Part shown: positions 1 through 43,391 of the stretch, in pieces
Layout: every line of letters starts with the position of its first letter
How positions within the stretch are numbered: position 1 is the first letter of the stretch
Virus record (IMG/VR): IMGVR_UViG_3300044796_000245
Location: 1 to 43,391 of that record
Source: a virus
Length of the DNA: 43,391 nt
Reading direction: 5' to 3' (one strand)
Notes under the pieces: model-generated
The model's input: the letters and a program-made list of their open reading frames with translations, nothing else
Told to the model about the DNA's origin: nothing
The model's database searches: none
Program-made: the position numbers and the translations under genes

Positions 1-139
1 AACGGCCGCGCGGCCCGAATCGTCCCAGCACTGCCTAGTGAACGGCGCGCCGGTTGGGATGAGGCGTTGTTACGGCGCGCCCACCTGCGCGCGCGGCCCT
101 GCGTGAGTAACGAACCCGCAGCGCCGCGCGCGGCTTTTA
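1..139. repeat. Left copy of terminal direct repeat
   Basis: Positions 1-139 recur at 43253-43391. The first 99 bases are identical. Mismatches fall at 100, 118, 123, 126, 132, 135 and 139, all near the end of the right copy. This pattern fits a circular or circularly permuted genome whose assembly overran its start with poorer sequence at the tip. A true packaged terminal repeat is possible but less likely, because the terminase is lambda-like (normally cos-type) and lies 7 kb away. The non-coded gap around the joined junction (43130-43252 plus 1-154) is the longest in the genome. Confidence 0.9.
42..81. repeat. Two direct copies of ACGGCGCGCC, 30 bp apart
   Basis: ACGGCGCGCC occurs at 42-51 and 72-81, exactly 30 bp apart, about three helical turns. 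A related AACGGCCGCGCGG lies at 1-13. They sit in the gap before the rightward early operon, so they may be operator or activator sites for its unseen promoter. I see no clear -35/-10 pair here. The spacing is seen directly; the role is inferred. Confidence 0.4.
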
Positions 140-154
140 CCCTCGGAGGGCAGC

Positions 155-649
155 ATGCCGTTTGACGGAACACCGAAGCGCCTGGGCGCGCGCAACGCCG
201 CCATCGTCGCGGCGCGCGAGGCGCGGCCGGTTCTGCCGCCGAATTGGGGCGCGTCGCTGGCAGCGCGTCCGGTGTTCGCCGGCGAGGCGGCGCCACCGCC
301 GCCGGCGGCGCGGCCGCTGGAACCGGACGATCTGGCCACGCTGGCGCGGCTCGCGCGGCGCGACACCATGCAGGATACGGTGATGGCGTTCCTCGGCCTG
401 CTCGCCGAACGCGGCATGGCGCTGCCGCGCAACCGCGACATGGCCGACGCGCTGGGCATGGACGGCCCGGAGGGGCTGGCGCGGTTCCAGGCGCTGCTCG
501 ACCGGCTGGGCAAGGGCAAATTCATCCTGCGCTGGACGCCGCCGCAAATCGGCAGCCGCGCGGCGCAGCGGGCGTTTCAACTGGTGGAAACCGGCGTGGT
601 GCTGATGTCGGCCGCGTGCAACCCGGCACTGGTGCGGTTCGCGCCATGA
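155..649 (+). CDS. Winged-helix-like protein, first gene of the early operon
   Basis: This 164-residue protein has a strong ribosome site (GGAGGG at 145-150) before ATG 155. Residues 1-55 are Ala/Pro-rich and probably disordered. Residues about 57-125 are helical and resemble a small winged-helix DNA-binding fold, with a DMADALGM recognition-helix-like stretch followed by GKFILRW, which looks like a wing strand. I cannot assign a family. Its first place in the early operon and the overlap of its stop with the next start (646) suggest a regulatory or replication-initiation role. A DNA-binding role is an inference from the residue pattern. Confidence 0.7.
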   Translation: MPFDGTPKRLGARNAAIVAAREARPVLPPNWGASLAARPVFAGEAAPPPPAARPLEPDDLATLARLARRDTMQDTVMAFLGLLAERGMALPRNRDMADALGMDGPEGLARFQALLDRLGKGKFILRWTPPQIGSRAAQRAFQLVETGVVLMSAACNPALVRFAP

Positions 650-2085
650 ACATTCCCCCGGTCACGCTCATGCTGGATGTGTCGCCGCGCGTGGAAGCGC
701 TGATCGGCCGCGTGCTGGCCGCGCTGTCGCCCCCCCAGCCCGACGCCGCGCTGGCGCGCGAGATCCACCGCCTGAACGAGACGCTGAGCGCGCTGGGCTG
801 GAACGCCCGCGCGGCGGCGGAGCAGATCGCCAGTCCGGCGGCGAGCGGCGAGGCTTCGGCCCCGCAAAAGCCGGATGTGGTGGCGGAGCCGGCGGTGAGC
901 CCGTCACCGCCGGTTCCGCCCCTCGGTGAAGCCGATGAACCCGATACCAGTCCGGCGGCGGCCCCTGCTGCGCCAGAGCCGGACGTTCCCGCGCCGCGCG
1001 CCATCGGGTCGCCAGTGTGGACCGATGCGCGGCGGTTCTGGGGGCGGCAGATGTGGCGCGCCGGGCTGCGGGGCCGCGACGTGTGGGAGCTGCTCAACCG
1101 CTTGCCGGGTTGGCCGATCGCGAGCCCGCAATCTGTGGCGGCCGAGGCGAAGGCGCATGGTTGGGTGCGCGACGTGCCGGTGCCGCGCGGTAGCGGCGCT
1201 GAACATGTCGGGCAAACCAATCGCGACGCCTGGACGGAGTTGCACGGCCCGGCATTCAATGCGGCGTGCGACGGCCTTGCCGTGCCTGCGCCGGAACCGG
1301 AGGCGGAGCCAACGGCCGAGCCGCCGGCTGGTGCGGTGGTCGAGATGGAGCTGGCCGAGGCGTCCAGCGTGGAAAACGAACCAGATACCAGTCCGGCGGC
1401 GGCGCAGCTTTGCGCAAGGCCGGACGGCGAGGCGGAGCCACCGTGCTCGCCGGTTGCGCAGGACACTGCCCCTCCGGCAACGCCTCCCCCCGCTGGCAAA
1501 CCGCCGCTGCCAGCGGACCTACCTGTGGTGTCGGCGCTGTCATCTGGCGATTGGCTGACGCCGGAGCGTTGGGAGATTTTGCGGGTCGGCTGGGTGTCGG
1601 GCGTGTCCACCGCATTGCTGATGGCGCAGATGGCGCAGTTGCCGGGGCCGCGATTGCCCAGCGGCAGCATGATCGCCACCCGCGTCAACAATCGCGGGCT
1701 TCGCCGCCCTGAGGGCTACCAGCCGGATAAGCGTGCGCCCGCCTTCGTGCAGGCGCCGGCCGCCGCGCCGCCGCCCGCGCCACCTCCGGCAGCCCCGCCG
1801 CAGCTGGTCACCCGCGACGGCTATTTCAGCCTCGCGCAGCGCGAGGCGGCGGATCTGGAGGCGCACGAACACGCGGTGCCGATCACGCTGGCCGACGCGC
1901 TCACCTGGGGCGTGCGCAATGACGTGGCTGTCAAGCCCAACGAACGGCCGCTCGACGCGTTCAAGCGGGTCAATAGCCGTCGCGTGGCCCTCGGCCTGCC
2001 GCCGTACCGCCGCATCGCACAGCGCACGATCTTCCGTGAGGCGCTGCCGGACGTGAACGCCATTGCGCGGGGCAACGCGGCATGA
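646..2085 (+). CDS. Long protein with two GcrA-like helix-turn-helix segments
   Basis: The frame is open far upstream (from 244), but ATG 646 overlaps the previous stop and gives 479 residues. Residues about 123-177 and about 302-355 each look like a helix-turn-helix unit; the second (LTPERWEILRVGW then NNRGLRRP) resembles the N-terminal DNA-binding part of the alphaproteobacterial regulator GcrA. A third folded segment lies near residues 411-472. Long Pro/Ala/Glu linkers join them and contain EPDTSPAAA twice, with matching DNA repeats near 940-960 and 1380-1400. This suggests growth by internal duplication. It is probably a DNA-binding early regulator or replication accessory protein; its target is unknown. 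Confidence 0.7.
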   Translation: MNIPPVTLMLDVSPRVEALIGRVLAALSPPQPDAALAREIHRLNETLSALGWNARAAAEQIASPAASGEASAPQKPDVVAEPAVSPSPPVPPLGEADEPDTSPAAAPAAPEPDVPAPRAIGSPVWTDARRFWGRQMWRAGLRGRDVWELLNRLPGWPIASPQSVAAEAKAHGWVRDVPVPRGSGAEHVGQTNRDAWTELHGPAFNAACDGLAVPAPEPEAEPTAEPPAGAVVEMELAEASSVENEPDTSPAAAQLCARPDGEAEPPCSPVAQDTAPPATPPPAGKPPLPADLPVVSALSSGDWLTPERWEILRVGWVSGVSTALLMAQMAQLPGPRLPSGSMIATRVNNRGLRRPEGYQPDKRAPAFVQAPAAAPPPAPPPAAPPQLVTRDGYFSLAQREAADLEAHEHAVPITLADALTWGVRNDVAVKPNERPLDAFKRVNSRRVALGLPPYRRIAQRTIFREALPDVNAIARGNAA

Positions 2086-2239
2086 CCGCACCCCCCCCCG
2101 GTTTCTCGCCGCTCTCCAGGCGGAGGCCGCGTCCGCCCAGGATGACGGCGTCATGCTGCTGCCGGTGCCGGTGGTGCGGGCATGGCTGATCTGGACGGAG
2201 CATCTGCGCCTGCTGCTGGCCCCGGCGCGAACCCCGTGA
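2082..2239 (+). CDS. Small protein, frame broken in a C9 run
   Basis: ATG 2082 overlaps the upstream stop as ATGA. As written it meets a tract of nine C (2091-2099) and then a nonsense-like frame. Reading the +1-shifted frame from 2099 gives a sensible protein (RFLAALQAEAAS, then VVRAWLIWTEHLRLLL) ending at the TGA at 2237-2239, which overlaps the next start. Ten C instead of nine would give one uninterrupted protein of about 52 residues. A homopolymer sequencing error is the simplest reading; a genuine phase-variable or slippage site is the alternative. The function is unknown. The C-terminal half is amphipathic. Confidence 0.5.
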
Positions 2240-2433
2240 GCCGCCGCACCGCGCCGCGCGACGAAATGCCGCCAGACTTCATCCGGTTGCGCGACATGCG
2301 CTGCCGCAACTGCGGCGGCGAGGTGGGCCAGCCCGGCAGCATCATCGCAATCGACGGCGCGCAACCGCTGCCGCATTGCTCGCCGGACTGCGCGCGGGCG
2401 CAACGGCTGCCGTTCTGGTGCGAGGCCGCATGA
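2236..2433 (+). CDS. Small zinc-ribbon-like protein
   Basis: GTG 2236 overlaps the previous stop (GTGA) and gives 65 residues; an ATG at 2182 in the same frame would overlap more. The protein carries a CxxC pair (CRNCGG) and a second pair (HCSPDC) about 25 residues later, which would bind one zinc ion in a ribbon or knuckle. A basic N-terminus precedes it. It may bind nucleic acid or act as a small adaptor. It is co-transcribed with its neighbours through ATGA/GTGA coupling. Confidence 0.65.
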   Translation: MSRRTAPRDEMPPDFIRLRDMRCRNCGGEVGQPGSIIAIDGAQPLPHCSPDCARAQRLPFWCEAA

Positions 2434-2657
2434 TCCTTCAGCGGGGCGGCCGGATGATCGGCCGGACATTGCGCGAGCATCTGGCGAAATTCGACGTGCC
2501 GGAAGTCAGCCCCGGCGCTCGCGTGCGCGAGCTGCGGGCCGAGTTGGCGGAGATCGAGGCGAACGGCATGCACGACCGGCGCGGACGCCGGTTGCCCAGG
2601 GCGCAGATCGAAGCGCGCAAGGCCGAGTTGCGCACCGCCATCGAGGCGCAGCGCTGA
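2430..2657 (+). CDS. Small coiled-coil protein
   Basis: ATG 2430 overlaps the previous stop and gives 75 residues; ATG 2454 is an alternative start. Residues about 30-72 are charged and heptad-like (VRELRAELAEIE, then IEARKAELRTAIEAQ), consistent with a short coiled coil interrupted by a basic GMHDRRGRR loop. No family is recognised. Its place among small coupled genes before the ATPase suggests an accessory replication or regulatory role. Confidence 0.65.
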   Translation: MILQRGGRMIGRTLREHLAKFDVPEVSPGARVRELRAELAEIEANGMHDRRGRRLPRAQIEARKAELRTAIEAQR

Positions 2658-2857
2658 TGGCCTGGCGCAACGCCACGCTCACGCTGCAGCCCACTGCCGA
2701 GGGCCTCGCCGGGCGGCTGGATGCGGGCGACGATTGCACGCTGGAAATCCGGCATTGGCGAAAGCACGAGGGCGGGCGGATCACGCTGCAAATCGATGTC
2801 GACGATCCGTCGTGGCAGGCGTTCCTGTCCCGCCAATACGCCATGGTGCGGGTGTGA
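2657..2857 (+). CDS. Small beta-rich protein, paralogue of the next gene
   Basis: A 66-residue protein whose ATG shares its first base with the previous stop (TGATG). It starts MAWRNATLTL, followed by a G-L-x-G-R-L-x-AGDD-x-x-LEIRHWR pattern. The next gene starts MTWQRGTLTL and follows with G-x-L-x-G-x-L-x-AGD and LEFRR. The two are tandem paralogues, about 30-40% alike over the first 45 residues by eye. The alternating pattern suggests a small beta-sandwich. The function is unknown. Confidence 0.7.
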   Translation: MAWRNATLTLQPTAEGLAGRLDAGDDCTLEIRHWRKHEGGRITLQIDVDDPSWQAFLSRQYAMVRV

Positions 2858-3078
2858 CGTGGCAGCGCGGCACGCTCACGCTGATCGAGGCGGCAGACGG
2901 GTCGCTCACCGGGGTGTTGAGCGCGGGCGACCTGATCGTGCTGGAATTCCGCCGCGCGCGGCCGGGGCGGGGCGCGTCGCCCTGCGAGGTGCAAATCTCG
3001 GCCGCCGCGCGCATCGCCTACGAAAGCCAATTGTGCGCCTGGATCGGCGCCGAGCCGGTGGGGCGGGCGCGGGCATGA
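2854..3078 (+). CDS. Small beta-rich protein, tandem paralogue
   Basis: GTG 2854 overlaps the upstream stop and gives 74 residues. The N-terminal 45 residues repeat the pattern of the preceding gene (W-x-x-x-TLTL, AGD, LE-x-R). The C-terminal part differs and includes CEVQISAAARIAYESQLCAW. The pair looks like a local duplication followed by divergence of the tails. They may form a heterodimer, but nothing in the sequence proves it. Confidence 0.7.
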   Translation: MTWQRGTLTLIEAADGSLTGVLSAGDLIVLEFRRARPGRGASPCEVQISAAARIAYESQLCAWIGAEPVGRARA

Positions 3079-3470
3079 TCGATACCCACCGCCTCGCCCC
3101 CATGCTGCGCGCCGCGCGCCCGATGGCATTGCTGGCGGCGCAGGGGCTGCTGACGGCGCAGGAAGCGCTGGCGGCGCTGGCGGCGGCGGCGGAAAGTGCA
3201 GCGGTGCAGTGCAATTTCAGCGGCGCGCGCACCGCGCTGGCCTGGGCGCTGAACGACCAGATCACCGAGGCGCAATTGGCCCGCGCGCGGCATCGCTGGG
3301 TGGTGGTGGACGCCATCGCGCCGCTGCTGGCCGCCCGGCCGCGCGTGGCGGCCGCCGCCATCATCGCCGAGGCGCGCGCGGCGGGGCGGCCGTTGCTGCT
3401 TCCGCGCGAATGCACATCCATCGCCGAGGCCGAAATGGCGCGGGCATTGCGAGACAGTCATGGCAAGTAA
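3075..3470 (+). CDS. Hypothetical Ala-rich helical protein
   Basis: ATG 3075 overlaps the upstream stop, giving 131 residues. The protein is strongly helical and alanine-rich (LLTAQEALAALAAAAESA, then ITEAQLARARHRWVVVDAI). It ends 11 bases inside the ATPase gene, so translation is probably coupled to it. I do not recognise the family. Its place immediately before a P-loop ATPase is where phages often keep a helicase loader or replication accessory protein, but that is inference from position only. Confidence 0.6.
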   Translation: MIDTHRLAPMLRAARPMALLAAQGLLTAQEALAALAAAAESAAVQCNFSGARTALAWALNDQITEAQLARARHRWVVVDAIAPLLAARPRVAAAAIIAEARAAGRPLLLPRECTSIAEAEMARALRDSHGK

Positions 3471-5316
3471 CGTGGTCTCGATGTGGGACAACCCCGACGC
3501 CAAGCCGAAGAAACGCGGCAGCGGCGGCGGCGGCGGCGGCCCTCCGGGTGGCGGCGAGGTGCCGGAGCGCCCGGAGTTGTGGGAGAATTGTCCCTTCGCG
3601 CCGGTGGGCAAATCCGGCCGCCTGCTGCATTTTTTCGATAGCTCCGGCGAGCTGGTGCAAATGGCCGCCTCGGCGCTGTCGCAGCACGGCGATTTGCTGC
3701 TGCTGTGCGGCAATCGGTCGCGCTGGCTGCTGGAGAATTTCCCGTCGGTGGACCGCGAGTCCGGCGCGCATTGGTTCAACGCGCGCATGGCGGCGATGGC
3801 GATTATCCAGCGCTGTTGCTCGCTGGAATTGTTCGACCCCAACGAGAAGCGCCACCGCTACGGATTGTGGGTGATCGACGGCGGCTACGCGCTGCACGTG
3901 GGCAAAACCGTGATCTGGCACGGGCCGGAGAAGTCGCGCCAGCGCGACGCCGGGTTCCGCGACGCCGGCGCGCTGTGGCCGCGTCTGCCCGCCAAGCCGC
4001 TGCCCGCCGCCCCCGCCAGTGCCGCCGCCGGGCAGGCGCTGGAGCAGGTGCTGGCAAGCTGGAACTGGGAGACGCCGCACGGGCCGAGCCTGATGCTCGG
4101 CGGCATGGTGGTGGGCATGCTGGGCGCGGTGGCGCCATGGCGCGCCCATCTGTGCGTGGTGGGGTCGTCCGGCTGCGGCAAGTCCACGCTGCTGAGCGTG
4201 CTCGCCGCCGGGCTGTGCCCGATTTCCACCTACAAGAACCACTACACCGAGCCGGGCTTGCGCCAGTTGCTCAGCGAAACCGCCGCCGGGGTGATCCTGG
4301 ACGAAGCCGAATCGGACAGCGGCGGCGAGACCAAATTGCAGCGCGTGATCGAGATGCTGCGCCGGTCTTCGTCCGGTGCCGGCGTGCAAGCGGTGCAAGG
4401 TGGCGACGGGCAGGAAGCGAAATCGTTCACCGTCTCCACCTCGGCCATTCTCGGCTGCATCTGGCCGCCGTCGCTGACCGAACAGGACGCGAGCCGCATC
4501 ACGCTGCTGCAACTGGGCAAGCTGAAACCCGGCGGCGCGCACAACGAACAATCCATCGCGGCGTTCGTCGCCGAGCACGGCCTGGCGCTGTGGGGGCGGG
4601 CGGTGGAGAACGCGGCGCGCGCGGTGGCGCTGTACCGGCTGCTGAAGGCGCGGCTGGTGGAGCATTACGAGTGCTCGCCGCGCATGGCGGATCAGCTCGG
4701 CATCCTCGCCGCGGCGCGCTGGGTGATGATCGCCGATGAATGCGACGATCCGCGCGGCCCGCATGCCGATGACGACATCGATGTGCCGCTGCAATGCGTG
4801 GCCGGGCTGGTGGTGCGCGAGGCGGATCAGCTTGCCGACAGCGGCCCCAATCTGGCGCTGCAACATCTGCTGGCATGGCCGATGGACATGCAGGGCGACA
4901 AGCTCACTATCGGGCAGGGGCTGCGCAAATTGCGCAACGCCGGCGACACCATCCGCAAGCTCGGCGACAGCCCGCTCGACATCATCGACCGCGAAACCCG
5001 CGACAAAGCCATCGCCGAGTGGAACAAGCTGTCGCTGCTGCTGGAAGGCAACGGGGTGAAATGGGGCACCAGTCCGCTGCGCCCCACCGAGGCCGAGCCG
5101 TCGCCGAAGCTGGGCCTGTACGTGACCGTGCAAGCCCACCCGCGATTGTCGCGGGCGTTCGCCGACACGCCGTTCGCGGGCCAGCGCTGGGGGGCCGCGC
5201 TGGCCCGCCTGCCCAACGCGAAAAGCAGCCGCGACGCGGGCACCGTGCGCATGGCGGGCGGCAAACCGCGCTGCTGCTGGGTGCCGTCGGCCACGCTGTC
5301 GGAATTGACGGAATGA
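3460..5316 (+). CDS. P-loop ATPase, likely replication helicase or initiator
   Basis: A 618-residue protein. After a Gly-rich basic leader (residues 1-35), residues about 40-190 form an uncharacterised N-terminal domain. Residues about 233-241 hold a clean Walker A (GSSGCGKS) and residues about 277-285 a Walker B (GVILDEAES). A later stretch with ILGCIWPPSL and EQDASRITLLQL resembles the sensor and arginine-finger region of hexameric helicases. The organisation recalls DUF927-type and superfamily 3-like phage or plasmid helicases; no primase motif is visible. It ends right at a large array of 9-bp repeats, the classic arrangement of a replication protein next to its origin. ATPase activity is near certain; the replication role is inferred. 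Confidence 0.75.
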   Translation: MASNVVSMWDNPDAKPKKRGSGGGGGGPPGGGEVPERPELWENCPFAPVGKSGRLLHFFDSSGELVQMAASALSQHGDLLLLCGNRSRWLLENFPSVDRESGAHWFNARMAAMAIIQRCCSLELFDPNEKRHRYGLWVIDGGYALHVGKTVIWHGPEKSRQRDAGFRDAGALWPRLPAKPLPAAPASAAAGQALEQVLASWNWETPHGPSLMLGGMVVGMLGAVAPWRAHLCVVGSSGCGKSTLLSVLAAGLCPISTYKNHYTEPGLRQLLSETAAGVILDEAESDSGGETKLQRVIEMLRRSSSGAGVQAVQGGDGQEAKSFTVSTSAILGCIWPPSLTEQDASRITLLQLGKLKPGGAHNEQSIAAFVAEHGLALWGRAVENAARAVALYRLLKARLVEHYECSPRMADQLGILAAARWVMIADECDDPRGPHADDDIDVPLQCVAGLVVREADQLADSGPNLALQHLLAWPMDMQGDKLTIGQGLRKLRNAGDTIRKLGDSPLDIIDRETRDKAIAEWNKLSLLLEGNGVKWGTSPLRPTEAEPSPKLGLYVTVQAHPRLSRAFADTPFAGQRWGAALARLPNAKSSRDAGTVRMAGGKPRCCWVPSATLSELTE

Positions 5317-5395
5317 TGTGTCCCATGTGTCCCGCGATGTGTCCCAGCTAACCCCTTGAGATATTAGGGCTGGGACACCGGGACACATGGGACAC
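5316..5395. repeat. 9-bp repeat array, copy 1 (3 forward, 3 reverse)
   Basis: ATGTGTCCC occurs at 5316-5324, 5325-5333 and 5337-5345. Its reverse complement follows at 5372-5378, 5380-5388 and 5389-5395 (GGGACAC cores, one with the full 9 bp). The inner units form a perfect 10-bp stem (5339-5348 with 5369-5378) around a 20-base loop that itself holds CTAA and TTAG. The array starts on the stop codon of the ATPase gene. The design matches iterons of a replication origin or a cooperative operator. Confidence 0.85.
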
Positions 5396-5441
5396 CGCTA
5401 ATATGGGTTGTGACGGGCGTGCGCACGTAGAGGGCATATTC

Positions 5442-5524
5442 ATGTGTCCCATGTGTCCCATGTGTCCCACCCCTATAAAAACAATGGTTTAGGTGGGACA
5501 CATTATGGGACACATGGGACACAT
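5442..5524. repeat. 9-bp repeat array, copy 2 (3 forward, 3 reverse)
   Basis: ATGTGTCCC lies at 5442-5450, 5451-5459 and 5460-5468. GGGACACAT lies at 5495-5503, 5507-5515 and 5516-5524, all six with full 9-bp identity. The inner units form a perfect 12-bp stem (5460-5471 with 5492-5503) around a 20-base AT-richer loop. The centre between repeat blocks is 26 bp (5469-5494), the same as in copy 1 (5346-5371). The last two units lie inside the NusG-like coding region and encode its GH repeats. Confidence 0.88.
5460..5503 (+). promoter_or_regulatory. RNA hairpin that would hide the ribosome site of the NusG-like gene
   Basis: In the transcript, 5460-5471 pairs perfectly with 5492-5503. The second arm contains the likely ribosome site AGGTGGG (5491-5497), and the start codon ATG follows at 5505. 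Folding would block initiation. This allows control by a binding protein, by translation of the upstream region or by antitermination complexes. The pairing is seen in the sequence; the regulatory effect is inferred. Confidence 0.5.
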
Positions 5525-6221
5525 CGCCGCCAGCCCCGCCGAAGCCGCGAATCGGGTTGACATCGGCGAAAGCGGCGTGCCATCGATCGGCCTCGGCGCT
5601 CCCGGTGCTCGGCACCCGGAGTGCGGGAGCCATCCCGAAAATGGCCACCTAATCAAGTCGGCAACGAACGGCCACGGCGGCTGCCGGGCCAATGCCGGGC
5701 GCAAGCCCAGGCCACATCCCAAGCCGCTCGGCGTTCGCTGGTATGTGGTGCAAGTGGCGCCGCGCCAGGAATTCCGGGTTCGCGACGAACTCGGCAAACT
5801 CGGCCTCACCACGTGGCTGGCGCTGCTGATCGCGCGCAACAGCGAGCGGATCGAGGCGGCGTTCCCTGGCTACGTGTTCGTGCGGTTCGATGTCGACGCC
5901 GATCGCTGGCGGCCGATCTGCAGCACCGCCGGCGTCACCCGCCTGTTCTCCGCCTCGCCGGAACATCCGCTGCCGCTGCCCGTCGGCGCCGTCGAGGCGC
6001 TGCAGGCGCGGGGGCGGGCGGGCGACGGGGTGATCGATGAGCGGGCGCGCCCGTTCGGCCTCGTGGGCGAGGCGCTGCGCGTCGCCAGCGGCCCGTTCGC
6101 CGATTTCGAGGGGTTGTGCACCTGGGCGGCGGGCGACCGCGTGCGGGTGCTTCTGTCGGTCTTCGGACGGCAGACGGAAATCTCGCTGCCGCGCCACGCG
6201 GTGAAGGAAGCCAATTCGTGA
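5505..6221 (+). CDS. NusG/RfaH-family transcription elongation factor
   Basis: ATG 5505, with AGGTGGG eight bases upstream, gives 238 residues; GTG 5493 and an internal GTG near 5577 are other options. Residues about 76-165 match an NGN domain (VRWYVVQVAPRQEF, then AAFPGYVFVRFD). Residues about 185-234 match a KOW domain (VASGPFADFEG, then RVRVLLSVFGR). A roughly 75-residue low-complexity N-terminal extension is unusual; its first residues come from the 9-bp repeats. NusG paralogues such as RfaH and LoaP bind paused RNA polymerase and suppress termination. Here the gene closes the early block, shortly upstream of an intrinsic terminator (6952-7000) that guards the late genes. A late-gene antitermination role is therefore a good inference. 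The 5599-5621 hairpin lies inside the extension. Confidence 0.85.
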   Translation: MGHMGHIAASPAEAANRVDIGESGVPSIGLGAPGARHPECGSHPENGHLIKSATNGHGGCRANAGRKPRPHPKPLGVRWYVVQVAPRQEFRVRDELGKLGLTTWLALLIARNSERIEAAFPGYVFVRFDVDADRWRPICSTAGVTRLFSASPEHPLPLPVGAVEALQARGRAGDGVIDERARPFGLVGEALRVASGPFADFEGLCTWAAGDRVRVLLSVFGRQTEISLPRHAVKEANS

Positions 6222-6937
6222 TCGCCGTGCGCATCGATGCCACCGGGTTCAGCCGCATGGAGCGCGCGTTGCTGCATGTGGCGCGTCAGCAGATCCCGTA
6301 CGCCGCGGCGCGCGCGTTGAACGATGTGGCGCGCACGGCGCAGGCGCACGTGAATGCCACCGAGGGCAGCACGTTCGACCGGCCGACGCCGTTCACCAGC
6401 CGGGCTGTTGTCGCGCCGCTGTCGCTGGCCGCCCAGCCTGGGCATCTGACCGCCACTGTCACGGTGCGCGACATCCAGGCCAAATATCTGCTGCACGAGG
6501 AAATCGGCGGCACGCGAACGTCGGATGAGAACACGCTCCGCCCGGGTGGCGCGATCGTGCTGCCGGGGCGCGGCCTGCTGCTGGATCGCTTCGGCGGCAC
6601 GCCCAAGGGCACGGTGGCGAAGCTGGCGGCGCAAGCCGAGGCGGCGCGTCAGGAGCGTCAGGCGGCCCGCTCCAAGCGCAAGCAACGCCGCAGCGATGCG
6701 GTGAAGCGTGGTGATCGCGGCGTGTTCTACGTGCCGCGCGCGGGCCACGGGAAGCTGACCGGCGGGTTCTATCAGCGCCTGCCGGGGCACCGGCTCGCGC
6801 AGCTCATCGCCTTCGGCAGCGAGACCCACTACCGCCCCCGCATGCACTACCGCGCGCGCCTCACCGAGTCCGCCGCCGCCACCTGGCCCGCCGCCTTCCG
6901 CCGCCGCCTCGTCGAGGCCGCCGCCACGGCCCGCTAA
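6218..6937 (+). CDS. gpZ-like minor tail or structural protein
   Basis: GTG 6218 overlaps the upstream stop (GTGA) and gives 239 residues. The start (RQQIPYAAARALNDVARTAQ), then TFDRPTPFTSRAVV and VRDIQAKYLLHEEIGG, resembles the family often annotated as prophage minor tail protein Z. A basic, coiled region (residues about 140-165) and a C-terminal domain with PRAGHGKLTGGFYQR follow. Its position before the terminase and separated from the tail genes is unusual, so the tail label is tentative. It is translationally coupled to the NusG-like gene and lies before the terminator, so it should be expressed with the early block. Confidence 0.6.
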   Translation: MIAVRIDATGFSRMERALLHVARQQIPYAAARALNDVARTAQAHVNATEGSTFDRPTPFTSRAVVAPLSLAAQPGHLTATVTVRDIQAKYLLHEEIGGTRTSDENTLRPGGAIVLPGRGLLLDRFGGTPKGTVAKLAAQAEAARQERQAARSKRKQRRSDAVKRGDRGVFYVPRAGHGKLTGGFYQRLPGHRLAQLIAFGSETHYRPRMHYRARLTESAAATWPAAFRRRLVEAAATAR

Positions 6938-6951
6938 CGGGTCCTTCCCAC

Positions 6952-7000
6952 CCCCACCCCCAACCACGGGCATTTTGCGCCGTTTTTGGGTGGGGTTTTT
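6952..7000 (+). terminator. Intrinsic terminator between early and late blocks
   Basis: CCCCACCC (6952-6959) pairs with GGGTGGGG (6988-6995), followed by TTTTT (6996-7000). The loop is long (28 bases) and contains a smaller possible stem. It lies between the gpZ-like gene and the small terminase gene. A terminator here would keep the late genes silent unless polymerase is modified or a late promoter exists; none is obvious in 7001-7050. Confidence 0.6.
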
Positions 7001-7050
7001 GTGTAATCTTGTCAACGCGTTGTGTTGTTGTTGGTGTTGCTTTCCGACCC

Positions 7051-7623
7051 ATGGCCGCCCCTGTCAACAAGGCTGCGCTGGCTCACTGGCTCGGCGTTTC
7101 GTTGCCGACGCTGGGGCGGTGGATGCTGCGCTACGGGCCGGAGTTTCCGGTGTTGCAAACCGGCACCAACGGCCGCGACTACCAGTTCGACGCCGCCGCC
7201 GTGGCGGACTTCCTGCGCACCAAACAGGCCGAGCAAACCGCTGCCAAATCCGCCGCCGACGAACAGCTCGCGCAACTTCGCCTGCCGTTCGACCTGCCGG
7301 GCGCCGAGCCGCCGCCGAAAGCCTCCAGCACCAAAGACGAAATCGAAGCCTGGAAGCTGCGCAAGATGCAACGCGAGGAAGCCGAAGCCGCCAAGAAACT
7401 GGTGCCGGCCGAGGCGATGCGCTCCGCCATCTCCAGCGTGCTCGGCCGCATCTCGCGCGACTCCCACGCCTTCCTGCGCCAGATCGCCCGCGAGCATAAC
7501 TGGCCGCCGGCGATGACGGCGAGCCTGGAGAAGCGTCTGGCCGACCAGCAGCGCGCCACCGTCGCCGCCCTGCGCGCGCAGCTCGGCGGCGAACATGGTG
7601 CGGACCATGCCGCCGCTGGATAA
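7051..7623 (+). CDS. Terminase small subunit (Nu1-like)
   Basis: ATG 7051 gives 190 residues; an in-frame TTG at 7009 would add 14. Residues 5-52 form a Nu1-type winged helix-turn-helix (KAALAHWLGVSLPTLGRW, then YQFDAAAVADFL) that binds the packaging site. A charged helical region near residues 90-125 (EIEAWKLRKMQREEAEAAKK) would mediate oligomerisation, and the C-terminus contacts the large subunit. The gene overlaps the large subunit by 29 bp. In lambda-type phages the packaging site lies just upstream of or within this gene, so 6938-7100 is the place to look for cos. Confidence 0.85.
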   Translation: MAAPVNKAALAHWLGVSLPTLGRWMLRYGPEFPVLQTGTNGRDYQFDAAAVADFLRTKQAEQTAAKSAADEQLAQLRLPFDLPGAEPPPKASSTKDEIEAWKLRKMQREEAEAAKKLVPAEAMRSAISSVLGRISRDSHAFLRQIAREHNWPPAMTASLEKRLADQQRATVAALRAQLGGEHGADHAAAG

Positions 7624-9703
7624 CCCGGCGCCGTTCGCCGACCCGCTGGCCCTGCTGGCCGCGGCGCTCGATGCCTACCTGCCGCCGAACGCCGTCACCG
7701 TCGCCGACCACGCCGCCGCCCACCGCTGGCTCGACAATCGCGGCGGCGGCTATGTCGGCCGCTGGAGCCACGACGAAGCGCCCTATCTGCGCGAACCGAT
7801 GCTGGCCCTCACCAGCCGCGCCCACACCACGGTGGCGGTGGCCGGCCCCGGCCGCTCCGGCAAGACCGCGATCGCCGAGAACTGGCTGCTGCAATCGGCG
7901 GACGCGGACCCGGCCGACATGCTGTGGTACGAACCCACCGATGACGCGCTGGAAAGCTACGTCAAGCGCGTCATCAATCCGATGATCGAACTGCACGAGC
8001 CGCTGCACCGCCGCCTGGGCACCATGCCGGTCGATCGCTCGTTGCACTTCAAGCGCTTCGGCCCGATGTGGGCGGAATTCCTGGCCGCCACCTATCAGAA
8101 CCTGGTCGGCAAATCGGCCGGGCGCATCGTGGTCGACGAATACGACGCCTGTTCGGAGCGCGACGGCGACGCCTACGACCTCGCCGACATCCGCCGCCAG
8201 AGTTTCGGCCCGGAATCGATGATCCTGGCCCTGTCGCACCCCGACCGGGCCGAGGGCACCGACCCCCGCGCATGGACGCGCGGCATCATGCGCCTGTATG
8301 CCGACAGCGACCGCCGCACCTGGTGGTGGCCCTGCCCGCACTGCAACGGGTTCTCCAGCCCGAACCCCACGGCGGCCCGCTTCATGCCGCTGCACTACCC
8401 CGAGGCCGCGCCGCTGGATGAGGTGGCCGAGGCGGCCCGGCTGATCTGCCCGCTCTGCGCCTCGCCGATCGAGGACAAGTGGCGGCGGGCGATGAACCTG
8501 GAAGGCCGCTGGGTGGGCCTGGGCCAAACCATCGGTGAGGACGGCGAGATCTCCGGCGCGCTGCTGCCGCGTTCCACCGCTGGCTTCTGGATTGTCGGCG
8601 TGATGTCGCCGTTCATCCTGGGCGGCATCGGCGCGCTGGCCCGCGCGCTGGTGGGCGCGGAGAAACAGGCCGAGGCCGAGGGCAGCGACAAGCCGGTGCG
8701 CGATGTGATGGCGAAACGCTGGGGCATCCCGCCCGCGCCGCGCCGCAACATCGGCAGCATCGACGCGGCCACGCTGGCCGAGCGCGCCGAGGATACCCCG
8801 CTCGGCCTGGTGCCGCGCGGCGTGCGCTTCCTCACGGCGTTTCTCGACGTGCAGGCCAACCGCTTCGAATTGCTGGTGCGCGGCTGGGGCGAGCACGGCG
8901 AAAGCTGGGTGGTGGATTTCCGCCGCATCGAGGCCGAGACCGCCACCAGCCCGGCCGATTGGGACGCCGCGATTCGCGCGGCGCTCGATGCCGAGTATCC
9001 GCTCGATGACGCCACCGGCCGCGTGATGCGGGTGCGCGGCGTGGGTTACGACTCCGGCGGCGCGCCGGGCGTCACCGAGCAAGCCTACGCCGTCTGGAAG
9101 CGCCTGCGCGCCGCCGGGCGGGCCCGCCGCCTGGGCGTGGTAGGCGGGCGCGACGTGTGGACGCTGCTGCCCACCAAGGGCAGCAGCACGCCCAACGCGC
9201 CGCGCTTGCAGGTGAACTACCCGGACACCGCCCGCAAGGACCGCAAGACCGCGCTGCGCGGCGAAGTGCCGCTCGGCGCGTTCAATGCCAACCAGTTCAA
9301 GGACAGTCTGGCGGGCCAACTGGCCACCGGCCTGCCCGGCAAGGGCTTCGTGCATTTGCCCGCCGCGTTGCGCAGCCCGCAGCCGCCGCACGCCTGGTTC
9401 GAGCAACTCACGGCCGAGCGCCGCCGCCCGAACGGGGCCTGGGAAAAAATCGGCCGCGCCAACGAGGCGCTCGACCTCATGATCGGAACGCATGTGATCG
9501 CCCATCTGCACGGCCTGTCGCGCATCAACTGGAACGCCCCGCCGGCCTGGGCGGCGGCGTGGGATGTGTCCAGCTCAGTGGCCAAGCCCACCACGCCCGC
9601 CGGCACGCTGGTAAAGCTGGTGCAGGCGCTGACGCCGCCCGCCGCCGTGCGCCCAGCCAAATTCAACCCGGCGGCCCAGCGTATGGGCCGCAGGCTCGCC
9701 TGA
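7595..9703 (+). CDS. Terminase large subunit (lambda gpA family)
   Basis: A 702-residue packaging motor, usual for the gpA family (about 640-700). The Walker A is at residues 84-91 (GPGRSGKT) and the Walker B at 177-183 (RIVVDEYDA region). Two CxxC pairs (CPHC and CPLC, residues about 247-290) recall the zinc-like insertion of gpA. The nuclease domain starts near the LTAFLDVQANRFELLVRGWG stretch, whose Asp is a likely metal ligand. The protein translocates DNA into proheads and cuts cos. An alternative ATG at 7607 would shorten it by four residues. Confidence 0.95.
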   Translation: MVRTMPPLDNPAPFADPLALLAAALDAYLPPNAVTVADHAAAHRWLDNRGGGYVGRWSHDEAPYLREPMLALTSRAHTTVAVAGPGRSGKTAIAENWLLQSADADPADMLWYEPTDDALESYVKRVINPMIELHEPLHRRLGTMPVDRSLHFKRFGPMWAEFLAATYQNLVGKSAGRIVVDEYDACSERDGDAYDLADIRRQSFGPESMILALSHPDRAEGTDPRAWTRGIMRLYADSDRRTWWWPCPHCNGFSSPNPTAARFMPLHYPEAAPLDEVAEAARLICPLCASPIEDKWRRAMNLEGRWVGLGQTIGEDGEISGALLPRSTAGFWIVGVMSPFILGGIGALARALVGAEKQAEAEGSDKPVRDVMAKRWGIPPAPRRNIGSIDAATLAERAEDTPLGLVPRGVRFLTAFLDVQANRFELLVRGWGEHGESWVVDFRRIEAETATSPADWDAAIRAALDAEYPLDDATGRVMRVRGVGYDSGGAPGVTEQAYAVWKRLRAAGRARRLGVVGGRDVWTLLPTKGSSTPNAPRLQVNYPDTARKDRKTALRGEVPLGAFNANQFKDSLAGQLATGLPGKGFVHLPAALRSPQPPHAWFEQLTAERRRPNGAWEKIGRANEALDLMIGTHVIAHLHGLSRINWNAPPAWAAAWDVSSSVAKPTTPAGTLVKLVQALTPPAAVRPAKFNPAAQRMGRRLA

Positions 9704-9951
9704 TGCCCGGCTACGTCACCCCGCCGGGCATCGCCCCGGCCACCCTGCAAGCGAACCTGAGCGCCGCGCAAACGGCCCTGGATCAGTTGCTGCGCGGGTC
9801 GCAAACCCAGCAAGTGTCCTACGGCGAGGGCAACGGCCAACGGTCCGTCACCTACAACCGCAGCAGCATCGGCGAGTTGCGGAAATACATCGAGGATCTG
9901 CAAACCCAGCTTGGCTACCGCGCCCGCCGCGCCATCGGGGTGCGTTTCTGA
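9703..9951 (+). CDS. Head-tail joining protein gpW-like
   Basis: ATG 9703 shares one base with the terminase stop (TGATG) and gives 82 residues, close to lambda gpW (68). The sequence LSAAQTALDQLLRGSQTQQV, then NRSSIGELRKYIEDLQTQLG, is the typical two-helix plus beta-hairpin pattern of the gpW family, which plugs the portal after packaging. The order terminase, W, portal, protease is that of lambda. Confidence 0.9.
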   Translation: MPGYVTPPGIAPATLQANLSAAQTALDQLLRGSQTQQVSYGEGNGQRSVTYNRSSIGELRKYIEDLQTQLGYRARRAIGVRF

Positions 9952-11615
9952 TGGCGCTGGTGGACATGCACGGCGTGGCACTGCCCGCCGCGCCCCGCAA
10001 GGCGCTGGCGCCCGCGCCGAAGCGCCGCGTGGGTGCCATTCGCGGCGACGGCAACACCTCGTGGGACGCCGCCAGCTACACCGCGCCGGAGACGGCAAGC
10101 TGGAACGCCTGGCTGGGCAGCCCGGACGTTGAGAACAACTTCACCCGCGACATCGTCGTCAGCCGCATCCGCGATCTGGTGCGCAACGACGGCTGGGCCA
10201 GCGGCGCCGTCACCCGCATTCTCGACAGCGCCGTCGGCGGCGATCTGTATCCCGAGCCGGAACCGAACTGGGGCTATCTGTCGCTGCTGTCGCCCGCCTG
10301 CGACCATGTGTGGGCCGACGAATTCGCCGCCGCCGCCTCCGCCCTGTGGCAGAACTGGGCCGAAGACCCCGGCCGCTACAACGACGGCGGCCGCCGCTAC
10401 ACCATCCCGCAGCTATTCCGCCTCGCGTTCCGGCAAAAACTGGTGGATGGCGACGCGCTGGCGGTGCTGCTGTGGCTGCCGGAGCGCATGGGCTACGGCC
10501 GCGCCGGCTACGCCACCGCGCTGCAACTGGTGGATGCCGACCGGCTGTCCAACCCGCAACTCGGCATCGACACCGCCACCCGGCGCAACGGCGTAGAAAT
10601 CGACCGCTACGGCGCGGCCGTCGCCTACCACATTCGCCGCGCGCACCAGGGCGACTGGTTCCAGGCCGCGAAATCCGTGATCTGGGACCGCATCGAGCGC
10701 GAAACCGATTTCGGCCGCCCGATCGTGGTGCATGATTTCGACAGCGACCGCCCGGCCCAGCATCGCGGCGCGGGCGGCATTTTCCTGCCGATCCTCGCGC
10801 GCATGAAAATGCTGTCCAGCTTCGACGCCGCCGAGCTGCAAGCCGCCGTGGTGAACAGCGTGTTCGCCGCCTACGTGGAAAGCAGCGGCGACGTGAATTC
10901 CATTCAAGACGCGCTGGACACCACCGACAACGTCACGCCCGACCCGGCCCCGCTGACCGATTCGCGGCTGAAAGTGGGCGACGGCCGCCTGCCGGTGCTG
11001 CGCCCCGGCGAGAAGATCGTCGCGGTGGACAGCAAGCGCCCGTCCAGCGGCTACGCCACGTTCGAAAGCGCGGTGCTGCGCAACATGGCCGCCGCCCTCG
11101 GCATGACCGCCGAACAGCTTTCGCAAGACTGGAGCAAGGTGAATTACTCCAGCGCCCGCGCGGCGCTGCTGGAAAGCTGGAAGACCCGCGAACGCCGCTT
11201 GCGGGATTTCGGCAAGGGGTTTTGCAGCCCGGTCTATGCCGCGTTCCTGGAAGAAGCCATGGACCGCGGCGAATTGCCGCTGCCCGCCACCGCGCCGGAC
11301 TTCGCCGAGGCGCGCGGGGCCTACGCCGCCTGCCGCTGGATGGGCCCGCCGCGCGGCTGGATCGATCCGGTGAAGGAAGCGCAAGCCGCCGTGCTGCGCA
11401 TGGACGCCGGGCTGTCCACGCTGAAGCAAGAATGCGCCGAGCAAGGGCTGAACTGGAAGAAAGTGGTCGCGCAACGCGCCATCGAGCGCGCCCGCTTCAA
11501 GGAACTCGACCTGCCGGAGCCGCGCTGGTTCGGCCAGGACCTTGGCGAAAATGGGGGCGAAGGCGGCAGCGCCACCGACGTGGCGCAGAAACCGGAAAAG
11601 CCGCAGGCACAATGA
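9951..11615 (+). CDS. Portal protein (lambda gpB family)
   Basis: A 554-residue portal subunit, as expected for gpB-type portals (about 530). Recognisable stretches include WLGSPDVENNFTRDIVVSRI near the start, the conserved RNDGWASGAVTRILDSAVG region, and the DWSKVNYSSARAALLESW motif near residues 385-405. Twelve copies form the DNA channel at the head vertex. The ATG overlaps the gpW stop. The protein stops four bases into the protease gene. Confidence 0.95.
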   Translation: MALVDMHGVALPAAPRKALAPAPKRRVGAIRGDGNTSWDAASYTAPETASWNAWLGSPDVENNFTRDIVVSRIRDLVRNDGWASGAVTRILDSAVGGDLYPEPEPNWGYLSLLSPACDHVWADEFAAAASALWQNWAEDPGRYNDGGRRYTIPQLFRLAFRQKLVDGDALAVLLWLPERMGYGRAGYATALQLVDADRLSNPQLGIDTATRRNGVEIDRYGAAVAYHIRRAHQGDWFQAAKSVIWDRIERETDFGRPIVVHDFDSDRPAQHRGAGGIFLPILARMKMLSSFDAAELQAAVVNSVFAAYVESSGDVNSIQDALDTTDNVTPDPAPLTDSRLKVGDGRLPVLRPGEKIVAVDSKRPSSGYATFESAVLRNMAAALGMTAEQLSQDWSKVNYSSARAALLESWKTRERRLRDFGKGFCSPVYAAFLEEAMDRGELPLPATAPDFAEARGAYAACRWMGPPRGWIDPVKEAQAAVLRMDAGLSTLKQECAEQGLNWKKVVAQRAIERARFKELDLPEPRWFGQDLGENGGEGGSATDVAQKPEKPQAQ

Positions 11616-12481
11616 CCGCTCACCGCCTCCCGCACCTCGCACAGCGCCTGTTCAACCGCCCGCTGGCGATCACGCCCGACAAGGCGGAAATTGTGATGGC
11701 GGCGCTGGCCGACCGGTTCGGGGTGGCGCATCTGTTCCGCGCCGACTCCGGTGCAGTGCCGCTGAAAACCCGCACCAGCGATGGCTGGGGCGGCACCATC
11801 GAGAAGCAGGCGTACGAAGTTGAGCAGGATGTGGCGATCATCCCGATCGAGGGCACGCTGGTGCACCGGCTCGGCTCGGTGCATCCGGAAAGCGGGCTGA
11901 CCGGCTACGACGGCCTGTCGCAATGCTTCATGCACGCCGTCACCGACCCCGGCACCCGCGCCATCGTGCTGGATATTGATAGCCCCGGCGGCGAAGTGGC
12001 GGGCTGTTTCGACTTCGTGGATCTGATCTACCGCGCGCGCGGCACCAAGCCGGTGTGGGCCATCTTGAACGAATGCGCGTTCAGCGCCGCCTACGCCATC
12101 GCCAGCGCTGCCGATGTCATCACCGTGCCGCGCACCGGCGGCACCGGCTCGGTGGGCGTGATCATGCTGCACACCGATCTGTCGCAGGCGCTGTCCAAGG
12201 CGGGCATCGCGGTGACGGTGATTACCTACGGCGCCCGCAAGGCCGATAGCCGCCCGGAATTGCCGCTGTCGGCCGACGCGCTCGCCGCCATGCAGGCCGA
12301 CACCGACACGATGGGCGATATGTTCGTCGAGCTGGTGGCCCGCAACCGCAACATGACGGCGGCGGCCGTCAAAGCCACCCAAGCCGCCTGTTACCTCGGC
12401 CAGGCCAGCAAGGATGTCGGGTTCGCCGATGCCGTCATGGCCCCGGCCGACGCCTTCGCCACGCTGCTGGCCTCGCTCTAA
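11612..12481 (+). CDS. S49-family prohead protease (gpC-like)
   Basis: A 289-residue SppA/ClpP-fold peptidase. The conserved LDIDSPGGEVAG lies at residues 120-131, the catalytic Ser158 in NECAFSAAYAIAS, and the likely general-base Lys210 in YGARKAD. It cleaves scaffold and head proteins during maturation. Its homologues often carry a C-terminal scaffold extension; here the protein stops after the protease domain and the next gene supplies that part. Confidence 0.9.
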   Translation: MTAHRLPHLAQRLFNRPLAITPDKAEIVMAALADRFGVAHLFRADSGAVPLKTRTSDGWGGTIEKQAYEVEQDVAIIPIEGTLVHRLGSVHPESGLTGYDGLSQCFMHAVTDPGTRAIVLDIDSPGGEVAGCFDFVDLIYRARGTKPVWAILNECAFSAAYAIASAADVITVPRTGGTGSVGVIMLHTDLSQALSKAGIAVTVITYGARKADSRPELPLSADALAAMQADTDTMGDMFVELVARNRNMTAAAVKATQAACYLGQASKDVGFADAVMAPADAFATLLASL

Positions 12482-12497
12482 CCCCACGGAGACATCG

Positions 12498-13151
12498 ATG
12501 TCGCTGAAACCCCGTTTGCTCGGGTCCACCAGCTTTGCCCACCTCGTGGGAATGGCTGTGCCCGCCGCCGTCACCCCCGGCACCAAGAAGGCGGCCGACG
12601 AAGACATGGAAACCGGCCCGCACGACCAGGGCGCCGACGAAGACGGCCCCGGCGACGATGACGACTCGGACGAGGGCGAGGGCGACCTGAAGAAGTCGAA
12701 AAAGGGCAAGAAGGCCAAGAAGGCCAGCACCGCCAAGAAGTCCGAAGAAGACCCGGACGCGGACGGCGACGACGACGAAGACGAAGAAGGCGACGACGAC
12801 AGCGACGAAGACGAGATGAGCAAGAAGGCGTCCGCCCGCGCGCCGCGTCTGCGCGAACGCGCCCGCTGCGCCGCCATCTTCGCGGACCCGGCGGCCGCCG
12901 CCAACCCGGCCATGGCCGCGCAACTGGCGTTCAACACCTCGCTCAACCGGTCCCAGGCGCTGGCCGTGCTGCGCACCAGCGGCGCGGCCGGCACCGCGCC
13001 GAAACCGCCGCGCCTCGCCGAGCGCATGCCGAAAACCCCGGCGATCGGGCCGGACGCGCCCGCCTCCGGCAGCGGCGGCAGCTCGGCGGAAGCGCTCGCG
13101 GCTGGCGTGATCGCGGCGGCGAACAAAGCCAAAGGCATCGTCGTCCGGTAA
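12498..13151 (+). CDS. Head scaffold protein
   Basis: ATG 12498 (GGAG at 12487-12490) gives 217 residues. Residues about 30-110 are an extreme alternation of Asp/Glu and Lys runs, which is common in scaffolds. Residues about 115-155 (RERARCAAIFADPAAAANPA, then LAFNTSLNRSQALAVL) match the tail region that follows the S49 domain in many phage proteases and acts as scaffold. So the lambda C/Nu3 nested arrangement appears here as two separate genes. It should be removed before DNA fills the head. Confidence 0.75.
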   Translation: MSLKPRLLGSTSFAHLVGMAVPAAVTPGTKKAADEDMETGPHDQGADEDGPGDDDDSDEGEGDLKKSKKGKKAKKASTAKKSEEDPDADGDDDEDEEGDDDSDEDEMSKKASARAPRLRERARCAAIFADPAAAANPAMAAQLAFNTSLNRSQALAVLRTSGAAGTAPKPPRLAERMPKTPAIGPDAPASGSGGSSAEALAAGVIAAANKAKGIVVR

Positions 13152-13209
13152 TTCGGAAGTATTCGCGCGGGCCACGGCCCGTATCACTCAGACCCCAGGA
13201 GTATAGGCC

Positions 13210-13923
13210 GTGGCCGCCTTCAATCTCGATCCGTCGCTCACCAACACCGTCTACATCCCCGATCAACTGATCGCGGGCAATCACGACATCGTCACCGACA
13301 GCGTCACCATCGCCAGCGGCCAGAAATTGGTGCGCGGCGCGCTGATCGGCCAGCAAACCGCCAGCGAATATGGCTTCACCACGGCGGCGCAGGCGGTGGG
13401 CGGCGGGGCGAACGCCGGTGCTGAAACCATCGGCACCGTGTCGGTGGGCACCCAGGTGAAGCTGGGCACCTATCGCGTCAACCTCACCAGCACCACCGCG
13501 TTCAACGTGCTGGACCCGACCGGCGAACTGGTGGGCACCGGCACCGTGGGCAGCGCGTTCACCAGCTCGCAGGTGAACCTCACGGTCACCACCGGCAGCG
13601 GCATCGCCACCAACGACGGTTTCAACGTGGTGGTGGAACCCATCGCGGGTTCCGGCAGCGGCCTGTATGTGCTGGCCACCGGCACCGCGACCGACGGTTC
13701 GCAGATGCCCGGCAACTGGCTGATTTTGGCCGAGGATTGCGACGCCAGCGCCACCGGCTTCAACGCCAACACCAACGCGCCCGCTTACGTGGTTGGCGAA
13801 TTCGACACCAACTACATCACGTTCGGCACCGGCATCACCGCGCAGGGTGCGAAAGCCGCGCTGCGGCAGGCGGGCAGCCCGCTGTACTTGAAGACCGGCG
13901 CGGTCATCAACTCGATCCTCTGA
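13210..13923 (+). CDS. Head decoration protein (gpD family, extended)
   Basis: GTG 13210 has GGAG at 13198-13201. The 237-residue product starts and ends like gpD: ASGQKLVRGALIG near residue 38, then LAEDCDASATGFNANTNA and a C-terminal ALRQAGSPLYLK. Lambda gpD is only 110 residues. The extra 85-90 residues in the middle (about 78-165; LGTYRVNLTSTTAFNVLDP) form a beta domain seen inserted in many larger gpD relatives. It trimerises on the expanded capsid and stabilises it against DNA pressure. Confidence 0.88.
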   Translation: MAAFNLDPSLTNTVYIPDQLIAGNHDIVTDSVTIASGQKLVRGALIGQQTASEYGFTTAAQAVGGGANAGAETIGTVSVGTQVKLGTYRVNLTSTTAFNVLDPTGELVGTGTVGSAFTSSQVNLTVTTGSGIATNDGFNVVVEPIAGSGSGLYVLATGTATDGSQMPGNWLILAEDCDASATGFNANTNAPAYVVGEFDTNYITFGTGITAQGAKAALRQAGSPLYLKTGAVINSIL

Positions 13924-13950
13924 CGCAATCCCCGTAATCGCGTGAGCCAT

Positions 13951-13974
13951 CCCCGCCGCCATCGCGCGGCGGGG
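13951..13974 (+). other. GC hairpin between decoration and capsid genes
   Basis: CCCCGCCGC (13951-13959) pairs perfectly with GCGGCGGGG (13966-13974) around a six-base loop. No T run follows. In the 82-bp gap before the major capsid gene it could protect mRNA ends, attenuate, or mark a processing point that sets capsid expression. Confidence 0.55.
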
Positions 13975-14005
13975 CCGCCTCGCCAGCACAAGGTGCCGCT
14001 AAGCC

Positions 14006-15259
14006 ATGGCCACTATCGACGCAATTTTCGACACCAACGTGCTGGTGCACGTGGTGCAAAACCTCAAAGCGCCGTCGCAGTTCCTCACCGACCTGTTCTT
14101 CCCGAACGTGGTTGAGAGCAACAACGAATTCGTCAGCATCGATGTCGATGTCGGCCTGCGCCGCATGTCGCCGTTCGTCTCGCCGCTGGTGGAAGGCAAG
14201 CCGGTCGAGGGCCGGAAAATCCAGACCAACACGTTCCGCCCGCCCTACATCAAAGACCTGCGCACCCCGGACTTCCGCAAGCCGGTGCTGCGCGCGATCG
14301 GCGAGCGGATCGGCGGCAACCTGACGCCGGAGGAACGCATCCAGATCAATCTGGCGTTCGAGATGACGGATCAGGTGCAGATGATCGATCGCCGCATCGA
14401 GTGGATGGCGGCCCAGGCGTGCGCGTTCGCGCAATACACCGTCGCCGGCGACGGCGTGGAAACCAGCGTGCTGAACTTCAACCGCGACCCGCTGCTAACG
14501 GTGGACATCTCGTCCGGCGCCGGCACCAACAACCCGTGGCTCACCGCGCCCACCGGCATCTACACCACGCCGTCGCAGAACATCGAGGTGTGGTCGCAGC
14601 TCGTGCTGCAAAAGGGCGGCCGCGCGCCGACCGATATCGTGTTCAGCACCACCGCCTATAACCTGTTCCTGATCGACAACCGGGTGCAGCAGAGCGTCTG
14701 GTACAGCCGCTCGGGCGACAGCAAGATCGAATTCGGCGGCACGCCGCCGGTGCAAGGCGCGGTCTACAAGGGCACCTGGGGCGGCTACAATCTGTGGGTC
14801 TACAACGACTGGTATGTCGACCAGGTGACGAACGTAAGCTGGGCCTCCAGCGCCACCACCATCACCATCCCGGCCGGTTCCACCATGGTCACCGGCAGCA
14901 CGCTGGCCACCACCAACCCGAACGGCAGCGCCAACGGCATCGCGGCGGGCACCACCGTCACCGTGTCCGGCACCACCGCCACCCTGTCGATCGCCACCAC
15001 GGCGGCCTCCACCGGCGTCACGCTCGCCTACGAAGCGCCGATGCTGCCGCCCAACTACATTCTGATGGGCAGCCGCGCGCTGGAAGGCGTGCGGGCGTTC
15101 GGCTGCATCTACGACGAGGATTTCGCGTATGCACCGATGGCGTACGCGCCGAAAACCTGGGTGGAGAAAAACCCCAGCCGGCGGCATCTGCTGATGCAAA
15201 GCAGCCCGCTGATCGTGCCGAGCCGCGTGAATGCGCTGATGTCCGCGAAGGTCGCCTAA
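14006..15259 (+). CDS. Major capsid protein (lambda gpE family) with a beta insertion
   Basis: A 417-residue HK97-fold capsid protein; lambda gpE has 341. The usual gpE landmarks are present (FFPNVVESNNEFVSIDVDVG, RTPDFRKPVLRAIGERIGG, DRRIEWMAAQACAFAQYTV, and a C-terminal EKNPSRRHLLMQSSPLIVPS). Residues about 275-342 (14827-15030) are an inserted Thr/Ser/Gly-rich beta module (ATTITIPAGSTMVTG, then GIAAGTTVTV) that would project from the capsid surface. Similar modules occur in the esterase protein at 15782-18550. ATG 14006 was chosen as the first start that matches the gpE N-terminus. Confidence 0.93.
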   Translation: MATIDAIFDTNVLVHVVQNLKAPSQFLTDLFFPNVVESNNEFVSIDVDVGLRRMSPFVSPLVEGKPVEGRKIQTNTFRPPYIKDLRTPDFRKPVLRAIGERIGGNLTPEERIQINLAFEMTDQVQMIDRRIEWMAAQACAFAQYTVAGDGVETSVLNFNRDPLLTVDISSGAGTNNPWLTAPTGIYTTPSQNIEVWSQLVLQKGGRAPTDIVFSTTAYNLFLIDNRVQQSVWYSRSGDSKIEFGGTPPVQGAVYKGTWGGYNLWVYNDWYVDQVTNVSWASSATTITIPAGSTMVTGSTLATTNPNGSANGIAAGTTVTVSGTTATLSIATTAASTGVTLAYEAPMLPPNYILMGSRALEGVRAFGCIYDEDFAYAPMAYAPKTWVEKNPSRRHLLMQSSPLIVPSRVNALMSAKVA

Positions 15260-15417
15260 TGGCGGCCGAGGCAACGGTGCGCGTCACGGTCCTGCCGGGC
15301 CGGACGCTGCACCTCGGCGATCACGCCTTCGGCGAAGGCGAGACGCTGAGCCTGCCGGCCGCGCACGCGGCCGAGCTGATCGCCGCCGGGTCTGTCCGCG
15401 AGGCGGACCCGGCGTGA
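15259..15417 (+). CDS. Small head-completion protein
   Basis: ATG 15259 overlaps the capsid stop (TAATG) and gives 52 residues. VTVLPGRTLHLGDHAFGEGE, followed by LPAAHAAELIAAGSV, is a small beta fold with an end helix, found in many phages between the capsid and the connector genes. Its exact role is not established. The stop overlaps the next GTG. Confidence 0.75.
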   Translation: MAAEATVRVTVLPGRTLHLGDHAFGEGETLSLPAAHAAELIAAGSVREADPA

Positions 15418-15770
15418 TCGATTTCGACGATGTCATCGCGGCCGGCATGGGCGCGTTCGGCGAATTCGTCACCTGGACGCCCGCCGGCGGGGCCGCGCAA
15501 ACGGTTCCGGCCGTGTTCTGGGACAACGCCACCGAGACGAATTTCGAGGATGGCGTGGAAGTGGTGGAAACCGTGCCGCTGCTGTCGCTGCGCCTGTCGC
15601 AAATGACCGGCGTGCCGAAGCAGGCCGACGCGTTCACCGTGCGCGGCGTGGCCTACGTGGCCACCCAGGTGCTGCCCGACGGCGTCGGCGGCTGCCGGGT
15701 GCGGATGCGCTACGCCAACGATGCGCAGGCCGGCGTGGCCCCGCTGCCGCCCGTTCCCGTCGCCAGCTAG
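15414..15770 (+). CDS. Head-tail connector, gpFII-like
   Basis: GTG 15414 (GTGA overlap) gives 118 residues, near lambda gpFII (117). The start (FDDVIAAGMGAFGEFVTW) and the beta-strand pattern through FTVRGVAYVATQVLPDG match the head-tail attachment family that includes gpFII. It would cap the portal-gpW complex and receive the tail. Position in the order E, small protein, FII supports the call. Confidence 0.75.
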   Translation: MIDFDDVIAAGMGAFGEFVTWTPAGGAAQTVPAVFWDNATETNFEDGVEVVETVPLLSLRLSQMTGVPKQADAFTVRGVAYVATQVLPDGVGGCRVRMRYANDAQAGVAPLPPVPVAS

Positions 15771-15781
15771 GAATTTCCGCA

Positions 15782-18550
15782 ATGGCTGGCCCGTTCTACG
15801 ATCTGGTGCAGGAAACCACGCTCACGCAAGGCACCGGCCCGGTGCTGTGCACCGGCACCGCGCTGCCGGGGTTCGTGAATTGGTCTTCGGTGCCCAGCGG
15901 CAGCAGCGCCTATTATTACATCCGCTCCGGCGACGGCTATAGCTGGGAACTTGGCTTGGCACCGGTGACGGTGTCGGGCGGCAGCGCCAGCATCCCGCGC
16001 ACCGGCATCATCGCCAGCAGCAACGGCGGCGCGGCGATCGTGCTCACCGGCACCAGCACCATCCGCAGCGACGTGCCGGCGGCGTTCCTGAACGCGCTGC
16101 CCACCAGCGTGGCGGGCCGTGGCGGCGCGGTGGCGCTGGCCACCGGCGACATCGCGGGCCTCACCACCGCCTGTCTGGCCGCGCGGCCGGCGCCGTGGGC
16201 GGTGTGGAAGCCGTGGGGCAACGGACTGTCGATCAGCGCCAGCGGCTACGGCAGCACCTATGCCAAAGCCTCGCATACCTACATCTGGACGGCGGAATTC
16301 GAGGCGCTGCCGCTCGGCATTCAATTCGCCTTCGCCAATTCCACCGCATCGTGGACATGGACGGTGCAGCAGGGCGTGGTGGCCCCCAGCAGCCAGTATG
16401 GCGCGGGCGTCACCCCGGGCGTGACGCCGTACGATGAAAGCGGCGCGGCGGTGACGGCGCTGCAGCCGGTCACGTTCAACAACGCGGGCGCGGGCAGCAA
16501 CCCCTATCCCGGCATCGGCGCGTTCGCGGGCGGCAACCAGGGGCCGCTGGTGGTTTCGGTGATCGCGGCCACCACGGCCTCCGGCCAGGCGGTGCTGGCG
16601 CTGTCCAACGCGCAGGAACCGGACACCGAGGGCAGCCTGGGCAAGCGGCTGCTGCAAACCGGCATGTATGCCAGCGACAATCTGGGCAACATCACGCCTG
16701 GCACCAAAATCCAGAGCATTTCCGGCAATAACATCACCCTCACGGGCAATATCGCCGGAAACATCACCGCCGGACAGGTGATTTTCTTCGCCTGGGAACA
16801 GTTGACGCTGTCGGCCACGGTGCCCGCCTGCACCAACGCGCCGGAACATCAACTGATCTGGTCGGATTTCGTGCCGTTCCAGGGCTTCCGCCGGATCGAT
16901 GGGCCGATCCTGCCCGGCATGGCCGCCAGCGGCGCGAACGTGCCCGCCGGGGCCACCGTGCTGAGCGTGACGGCCAACAGCGTCACGCTGTCGGCCACGC
17001 CCTCGGCGCAGGTGGCGAGCCAAACCGCCGTCACGTTCGGTCAGGCCACCTTCGCCACGGCGGCGCTGGCCAGCGGCTATGTGCTCGCGGTGGCCAGCAC
17101 CGCCAATCTGCAGCAGGGGCAGGCCGTCAGCGGCCCGAACATCGCCGCCGGGGCCATCGTGTGGGAGGTGCTGGCCGCCAGCGGCAGCGTGCGCCTGAGC
17201 AAGCCCAGCAGCGCCGCCGTGGGCGACCTGATCACCTTCAGCGTCACCGCCACCACCAACGCGGGCAGCACCGGGGCGGTGCTGCCGTTCCCGTCCACCA
17301 CCGGCAAATTCCTGGTGACGGCGCGATTCAACGTGTCCGGCGGCACCAACATCAACGCGTGGGTGCCCGGCTATAACTGGGTCACCTCGGAGGCCGCGCT
17401 GGGTCTGCCGCTGTGGCAGTCCTACCAGGGCGGCAACGGCAACGACGGCGTCAATTTCCCCAGCACGCTCAGCAATTCCGCCGGCGGCGTGTCGCAGAAT
17501 TACGTGTGCCCGGTCTACGGCGCGCGGGTGCTGACGGCCTCGCGCGGCTGGGTGATCATGGAAGGCGGCGACAGCCATATCTGCGGCGACACCACCGGCA
17601 GCCTGAACGCCAATTTCGTCCGCCTCGCCGCCGCGCAGCTCAGCACGCCGCAGCGGCCTGTCAGCGTGTGGAACGCCGCCACCGGCGGCACGCTGCCCAG
17701 CACCTTCCTGCCGCAACTGTGGAACCCGGCGCAGGTGGTCAAACCCGCCGTGACGGTGCTGCAGGGCTACACCCACAACACCAACGACCAGCCGGACGGG
17801 CTGTATCTGTCGCAGGCGATGGCGGTGGCCGATGGCGTGTGGCGCGGCTGGCTGGGCAATTTCATCATCGTCGACGAATTGCCGCGCCAGTCGGCCGAGG
17901 TGGGGCTGGTGCAGACCGCCGCCGCCACCGTCAACAGCGCCAGTGTCACGCTGGCCGATTATCCGCAGGCGCTGTGGCTGAACGGCACCAATTCCTACCC
18001 GGTGCAATCGGTCAACAACGCCTCGGTGCCGCCGGGCACCACCGCCATCGGCAACTGGGGCAGCAATGCGCTGGCGCTGGGCGTGCCGCTCAGCATCCCC
18101 GCAGGCACCATCCTGGCGCTGGGGCGGCTGCTGGTGGCGTCCAGCACCACCAACAGCACCTCGGTCACCCTCACCGACGCGGCGGCGATCAGCGGCACTT
18201 ACAACGTGTCGGGCACCGGCATCGTCGCCGGCGACACCATCGCCATCACCGCCAACAGCACCGCCGCCACGCTCAGCAACGCGCGCTCGCTGGTGGGCGG
18301 CAGCTATCTGCAAATCGGCAACAGCGACAGCATGCTGACGGGCAGCGAGGCCGCCACCGGCATCTACAACCAGGGCTCCGGCTACAGTTCGGCGGTGCTG
18401 AAGGCGATGGACCTGCTGGCCGACGCCACCGGCACCTTCCTGCCCGCCAACAGCACCGACGGCATCCACGCCAACGATGTCGGCCACGCCGTGCTGGCGG
18501 CGGCCCTGATGCCGCTGCTGACCGGCATGGGCGTCGGCGCTGCGGCATGA
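15782..18550 (+). CDS. SGNH/GDSL esterase with fibre-type N-terminus and repeated beta modules
   Basis: AGGA nine bases before ATG 15782; 922 residues. Residues 1-105 (FYDLVQETTLTQGTGPV, then IPRTGIIASSNGGAAIV) match a domain common at the start of phage tail-fibre proteins. The GDS block is at residues 596-598 (Ser598 nucleophile) and the C-terminal Asp893-x-x-His896 (DGIH) completes the catalytic set; the esterase domain seems to span about 565-915 with an inserted beta stretch. Four or five beta modules with an SG-x-x-I-AG(T/A) pattern occur near residues 268-337, 374-419, 422-490, 718-780 and 786-846. Likely role: a virion-bound deacetylase or esterase acting on surface polysaccharide. 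Its place between connector and tail genes is unusual. Confidence 0.75.
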   Translation: MAGPFYDLVQETTLTQGTGPVLCTGTALPGFVNWSSVPSGSSAYYYIRSGDGYSWELGLAPVTVSGGSASIPRTGIIASSNGGAAIVLTGTSTIRSDVPAAFLNALPTSVAGRGGAVALATGDIAGLTTACLAARPAPWAVWKPWGNGLSISASGYGSTYAKASHTYIWTAEFEALPLGIQFAFANSTASWTWTVQQGVVAPSSQYGAGVTPGVTPYDESGAAVTALQPVTFNNAGAGSNPYPGIGAFAGGNQGPLVVSVIAATTASGQAVLALSNAQEPDTEGSLGKRLLQTGMYASDNLGNITPGTKIQSISGNNITLTGNIAGNITAGQVIFFAWEQLTLSATVPACTNAPEHQLIWSDFVPFQGFRRIDGPILPGMAASGANVPAGATVLSVTANSVTLSATPSAQVASQTAVTFGQATFATAALASGYVLAVASTANLQQGQAVSGPNIAAGAIVWEVLAASGSVRLSKPSSAAVGDLITFSVTATTNAGSTGAVLPFPSTTGKFLVTARFNVSGGTNINAWVPGYNWVTSEAALGLPLWQSYQGGNGNDGVNFPSTLSNSAGGVSQNYVCPVYGARVLTASRGWVIMEGGDSHICGDTTGSLNANFVRLAAAQLSTPQRPVSVWNAATGGTLPSTFLPQLWNPAQVVKPAVTVLQGYTHNTNDQPDGLYLSQAMAVADGVWRGWLGNFIIVDELPRQSAEVGLVQTAAATVNSASVTLADYPQALWLNGTNSYPVQSVNNASVPPGTTAIGNWGSNALALGVPLSIPAGTILALGRLLVASSTTNSTSVTLTDAAAISGTYNVSGTGIVAGDTIAITANSTAATLSNARSLVGGSYLQIGNSDSMLTGSEAATGIYNQGSGYSSAVLKAMDLLADATGTFLPANSTDGIHANDVGHAVLAAALMPLLTGMGVGAAA

Positions 18551-19158
18551 TCGGCTTCGCCCCCGTCAGCGGCGCCGCGGTCTCCGATGCCGCCGCCGCG
18601 CCCGTTGGCCTGCCCGCCCAAGACCAAACCGCCAAGCTGCGCGAGGGCGCGGTGGCCTCGCTGCTGGCCTATGGCGTGTGGGCGGCGGGCAAGGCGGTGC
18701 CGGTGGAGTCCGAGCGGGTGGACCCGGTGCAGAGCCTGGATATGCCGCGCATCATCGTGTTCGCCGACGATAGTGGCGAGTCGGCCAGCAAGGGCGGCAC
18801 CGCGCCGGCGTTCGATGTCACCGCCACGCTGGTGGTGCAGATGCTGGCCGAGCGGGCGCTGCGCGCCGACGCGGTGGCCGATCTGGATGCCATGATCGCC
18901 CAGGTGAAGGACTGCCTGTTCAGCGATCCGGCGTGGCTGGCGCTGTCGGCCAACGTCGCCAGCGTGCGCACCACGCGCAGCCTGAAATACCGCGACGCCG
19001 TGGTGCTGGGCGACGCGCGGATGCAAATCGACTGCACGTGGAAAGAAATCTATTTGCCGCGCAGCACCAATCAGCGGTTGCGGCTGGTCAGCATGGCCAG
19101 CACGCCGCCGCTCGGCACCCAAACACTGAACCTGTCCGCTCCCGTTTCCACCACATAA
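18547..19158 (+). CDS. Tail terminator or completion protein
   Basis: ATG 18547 overlaps the esterase stop; 203 residues. The first 15 residues (MIGFAPVSGAAVSDAA) are a short tag seen in several phage tail-region proteins. The body (EGAVASLLAYGVWAAG, then FDVTATLVVQMLAERALRAD) resembles Mu-type gp37/gpU-like tail terminators, which stop tube growth and bind the head connector. It lies directly before the sheath gene, as expected. Confidence 0.65.
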   Translation: MIGFAPVSGAAVSDAAAAPVGLPAQDQTAKLREGAVASLLAYGVWAAGKAVPVESERVDPVQSLDMPRIIVFADDSGESASKGGTAPAFDVTATLVVQMLAERALRADAVADLDAMIAQVKDCLFSDPAWLALSANVASVRTTRSLKYRDAVVLGDARMQIDCTWKEIYLPRSTNQRLRLVSMASTPPLGTQTLNLSAPVSTT

Positions 19159-19170
19159 GGCGCGCCCGAA

Positions 19171-20721
19171 ATGTCCGGCAATATTGCCTTTAACTACATT
19201 CCGCCGAATGTCCGCGTGCCGCTGTTCTACGCGGAATTCGACAATACGCAGGCGGGCGTCTCCCAGCCGGTGCAGCGCGCGCTGATCATCGGGCAGGCCA
19301 CCGCCACGGTGCCCAGCACGCCGGTGCCGACCTATATTCCCTCCGTCGCCTGGGCGCAAAACGCCTACGGCGCGGGCTCGCAGATCGCCAACGAAATCGC
19401 CGCCTACCGCGCCAACGATACGGTGGGCGAAATCTGGGCGCTGGCGCTGCCGGATGCCGGCGGCAGCACGGCGGCCACCGGCACCATCGTGGTGGGCGGC
19501 CCGGCGACGGCCAATGGCACGCTGTTTTTGTATATCGGCGGCGGCCCCACCAACAGCGGGGCTGCAAATGCGCTGGTGCAGGTCGGCGTCACCTCCGGCC
19601 AGGCCAGCACCGCCATCGCCACCGCCATCGCGGCCGCCATCAACGCGCAATACGGCCTGCCGGTGTCGGCCAGCGTGTCCACCAGCACCGTCACGCTGAC
19701 GGCGTTGAACAAGGGCACGCTGGGCAACGACATCCCGATCGGGCTGAACTATCTCGGCGCGCGCGGCGGGCAATCCACCCCGGCCGGCGTGACCATCACC
19801 ATCACCCAGATGGCGTCCGGCGCGACGGACCCGAGCCTCGCCAGCATCGCCACCTGGGTGGGCGCCGCCGGGTTCGACTTCATCCTCAACCCGTACAGCA
19901 ACGCCACGGCACTGGGCTACACCAGCGCGCTGCTCAGCGACGCCACCGGCCGCTGGAGCTACGCGGCGCAGGTGTATGGCCATTGCTTCAGCGCCAAGCG
20001 CGACACCGTGGCGAACCTGCAGACGCTGGGCGGCACGTTGAACGATCAGCATCTGACCGTGCTCGGCGTGAACAGCAATTCGTTCACCAGCGCGTGGGTG
20101 TGGGCGGCGGCGTTCCTCGGCGCGATCGCGCCCAGCATCAAAATCCAGCCCAACCGGCCGCTGCAAACGCTCACCATCGCGGGCGTGCTGCCGGAGCAGG
20201 TGGGCTTCGATATAGGCTTCGCCAATCAGCAGGCGCTGCTCAGCGTGGGCATCGCGCTGGCCCGGCGTGGTCCGGCGGGCGGCACCGAGGTGGTGCGCGC
20301 GGTCACCACGTACCAGACGAACAAGTATGGCGCGCCGGATCAGAGCTATCTGGACACCGAGACGCTGTTCCTGTGCATGGCCGTCATCCGCGCCCTGCGC
20401 GCCGCCATCACCCAGCAATTGCCGCGCGCGCTGCTGGCCAGCAACGGCACCGCCCTGGCCGCCACGCCGGCGGGCTCCAGCCCGGTGATCGTGACGCCGA
20501 ACATCATCAAGGGGCTGCTGATCGCGCAGTATCAGTTGCTGCAAGCGCAGAACCTGGTGCAGCGCAGCGACCTGTTCGCCGCCGGGCTGCTGGTGCAGCT
20601 CGACGCGGTCGACCCGAGCCGCATCGATGTGCTGTTCGACCCGTACTACGTGAACGGCCTGCGCGTGTTCGCCGTGCTCACGCAATTCCACCTCCAGGCC
20701 GCCGCCGGCGTCGCGGCATAA
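19171..20721 (+). CDS. Contractile tail sheath protein (Mu gpL family)
   Basis: A 516-residue sheath protein. NIAFNYIPPNVRVPLFYAEF at the start, ALIIGQ, the DDTVGEIW-like region, and the conserved QTNKYGAPDQSYLDTETLF near residues 380-400 mark the Mu gpL family. A beta insertion lies near residues 105-215. Its presence makes this a myovirus. Contraction drives the tube through the cell envelope. Confidence 0.95.
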   Translation: MSGNIAFNYIPPNVRVPLFYAEFDNTQAGVSQPVQRALIIGQATATVPSTPVPTYIPSVAWAQNAYGAGSQIANEIAAYRANDTVGEIWALALPDAGGSTAATGTIVVGGPATANGTLFLYIGGGPTNSGAANALVQVGVTSGQASTAIATAIAAAINAQYGLPVSASVSTSTVTLTALNKGTLGNDIPIGLNYLGARGGQSTPAGVTITITQMASGATDPSLASIATWVGAAGFDFILNPYSNATALGYTSALLSDATGRWSYAAQVYGHCFSAKRDTVANLQTLGGTLNDQHLTVLGVNSNSFTSAWVWAAAFLGAIAPSIKIQPNRPLQTLTIAGVLPEQVGFDIGFANQQALLSVGIALARRGPAGGTEVVRAVTTYQTNKYGAPDQSYLDTETLFLCMAVIRALRAAITQQLPRALLASNGTALAATPAGSSPVIVTPNIIKGLLIAQYQLLQAQNLVQRSDLFAAGLLVQLDAVDPSRIDVLFDPYYVNGLRVFAVLTQFHLQAAAGVAA

Positions 20722-20733
20722 GGATTTCGGCAG

Positions 20734-21108
20734 ATGGCAATGATCGAACGCGGTGGCGTCGCCAGCATCTTCATCGGCGGCGCCACCTACGAAGTCAGCG
20801 CGGAAATCACCATCAAGGTGGGCGGCATCACTCGCGCCCCGGTGATGAAATCCGACGGCATGGCGGGCTACACCACCAAATGGGAACAGCCGGAGGTGGA
20901 ATTCGAGGGCATCGACGGCCCCACCGTCTCGGTGGCCGGGCTGAAGGGTCTGGTGTCCACCACCATGCAAGTGGCGCTGAACAACGGCAAAAGCTACCTG
21001 ATCGCCGACGCCACGCAGATCGAAGACCCCAGCATCAAGGTGCATGAAGGCAAGATCAGCGGCCTGAAATTCACCGGCAGCTATTGCACCGAGGTGCTCG
21101 CGTCGTGA
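20734..21108 (+). CDS. Tail tube protein (Mu gpM family)
   Basis: AAGGA precedes ATG 20734; 124 residues, as in Mu gpM (118). The start (GGVASIFIGGATYEVSAEIT) and the end (HEGKISGLKFTGSYCTEVLA) are typical of Mu-like tube proteins. It polymerises inside the sheath. The stop overlaps the chaperone GTG. Confidence 0.92.
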   Translation: MAMIERGGVASIFIGGATYEVSAEITIKVGGITRAPVMKSDGMAGYTTKWEQPEVEFEGIDGPTVSVAGLKGLVSTTMQVALNNGKSYLIADATQIEDPSIKVHEGKISGLKFTGSYCTEVLAS

Positions 21109-21407
21109 CCGATAGCATCAACGGGACTGTGGTGAAGCTGTCCAAGCCGGTGCAGGCGCTGACGGAGCGGATCGGCAGCGTCACGTTGCGCGAGCCCACC
21201 GGCGGCGATCTGACCGAGGCCGGCTACCCCACCAAATTCGACGACAAGGGCAAAACCGAAATCGACGCGCGGGCGATGACGAAACTCATCGCCCGGCTGG
21301 CGGGCGTGCCGGAAACCACGGTGCGCGACATGGCAGCGCGGGACTGGAACACGTGCGCCCTCACGGTCGCCGGTTTTTTGGGCACTGGGGCGGCAGCCAG
21401 CGACTGA
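21105..21407 (+). CDS. Tail assembly chaperone (Mu gp41-type)
   Basis: GTG 21105 (GTGA overlap with the tube gene) gives 100 residues. TLREPTGGDLTEAGYP, then KLIARLAGVPETTVRDMAARDW, are typical of the phage tail assembly chaperone family represented by Mu gp41. The zero-frame product ends at 21407. A slippery heptamer 27 bases before the stop lets a fraction of ribosomes continue in the -1 frame to 21535. Such pairs coat the tape measure before tube assembly. Confidence 0.9.
   Translation: MTDSINGTVVKLSKPVQALTERIGSVTLREPTGGDLTEAGYPTKFDDKGKTEIDARAMTKLIARLAGVPETTVRDMAARDWNTCALTVAGFLGTGAAASD
21374..21380 (+). promoter_or_regulatory. -1 ribosomal frameshift site (T TTT TTG)
   Basis: The zero frame reads GGT TTT TTG, so TTTTTTG has the X XXY YYZ form. 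Slipping back one base continues as GGG CAC TGG and then 48 more codons to 21535. The position near the end of the first chaperone gene is that of the conserved tail-chaperone frameshift of dsDNA phages. Confidence 0.85.
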
Positions 21408-21535
21408 TGGACCGCTATTTCGATGCCGCGCGCTTCTGGCGCGACATCGGCCACGTGATGACGCTCAGCCCGGCGCAATTGCGGCAATACCTCGCCCAAG
21501 CAGAACGCCTGCATAAATTGGAGCATCGCGACTAA
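21374..21535 (+). CDS. -1 frame extension of the tail assembly chaperone
   Basis: After the slip at 21374-21380 the protein gains about 51 residues (GHWGGSQRLMDRYFDAARFW, then IGHVMTLSPAQLRQYLAQAE). The fusion of about 143 residues would be the minor, tape-measure-binding form. Independent initiation at ATG 21407, which overlaps the zero-frame stop as TGATG, would give 42 residues. The slippery site makes the fusion more likely. It ends on the first base of the tape measure start. Confidence 0.82.
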   Translation, partial: FFGHWGGSQRLMDRYFDAARFWRDIGHVMTLSPAQLRQYLAQAERLHKLEHRD

Positions 21536-23292
21536 TGGCGGACGGCCACCAAGTATTCGACGCCACAATCAAAGCCGTCGATGAAGCTTCGGGGCCGATC
21601 GGCAAGGTGATGGCCAGCGCCGGGCTGCTCGGCCGCATGGCGCAGGCGATCGGCGCGCACGCCAAGGGCATGGGCCACGCCATGGAGGCCGCGTTCGGCG
21701 AGGCCGAGCATGGCGGCCACAAGGCCGAGCATGCGGCGCACGGGGCGGGCGAGGCGATCAAGAAGGCGGGCCATTCCGCCGAGCACGCCGGCCACCAGAT
21801 CGAACACGCCGCCCACCCGCGCGTGTGGCTGGCGCTGGCGGCGCACGCGCATCTGTTCCGCGGCCATCTCGGCGCCATCAGCGCCAGCGTCGGCGAAATC
21901 GGCCATGGCGTGACCGAGTTTCTGCCGGCGCTGGCGGGCCTCGGCGCCGGGGCCGGGCTGGTGGGCCTGTTCGAGATGGTGGAGAAGGTGAGCGACTCCT
22001 TCTCGGAAATGAACAAGGCCGCCATCAGCGCGGGCCTCACCGGCAAGGAATTCGCGCAACTGTCCTTCGCCGCGAAAATGACCGACGTATCCGTCGAGTC
22101 GATGGGCGCCAGCATGTTCAAACTGAACCGGGTGATCGGCGACTCCGCCGCCGGGAAGAACAAGAACGCGCTGGCGCTGTTCGAGCATCTGGGCATCGAG
22201 CTGCGCGACGCCAACGGCCACATGGTGAGCGCGGCGCAGGTGATGCCGGAACTGGCGGAGGCGTTCAGCAAAACCAGCGACCCGGCGATGCGCGCCCGCA
22301 TGGCGGTGGCGCTGTTCGGCAAGGCAGGCGCGGAAATGCTGCCCATCCTGATGGCGGGCAAAGAAGAACTTCAAGAATTCGCTAAGCAAAGCGACGAATT
22401 ACGCTATCCATTTACCGAAGATGACAAGAAAAACCTTGAAGGCTACCACCGCAGCATGCTGGCGCTCGGCGTCGCGGTGTCGGGCTTCGCCAACGAAATC
22501 GGCGCGAAACTGGCCCCGGTGCTGCGGCCGATCATCGACATGGCCACCGAATGGGTCGCGAAAAACCGCGACTGGATCGCCACCGGCATTACCGTGAAGG
22601 TTCAGCAATTGGCCGAGTGGCTCGGCAAAATCCCGTTCCGCGAGGTGCTGGAGGCCGCCAGCGACTGGGTGCGCGAGATGGTGACGATGGGCCAGCATCT
22701 GGGCGGCATCGGCACCGTGATCGGCGCGGTCACGCTGGCGCTGGGCAGCCCGCTGCTGTCGGGCGTGGCGGCCGCGATCGGCATCTTCGCCACCTTCGGC
22801 CGCGCGCTGGTGCAGTTGTCGGCGCTGATGTGGGCGAACCCGATCCTGGCCGTGGTGGGCGTGCTCGGCATCGCCGCGTACGAGTTGTATCAGCACTGGG
22901 ACGCGGTGAAGGCGTTCTTTATCGATCTGTGGGCGGGCGTGAAGGCCAGCTTCGCCGACGCCTGGGCCTATATTCAGCCCATCGTGCAGCGCATTCAGGA
23001 CGCCGCCGGGTTCGTGCAAAACGGGTGGCTGGGCCGCCAGTTGGGCATCGACGGCGGCGGGGCGGGGGCGATGCCCGCGCCGTCCGGAGGCGGGCCGCTG
23101 CCGTCGCTGTACGGGCCGTCCGGCAGCGTTTCCGCCCCGGCGGGCGGCGGGGGCACCGGGCTGGTGCGCACGGAAATCACCATCAACGGCCTGCCGCCCG
23201 GCAGCACGGTGCGCAGCGCGGCCGCCGGCATCGCGCAACGGCCGGATGTGGACGTGGGTTACTCGCAAGCCGGTCTGGCGGCGGCCTACTGA
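21535..23292 (+). CDS. Tail tape measure protein
   Basis: A 585-residue protein whose length sets tail length; by comparison with others this predicts a fairly short tail of roughly 85-95 nm. Residues about 52-112 are His/Ala-rich (EHGGHKAEHAAHG, then GHSAEHAGHQIEHAAH), unusual for the family. Hydrophobic segments lie near residues 130-150 and 405-450 and could enter the host membrane. The C-terminal Gly/Pro region (500-545) ends in a conserved-looking EITINGLPPGSTV. A short AT-rich patch at 22361-22440 uses codons unlike the rest. The gene overlaps its neighbours by one base. Confidence 0.9.
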   Translation: MADGHQVFDATIKAVDEASGPIGKVMASAGLLGRMAQAIGAHAKGMGHAMEAAFGEAEHGGHKAEHAAHGAGEAIKKAGHSAEHAGHQIEHAAHPRVWLALAAHAHLFRGHLGAISASVGEIGHGVTEFLPALAGLGAGAGLVGLFEMVEKVSDSFSEMNKAAISAGLTGKEFAQLSFAAKMTDVSVESMGASMFKLNRVIGDSAAGKNKNALALFEHLGIELRDANGHMVSAAQVMPELAEAFSKTSDPAMRARMAVALFGKAGAEMLPILMAGKEELQEFAKQSDELRYPFTEDDKKNLEGYHRSMLALGVAVSGFANEIGAKLAPVLRPIIDMATEWVAKNRDWIATGITVKVQQLAEWLGKIPFREVLEAASDWVREMVTMGQHLGGIGTVIGAVTLALGSPLLSGVAAAIGIFATFGRALVQLSALMWANPILAVVGVLGIAAYELYQHWDAVKAFFIDLWAGVKASFADAWAYIQPIVQRIQDAAGFVQNGWLGRQLGIDGGGAGAMPAPSGGGPLPSLYGPSGSVSAPAGGGGTGLVRTEITINGLPPGSTVRSAAAGIAQRPDVDVGYSQAGLAAAY

Positions 23293-24695
23293 TGTCGGGC
23301 GCGGTCGCCACCGTCGGCAATGTGCTCGGCGCGCTGCAATCGCTGCTCGGCAGCCGCGCGCAACTGCGCCCGGCCTCGTTCCGCGGCGTGCCGTTCGTGG
23401 TGAACACCGCCGGCGGCACCGGCGGGCGGCGGCTGATCACGCATGAATTCCCGCTGCGCGACGCGCCCTATACCGAAGACCTCGGGGCCCTGCCGCGCCA
23501 CTTCAAACTGTCGGCCTTCGTGGTGGACAGCGCCGACGGCGCCGTGAATTACATTGATGCGCGCGACGCGCTGATCGCCGCCTGCGAGACCAACGGCGCC
23601 GCCATCCTGGTGCACCCCACCATCGGCGAGGTGTCGGTGCGCGCGGGCGTGCTGAGTTGGTCGGAACGGCTCATCGACCGCTGGGGCTACTGCGAATTTC
23701 AACTGGAATTCGTGGTGGACGGCCCGCAGCCGTCGCCGCTGTTCAGCGCCGACACGCAATCGGCGCTGCTGTCCGGCCTCGCCAGCCTGCTGCCGATTAT
23801 CACCGCCGCCTACACCGTGGTGGCCACCGCCGTCACCTCACCGGCGCTGTTGCTGGGGCAGGCGGTGTCGGCAATGACGGGCCTGCCGCCCGCCACCGTG
23901 TTCGGGCTCGGCAACGCCATTCTGGCCTGCAGCGCCACGCCCGCCAATTCGCCCGCCACCGCGCTCGCGGTGCAAACCGCCACGCTTGGCATGGCCACCA
24001 ACGTGATCGCCGCCAGCGAGGCCAGCGCCGCCGCCACCGATGCCGTCACCGGCGACCCGTTCACCGCCCCGGCCTCCGGCGACCCGAGCGGCGGGCTGGC
24101 GGGCCTCGCGGGTTTCGGCGGCGGGCTGGCCGCGATCGGCACCGGCACGCCCGTGGGCGCGGCGCAGGCCGCCACCCAGGCCAGCGTGCTGGCGCTGGTG
24201 CAAGGCAGCGCCACGGCGGCGCTGATCGGCGTGTATGCCGCGATCAACTGGCCGTACGCCAGTGCGGCCACCGCCGCCCGCGCGCAGGTGCTGGCGCTGG
24301 TGGATGCGCAACTGGCCGCCGCCGCCGCGTCGGGCGCCGATTCGCTGTATCAGGCGTGGCAGGGCTTGCAGCAGCTCGCCATGGCCGACCTGATCGGCCG
24401 CGCGCAATCGCTGCCGCAACTGGCGAGCTACGTGGCCCCGGACACGCTGCCCAGCCTCGCGCTGGCCCAGCGGCTGTATGCCGACCCGACGCAGGCTGGC
24501 ACGCTGGAGGCGCTGAACGACACGCCGCAGCCGCTGTTCATGCCCGCGAGCGGCCTCGCGCTCACCGGCAACACCGCGTTCCCCGCCGCCACCGCGCCCG
24601 GCGCCGCCGCCAGCTTCGCCCTGTTCGCCGCCAACGTGCTGACCGCCAACGGCGCGCCCATCACCGCCGCCGGGCTGCTGCTGGAACTGGCATGA
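23292..24695 (+). CDS. DNA circularisation/tail protein (Mu gpN-like)
   Basis: ATG 23292 overlaps the previous stop (TGATG); 467 residues, matching Mu gpN (491). Residues about 20-115 (LRPASFRGVPFVVNTAGG, then LITHEFPLRDAPYTEDLG) match the DNA_circ_N domain. Despite the family name it works as a distal tail or baseplate protein in Mu-like tails. The rest is Ala-rich and helical. Confidence 0.9.
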   Translation: MSGAVATVGNVLGALQSLLGSRAQLRPASFRGVPFVVNTAGGTGGRRLITHEFPLRDAPYTEDLGALPRHFKLSAFVVDSADGAVNYIDARDALIAACETNGAAILVHPTIGEVSVRAGVLSWSERLIDRWGYCEFQLEFVVDGPQPSPLFSADTQSALLSGLASLLPIITAAYTVVATAVTSPALLLGQAVSAMTGLPPATVFGLGNAILACSATPANSPATALAVQTATLGMATNVIAASEASAAATDAVTGDPFTAPASGDPSGGLAGLAGFGGGLAAIGTGTPVGAAQAATQASVLALVQGSATAALIGVYAAINWPYASAATAARAQVLALVDAQLAAAAASGADSLYQAWQGLQQLAMADLIGRAQSLPQLASYVAPDTLPSLALAQRLYADPTQAGTLEALNDTPQPLFMPASGLALTGNTAFPAATAPGAAASFALFAANVLTANGAPITAAGLLLELA

Positions 24696-25846
24696 CCGAT
24701 CACCCGGACATCGTGACGCTCACCATTAACGGCCGCGCCTACAGCGGCTGGAAATCGCTGCGCGTGTCGCGTGGCATCGACCGCTGCGTGAGCGATTTTC
24801 ACTTCGAGGTGTCGGAGCGCTGGACCGGGCAGGCCACGCCCTGGCAAATCCTGCCCTTCGCGCAATGCGTGATCGCCATCGATGGCCAGCCGATCCTCAC
24901 CGGCTACGTGGACGATTACGCGCCCAAGCTCGGCCCCACCGAGCACGCCACCGAGATCACCGGCCGCAGCAAGACCATGGACCTGGTGGATTGCACGCCG
25001 GATATCCCGTCCGGCCAATTCAGCGGCTACAGCATGGCGGCGATCGCGCGCAGCATCGCCGGGCTGTTCAATATCGGCGTGGTGCAACTGGCCGACGCCG
25101 CCAGCACCACCTTCGCCGACGCGCAGTTCGAGCGTTGCGAGACCGCGTTCACCTTCCTCGAACGCCTCGGCCGCCTGTGCGGCGTGCTGCTGTCCGACGA
25201 TGAACAGGGCCGCCTGGTGCTCACCACGGCGGGCGGCGCGCAAGCGTCCGGCCAACTGATCGAGGGGCAGAATATCAAGCGCGCCTCGGCCACCATCAGC
25301 AGCCGCCACCGGTTTTCGGATTACATCGTCAAGGGCCAGCACAGCCTCGGCGTCGGCGGCGCGGAAACCTGGGGCGGGGCGGGTGGGCCCAGCACCGTGG
25401 CGGCGGTGCCGGCGGGCGTGGTGCAGACCCAGATGCAGGCCACCTCGCACGACGGCGACGTGCCGCGCTACCGCCCGCGCGTGGTGCTGGCGGAAAGCCA
25501 ACTGACGCAGGCGGGCATGCAACTGCGCGCCAACTGGCTGAAGCAGGCGGCGTTCGGCAAATCCATCGCCGCCAGCATCACCGTGGCCGGATGGCGGCAG
25601 CCGGACGGCACGCTGTGGACCGTCAACCAGATGGTCAACGTCACCAGCGCGGCGCTGGGCGTGGATCAGGATTTGCTGATCGCGCGCGTCGAATTCGGGC
25701 TGTCGGCCAGCGAGGGGCGCATCACCACGCTCACCGTGGGGCCGGTGCAAGGCTTCACGCCCGATCCGGGGCAGGTGCGGCTGCGCAAGAAGCGCGGCGG
25801 CAAAGCGGCGAATTGCCCGGTCTGGACCGGGGCGGGCGGGCACTGA
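24692..25846 (+). CDS. Baseplate hub protein (Mu gpP/gp44 family)
   Basis: ATG 24692 (ATGA) gives 384 residues, near Mu gpP (379). LTINGRAYSGWKSLRVSRGI at the start and ITGRSKTMDLVDCTPD near residues 88-105 are typical. The fold is related to gp27/gpD hub proteins that form the trimeric platform above the spike. It is followed by spike and wedge genes in Mu order. Confidence 0.92.
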   Translation: MTDHPDIVTLTINGRAYSGWKSLRVSRGIDRCVSDFHFEVSERWTGQATPWQILPFAQCVIAIDGQPILTGYVDDYAPKLGPTEHATEITGRSKTMDLVDCTPDIPSGQFSGYSMAAIARSIAGLFNIGVVQLADAASTTFADAQFERCETAFTFLERLGRLCGVLLSDDEQGRLVLTTAGGAQASGQLIEGQNIKRASATISSRHRFSDYIVKGQHSLGVGGAETWGGAGGPSTVAAVPAGVVQTQMQATSHDGDVPRYRPRVVLAESQLTQAGMQLRANWLKQAAFGKSIAASITVAGWRQPDGTLWTVNQMVNVTSAALGVDQDLLIARVEFGLSASEGRITTLTVGPVQGFTPDPGQVRLRKKRGGKAANCPVWTGAGGH

Positions 25847-26316
25847 TGATCGCGCGTCTGGCGTCCGCCGTGCGCAGCATGGTCACCCGCGCGAAAGTCA
25901 CCGGCGCGGCCGTGGGCGCGCGCACCATCCTGCAAATCAGCGGGCTGGACGGCGAGACCAAGGCCACCGTCGAGCTGCTGCTGCCGCCCGGCTACTCGGC
26001 GCGGCCGCTGGCCGGGGCGGATGTGCTGGCGCTGCAGGTGATGGGCACGCGCGATCACATGGTGGCGCTCGGCGGCGACAATGCCGGGGTGGACGCCATC
26101 ACCAGCCTCGCCGCCGGCGAATTCGGGCTGCGCAACGGCGCGGCGGGCACGCAAATGGTGTTCCGCAACTCCGGCATCATCGAGATCACCGGCGCGCTGC
26201 ACGTCTCCGGCGCGGTCATCGCGGGCTATGGCGGGGCCGATCAGGTGGGCCTGCAAACCCACACCCACCCGACCGCCCCCAGCGGCCCGGTATCTTCGCC
26301 CACGGCAGGCTCATGA
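25846..26316 (+). CDS. Baseplate spike protein (Mu gp45-type)
   Basis: ATG 25846 shares one base with the hub stop; 156 residues. It has an N-terminal OB-like part and a C-terminal beta prism ending in LQTHTHPTAPSGP. The HTH (His-x-His) near the tip is the known iron-binding feature of Mu gp45 and P2 gpV spikes. It forms the membrane-piercing needle. The gene overlaps the next by four bases. Confidence 0.92.
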   Translation: MIARLASAVRSMVTRAKVTGAAVGARTILQISGLDGETKATVELLLPPGYSARPLAGADVLALQVMGTRDHMVALGGDNAGVDAITSLAAGEFGLRNGAAGTQMVFRNSGIIEITGALHVSGAVIAGYGGADQVGLQTHTHPTAPSGPVSSPTAGS

Positions 26317-26777
26317 CCGACATCGCGCTGATCTGGAACCCCGCCCAGGGCTACGCCGATTTCGCCGTCGCCGGCGGCGATCTGGCGGCCGACCAGGGGC
26401 TTTACACCGCCGTGACCGTCAGCCTGTTCACTGACGCGCAGGCGCAGCCCGGCGATGTGATCCCGGACGGCTCCAGCGACCCGCGCGGCTGGTGGGGCGA
26501 CATGCCGATCGATCCGGCGGCGCAGGATGCCACCGCGCCGCCGCGCCGCATCGGCTCGCGGCTGTGGCTGCTCGATCGGGCGCTGCAAACCCCGGAGACG
26601 CTGGCCCGCGCGCAGTCCTATGCCCGCGAGGCGCTGCAATGGCTGCTCGATGACGGCGTGGCGGGCAGCGTGACGGCCGCCGCCAGCTTCCCCGCACTCG
26701 GCTGGATCGAGCTGGATATCTACCTCGGCCAGTCCGGCGGCTCCCCCGCGTTCACCTTCACTTGGGCGAATTCCTGA
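26313..26777 (+). CDS. Baseplate wedge protein (Mu gp46-like)
   Basis: A 154-residue protein of the GP46 family: DIALIWNPAQGYADFAVAGG at the start, SLFTDAQAQPGDVIPDG near residues 38-55, then WGDMPIDP and RIGSRLWLLDRA. It belongs to the gp25-like wedge core that joins sheath and baseplate. Start and stop overlap its neighbours by ATGA and TGATG. Confidence 0.92.
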   Translation: MTDIALIWNPAQGYADFAVAGGDLAADQGLYTAVTVSLFTDAQAQPGDVIPDGSSDPRGWWGDMPIDPAAQDATAPPRRIGSRLWLLDRALQTPETLARAQSYAREALQWLLDDGVAGSVTAAASFPALGWIELDIYLGQSGGSPAFTFTWANS

Positions 26778-27922
26778 TGCCGTTGTCCCTGCCCACCCTG
26801 CCCACGCTGCGCAGCACGTTCCGCGCCAATTTCGCGGCCCGGCTGGCGGGGTTCGACGCGGCGCTGAGCACCACCGTGGCGGGTGTGATCTCCGACATGC
26901 TCGGCGGCGGCATCTGGGCCGGGTTCCGCGGGCTGGGCTGGCTGTCCCGCCAGATGTTCATCGATTCGGCGGAGGCGGGGTATCTCGACCGCCGCCTGTC
27001 GCCCTACGGGCTGGCGCGGCTGCAAGGCACCGTGGCGGCGGGCAACGTGATCTTCTCGGGCACCAACGGCATCGTGATCCCGCAAAATACCCCGCTGGTC
27101 CCGCCCGGCGCCCTGACGGACAGCAACGGCAACGCGCTGCAATTCACCACCCAGGCCAGCGGCACCATCAGCAGCGGCACCGTCACGCTGGCCGTCGCCG
27201 CCAGCGGCCCCGGCACGGCGGGCAATTTGCCGGCGGCGTCGCCGCTCACGCTGGTGAACGCCATCGCCGGCGTGCTGCCGCAAGCGGTGCTGGACGGCAG
27301 CGGCACCAACGGCGGCACCAACAGCGAGTCCGACGCCAGTTTCCGCACGCGCGGCCTCGCCCGCATTCAAAGCCCGCCGCAGGGCGGGGCGGGTTCCGAT
27401 TTCTGGGCCTGGGCGCGCGCCAGCGGCATTCCCACGCGGGCTTGGGTGTTTCCGCTCAATCGCGGCACCGGCACCTGCGACGTGGCGTTCACCATCGACA
27501 CCCGCGTCAACCCCATCCCGCTGTCCGCCGACCTCACGGCGGTACAGGCGGCCGTGGTGGCCGCCGCCCCGGTGATCGGCAGCTATCAGGCGTTCGCCCC
27601 CGCCGCCGACGCGCTCACGATCACCATCCACGGCATGGTGCCGTCCGACGCCACCACCAAGGCGGCCGTGACGGCGGCGCTGGTGGCGCTGTGCGCCTCG
27701 GTCCCGCCGGGCGGGGCCACCTATGGCGACGGCGTCACCGTCAGCCTGCAAACCGGCGCGCTGTTCCCGCTGCAAGTCCCCGGCACGCTGTTCCTGTCGA
27801 TGATCGAGGACGCCATCGACAACGCCGCCATCATCCAATCCTACGACCTTGCGGCACCGAGCGCCGATGTCACCTTCGCCACCGGCCATCTGCCGGCGGT
27901 GCCGACGGTGACCTTCACATGA
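26777..27922 (+). CDS. Baseplate J-like wedge protein (Mu gp47)
   Basis: ATG 26777 gives 381 residues, matching Mu gp47 (about 361). GYLDRRLSPYGLARLQGTVA near residue 72, PPQGGAGSDFWAWARAS near residue 200, and a C-terminal Ig-like part are baseplate J features. It forms the wedge with the gp46-like and gp48-like products and transmits the signal for contraction. Confidence 0.93.
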   Translation: MPLSLPTLPTLRSTFRANFAARLAGFDAALSTTVAGVISDMLGGGIWAGFRGLGWLSRQMFIDSAEAGYLDRRLSPYGLARLQGTVAAGNVIFSGTNGIVIPQNTPLVPPGALTDSNGNALQFTTQASGTISSGTVTLAVAASGPGTAGNLPAASPLTLVNAIAGVLPQAVLDGSGTNGGTNSESDASFRTRGLARIQSPPQGGAGSDFWAWARASGIPTRAWVFPLNRGTGTCDVAFTIDTRVNPIPLSADLTAVQAAVVAAAPVIGSYQAFAPAADALTITIHGMVPSDATTKAAVTAALVALCASVPPGGATYGDGVTVSLQTGALFPLQVPGTLFLSMIEDAIDNAAIIQSYDLAAPSADVTFATGHLPAVPTVTFT

Positions 27923-28521
27923 CCTTCTGGTCATCCCTGAGCACGGCGGATTTCGGCGCGGCGGTGCAGGCGCTGATGCCGCGCGGCCGGGCGTGGCCGC
28001 GCTTCGCGGGCACCGTGCAGCAGGCGGTGGCGCAGGCCGTGGGCGACTGCCTGTTCGCGTTCCACGCGCTGTGCGCGCTGTGGCTGGACACTGAGAGTTT
28101 CCCCGACACCGCGCAGCAATGCCTGCCGGATTGGGAAACCGATTACGGCCTGCCCGACAGTTGCTCGCCCGCCGGCGCGACGGTGCTGCAACGGCGGACG
28201 GCGCTGATGGCGAAGATCGCCGCCAGCCCGGGCGGCCAGACCATGGCCTATTACATCGGCGTGGCGGCGGCGCTGGGCTACACCATCACCATCACCACCT
28301 GGCCGCCCTTCACCTTCGGCAGCGCCTTCGGGGGCGCGCTGGTGGGGCCGCTGTGGAATTTCGCGTGGCGGGTGAACGCCCCCACCATCACCGTCAAGCG
28401 CTTCACCTTCGGAACCTCGCATTTCGGCGAGCCGTTCTGGACCATCGACAACACCGAATTGCAGTGCCGCCTGGGCAAGATCGCGCCCGCCTACGGCGTG
28501 CTGTGGTTCCAGTATAGCTGA
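27919..28521 (+). CDS. Baseplate/tail protein (Mu gp48, YmfQ-like)
   Basis: ATG 27919 (ATGA) gives 200 residues. QALMPRGRAWPRFAGTVQQA at the start, LPDWETDYGLPDSCSP near residue 65, and CRLGKIAPAYGVLWFQYS at the end are diagnostic of the DUF2313/YmfQ family, to which Mu gp48 belongs. It attaches fibres to the wedge. This is the last core baseplate gene; fibre genes follow. Confidence 0.92.
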   Translation: MTFWSSLSTADFGAAVQALMPRGRAWPRFAGTVQQAVAQAVGDCLFAFHALCALWLDTESFPDTAQQCLPDWETDYGLPDSCSPAGATVLQRRTALMAKIAASPGGQTMAYYIGVAAALGYTITITTWPPFTFGSAFGGALVGPLWNFAWRVNAPTITVKRFTFGTSHFGEPFWTIDNTELQCRLGKIAPAYGVLWFQYS

Positions 28522-28530
28522 GGGGAATAC

Positions 28531-29040
28531 ATGCGCCGTCTCGCCAATGGCACCCAAGTCGCCAGCCGCACCGCAGTCGCCGCCAGCGGCACGCCGGGTT
28601 ATGCCAATACCGCAGCGCCCGGCGCGGGCGTGACGCCGAGTATTCTTGGCCCGGATGATTTCAATATTATTCAAGAAGAAATCATGTCCGTCGTCACGGC
28701 GGGCGCGGTGACGCCGGATGCCACGGGTGCGACTGTCAACCAGATGCTGACGGCGTTGCAGAACATGTTCGCCGCCGCGCCGCAGGCCACCGGGGTGCAG
28801 ATCCTGTATGGCGTGGCCAGCATCGCCACCGGCAACGGCGACGTGGTCACGCTGCCGAATGGCGGTTTCGCCAACGGCATTCTGGCGGTGATCGCGTCTG
28901 ACGGCGGCAATGGCGCGCATAGCTGTGGCTGGGCGAGCAACTCCGGCAGCAAAACCACGTTCCTGGCCTATGGCCGCAACCCGGCCGCCTCCGGCGCGTT
29001 CGCCGCCACCAGCTATCAATACATCGCCATCGGCCACTGA
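28531..29040 (+). CDS. Short tail-fibre protein
   Basis: GGGG precedes ATG 28531 by about six bases; 169 residues. DDFNIIQEEIMSVVTAGAVT near residues 40-60 is a motif common in small fibre proteins, and the C-terminus (CGWASNSGSKTTFLAYGRNP) resembles the receptor-binding head of gp53-like fibres. The motif region uses AT-richer codons than its surroundings (28655-28685), a possible trace of recombination. It probably forms a trimeric adaptor or tip. Confidence 0.75.
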   Translation: MRRLANGTQVASRTAVAASGTPGYANTAAPGAGVTPSILGPDDFNIIQEEIMSVVTAGAVTPDATGATVNQMLTALQNMFAAAPQATGVQILYGVASIATGNGDVVTLPNGGFANGILAVIASDGGNGAHSCGWASNSGSKTTFLAYGRNPAASGAFAATSYQYIAIGH

Positions 29041-29043
29041 CCG

Positions 29044-32000
29044 ATGACGGATATCTCGCAGCTCGCGCCGGAGGGCGCCGCCACCGGCCCCGAGCTGATC
29101 CCGGCGCTGCTGCCGAACGGATCGGGCGGCTATACGCCCGTCAGCCTCACCGCCGCGCAGATCGCGGCGCTGGCGGGCGGCGGCGGGCTGACCAAGCAAG
29201 CCATCGACGCCACCGGCGGCCCGCATACCATCACCGCCGGCGAGGCCGCGCACGCGGTGCTGGACATTTCCATCGCCAGCAACGTCACCGTCACATGCCC
29301 GGCCAGCGGCGCATGGCTGGTGAACGCCATTTCCACCACGGGCCCGATCTTGGGCAGCGACACGCTGAACCCGTCCGACATGGCGGCGACGCTGGCGCTG
29401 TCGGGCGGCAATCTGACGGTGACGAACAGCGGCACCGCCAGTTCCGCCTGGGCGACGGTGCGGGCGGCGAACCCGATCATGCCGGGCGAGGTGGTGAAGA
29501 TCGAATTTACCCCCGGCACCATCAGCGGCAACGGTTTCGTGGTCGGCGCCATGCCCGCCGCCACCACGCTGGCGGACTATCCGGGGCAAAGCGGCAGCAA
29601 CGGGTTCGGCATCGTGCAAGGCGCGCCGGTGGCGTTCCTCAACAACGGCACCGTCACCAACGTCGGCACCCTGTCGCTGTCGGCCGCCACCACGTACGCG
29701 ATCATCATCGACGATGTGCACCATAAAGCCTGGGGGCAAACCGCCGCCGGGTATTTCGGCCCCTCGGGCGTGGACACCGTGGGCACCGCCGAGAACCCCA
29801 ACACCAACACCGGCGGTTTCACCATCCCCGCCATCGGCTCGCTGGGCATCCTGCCCGCCGTGTCGCTGTATTACGCGGGCGAGGCCGCCACGCTGAATTT
29901 CGGCGCGGGCAGCTTCTCGCTCGCCACCCCGACCACCATCACCACCGGCGGCTCGCCCTACACGCTCACGTTCAGCAACGGCAGCGGCTCGGTGGCGATC
30001 GCGGGCAACACCAGCGAGTGGGTGGAGGCCAGCGGCACGCTGGGCGTGTCCACCACCGTGGTGGGCAGCGGCGGCGGGGCGGGCACCGTCACCCTTACCG
30101 GCGACATCACCGGCAGCGGCACCGCCAGCATCGCCACCACCCTGGCCGCCAGCGGCGTGACGGCGGGCACCTATTCCAAAATCACGGTCGACGCCAAGGG
30201 CCGCGCCACGAATGGCAGCGCGATCGGCGGCAGCGACGTGACGGCCGCGCTGGGCTTCACGCCCTACAACAACACCAACCCGTCAGGCTTCATCAGCGGC
30301 AACCAGACCATCACGCTCGGCGGCGACCTGTCGGGCAGCGGCGCGACCTCGATCAGCGGCACCGTCGGCAGCATCGGCGGCAAAGCGGTGTCGCTCGGCG
30401 GCTCGGTCACGTTCTCCGGCGCGTTCGCCACCACCATCACCGTCACCGGCGCCACCACCGTCACGCTGCCCACCAGCGGCACGCTGGCCACCACCGCCAA
30501 CATCAACAGCGCGGTGCCGAGCGCCACCTCCAGCCAGATCTACGTCGGCACCGGCAGCGCCGGGGCCGCCGCCGCAGCGAGCGCCATCCCGAACGGTATC
30601 ACCGCCACCACCCAGGCCGCCGGATCGAACGACACCAAAGTCGCCACCGACGCCTACGTGTATACCGCCACCTCGGCGATCACGTCCGTCGTCACCACCG
30701 GCGGCACCACCACGCTGTCGGCGGCGCAGTATGGCCAGCCGATCATCAACATCACCGGCACGCTGGCCAGCAACGCCATCATCACGGCGCCCACCCAGGG
30801 CGAATGGACGGTGCTGAACAACACGTCGGGCGCGTTCACCGTGACCGTGAACAGCGGCGCGGGCACCTCGGTGGCCGTCACCCAGGGCAAAAGCGCGCTG
30901 GTCACCGCCAACGGCACCAACGTGGTGCAATCGATCACCGACATCTCGCCGGTGATCGATCTGCTCGGCAACGCGCAGGGCGATCTGCTGTATCGCAACG
31001 CATCCGGCTGGGTGGTGCTGGCCCCCGGCACATCGGGCCAGTTGCTCCAGACCAACGGCGCTGCGGCCAATCCAGGCTGGGCCAGCGTGCCGAACGGGTT
31101 CCTGGGGTCTGGCGTCGATGGCGCGATTTCGCTGTCCTCGCCGGTCACGCAGACCCGCGACTATCAGGCGACCAATCTGACCCTGAACAGCGGGGGCACG
31201 CTCTATACCGCCGGTTACGCTGTCTATTGCACGGGCACGCTCGATCTATCGTCCGCCCAAGCGGGCGCGATCACGTTCTCGGCAGGCACGGCGGCGGGCA
31301 ATGGCACGGCGTCGGCGGGTGGCACTGCCGGTGTCTGCGCGACCGTTTACGGGCGCTATATGTCAGGCCGCACTGGCGGTGTGGGCGGCACGCCGTCCAC
31401 CACCACGGGTGGCGCGGGCACCAGCCCAGGCGCGGCCACCGGGTCCTACACCTTCAACGCAGCGCCCGCCGCGCCGTCTGGCGGCGCTGGGACGAGTGCC
31501 GCCGGGGCTGGCGGCGGCTCGCTGGCCGTTGGGTATTCGACGAACCTGTCGTCGGGCTGGCCTGCGCCGGATAGCCCCGACGTCGTGGGCTTGTCGGGCT
31601 CTGCGCTGGGGTATTTCGGCGGCGGCACGTATGGCTCCGGAGGCGGCGCTGGCGGCGGCGACAGCACGAACAAAGGCGGCGGCGGCGGTGGCGGCGGCTA
31701 CGGCGGCGGCAAATGCCGGATGCGCGCCTACGCGCTGAATCGCGGCGCTTCCACGGCGGCCGGCGCGATCAATTTCGCGGGCAGCAAGGGCGGCAACGGC
31801 TTCACCCCCACCGTTGGCAACTGCGGCGGCGGCGGCGGCGGCAACGGCGGCGGCGGCGGGTATTTCGATCTGGCGGTGTTCGCGCTGCTCGGTTCGGCAG
31901 TGACCAACCTGATCGATGTCAGCGGCGGCGCAGGGGGCACCGCTGGCAGCGGCATCGGCACCGGCGTCGCGGGCACCGGCGGCACGGGCGGCCCCAGCGG

Positions 32001-32133
32001 CTATGCGGCGGTGATCCAGATGGGCGTGACGGGCTGGACGGCCGGCACCCAATTCGTCGCCGCCAACACGGCCGGTTCCGTTGGCAGCGGCACCTCGGGC
32101 GGCGCTGGCGCAACCGCCAAACTCACGGTGTAA
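29044..32133 (+). CDS. Main tail fibre with polyglycine-rich C-terminal domain
   Basis: A 1029-residue fibre. Residues 1-45 are likely the attachment region. Residues about 350-400 hold a fibre repeat of the GDITGSGTASIATTL and AGTYSKITVDAKGRAT type, and about 640-690 hold DLLGNAQGDLLYRNASGWVV, also a standard fibre segment. From residue about 760 the chain is Gly/Ser-rich, with runs of eight and six glycines near 31680 and 31830. This resembles the polyglycine-II sandwich of T-even gp38-type adhesins, where exposed loops bind the receptor. No self-cleaving chaperone is visible. The following gene may assist folding. Confidence 0.82.
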   Translation: MTDISQLAPEGAATGPELIPALLPNGSGGYTPVSLTAAQIAALAGGGGLTKQAIDATGGPHTITAGEAAHAVLDISIASNVTVTCPASGAWLVNAISTTGPILGSDTLNPSDMAATLALSGGNLTVTNSGTASSAWATVRAANPIMPGEVVKIEFTPGTISGNGFVVGAMPAATTLADYPGQSGSNGFGIVQGAPVAFLNNGTVTNVGTLSLSAATTYAIIIDDVHHKAWGQTAAGYFGPSGVDTVGTAENPNTNTGGFTIPAIGSLGILPAVSLYYAGEAATLNFGAGSFSLATPTTITTGGSPYTLTFSNGSGSVAIAGNTSEWVEASGTLGVSTTVVGSGGGAGTVTLTGDITGSGTASIATTLAASGVTAGTYSKITVDAKGRATNGSAIGGSDVTAALGFTPYNNTNPSGFISGNQTITLGGDLSGSGATSISGTVGSIGGKAVSLGGSVTFSGAFATTITVTGATTVTLPTSGTLATTANINSAVPSATSSQIYVGTGSAGAAAAASAIPNGITATTQAAGSNDTKVATDAYVYTATSAITSVVTTGGTTTLSAAQYGQPIINITGTLASNAIITAPTQGEWTVLNNTSGAFTVTVNSGAGTSVAVTQGKSALVTANGTNVVQSITDISPVIDLLGNAQGDLLYRNASGWVVLAPGTSGQLLQTNGAAANPGWASVPNGFLGSGVDGAISLSSPVTQTRDYQATNLTLNSGGTLYTAGYAVYCTGTLDLSSAQAGAITFSAGTAAGNGTASAGGTAGVCATVYGRYMSGRTGGVGGTPSTTTGGAGTSPGAATGSYTFNAAPAAPSGGAGTSAAGAGGGSLAVGYSTNLSSGWPAPDSPDVVGLSGSALGYFGGGTYGSGGGAGGGDSTNKGGGGGGGGYGGGKCRMRAYALNRGASTAAGAINFAGSKGGNGFTPTVGNCGGGGGGNGGGGGYFDLAVFALLGSAVTNLIDVSGGAGGTAGSGIGTGVAGTGGTGGPSGYAAVIQMGVTGWTAGTQFVAANTAGSVGSGTSGGAGATAKLTV

Positions 32134-32135
32134 AA

Positions 32136-32561
32136 ATGGCAATCCAGGGCGCGACAGACAAATGGGACCGCACGATCGCGTGGGACGACGCGGCCGATCC
32201 GGTGGAATTCGCCGTCAGCAACCCGGACGGCACGCATGTGATGCTGGTGCAGCGCGCGGCGGGCACGACTCTGGCCATGGTGCTGGACACCATTGAATGT
32301 CTTGCGCCGCCGCAGCCCGATCCGCCCGCCGCGCCGCCCACGGTCATCACGCCGCTGGATTTCATCCGCCGTTTCACGCTGGCGGAACAGACCACGCTGA
32401 TCGCCGCGAACCCGCTGTGGGGCATCATGATCGCGGCGGCGGGCACGATCTTCGTCGAAGACCCGATGTTGCAAGCCGATCTGGCGCAAGCCGTCGCGGC
32501 CGGACTGCTGACATCCGCCCGCATGGCGCAGGTGCCGGACCTTACGCAAGCCTCGCCCTGA
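32136..32561 (+). CDS. Fibre-associated small protein
   Basis: ATG 32136 begins two bases after the fibre stop and gives 141 residues. Residues 1-60 are beta-like. After a Pro-rich linker, residues about 75-135 (TPLDFIRRFTLAEQTTLIAA, then ADLAQAVAAGLLTSARMAQV) form a helical domain that often follows fibre genes in alphaproteobacterial phages. Fibre assembly chaperone or tip-cap roles are plausible; neither is shown. Confidence 0.65.
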   Translation: MAIQGATDKWDRTIAWDDAADPVEFAVSNPDGTHVMLVQRAAGTTLAMVLDTIECLAPPQPDPPAAPPTVITPLDFIRRFTLAEQTTLIAANPLWGIMIAAAGTIFVEDPMLQADLAQAVAAGLLTSARMAQVPDLTQASP

Positions 32562-32569
32562 TCGCCCAA

Positions 32570-32599
32570 GGCGGCGCGGCGTCTCACCGCCGCGCCGCC
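32570..32599 (+). terminator. Perfect 12-bp GC hairpin between tail and lysis genes
   Basis: GGCGGCGCGGCG (32570-32581) pairs perfectly with 32588-32599 around TCTCAC. No T run follows, so it is either a GC-type terminator, an attenuator or a processing stem. The 137-bp gap also holds a possible 20-codon reading frame (32637-32699) that overlaps the next start; I do not count it as a gene. Confidence 0.5.
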
Positions 32600-32698
32600 C
32601 CGAGCCCGCCCGGCCTGTCATGGAGACCGAACGACGATGGCACCACACCACACGCCGCCGCCACGGGCGAATCACACTGCATGTGCGGAGGAGCGCTG

Positions 32699-32929
32699 AT
32701 GGACCTCGATCATCCCGACCACGAGGCCGAGCGTTCGCCGGAGCATCCGCACGGCCTGTCGCCCGAACAACTCGAAATGCTCGGCGAATTCGCCGACAAC
32801 ATGCTGGTGGCGCGGCGTATGCGCAAACTATTCGCGTGGCTGTTCGGCAGTATCGGGGCCATTGCCGCCGTCGCTTACTACGTGCTCAGCGTGTGGCGCG
32901 TGCTGCACCCCGGCAACGATCACAATTAA
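32699..32929 (+). CDS. Small one-span membrane protein, possible holin
   Basis: GGAGGAG precedes ATG 32699; 76 residues. The N-terminal 35 residues are acidic and His-rich, and residues about 44-69 (LFAWLFGSIGAIAAVAYYVL) form one membrane helix preceded by RRMRK. The size, single span and place directly before the endolysin fit a class III holin or a pinholin-like regulator. No family match is claimed. Confidence 0.65.
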   Translation: MDLDHPDHEAERSPEHPHGLSPEQLEMLGEFADNMLVARRMRKLFAWLFGSIGAIAAVAYYVLSVWRVLHPGNDHN

Positions 32930-32941
32930 CCGGAGCCTGTC

Positions 32942-33532
32942 ATGGCCGATATTGCCGCCATCATTGCCCGCCGTTTCCCCACCACCTCGCCCGGCGCCGC
33001 CGGCATCCTCGCCCGCACCCTGTGGGGCGAGGCGCGCGGCGAGGGCCGAATCGGCATGGCCGCCGTCGCCGCCTGCATCGTCAACCGCGCCAATCATCCG
33101 CGCTGGTGGGGCGACACCATTCCCGCCGTCTGCCTGATGCCGTGGCAGTTTTCCTGCTGGAACGATGGCGACCCGAACCTGCCGCAGATGCTCGCCGTCA
33201 CCCCGGCCGACGCCGAATACGCCACCGCGCTCGATCTGGCGTCGCAAGCGCTGCATGGCGGCCTCGCGGACCTCACCCAGGGTGCGGACAGCTATTACGA
33301 CATCCGCATGGCCGCCGCGCCCGAGTGGGCGGCGCGCGCGGTGCCCACCGTGGTGATCGGTCACCACCGCTTCATGCGCGTGGAATTGGCTGCGCCCTCC
33401 GGCGAGCCGGAGGCCGTGCCGGTGTCCGTCAACAGCCCCGCCGCCATCGCCGCCCGGCCGCCCGCGCCGGCTGAATTGACGGCGGACGATCTGAATGCCG
33501 CCGAGCTGGAACAGCTCCAGCACCAGGCATAA
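32942..33532 (+). CDS. Cell-wall hydrolase (SleB-like endolysin)
   Basis: GGAG lies before ATG 32942; 196 residues. Residues about 20-145 match the Hydrolase_2/SleB fold: ARTLWGEARGEGRIGMAAVA, with the catalytic Glu in WGEARGE, then MPWQFSCWNDGDPN and GADSYYDIRMA. These enzymes are lytic transglycosylases that cut peptidoglycan glycan chains. No signal peptide is seen, so release should depend on a holin. The C-terminal 45 residues are Pro/Ala-rich and probably flexible. Confidence 0.88.
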   Translation: MADIAAIIARRFPTTSPGAAGILARTLWGEARGEGRIGMAAVAACIVNRANHPRWWGDTIPAVCLMPWQFSCWNDGDPNLPQMLAVTPADAEYATALDLASQALHGGLADLTQGADSYYDIRMAAAPEWAARAVPTVVIGHHRFMRVELAAPSGEPEAVPVSVNSPAAIAARPPAPAELTADDLNAAELEQLQHQA

Positions 33533-33567
33533 CCCCCGCGCCTTTGGGCGCATAACAGGAGCTTTAT

Positions 33568-34260
33568 ATGGTTCGCACGTTCGTGCTGAGCGCCCTCGCG
33601 CTCGGCCTCGCCGCCCTGTTGCCGCTCGCGGCCTGGGCGCAATCCGCGCCGTCCGACCCGGCGCTGAGCTGGATCGCCGCCGAGGTGGTGGCGCACCCCT
33701 GGGCGTTGTGGGCGATGCTCGCCTGGTGGGCCGCCTCGCCGCTCGCCGCCTACCTGCCGCCGGCGGTGCCGGGCTCGCCCTGGGCCACGGTGCGCGGCGT
33801 GCTGGATTGGGCCGCGTTCAACACCGGCAGCGCCGCCAACCGCATCCTGGCCGCCCCCGGCGTGCAAGCCGCCATCGGCCCCGCCGGCAGCGCGCTGTTC
33901 ACGGCGGAGCACATGGCGCAAACCGTCGCCGCCGCGCTCGCCGTCGGCCAAACCACCGCCGCCCCGCCGCCCGCGCCGCCGGCGGCCGCCAGCCCCACCG
34001 GCCCCGTGGCCGCCATGCTGGGCACGCTGGCGCTGGTGGGCCTGCTTGGCTTGGGTGCGTGCAGCGCGCAGCAGGAACAAGCCGCCTGCGCGGCCGACAA
34101 GGCGCTGCAACCGGGCGCGGTGGCCGCGGTCGGCACCCTCGGCGGCCCGGAAGGCGCTGCCGTCGCGGCGATCGACGGCAGCGTTGTGCATCCGCTGGTG
34201 CTCGGCGGCTGCGCGGCGCTGGTGCCGGCCGCTCCGGCGGCCGCCGCGCCCAAACCGTGA
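33568..34260 (+). CDS. Signal-peptide membrane protein of the lysis cassette
   Basis: AGGAG before ATG 33568; 230 residues. Residues 1-25 are a signal peptide or first span ending AWAQ. Residues about 43-66 (HPWALWAMLAWWAASPLAAY) form a second hydrophobic stretch, and residues about 147-165 end in LLGLGACSAQQ, a lipobox-like sequence placed internally. A Pro/Ala linker precedes it. It may be a fused spanin-type protein, a two-span holin, or an envelope-anchored protein; the internal lipobox would be odd for any of these. A small hairpin (33538-33551) lies just upstream. Confidence 0.6.
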   Translation: MVRTFVLSALALGLAALLPLAAWAQSAPSDPALSWIAAEVVAHPWALWAMLAWWAASPLAAYLPPAVPGSPWATVRGVLDWAAFNTGSAANRILAAPGVQAAIGPAGSALFTAEHMAQTVAAALAVGQTTAAPPPAPPAAASPTGPVAAMLGTLALVGLLGLGACSAQQEQAACAADKALQPGAVAAVGTLGGPEGAAVAAIDGSVVHPLVLGGCAALVPAAPAAAAPKP

Positions 34261-34826
34261 CCGACGCCGATCTGGCCGCCCTGTCCGCCGCCGCCTACAC
34301 GGCGCCGGCGGCCTGGGCGGCGGGCGACGTGGCGGCCACGCTTACCGGCAACGTGGTGGCGTTTCGCGGCACGGTGCCGGATTGCCTCGCCGACTGGTTG
34401 CGGGATTTCGACGCCGTGCCGGTCGACGATGCCGATCTGGGCTGGTGCCACGCGGGCTTCCGCGACGGCGCCCGCGCGGTGTTCCCCGCCATCCTCGCGG
34501 GCACCACCGGCCCGCTGGTGCTCACCGGGCACTCACTCGGCGGCGCGCTCGCGGTGCTCACCGCCGCCCTGCTGCGCGCCGCTGGGCAGCCCGTGGCCGA
34601 GCTGGTCACGTTCGGCGCGCCGAGGGCGGGCGGCTTCCGCGCACAGCAGCTGCTCGACGGCGTTGCCATCCGCCAATACCGCAACGCCGCCGACCCGGTG
34701 CCCGACGTGCCATGGCTCCCGGGCCTGTTCACCCACATGCGCCGCCTGACGCCAATCATCGGCCGAGGCGCGCCCGACCCGCTCGACGATCACGCTATCT
34801 CGGCCTATCGCGCCGCGCTGGCCTGA
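34257..34826 (+). CDS. Class 3 lipase-like alpha/beta hydrolase
   Basis: GTG 34257 (GTGA overlap) gives 189 residues. LVLTGHSLGGALAVLTAALL at 88-107 is the lipase class 3 elbow with Ser93; ELVTFGAPRAG at 115-125 and RNAADPVPDVPWLP at 142-155 (Asp146) are also typical, and His179 in DDHAISAYR completes the triad. The VVAFRGT motif at residues 33-39 supplies the oxyanion region. It follows the lysis genes and precedes a strong terminator. Likely substrate: membrane lipid or an ester in the outer envelope. No signal peptide is seen. Confidence 0.85.
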   Translation: MTDADLAALSAAAYTAPAAWAAGDVAATLTGNVVAFRGTVPDCLADWLRDFDAVPVDDADLGWCHAGFRDGARAVFPAILAGTTGPLVLTGHSLGGALAVLTAALLRAAGQPVAELVTFGAPRAGGFRAQQLLDGVAIRQYRNAADPVPDVPWLPGLFTHMRRLTPIIGRGAPDPLDDHAISAYRAALA

Positions 34827-34841
34827 CGCCCTCCGCCACCG

Positions 34842-34879
34842 AAAAGCCCGCCGGTTCGCAAGGACCGGCGGGCTTTTTG
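34842..34879. terminator. Strong late-operon terminator
   Basis: AAAAGCCCGCCGGT (34842-34855) pairs with ACCGGCGGGCTTTT (34864-34877) around an eight-base loop, followed by T. The A run on the left makes it usable on both strands. It ends the rightward late transcript 16 bases after the lipase stop. Confidence 0.92.
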
Positions 34880-34908
34880 CGTTCGATGTGGCGATCGGCG
34901 CCAATATA

Positions 34909-34949
34909 AAGGCGGGGTTAAACCCGTCTTGACGGGTTAGCCCCGCCTT
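34909..34949 (-). terminator. Terminator for the leftward nuclease gene
   Basis: AAGGCGGGG (34909-34917) pairs with CCCCGCCTT (34941-34949), and inside it AACCCGTC (34921-34928) pairs with GACGGGTT (34931-34938). Read leftward, the stem is followed by TTTATATT. It lies 16 bases past the stop of the gene at 34965-35531. Confidence 0.85.
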
Positions 34950-34964
34950 CCAGGGTTGACATCG

Positions 34965-35531
34965 TCATGGCGCCAACCGAGGCGCCCGCGCCCCCGCCCG
35001 CCGCTGCTGCCAATCCGCCAGAAACCGAGCGGCCAGATCGGGCGAATCGGTGAACGTCACATCCTCCACGTTCCGCCGCTCGGCCGAGGCGGTGTAATTA
35101 TAGCTGCCGCCGATCACGAGGTGCCGGTCGATCACGATCGCCTTGATGTGCGCAATCCCGGCCACCGCGTCGATCCACACCGGCACCCCAGCCCGCTGCA
35201 GCGCCGTCAACCCGGTGCGCGGCGGCGCCTCGTTGGACCGATCCAGCAACGCCGCCACATCCACCCCACGCCCCCGAGCCCGCTCGATCGCCGCCAGGAT
35301 CGGCCCCGCCGTGATGCCATAAGCCTGCACCCGTATCTCCCGCCGCGCGCCATCAATGGCGTCCACAATCCGGCTGGCGCACGCCTCCGCAGGCACAAAA
35401 CAAACGGTTACGGACGGCGGTTGCGCGGCCCTCGCAGCACCCAAATACGCGGCGCACAACAGCAGACAGACCGAGAACACCACGGCGTAACTACGAGCGT
35501 TTGTCTCAGTAAGTCGTTGAAATGGCTTCAT
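34965..35531 (-). CDS. Secreted phospholipase-D-family nuclease
   Basis: A 188-residue protein with a signal peptide at residues about 14-36 (YAVVFSVCLLLCAAYLGAA). The single HKD motif is at His128-x-Lys130-x4-Asp135 followed by GGSYN (141-145) and NVED. This is the layout of the dimeric Nuc endonuclease of plasmid pKM101. Residues 43-100 form the first Rossmann-like part. It would act in the periplasm as an unspecific DNA endonuclease or, less likely, a phospholipase. It stands alone between lysis genes and integrase with its own terminator, a typical lysogenic-conversion (moron) site. Confidence 0.85.
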   Translation of the reverse strand: MKPFQRLTETNARSYAVVFSVCLLLCAAYLGAARAAQPPSVTVCFVPAEACASRIVDAIDGARREIRVQAYGITAGPILAAIERARGRGVDVAALLDRSNEAPPRTGLTALQRAGVPVWIDAVAGIAHIKAIVIDRHLVIGGSYNYTASAERRNVEDVTFTDSPDLAARFLADWQQRRAGARAPRLAP

Positions 35532-35572
35532 CGGGCTTAATCATGACGTATATGGCTCGCATTTCTTTTCAA

Positions 35573-36550
35573 TCACTTACGAGGAGTTTTCACGCGTTTT
35601 CCGGAGGGCGTTTTCAGGCGGTCGATGGCGGACACCGCGAGGCGTTCTTGGTCCGCAGTCAGGGTGTAATGCTGTAGCATCGCTAGCGTGCGGTGTCCGG
35701 TGATCGCCGCAATCTCGTGGGTGCTGCACCCGGCGTCGGCCAGGGTGGCGGCGGCGAGTTTTCGCAGGCCGTGGACGTTCAACCCCGGCGGCAGCCCGAT
35801 GGCCTGTAGCGCTTGCGGCAGTTGGTGGCTTAGGTGCTCCGGCTGCCAGGGCACGCCGCGCGGGCTGGTGAGGATGTGGGTGCTGGTGGCGGCGGCCTTC
35901 CAGTGGTCCAGCTCGGCGCGCAGCGCGGGCGCGCAGGGGATGCGCAGCACCGCCTTGGTTTTCTGCTGGCGCAAGCGCAACGACTGGCCGTCGTAACTGG
36001 CCCAGGTGAGGCGCACCAGATCGCCGCGGCGCTGGCCGGTGTGGCGGGCCAATAGGACCACGCGGCGGAACGCCTCCGGCAGTTTGGCGAGGGCGTGGTC
36101 GGCCTGGGCGGCCGTCCAGGCGGGCAGGGCGCCGCTGGGCAGGGCCTTGATGCGGTGGCAGGGCGACGCGTCAATCCATTGCCGGTCCACCGCCCAAGTG
36201 AATAGCGCGCTCCATGCGCGAATCGCCCCTTGCGCCGCACCGTTGCCGCGTTCGCTGGCGATGGCGTCGCGCCATGCCAGGATCATCCGGCGGGTGATTT
36301 TGGTGGCGTCATAAATCCCGGCTGCGTCCAGGTCGCGCAGATAGATGCGATAGGTCGCCTGGGTCGCTTTCGCCTTCGCGGCCCATTCCGGGCTGCGCTT
36401 GTAGGCGACGATCAGCGCATCGAGGCTGCCGGGCGCAATGCGGCTCGGCCGCGCGGTCGTGCGGGCATAACGGTATTCCTTAACCGATCCGTCGGCGAGA
36501 CGGCGACGCACCACGCGCTCGCGCGCGGGCGATGATGGCGGCGGCGACAT
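35573..36550 (-). CDS. int: Tyrosine-recombinase integrase
   Basis: AGGTGGA before ATG 36550 supports 325 residues; an earlier ATG at 36613 would add 21. The N-terminal core-binding domain covers about 38-140. Catalytic residues by position: Arg174 (HTGQRRGDL), His260 and Arg263 (VHGLRKL), His286 (ITGHRTL) and Tyr295 (LQHYT). It catalyses phage integration and excision. It is the last gene of the leftward operon, overlapping the excisionase-like gene by 71 bp. An attP site should lie nearby; 35532-35572 is the only non-coding DNA on its 3' side and I cannot identify the core. Confidence 0.95.
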   Translation of the reverse strand: MSPPPSSPARERVVRRRLADGSVKEYRYARTTARPSRIAPGSLDALIVAYKRSPEWAAKAKATQATYRIYLRDLDAAGIYDATKITRRMILAWRDAIASERGNGAAQGAIRAWSALFTWAVDRQWIDASPCHRIKALPSGALPAWTAAQADHALAKLPEAFRRVVLLARHTGQRRGDLVRLTWASYDGQSLRLRQQKTKAVLRIPCAPALRAELDHWKAAATSTHILTSPRGVPWQPEHLSHQLPQALQAIGLPPGLNVHGLRKLAAATLADAGCSTHEIAAITGHRTLAMLQHYTLTADQERLAVSAIDRLKTPSGKRVKTPRK

Positions 36551-36770
36551 CGGCTTCCACCTTGTGCGGGTCCATGCTGGCCGAAGCTGGCGCGCCGCCG
36601 AACAGCGCGTCAAGAGCCTCGCGGTCCCAGCGCGGGTTGCGGGGGCCGAGGGCGCGGCTGGGTTCGGGCAGTTTGCCGGTGCGCACCAGGCGGGGCAGGT
36701 GATCCACCCGGCAGCCGATATAGGCGGCAGCCTGCTCGGCGTTCATCCAGCGGGGGTTGACGGCGTTCAT
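36480..36770 (-). CDS. Putative excisionase / MerR-AlpA-type DNA-binding protein
   Basis: ATG 36770 overlaps the upstream stop and gives 96 residues. RWMNAEQAAAYIGCRVDHLP, then LVRTGKLPEPSRALG and RWDREALDALF, is the winged-helix pattern of AlpA or Xis proteins. The place directly before the integrase favours excision control. The C-terminal 30 residues are basic and run into the integrase start. Confidence 0.75.
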   Translation of the reverse strand: MNAVNPRWMNAEQAAAYIGCRVDHLPRLVRTGKLPEPSRALGPRNPRWDREALDALFGGAPASASMDPHKVEADVAAAIIARARARGASPSRRRIG

Positions 36771-37060
36771 GGCCACATCCCGATGTCGCCGGGCTGCCCG
36801 CGCAGCAGCCAGCGCAAGGCGCTGCGGATGCGGCTGGGGCGGGGCGGCGTGGCGGGGGCGAGGCCGGCGTCTTCCTCCAGCCAATCCAGCCGCTCGCGCA
36901 TCTCGGCGAGGTAGCGGCGGGCAGCGTCGCGCGCGATCGGCGTGTCGAGCGGATGGCCGCCGGTGAGCGTGTCGGCGGCCCAATGCGCGGCGTTGGCCGA
37001 GAGCCGGGCGCAGCGGGCGGCGAATTCGGCTTCGGTGAGCGGGGTGGGGGCGTCAGGCAT
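36767..37060 (-). CDS. Hypothetical protein
   Basis: A 97-residue protein. ATG 37060 lies eight bases inside the upstream gene. It is helical and charged (TEAEFAARCARLSANAAHWA, then RRYLAEMRERLDWLEEDA), ending in a basic IRSALRWLLRGQP. No family recognised. Both its start and stop overlap neighbours, so it is part of one leftward transcript. Confidence 0.65.
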   Translation of the reverse strand: MPDAPTPLTEAEFAARCARLSANAAHWAADTLTGGHPLDTPIARDAARRYLAEMRERLDWLEEDAGLAPATPPRPSRIRSALRWLLRGQPGDIGMWP

Positions 37061-37454
37061 TGGCCACCTCCAGCAAAGTGTCGGCGTGGCATGGCGCGTC
37101 GAGCGGGCACCAGCAGGCCAGATCGTGGCCGCGCAGCGCGCGCCGCAGATCGTCCAGCGCAGGTGGTGTGGGGGCGCGCACCGTCAGGATTTCCCGCTCA
37201 AACCATGTGCGGTTGTCTTGGCTGAGGCGTATCCATTCGGTGCCGTCGAGCGACAGCCACATGCGGTAGAGGCGCACTGCCGCCTCGTTGCGGCCGTCAC
37301 GATCGCCACGGCAACCAAGCGTGACGGCGCGGAACGCCGCACGCCAATCGTGGGCCGCGAACGGGTTGCCCCAGATGGTGGGGCGGCCGACGTAAATCGC
37401 GCCCGGCGGCATCCGCCACCCTTTGGCGCGGCGGAGTTGGATGCGGTCAGGCAT
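37053..37454 (-). CDS. DUF4326 protein
   Basis: ATG 37454 gives 133 residues. RIQLRRAKGWRMPPGAIYVG, then RPTIWGNPF, and GHDLACWCPLDAPCHADTLL near the end are the hallmarks of DUF4326, a family frequent in phages and mobile elements with conserved Cys and His that may bind metal. Its biochemical role is not established. The stop overlaps the next gene by eight bases. Confidence 0.88.
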   Translation of the reverse strand: MPDRIQLRRAKGWRMPPGAIYVGRPTIWGNPFAAHDWRAAFRAVTLGCRGDRDGRNEAAVRLYRMWLSLDGTEWIRLSQDNRTWFEREILTVRAPTPPALDDLRRALRGHDLACWCPLDAPCHADTLLEVANA

Positions 37455-37572
37455 GGGGCACAGGCTGCCACGGCAGCTCCCCGGCGCGTTCCGCGCGCTT
37501 GCGTTCCAGTTCGGCGAGATATTGCCGGGCGTCGGCGAATGGCGCGCGCATATCGTCGACATAGACGGTCAT
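37447..37572 (-). CDS. Short DUF4031-like remnant
   Basis: ATG 37572 overlaps the upstream stop; only 41 residues. MTVYVDDMRAPF is the exact kind of start seen in DUF4031 proteins, which are normally about 80-90 residues. The rest (ARQYLAELERKRAERAGELP) is a charged helix unlike that family. It looks like a truncated or rebuilt DUF4031 gene kept in the operon by translational coupling. Confidence 0.65.
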   Translation of the reverse strand: MTVYVDDMRAPFADARQYLAELERKRAERAGELPWQPVPHA

Positions 37573-38054
37573 GGCGCAGTCCCTACGGTCCACGTCCACC
37601 AGCCCTGATAACCGCGCGCAGGGGCGAATGGTTCCAGCCGCTCGATGCCAGTCAACGGCCATCCCCAGTTGCTGTGCTCGTCGCGGTCGCTGTCGTTCAG
37701 GTGCGGCAAGCCGAGCCGCACCGCCAGTTCGGCATCGCGGATTGGTTGGCCGAGCGTAGCGAGGCACAGCACCGACGAAAGCGGCATCGCCTTTGGAAAG
37801 CGTCTGGCCTCGGTCAGGATTGGCAGCGCGCCGTCCCGATCCAGCCCGGTTTCGCGCCAGTGACTGGACAGCAGCTTCGCCAGCAGATCTTCGATCTCGG
37901 CCTTGCGCACTGGCCGTGCGCCCGCGTGGATGGCAACGCGCTCGCCCCACATCGAGCGCGGTGCTGGCCAACTGCGAAACTCGAACGGCTTAGCGCCGTA
38001 GGCAATCAGGGTCGCCCACGGTTGCCAAATCGTGATGGCGGGATAACTCGTCAC
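37569..38054 (-). CDS. ASCH-domain protein
   Basis: GTG 38054 overlaps the upstream stop and gives 161 residues. ITIWQPWATLIAYGAKPFEF, then RSWPAPRSMWGERVAIHAG, are typical of ASCH (PUA-like) domains, predicted RNA- or nucleoside-binding modules; the E. coli member YqfB is an N4-acetylcytidine amidohydrolase. GWWTWTVG closes the barrel. Whether it acts on nucleosides, RNA or modified DNA here is open. Confidence 0.85.
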   Translation of the reverse strand: MTSYPAITIWQPWATLIAYGAKPFEFRSWPAPRSMWGERVAIHAGARPVRKAEIEDLLAKLLSSHWRETGLDRDGALPILTEARRFPKAMPLSSVLCLATLGQPIRDAELAVRLGLPHLNDSDRDEHSNWGWPLTGIERLEPFAPARGYQGWWTWTVGTAP

Positions 38055-38443
38055 AGCGCCGCCCCCGGCTTCAGTTTGAGGGCTTCGATCTGCCGCCACA
38101 AATCGGCTTCGGTCTCGTCCCGAACCTTCTCCGCGCGCGTCAGCAGCAGAACGGCGAGGCGCATGGACGATGGGGCGTCGAGGCTGAGAATCAGCGCGGC
38201 GCGGTTGTTGTGGTCGGTCCACCGCAGGTAGCAGGTGGCGCGATATTCCTTCTGCTGCCGGCTGTCGGTATCTTGCGGCGGCTGTTTGACGCGGGCGCAG
38301 ATTTCGTCCCAGGTCGGCATCATGCCGCCTTCGGTATCGGCGGTCATTTCGCCGTGTTCCCACAGCATGCGAGCCACCTCGTCGATTTCCTTGGCCAGCT
38401 TGGTGCCGATGGCCCGCAGGCGGTCCATCCTGTTGTCAGGCAT
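38051..38443 (-). CDS. Hypothetical protein
   Basis: ATG 38443 has GGAG eight bases before it and gives 130 residues; ATG 38455 and 38476 are alternatives. It is helical at both ends (RLRAIGTKLAKEIDEVARML, then DETEADLWRQIEALKL) with a central stretch containing CYLRWTDHNNRAALILSL. No family recognised. It lies in the middle of the leftward early operon. Confidence 0.65.
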   Translation of the reverse strand: MPDNRMDRLRAIGTKLAKEIDEVARMLWEHGEMTADTEGGMMPTWDEICARVKQPPQDTDSRQQKEYRATCYLRWTDHNNRAALILSLDAPSSMRLAVLLLTRAEKVRDETEADLWRQIEALKLKPGAAL

Positions 38444-38636
38444 CTGTCGCTCCATACCGTTCGTCAATCGCCTCAACCGCTAACTGAACGGCCTGTTCCG
38501 GGGTGTCGGCGCTTAGCGCCCCGTGGCGGCCGCCGGCGCCGTACCATGCCGCGCCATAGCGGCCGTGCAGATCCGGCTGGTGTTGCACGGTCACCGTCAG
38601 GCGGCCGTGGCGGTAGGTGCTGTGCAGCAGCTTCAT
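38436..38636 (-). CDS. Hypothetical small protein
   Basis: ATG 38636 overlaps the upstream stop; 66 residues. The first half is beta-rich and His/Tyr-rich (LLHSTYRHGRLTVTVQHQ) and the second half holds a helix (TPEQAVQLAVEAIDERYG). No family recognised. Confidence 0.65.
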   Translation of the reverse strand: MKLLHSTYRHGRLTVTVQHQPDLHGRYGAAWYGAGGRHGALSADTPEQAVQLAVEAIDERYGATDA

Positions 38637-38950
38637 GCGGCCGGTTCCTGTGGGTCTGGGGTGGCGCGCCATGCGGGGCGGGCGGTGTCGAGTGCTGTGA
38701 TCAGGCGGGCCATGGCGGGCCAGCCTTCCAGCATCGCGGACCATTCGGGCGAGGCGGGGGCGATGGCGGCGAGGCCGATGCCGGCCACCAACGCCTCGGC
38801 GGCGTCGAACACCAGTTGCGCGCCCTCGATCGCGCCGGCGGCCTCGGCGCGGGCGGCGCCGGACAGACGCACATGGTCGCCGAGCTTCAGCGTGGTGGTG
38901 CCCGCGCGCAGGAACACCACGGTTTGCGCCAGCGCGGCCTCAGTCGGCAT
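38633..38950 (-). CDS. Hypothetical protein
   Basis: ATG 38950 gives 105 residues. Residues about 10-35 contain VVFLRAGTTTLKLGDHVRLS, a small beta stretch, followed by an Ala-rich helical region (AAGAIEGAQLVFDAAEALVA). It overlaps both neighbours. No function can be given. Confidence 0.6.
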   Translation of the reverse strand: MPTEAALAQTVVFLRAGTTTLKLGDHVRLSGAARAEAAGAIEGAQLVFDAAEALVAGIGLAAIAPASPEWSAMLEGWPAMARLITALDTARPAWRATPDPQEPAA

Positions 38951-39206
38951 CGGGCACCCGCAGCCGCTCGGAGATGCTGTGGCGAGTGGCTTGCACCACC
39001 GTATCCAACAGCCGCCGCGCCAACGCTTTCGGCATGCGGCTGTCTTGCGCCTTGGTGACGGCGGTGACCACGATGGCAATGGTGACGGCGCAGATCATGC
39101 CCAGGTCGCTGGTCGGCAGCTTGGCCCGCCGCGCATCGTCGACGATGAGCTGCGCCGCCATGCCCGCGATGCGGTGCGCGGCGGCGATGCGTTCCTCGCG
39201 GGTCAT
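38940..39206 (-). CDS. Hypothetical protein with a hydrophobic centre
   Basis: ATG 39206 overlaps the upstream stop; 88 residues. Residues about 36-51 (LGMICAVTIAIVVTAVTK) are hydrophobic and could be a membrane span, though charged helices flank both sides (TREERIAAAHRIAGMAAQL, then ALARRLLDTVVQATRHSI). No family recognised. Confidence 0.6.
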   Translation of the reverse strand: MTREERIAAAHRIAGMAAQLIVDDARRAKLPTSDLGMICAVTIAIVVTAVTKAQDSRMPKALARRLLDTVVQATRHSISERLRVPDAD

Positions 39207-39751
39207 GCGGCTTTCTCCGGCGCTGCGGCCTCGATGCCGTCCAGCCAGTCGGGCAGATCGGCCCAGGGCGGAGCGGCGCTCCCCGGCCGGGCTTGGCCGA
39301 GGCGCAGGCAAGCGGCTCCGGATGAACTGAGCAGGCGAAGCGGCACGCGGGCGGCAAGTTTGCGGGCCTCGGCGACCGTCACGAACACCGCGCGATAAAT
39401 GCGGCCGATGCCCTCGGCGCCGTCCGGCGGCATCGGGTCTTGCAGCGTGCCATCGTGGTGCAGATAGATGCGGTGCGTCGGCAGCGACAGAACCTCGATC
39501 ACCACGCCGGACCATAGCTGCGAGACGAATAGTTCTGGCGGCGGAGCGTGCATGAACGCATCCTTGTGCCGCGCATCGTCGAGGCGGCGTTGCCACGCGG
39601 GCGACGGGCGGCGCGGCAGGATGCTGGCCAGATCCACGGCGGGCGGCATGTCGATTTTTGCCGCCTCCTGGGAGGGCGCGGAAATCGACACGCGCGGGCG
39701 CGCCGGGGCGGCGAATAAGTCGAGTTGGGCGGCACCCATCAGTGCATCCAT
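39203..39751 (-). CDS. Hypothetical protein
   Basis: ATG 39751 gives 182 residues; ATG 39739 overlaps the upstream stop as TGATG and may be the real start (178 residues). A LDLFAA-type N-terminus resembles the short beta-clamp-binding motif (QLDLF, consensus QL-x-LF), which could tether it to the host sliding clamp. Residues about 80-130 form a beta domain (VVIEVLSLPTHRIYLHHDG, then IYRAVFVTVAEARKL). The clamp link is inference from one short motif. Confidence 0.65.
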   Translation of the reverse strand: MDALMGAAQLDLFAAPARPRVSISAPSQEAAKIDMPPAVDLASILPRRPSPAWQRRLDDARHKDAFMHAPPPELFVSQLWSGVVIEVLSLPTHRIYLHHDGTLQDPMPPDGAEGIGRIYRAVFVTVAEARKLAARVPLRLLSSSGAACLRLGQARPGSAAPPWADLPDWLDGIEAAAPEKAA

Positions 39752-39864
39752 CCTTCGTGACGCGACAGCGCGATAGCTGTCAATGCGCTCAGCAGCAGCC
39801 GCTCCCGCCAGTCGCGGGCGTCCCAGATGGTGACGGCGACTAGCAGGGCGGCGAGGTAGATCAC
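39739..39864 (-). CDS. Very small membrane protein
   Basis: GTG 39864 overlaps the upstream stop (GTGA); 41 residues. Residues 2-13 and 23-33 are hydrophobic (VIYLAALLVAVTIW, then LLLSALTAIAL) with DARDWRER between, so it can form one or two short membrane helices. The function is unknown. Coupled starts on both sides support that it is real. Confidence 0.55.
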   Translation of the reverse strand: MIYLAALLVAVTIWDARDWRERLLLSALTAIALSRHEGWMH

Positions 39865-40187
39865 AGCTTGGCGCCGGGCAGCGTCAGCGAGGCGAGCAAG
39901 TTGCGGCGGATGGCGTCGGAACTGCCGACAGGAAATGCGGGCAGCGCAGCGCCGATGATGGTGCCGATATGCAAAATCTGGCCGTCGTCCGCCGCTTCCA
40001 CCAGCGCGCGCAACATGGCGCAAATCGTCGCCACCGGGCGCGGGGTATTGTATTTTTCCAGTTCTTCGACGCGCAGTTGATAGTGCTCGGCGTCGATATA
40101 GCGGCCCCGGCGGGCGTGCTCGTGCTCCTGCTCGCGGCACCATTGTTGAACCGTTTCCAGTTCCATTTTGGACAATTCGACCAACAT
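39861..40187 (-). CDS. Hypothetical protein
   Basis: ATG 40187 overlaps the HD-protein stop as ATGA and gives 108 residues. The N-terminal half is a charged coiled coil (MELETVQQWCREQEHEHARR, then YQLRVEELEKY). The second half is more globular (ILHIGTIIGAALPAF). No family recognised; partner of the HD enzyme is a possibility from coupling alone. Confidence 0.65.
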   Translation of the reverse strand: MLVELSKMELETVQQWCREQEHEHARRGRYIDAEHYQLRVEELEKYNTPRPVATICAMLRALVEAADDGQILHIGTIIGAALPAFPVGSSDAIRRNLLASLTLPGAKL

Positions 40188-40816
40188 CACGCCGCCTCCA
40201 TTGTCGCGCCAATATTGTGCCGCCGCAAAAAGCAATCCTGCACGGCGGCGATGAAATGCCGCTCGGCGAGATGCGGCGCGCACGGCGCGAGCGGCATGTC
40301 GAAACCTTGCGGCGGTTTGGGCATGTCGGGCCACGGTTTGGCCAGCGGCAGCATGAAGGCGTCGCGCTCCAGCGTCAGCGCTTGCAGGTCGGCGGCGCGG
40401 ATCAGGTGTTCCCACTCGCCGGGCAATTGCGACGACAAGGCGACCGATTGGTGCACCGCGCACTGGATGCGGTCCACCAGCATGCACCAGCCCACGATGA
40501 AGCCATTCCCCAAATGGGCCAGCGCATCTTTCACCGGCGTCGGCATATCGCCGACATACGCCTCGTGCGCGTCGTGCAAAAGCGCTGCCAGCAACAGCAT
40601 TGGATCAGGGCTGGCGCGGGTGTAATGCGCCACCAGTTCCATCACGAGGCAGCTATGCTGCGCCACGCTGAACGCCACCGGGCCGCTGGTGGCGCCGTTA
40701 AAGCGCGGCAAGCGCGACAACTGGCGAGCGATGTCGCCCAGGCAGATTTGCGCGGGCTGCGGGTTCAGCAGATCCAGCGCGATGCCGCTGGAGGTTTGCA
40801 GCCAGGGATTGCTCAC
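40187..40816 (-). CDS. HD-domain phosphohydrolase (YfbR-like)
   Basis: A 209-residue metal-dependent HD enzyme. His54 (VAQHSCLV), His81-Asp82 (LLHDAHEAYVGD) and a later Asp115 (LVDRIQ) give the H...HD...D set. MPTPVK after the HD motif is typical of YfbR-type 5'-nucleotidases that dephosphorylate deoxynucleoside monophosphates. It could shift nucleotide pools, supply dNTP precursors, or degrade nucleotide signals of host defence. The specificity is inferred. Confidence 0.85.
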   Translation of the reverse strand: MSNPWLQTSSGIALDLLNPQPAQICLGDIARQLSRLPRFNGATSGPVAFSVAQHSCLVMELVAHYTRASPDPMLLLAALLHDAHEAYVGDMPTPVKDALAHLGNGFIVGWCMLVDRIQCAVHQSVALSSQLPGEWEHLIRAADLQALTLERDAFMLPLAKPWPDMPKPPQGFDMPLAPCAPHLAERHFIAAVQDCFLRRHNIGATMEAA

Positions 40817-41070
40817 GCCGCATCCCCCGGCTGCACATCGTCGAATTGCGGAAACGGCACCGGCGGGGCCGGGATGGCGATGTCGCTGGGCGTGATGCCG
40901 CGCAGCATCGGCAGCACCCAGGTGGCGGGGCAGCGGGTGCGGGCGCCGTTGCTGAATTGCACAAGGTAACTGATCACCATCTCGCCGCAGCGCACCACCT
41001 CGATGGCGCGGCCAATGTCGCCGGCGTGGTTTGGGCGCTTAACCAGCACGCGCAGCGGCGGATCAAGCAT
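40813..41070 (-). CDS. Hypothetical small beta-rich protein
   Basis: ATG 41070 overlaps the upstream stop by eight bases; 85 residues (ATG 41136 would add 22). LRVLVKRPNHAGDIGRAIEV, then EMVISYLVQFSNGARTRCP, suggests a small SH3-like or KOW-like beta barrel. The C-terminus is Pro-rich and acidic. No family assigned. Confidence 0.6.
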   Translation of the reverse strand: MLDPPLRVLVKRPNHAGDIGRAIEVVRCGEMVISYLVQFSNGARTRCPATWVLPMLRGITPSDIAIPAPPVPFPQFDDVQPGDAA

Positions 41071-41326
41071 TGTGCCAGTAATGGCGAGCGGAAGCGGCTG
41101 CTTCGCTTGTATTGCGATGCGGGTGTTGCACGCCATCGGCGTTATCCTCCAGGTCGAGCGTTTCGGGGCGGACGAATTGGGTGTGGGACACGATTTCGGG
41201 CCACAGGCGGCGGCCGTGCTGGTCGGTGACGTAGCCGAGCAGCACCACGGGGCGGCGATCGAGCGTGCGCACCGTGCGGGGCGCGGACAGGCGCTGGGAG
41301 AACGGAGCGGCGGCTAGGTGGCCCAT
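41063..41326 (-). CDS. Hypothetical small protein
   Basis: ATG 41326 overlaps the upstream gene by 13 bases; 87 residues. A beta-like core (RRPVVLLGYVTDQHGRRLWP) precedes a hydrophilic, His-rich tail. No family recognised. It belongs to the promoter-proximal part of the leftward operon. Confidence 0.6.
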   Translation of the reverse strand: MGHLAAAPFSQRLSAPRTVRTLDRRPVVLLGYVTDQHGRRLWPEIVSHTQFVRPETLDLEDNADGVQHPHRNTSEAAASARHYWHNA

Positions 41327-41589
41327 GTGGATGCCTCCCGGTCGAGCCATTCGGCGGCGCTGCGCCAATCCAGCGCGCTGATGGGCTGGTTCTGCATGCG
41401 CGCCAGCTCGGCGGCGGCGCGCAGGCTGTCGGCGGCGGAGAGCAGGTTGCCGGCGGCGACGTAGCTTTCCATTTCGGTGGACAGGTTGAGCAGCACGCGG
41501 ATGTCGATGGCGCGCATGCTGTCTTGCGCGAACAGCCGGAAGCGGCTGGCGGCATCCACGGCGCGAACGCGCGCCCCGGTGCTCACCAT
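41314..41589 (-). CDS. Hypothetical helical protein
   Basis: ATG 41589 overlaps the upstream stop (GTG 41586 is an alternative); 91 residues. It is helical throughout (AIDIRVLLNLSTEMESYVAA, then LLSAADSLRAAAELARMQ), ending SAAEWLDREASTWAT. No family recognised. Confidence 0.62.
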   Translation of the reverse strand: MVSTGARVRAVDAASRFRLFAQDSMRAIDIRVLLNLSTEMESYVAAGNLLSAADSLRAAAELARMQNQPISALDWRSAAEWLDREASTWAT

Positions 41590-41741
41590 TGCTGCCACAC
41601 CAGCACCGCCAGCACGCCGGCGATGGCGGCGACGGCAAGCCCCTGCGCCACCCACATCACCACGCGGGCGCGGCGGGTGACGGGCGGCAATTCGTCCCAC
41701 TCATGGGTGAAAGGCGGGTCGGGGCGGCGGGCGGGTTGCAC
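41583..41741 (-). CDS. Small membrane protein, first gene of the leftward operon
   Basis: GTG 41741 has GGAGG six bases upstream and gives 52 residues. A soluble Pro-rich N-terminus (THEWDELPPVTRRARVV) leads into one membrane helix (residues about 28-48, WVAQGLAVAAIAGVLAVLVW). Promoter-proximal, first-expressed small membrane proteins in phage left operons are often superinfection-exclusion or host-takeover factors. That role is inferred from position and topology only. Confidence 0.65.
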   Translation of the reverse strand: MQPARRPDPPFTHEWDELPPVTRRARVVMWVAQGLAVAAIAGVLAVLVWQQW

Positions 41742-41771
41742 GGCGGGCCTCCATCGCAAGAACGATGGATC

Positions 41772-41799
41772 ATTCCACGATATGTGGACCGCCTGTCAA
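41772..41799 (-). promoter_or_regulatory. Leftward early promoter (pL-like)
   Basis: On the minus strand, TTGACA (41799-41794) and TGGAAT (41777-41772) are 16 bases apart, a good -35 with a fair -10. The spacer is filled by operator O1. Transcription would start near 41765 and run into the GTG at 41741, which has its own GGAGG. Confidence 0.65.
41774..41788. promoter_or_regulatory. Operator O1: TCCAC-N5-GTGGA
   Basis: A 15-bp inverted site with five-base centre GATAT, lying between the -35 and -10 elements of the leftward promoter. The same half-sites occur at O2 and O3. A dimeric helix-turn-helix repressor bound here would block the leftward operon. Confidence 0.7.
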
Positions 41800-41805
41800 C
41801 CGAAA

Positions 41806-41820
41806 TCCACAGTCTGTGGA
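41806..41820. promoter_or_regulatory. Operator O2: TCCAC-N5-GTGGA
   Basis: Perfect palindrome TCCACAG-T-CTGTGGA, 32 bp (about three helical turns) from O1 centre to centre and just past the cI stop codon. The spacing allows cooperative binding with O1 on the same face of the DNA. Confidence 0.7.
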
Positions 41821-41821
41821 G

Positions 41822-42265
41822 TTAGACTTTGCGGGGCGGCTCCGGCCCGAGCGGCGGCGGCTCGTGCAAGGTGATGTGCCGCGGGCGGCGGGCGGGCACC
41901 GCTGCGGCTGGCTTGGGGAGTGCCGCACGCTCGGCGGCCATCGGCCATTCGGCGACGGCGCCGCCAACCACTGCGCCAACTTCGGCTGAACATTCTTTCA
42001 GCCGCTCTGCCATAGAATAGGGCACGCCGTTCAAAGAGCCGGCATAAATCCAATCCGGCCCGATGCCAGTTGCTTCCCAAAGCCGCACCATGGCGGCAAT
42101 ATCCGGCATTCTCGCGCCGGTTTCCCAGTTGTTATAGGCGGACGCTGTCACTTTCAGCTTATTGGCAAGCGCCTCCTGGCGTTCTATGCCAAGCGCCATC
42201 CTGGCCGCCCGTAACCGGAGCGCCGCCATCATCTTCAATTCGCTGGGTCGTTGAGCCTTCGCCAT
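41822..42265 (-). CDS. cI-like repressor without a protease domain
   Basis: ATG 42265 gives 147 residues; a longer open frame reaches 42445 but crosses the control region. Residues about 14-72 are an XRE-type helix-turn-helix (RLRAARMALGIERQEALANK, then ASAYNNWETGARMP). A short linker region follows (IYAGSLNGVPYSMAERLKE) and a Pro/basic tail. No S24/LexA peptidase domain is present, so RecA-triggered self-cleavage is not expected and induction must use another route. Three TCCAC sites around the gene are the probable targets. Confidence 0.85.
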   Translation of the reverse strand: MAKAQRPSELKMMAALRLRAARMALGIERQEALANKLKVTASAYNNWETGARMPDIAAMVRLWEATGIGPDWIYAGSLNGVPYSMAERLKECSAEVGAVVGGAVAEWPMAAERAALPKPAAAVPARRPRHITLHEPPPLGPEPPRKV

Positions 42266-42323
42266 GCCGGCGAATGTGCGCACCGAAAGCCGCGATGTCC
42301 CGCCACGATGTGCTTGCGAAGAC

Positions 42324-42338
42324 TCCACGTTATGTGGT
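42324..42338. promoter_or_regulatory. Operator O3: TCCAC-N5-GTGGT
   Basis: Same half-sites as O1 and O2 with one base changed, in the 85-bp gap between the divergent cI and cro genes. It overlaps a possible cro promoter (TTGCGA at 42314-42319, TTCAAT at 42339-42344) and a leftward TTGAAA (42343-42338), so one bound dimer could affect both directions. Confidence 0.65.
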
Positions 42339-42350
42339 TTCAATCTGCGC

Positions 42351-42566
42351 ATGGATGTGCGAACCCTTATCGAACGGCTCGGCGGCCCGTCCGTGGTGGC
42401 GGAACGGCTCGGCGAGACCGCGAAGACGATCAGCATGTGGGGCACGCGGAACAGCGTGCCGTACGCCCATCACATCGCGCTATGGCGGCTGGCGATCGAC
42501 GCAAAGTTGGACTGGACGCCGCCCGACGCGGATGGCCTGAAACTCGTGCCGCGCGAGGCTGCTTGA
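42351..42566 (+). CDS. Cro-like helix-turn-helix regulator
   Basis: ATG 42351 gives 71 residues. RTLIERLGGPSVVAERLGET, then AKTISMWGTRNSVPYAHHI, is a Cro/YdaS-type helix-turn-helix; the end (LAIDAKLDWTPPDA) resembles Cro-like proteins of acetic-acid-bacteria prophages. No ribosome site is visible, and the likely -10 ends only six bases before the ATG, so the mRNA may be leaderless. It is divergent from the repressor and would favour lytic growth. Confidence 0.8.
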   Translation: MDVRTLIERLGGPSVVAERLGETAKTISMWGTRNSVPYAHHIALWRLAIDAKLDWTPPDADGLKLVPREAA

Positions 42567-42571
42567 TGCGC

Positions 42572-43129
42572 TTAGGTGGGCTGCCCGAACGCGGTGAACG
42601 CCGTCTGTATGCTGATGGGGTAGGGGTATGGCCCGGCACCGTCCAGCCGTCCGGACAGCATTTTGCCGCTGAGCGACAGCAAGCCGCCAACCGGAACCGG
42701 CAAAATCTGTCGGTACAGCGGATTGGAGTAGGCAATATAACTCGCGGGGCGCTCGAACTCGGTGCCCGCATCCGCGCGCAGCACAATGCCCGGCCAAATG
42801 GAAATAACCGGCGCGCAGCCGCTCATGCTGCAGCCACTGGCCAGCAAGCGGCCATTCCAGTTGGTGGGTTCGCCCGATTTGCTTTGCGCGACGTCGGCCC
42901 AAGTCTTCTGCCACGCTGCCTTCTCGCCCTCTTTGTCGCTGACGCTGAACAGCGCTGCGCTGTTGGCCAGGATCGCGCGAACGAACGCAACTTGCGACGG
43001 AACCATCGTCTTGGCGATGGCGTCGGTGAGCGGCGGCAGTTGTGCCGGTTCTCCGAACACCGGGAACGCCTGCGCGCCTCGGCCCGCCAACATCGTTGCC
43101 GCCGCCGCCAGCAAATGCCGCCGTCGCAT
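42572..43129 (-). CDS. Secreted protein with Tat-like signal, probable moron
   Basis: GGGGAGC before ATG 43129; 185 residues (ATG 43192 would add 21). The N-terminus (RRRHLLAAAATMLAGRGAQA) has a twin arginine followed by a hydrophobic stretch and an AQA cleavage site, as in Tat signals. The mature part has two close Cys (ASGCSMSGC near residue 98) and no recognised domain. It faces the cro gene, ends five bases from it, and lies between cro and the early block, which looks like an insertion of a lysogenic-conversion gene. Confidence 0.72.
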   Translation of the reverse strand: MRRRHLLAAAATMLAGRGAQAFPVFGEPAQLPPLTDAIAKTMVPSQVAFVRAILANSAALFSVSDKEGEKAAWQKTWADVAQSKSGEPTNWNGRLLASGCSMSGCAPVISIWPGIVLRADAGTEFERPASYIAYSNPLYRQILPVPVGGLLSLSGKMLSGRLDGAGPYPYPISIQTAFTAFGQPT

Positions 43130-43231
43130 GGTCCGCTCCCCTCTGCCTCGGCAACGATACCATGGCTCGCGCTCCGTTTCACCTCCGGTCACGTAGCCCG
43201 CCGGGCGGCGCGCTCAATTCACACATTCCGT

Positions 43232-43261
43232 GCGGCCGTTGACTCTTCCGTGAACGGCCGC
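43232..43261. repeat. Inverted repeat at the genome junction
   Basis: GCGGCCGTT (43232-43240) is the exact reverse complement of AACGGCCGC (43253-43261), 12 bases apart. The second arm is the start of the terminal repeat (1-9). It lies between the two oppositely oriented genes at 42572-43129 and 155-649, so it may be a shared control site. Confidence 0.6.
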
Positions 43262-43391
43262 GCGGCCCGAATCGTCCCAGCACTGCCTAGTGAACGGCGC
43301 GCCGGTTGGGATGAGGCGTTGTTACGGCGCGCCCACCTGCGCGCGCGGCCCAGCGTGAGTAACGAACCCCCAGCCCCCCGCGCCGCGTTTT
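43253..43391. repeat. Right copy of terminal direct repeat
   Basis: Same sequence as 1-139, identical over the first 99 bases. Its last 40 bases carry seven differences, mostly G-to-C, ending in a T run. The errors look like low-quality sequence at a contig end. Removing this copy leaves a circle of 43252 bp. Confidence 0.9.

Follow-up and report, generated by a model that had tools for sequence, protein, structure and literature searches.

The window analysed here is the full 43,391-nt viral contig IMGVR_UViG_3300044796_000245 (positions 1-43,391), in which a dense array of short repeats directly follows a gene for an AAA+ replication helicase (Table 1). In addition to its best family match, the helicase matches phrog_35358 (DNA primase, helicase part; E=2.4e-23) and, over the Walker motifs, the DUF5906/D5 helicases (E=1.6e-6, prob 90) and more weakly the DUF927 helicases (E=2.7e-5, prob 74). 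Its AlphaFold model has a pLDDT of 37, which is too poor for a structure search, and a profile search of the PDB returned no helicase match. Past the array, the gene order is NusG-like, a minor-tail-like frame, terminase small subunit (TerS), terminase large subunit (TerL) and portal. The NusG-like frame opens inside the array, and the true start of the gene is probably downstream of it, at the in-frame GTG at 5577 or later; starts from this position onwards place the array outside the gene. Rfam, tRNA and tmRNA searches gave no match.

Table 1. Features of the window array and its neighbouring genes, with the NusG-like frames found at arrays
Feature	Position	Strand	Remarks
AAA+ replication helicase, D5/SF3-like, 618 aa	3460..5316	+	phrog_21086, E=1.5e-88; proposed initiator
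Iteron triplet 1	5316..5345	+	ATGTGTCCC at 5316, 5325, 5337; unit 1 overlaps the helicase TGA stop
Inner spacer, block 1, 26 bp	5346..5371	.	AGCTAACCCCTTGAGATATTAGGGCT
Iteron triplet 2	5372..5395	-	GGGACAC at 5372, 5380, 5389
46-bp centre between the blocks, near the whole-array dyad	5396..5441	.	
Alternating purine-pyrimidine run	5417..5429	.	GCGTGCGCACGTA; longest strictly alternating run of the 43-kb contig
Iteron triplet 3	5442..5468	+	ATGTGTCCC at 5442, 5451, 5460
Inner spacer, block 2, 26 bp	5469..5494	.	ACCCCTATAAAAACAATGGTTTAGGT; most AT-rich part of the array
Iteron triplet 4	5495..5524	-	GGGACACAT at 5495, 5507, 5516
NusG-like open frame, first gene after the array	5493..6221	+	PF02357, residues 82-169, E=5.8e-14
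TerS, 1.5 kb from the array	7009..7623	+	phrog_57, phrog_141, E about 2.5e-9
TerL, lambda gpA type, start of the late genes	7595..9703	+	PF05876, E=3e-59
NusG-like frames at arrays	window 5493-6221; L596 4946-5575		also L359, L290, L371, L354, L298, L349

The array comprises 12 GTGTCCC/GGGACAC units, six on each strand, within 209 bp (5316-5524), in the order +++ (26 bp) --- (46 bp) +++ (26 bp) ---. Ten units are exact copies of ATGTGTCCC, of which the one at 5380 is the only exact copy in triplet 2, and two units on the minus strand (5372-5378 and 5389-5395) retain the GTGTCCC core alone; the TGTCCC/GGGACA hexamers start at 5319/5328/5340, 5372/5380/5389, 5445/5454/5463 and 5495/5507/5516. 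An earlier note on this DNA had described 12 units in about 210 bp, arranged as two 3+3 inverted blocks with centres alike in geometry and unlike in sequence, and both descriptions proved correct: the two inner spacers are exactly 26 bp long and differ in sequence, and carry CTAA..TTAG and CTA..TAG near their ends. The two blocks are inverted copies of one another (arms 5315-5378 and 5462-5525, 64 nt, 81% complementary), so that the array as a whole is dyad-symmetric about a point near 5420. Read from outside, triplets 1 and 4 both show a spacing of 9 and then 12. The best hexamer count per 210 bp is 12 in the full contig, compared with 6-8 in 20 Markov simulations, and the repeat cluster is thus real and not a product of chance. 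The contig holds eight single TGTCCC hexamers elsewhere, and the tandem 16-mer of the array has no second occurrence in it. No other hexamer cluster reaches 12 copies except for a run of GGC at 31.6 kb, which is coding: GGC codon repeats occupy positions 31618-31700 of a long late gene (29044-32133). The earlier note had also singled out the array for its AT content, which is true of the spacer 5469-5494 (~65% AT by hand count) but not of the 46-bp centre, whose GC content of ~57% is lower than that of the contig (~69%) and yet not AT-rich.

Among deposited sequences, the helicase of the window has its best homologue in the Synechococcus phage MinM1. The two helicases are only 27% identical and the MinM1 repeats are TGTGAG/CTCACA instead of TGTCCC, whereas the gene order helicase-array-NusG-TerL, the 12 units in four mirrored triplets and the presence of an alternating tract near the centre are the same as in the window. 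TGTGAG occurs exactly 12 times in the 42,756 bp of the MinM1 genome, with all copies within 220 bp (15695-15914 of ON981384, a record that carries no origin annotation there). In CTCACA orientation the triplets read -++ / --- / centre / +++ / ---, with one unit of triplet 1 inverted, and the start-to-start triplet gaps are 31/67/42, compared with 32/56/32 in the window. Similarly, the helicase of the Marinobacter phage PS3 is 48% identical to that of the Pseudomonas phage U5; the U5 array is built from TGTCC, while that of PS3 is based on GGTCACCCC. These sequence comparisons support the conclusion that the layout was conserved in MinM1 and PS3 while the iterons were exchanged, and the MinM1 layout also lends weight to the proposal of the earlier note that the architecture is under selection and not a recent copy. 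Arrays of further iterons occupy the corresponding place in two Firmicutes phages, the Paenibacillus phage TonyLawson77 (CTGCAACA x9) and the Staphylococcus phage phiST9-A (GATGCAAC), in both cases 3' of a VapE-type gene. Of the related metagenomic contigs, L512 and L513 have GGTGTCCC/GGGGACA units in arrays that lie downstream of the helicase, and L598 has GGTTCT. The earlier note had suggested looking for the layout next to homologous genes in related phages: in MinM1, an array accompanies both the helicase and the NusG-like gene, and among the distant helicase homologues only the Acinetobacter phage Acjo_20 has no array 3' of its helicase gene.

The alternating run in the centre of the window array may be an unwinding element or a Z-prone one. 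The strictly alternating run in or at the array is the longest in the sequence examined for the window, U5 and the contigs L512, L335 and L598, and ties for longest in MinM1; the Pseudomonas phage Haddon and PS3 likewise have their longest run there within the locus stretches that were compared. Runs of at least 14 were present in 12% of the arrays and 1.7% of the control stretches, and runs of at least 20 in 8% of the arrays and 0 of 720 control stretches; most arrays are without a long alternating run, and the median is 8 in arrays and controls alike. As this pattern was spotted post hoc, it serves more as a lead than as a test. That the longest alternating run of a sequence often falls within the array appears to be a new observation.

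One might ask if the array acts without any protein, as a hairpin, as bidirectional terminator DNA or as a chance expansion of repeats. The array follows a stop codon and its strand folds far better than shuffled sequences (z = -12), as such a reading would have it, but folding of this kind follows from the inverted repeats themselves. A search of 5100-5800 for an intrinsic terminator, that is a GC-rich hairpin followed by a T run, found none, which counts against a terminator. In addition, both strands retain the hexamer, and MinM1 keeps the triplets with another hexamer. We therefore regard a protein-independent element as highly improbable.

When deposited phages were searched by nucleotide sequence, neither the array nor the region from the helicase to the NusG-like gene had a convincing relative; one plasmid gave a match, which was short and partial. 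A first protein scan of viral contigs gave no relatives; a three-sequence profile then gave two. Array loci were collected by tandem-TGTCCC pattern scans of viral contigs and bacterial genomes, which gave many dense two-strand arrays; genes were called as simple open frames and relatedness was reduced by shared k-mers alone, leaving 148 dereplicated loci with dense TGTCCC arrays, window included, among the matches listed. In 66 of these 148 listed loci, the 3' end of a replication primase/helicase gene faces the array at a median gap of 22 bp (within 70 bp in 49 of the 66), and representatives of these helicases belong to several families, namely AAA_25, VapE, DUF5906/D5 and DUF927. No helicase with its 3' end at the array was assigned in the other 82 listed loci, among them the window, where the gene caller mis-assigned it. 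The TGTCCC tandem pairs form a single cluster in each of 16 whole viral contigs, compared with 0/16 for a reversed-pattern control. Tandem triplets were found in four of the six bacterial genomes searched, on one contig each except for one genome with two. Among the papers searched, we found none naming a TGTCCC origin array.

Arrays were also seen in other surroundings. The marine phages L036, L045, L091 and L101 and about 30 similar contigs have GGTGTCCCT units in a 5+1 array, flanked by a small unknown gene and a TerS-like gene, with ParB-like and DNA polymerase genes near and no helicase seen at the array. The TGTCCC arrays of L308, L332, L357, L377, L381, L383 and L390 lie between genes of unknown function, which are often divergent; in L390, the neighbouring protein matches a family of transcriptional regulators and, less strongly, the abortive-infection family BstA. 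In L148, which comes from an Acidobacteria bin, a GGGACAC/TGTCCCTT array (5987-6126) is located between two convergent genes, one of them coding for an M20 peptidase, and no replication gene was seen beside it.

The anatomy of the window array resembles that of origins of mobile elements. SaPI origins are located directly downstream of the helicase gene and their iterons are read by the helicase C-terminus (PMC7581432), while in PICI origins an AT-rich region is always flanked by two sets of iterons, and a PICI rep-ori replicates once cloned (PMC6092414). For both the SaPI Rep and the SCCmec Cch2 proteins, it is the C-terminal domain that binds the iterons (PMC7581432). In the window, the array likewise lies directly 3' of the putative initiator helicase gene, whose stop codon overlaps the first unit, and has six units in each block on either side of its 46-bp centre; the AT-rich part lies in the spacer of block 2 and not in this centre. 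Since the SaPI, PICI and SCCmec literature describes such an anatomy as a helicase-read origin (PMC7581432, PMC6092414), we propose that the window array is probably the replication origin of this phage, of the SaPI/PICI type and read by the helicase. The earlier note had offered two options, and that of origin iterons read by the adjacent ATPase is the better supported one, given the recurrence behind the replication helicases of many unrelated phages, the MinM1 and PS3 arrays and the match to SaPI/PICI origins. The AAA+ helicase would bind the iterons, and the two mirror-image sets, each +++/---, would assemble two opposed helicase rings flanking the dyad at ~5420; the mirrored sets suggest that these rings are loaded head to head astride it. 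The alternating tract in the centre and/or the AT-rich 26-bp spacer might then open, and two forks would depart in opposite directions.

Several observations speak against an origin. The array centre is not AT-rich, the helicase has a poor model and no PDB helicase match, more than half of the listed loci are without an assigned helicase, and TGTCC is found beside different helicase families, which is unlike a simple reading in which each helicase has its own iteron. Cumulative GC skew, which had been put forward as a check, peaks at 5-7 kb in the window, close to the array, and is lowest near 36 kb; in MinM1 it peaks at the array. An inflection at the array is present in both, with the flanking genes on one strand, but by the convention for bacteria its sign is terminus-like, and no consistent pattern emerged from 16 other genomes; we therefore consider GC skew uninformative as a test for origins.

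A further observation against an origin is that TerL lies ~1-5 kb downstream of the array in all seven contigs in which it was located, so that a packaging site is compatible with the position alone. A cos or pac site at which TerS binds the repeats and marks the start of packaging, as it does with the R sites of lambda cosB, is the main rival to an origin. In the window, TerL is 2.1 kb from the array, and the TerS-like gene of the marine group often starts ~90 bp from its array. On the other hand, the gap between array and helicase is steady at ~20 bp, whereas that between array and terminase is variable, and the PS3 array stays with the helicase, with TerL ~7 kb off, past the endolysin and other genes. 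The ends of the phage Haddon record lie between TerS and the minor tail gene, ~1.5 kb from the array, though they are perhaps not physical ends. A lambda-type cosB or pac site would lie next to or within the TerS gene, but in the window the two are 1.5 kb apart and separated by two open frames. Taken together, we consider a packaging site unlikely.

The second option of the earlier note, an operator or antitermination site, is equivalent to a late-operon control region at the early/late junction, which would act as a cooperative operator or in the loading of the NusG-like protein on RNA polymerase. The array is indeed located at the early/late boundary, and the NusG-like genes are strikingly close: seven of the eight NusG-like frames in 1.38 Mb of listed array loci are within ~320 bp of an array, and the order helicase-array-NusG was found wherever it was checked, MinM1 likewise. 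A NusG-like gene right behind the array was seen in seven array loci and MinM1. Most array loci are, however, without a NusG-like gene, the symmetry of the array on both strands is not needed for a signal at the RNA level, and no terminator-like or sigma-70-like site was found near the array. To our knowledge, RfaH/NusG loading sites are single elements and not 12-fold. The origin is the better supported option, and a role in late control seems to us rather improbable.

As the loci had been selected by motif, three checks were made on the specificity of TGTCCC for the origin-like arrays. Among the matches listed, arrays of at least six copies were obtained in 99 of 114 cases with TGTCCC and in 32 of 120 with the reversed-motif control, and many of these 32 control arrays are similar in layout, with CCCTGT units. 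The finding that the reversed motif also yields arrays indicates that the layout is general and that TGTCCC is a favoured and not the sole iteron. The viral contigs L484, L506, L420, L450, L454 and L399 from the control scan have mirrored CCCTGT arrays (for example CCCTGTTAA), some of which surround an alternating purine-pyrimidine centre. TGTCCC as a single universal phage signal is ruled out by the CCCTGT arrays. In the second check, 48 VapE loci were fetched by protein, many of them from inter-related genomes, and the commonest 3' hexamers were TGTCC-like in most. Lastly, in 190 alphaproteobacterial genomes, arrays of at least six copies accompany 7 of 28 AAA_25 genes, three of them with GGGACA (one of these being the seed genome), compared with 2 of 29 portal genes and none with GGGACA. 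The VapE and AAA_25 samples suggest that TGTCC is favoured across unrelated helicases. An archaeo-eukaryotic primase was rejected as the common reader, as the primases beside arrays differ in type according to family matches and sequence comparison.

The recurrence of TGTCC-type iterons beside non-homologous helicases appears to be new and raises the question of a common reader. One might speculate, with considerable doubt, that tailed phages share a general origin module in which a TGTCC iteron was taken up behind unrelated helicases (AAA_25, VapE, D5/DUF5906, DUF927) and mirrored around a Z-prone alternating tract. If so, a common TGTCC reader would be expected, either a shared DNA-binding domain that has moved from helicase to helicase or a partner that is conserved, and the layout rather than the sequence would be the conserved signal. 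The present data place a SaPI/PICI-like anatomy in many full-size phages, whose probable origins can be predicted from sequence as mirrored iterons directly behind a helicase gene. Pairs in which the layout was kept and the iteron swapped (window and MinM1, U5 and PS3) make the co-evolution of helicase and iteron directly testable.

Iteron origins in which repeats are bound by a replication initiator are well known from theta plasmids and from lambdoid phages with their O protein. These differ from the window array in that their repeats are mostly direct and, in lambda, lie inside the O gene; the reader of the lambdoid iterons is a non-helicase initiator that recruits DnaB. Closer to the window is the SCCmec Cch2 protein, a D5-type helicase whose C-terminal domain binds short repeats lying immediately 3' of the operon that encodes it, but there are only three 5-nt direct iterons (AAGTG) and mirrored triplets are not described (PMC7581432). 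SaPI/PICI origins share with the window several short iterons directly 3' of an initiator helicase gene, two sets astride a centre, helicases of the DUF927 and D5 families and the proposed binding as two hexamers. A satellite of this kind would be a small element with no head or TerL genes of its own, whereas the window encodes TerL, portal and head protease and is a full-size tailed phage; our proposal is therefore limited to the type of origin and does not imply PICI membership. The window differs further in its TGTCCC iteron, in the 3+3 inverted-repeat structure of each set, and in a centre that holds an alternating purine-pyrimidine tract where SaPI/PICI origins are AT-rich.
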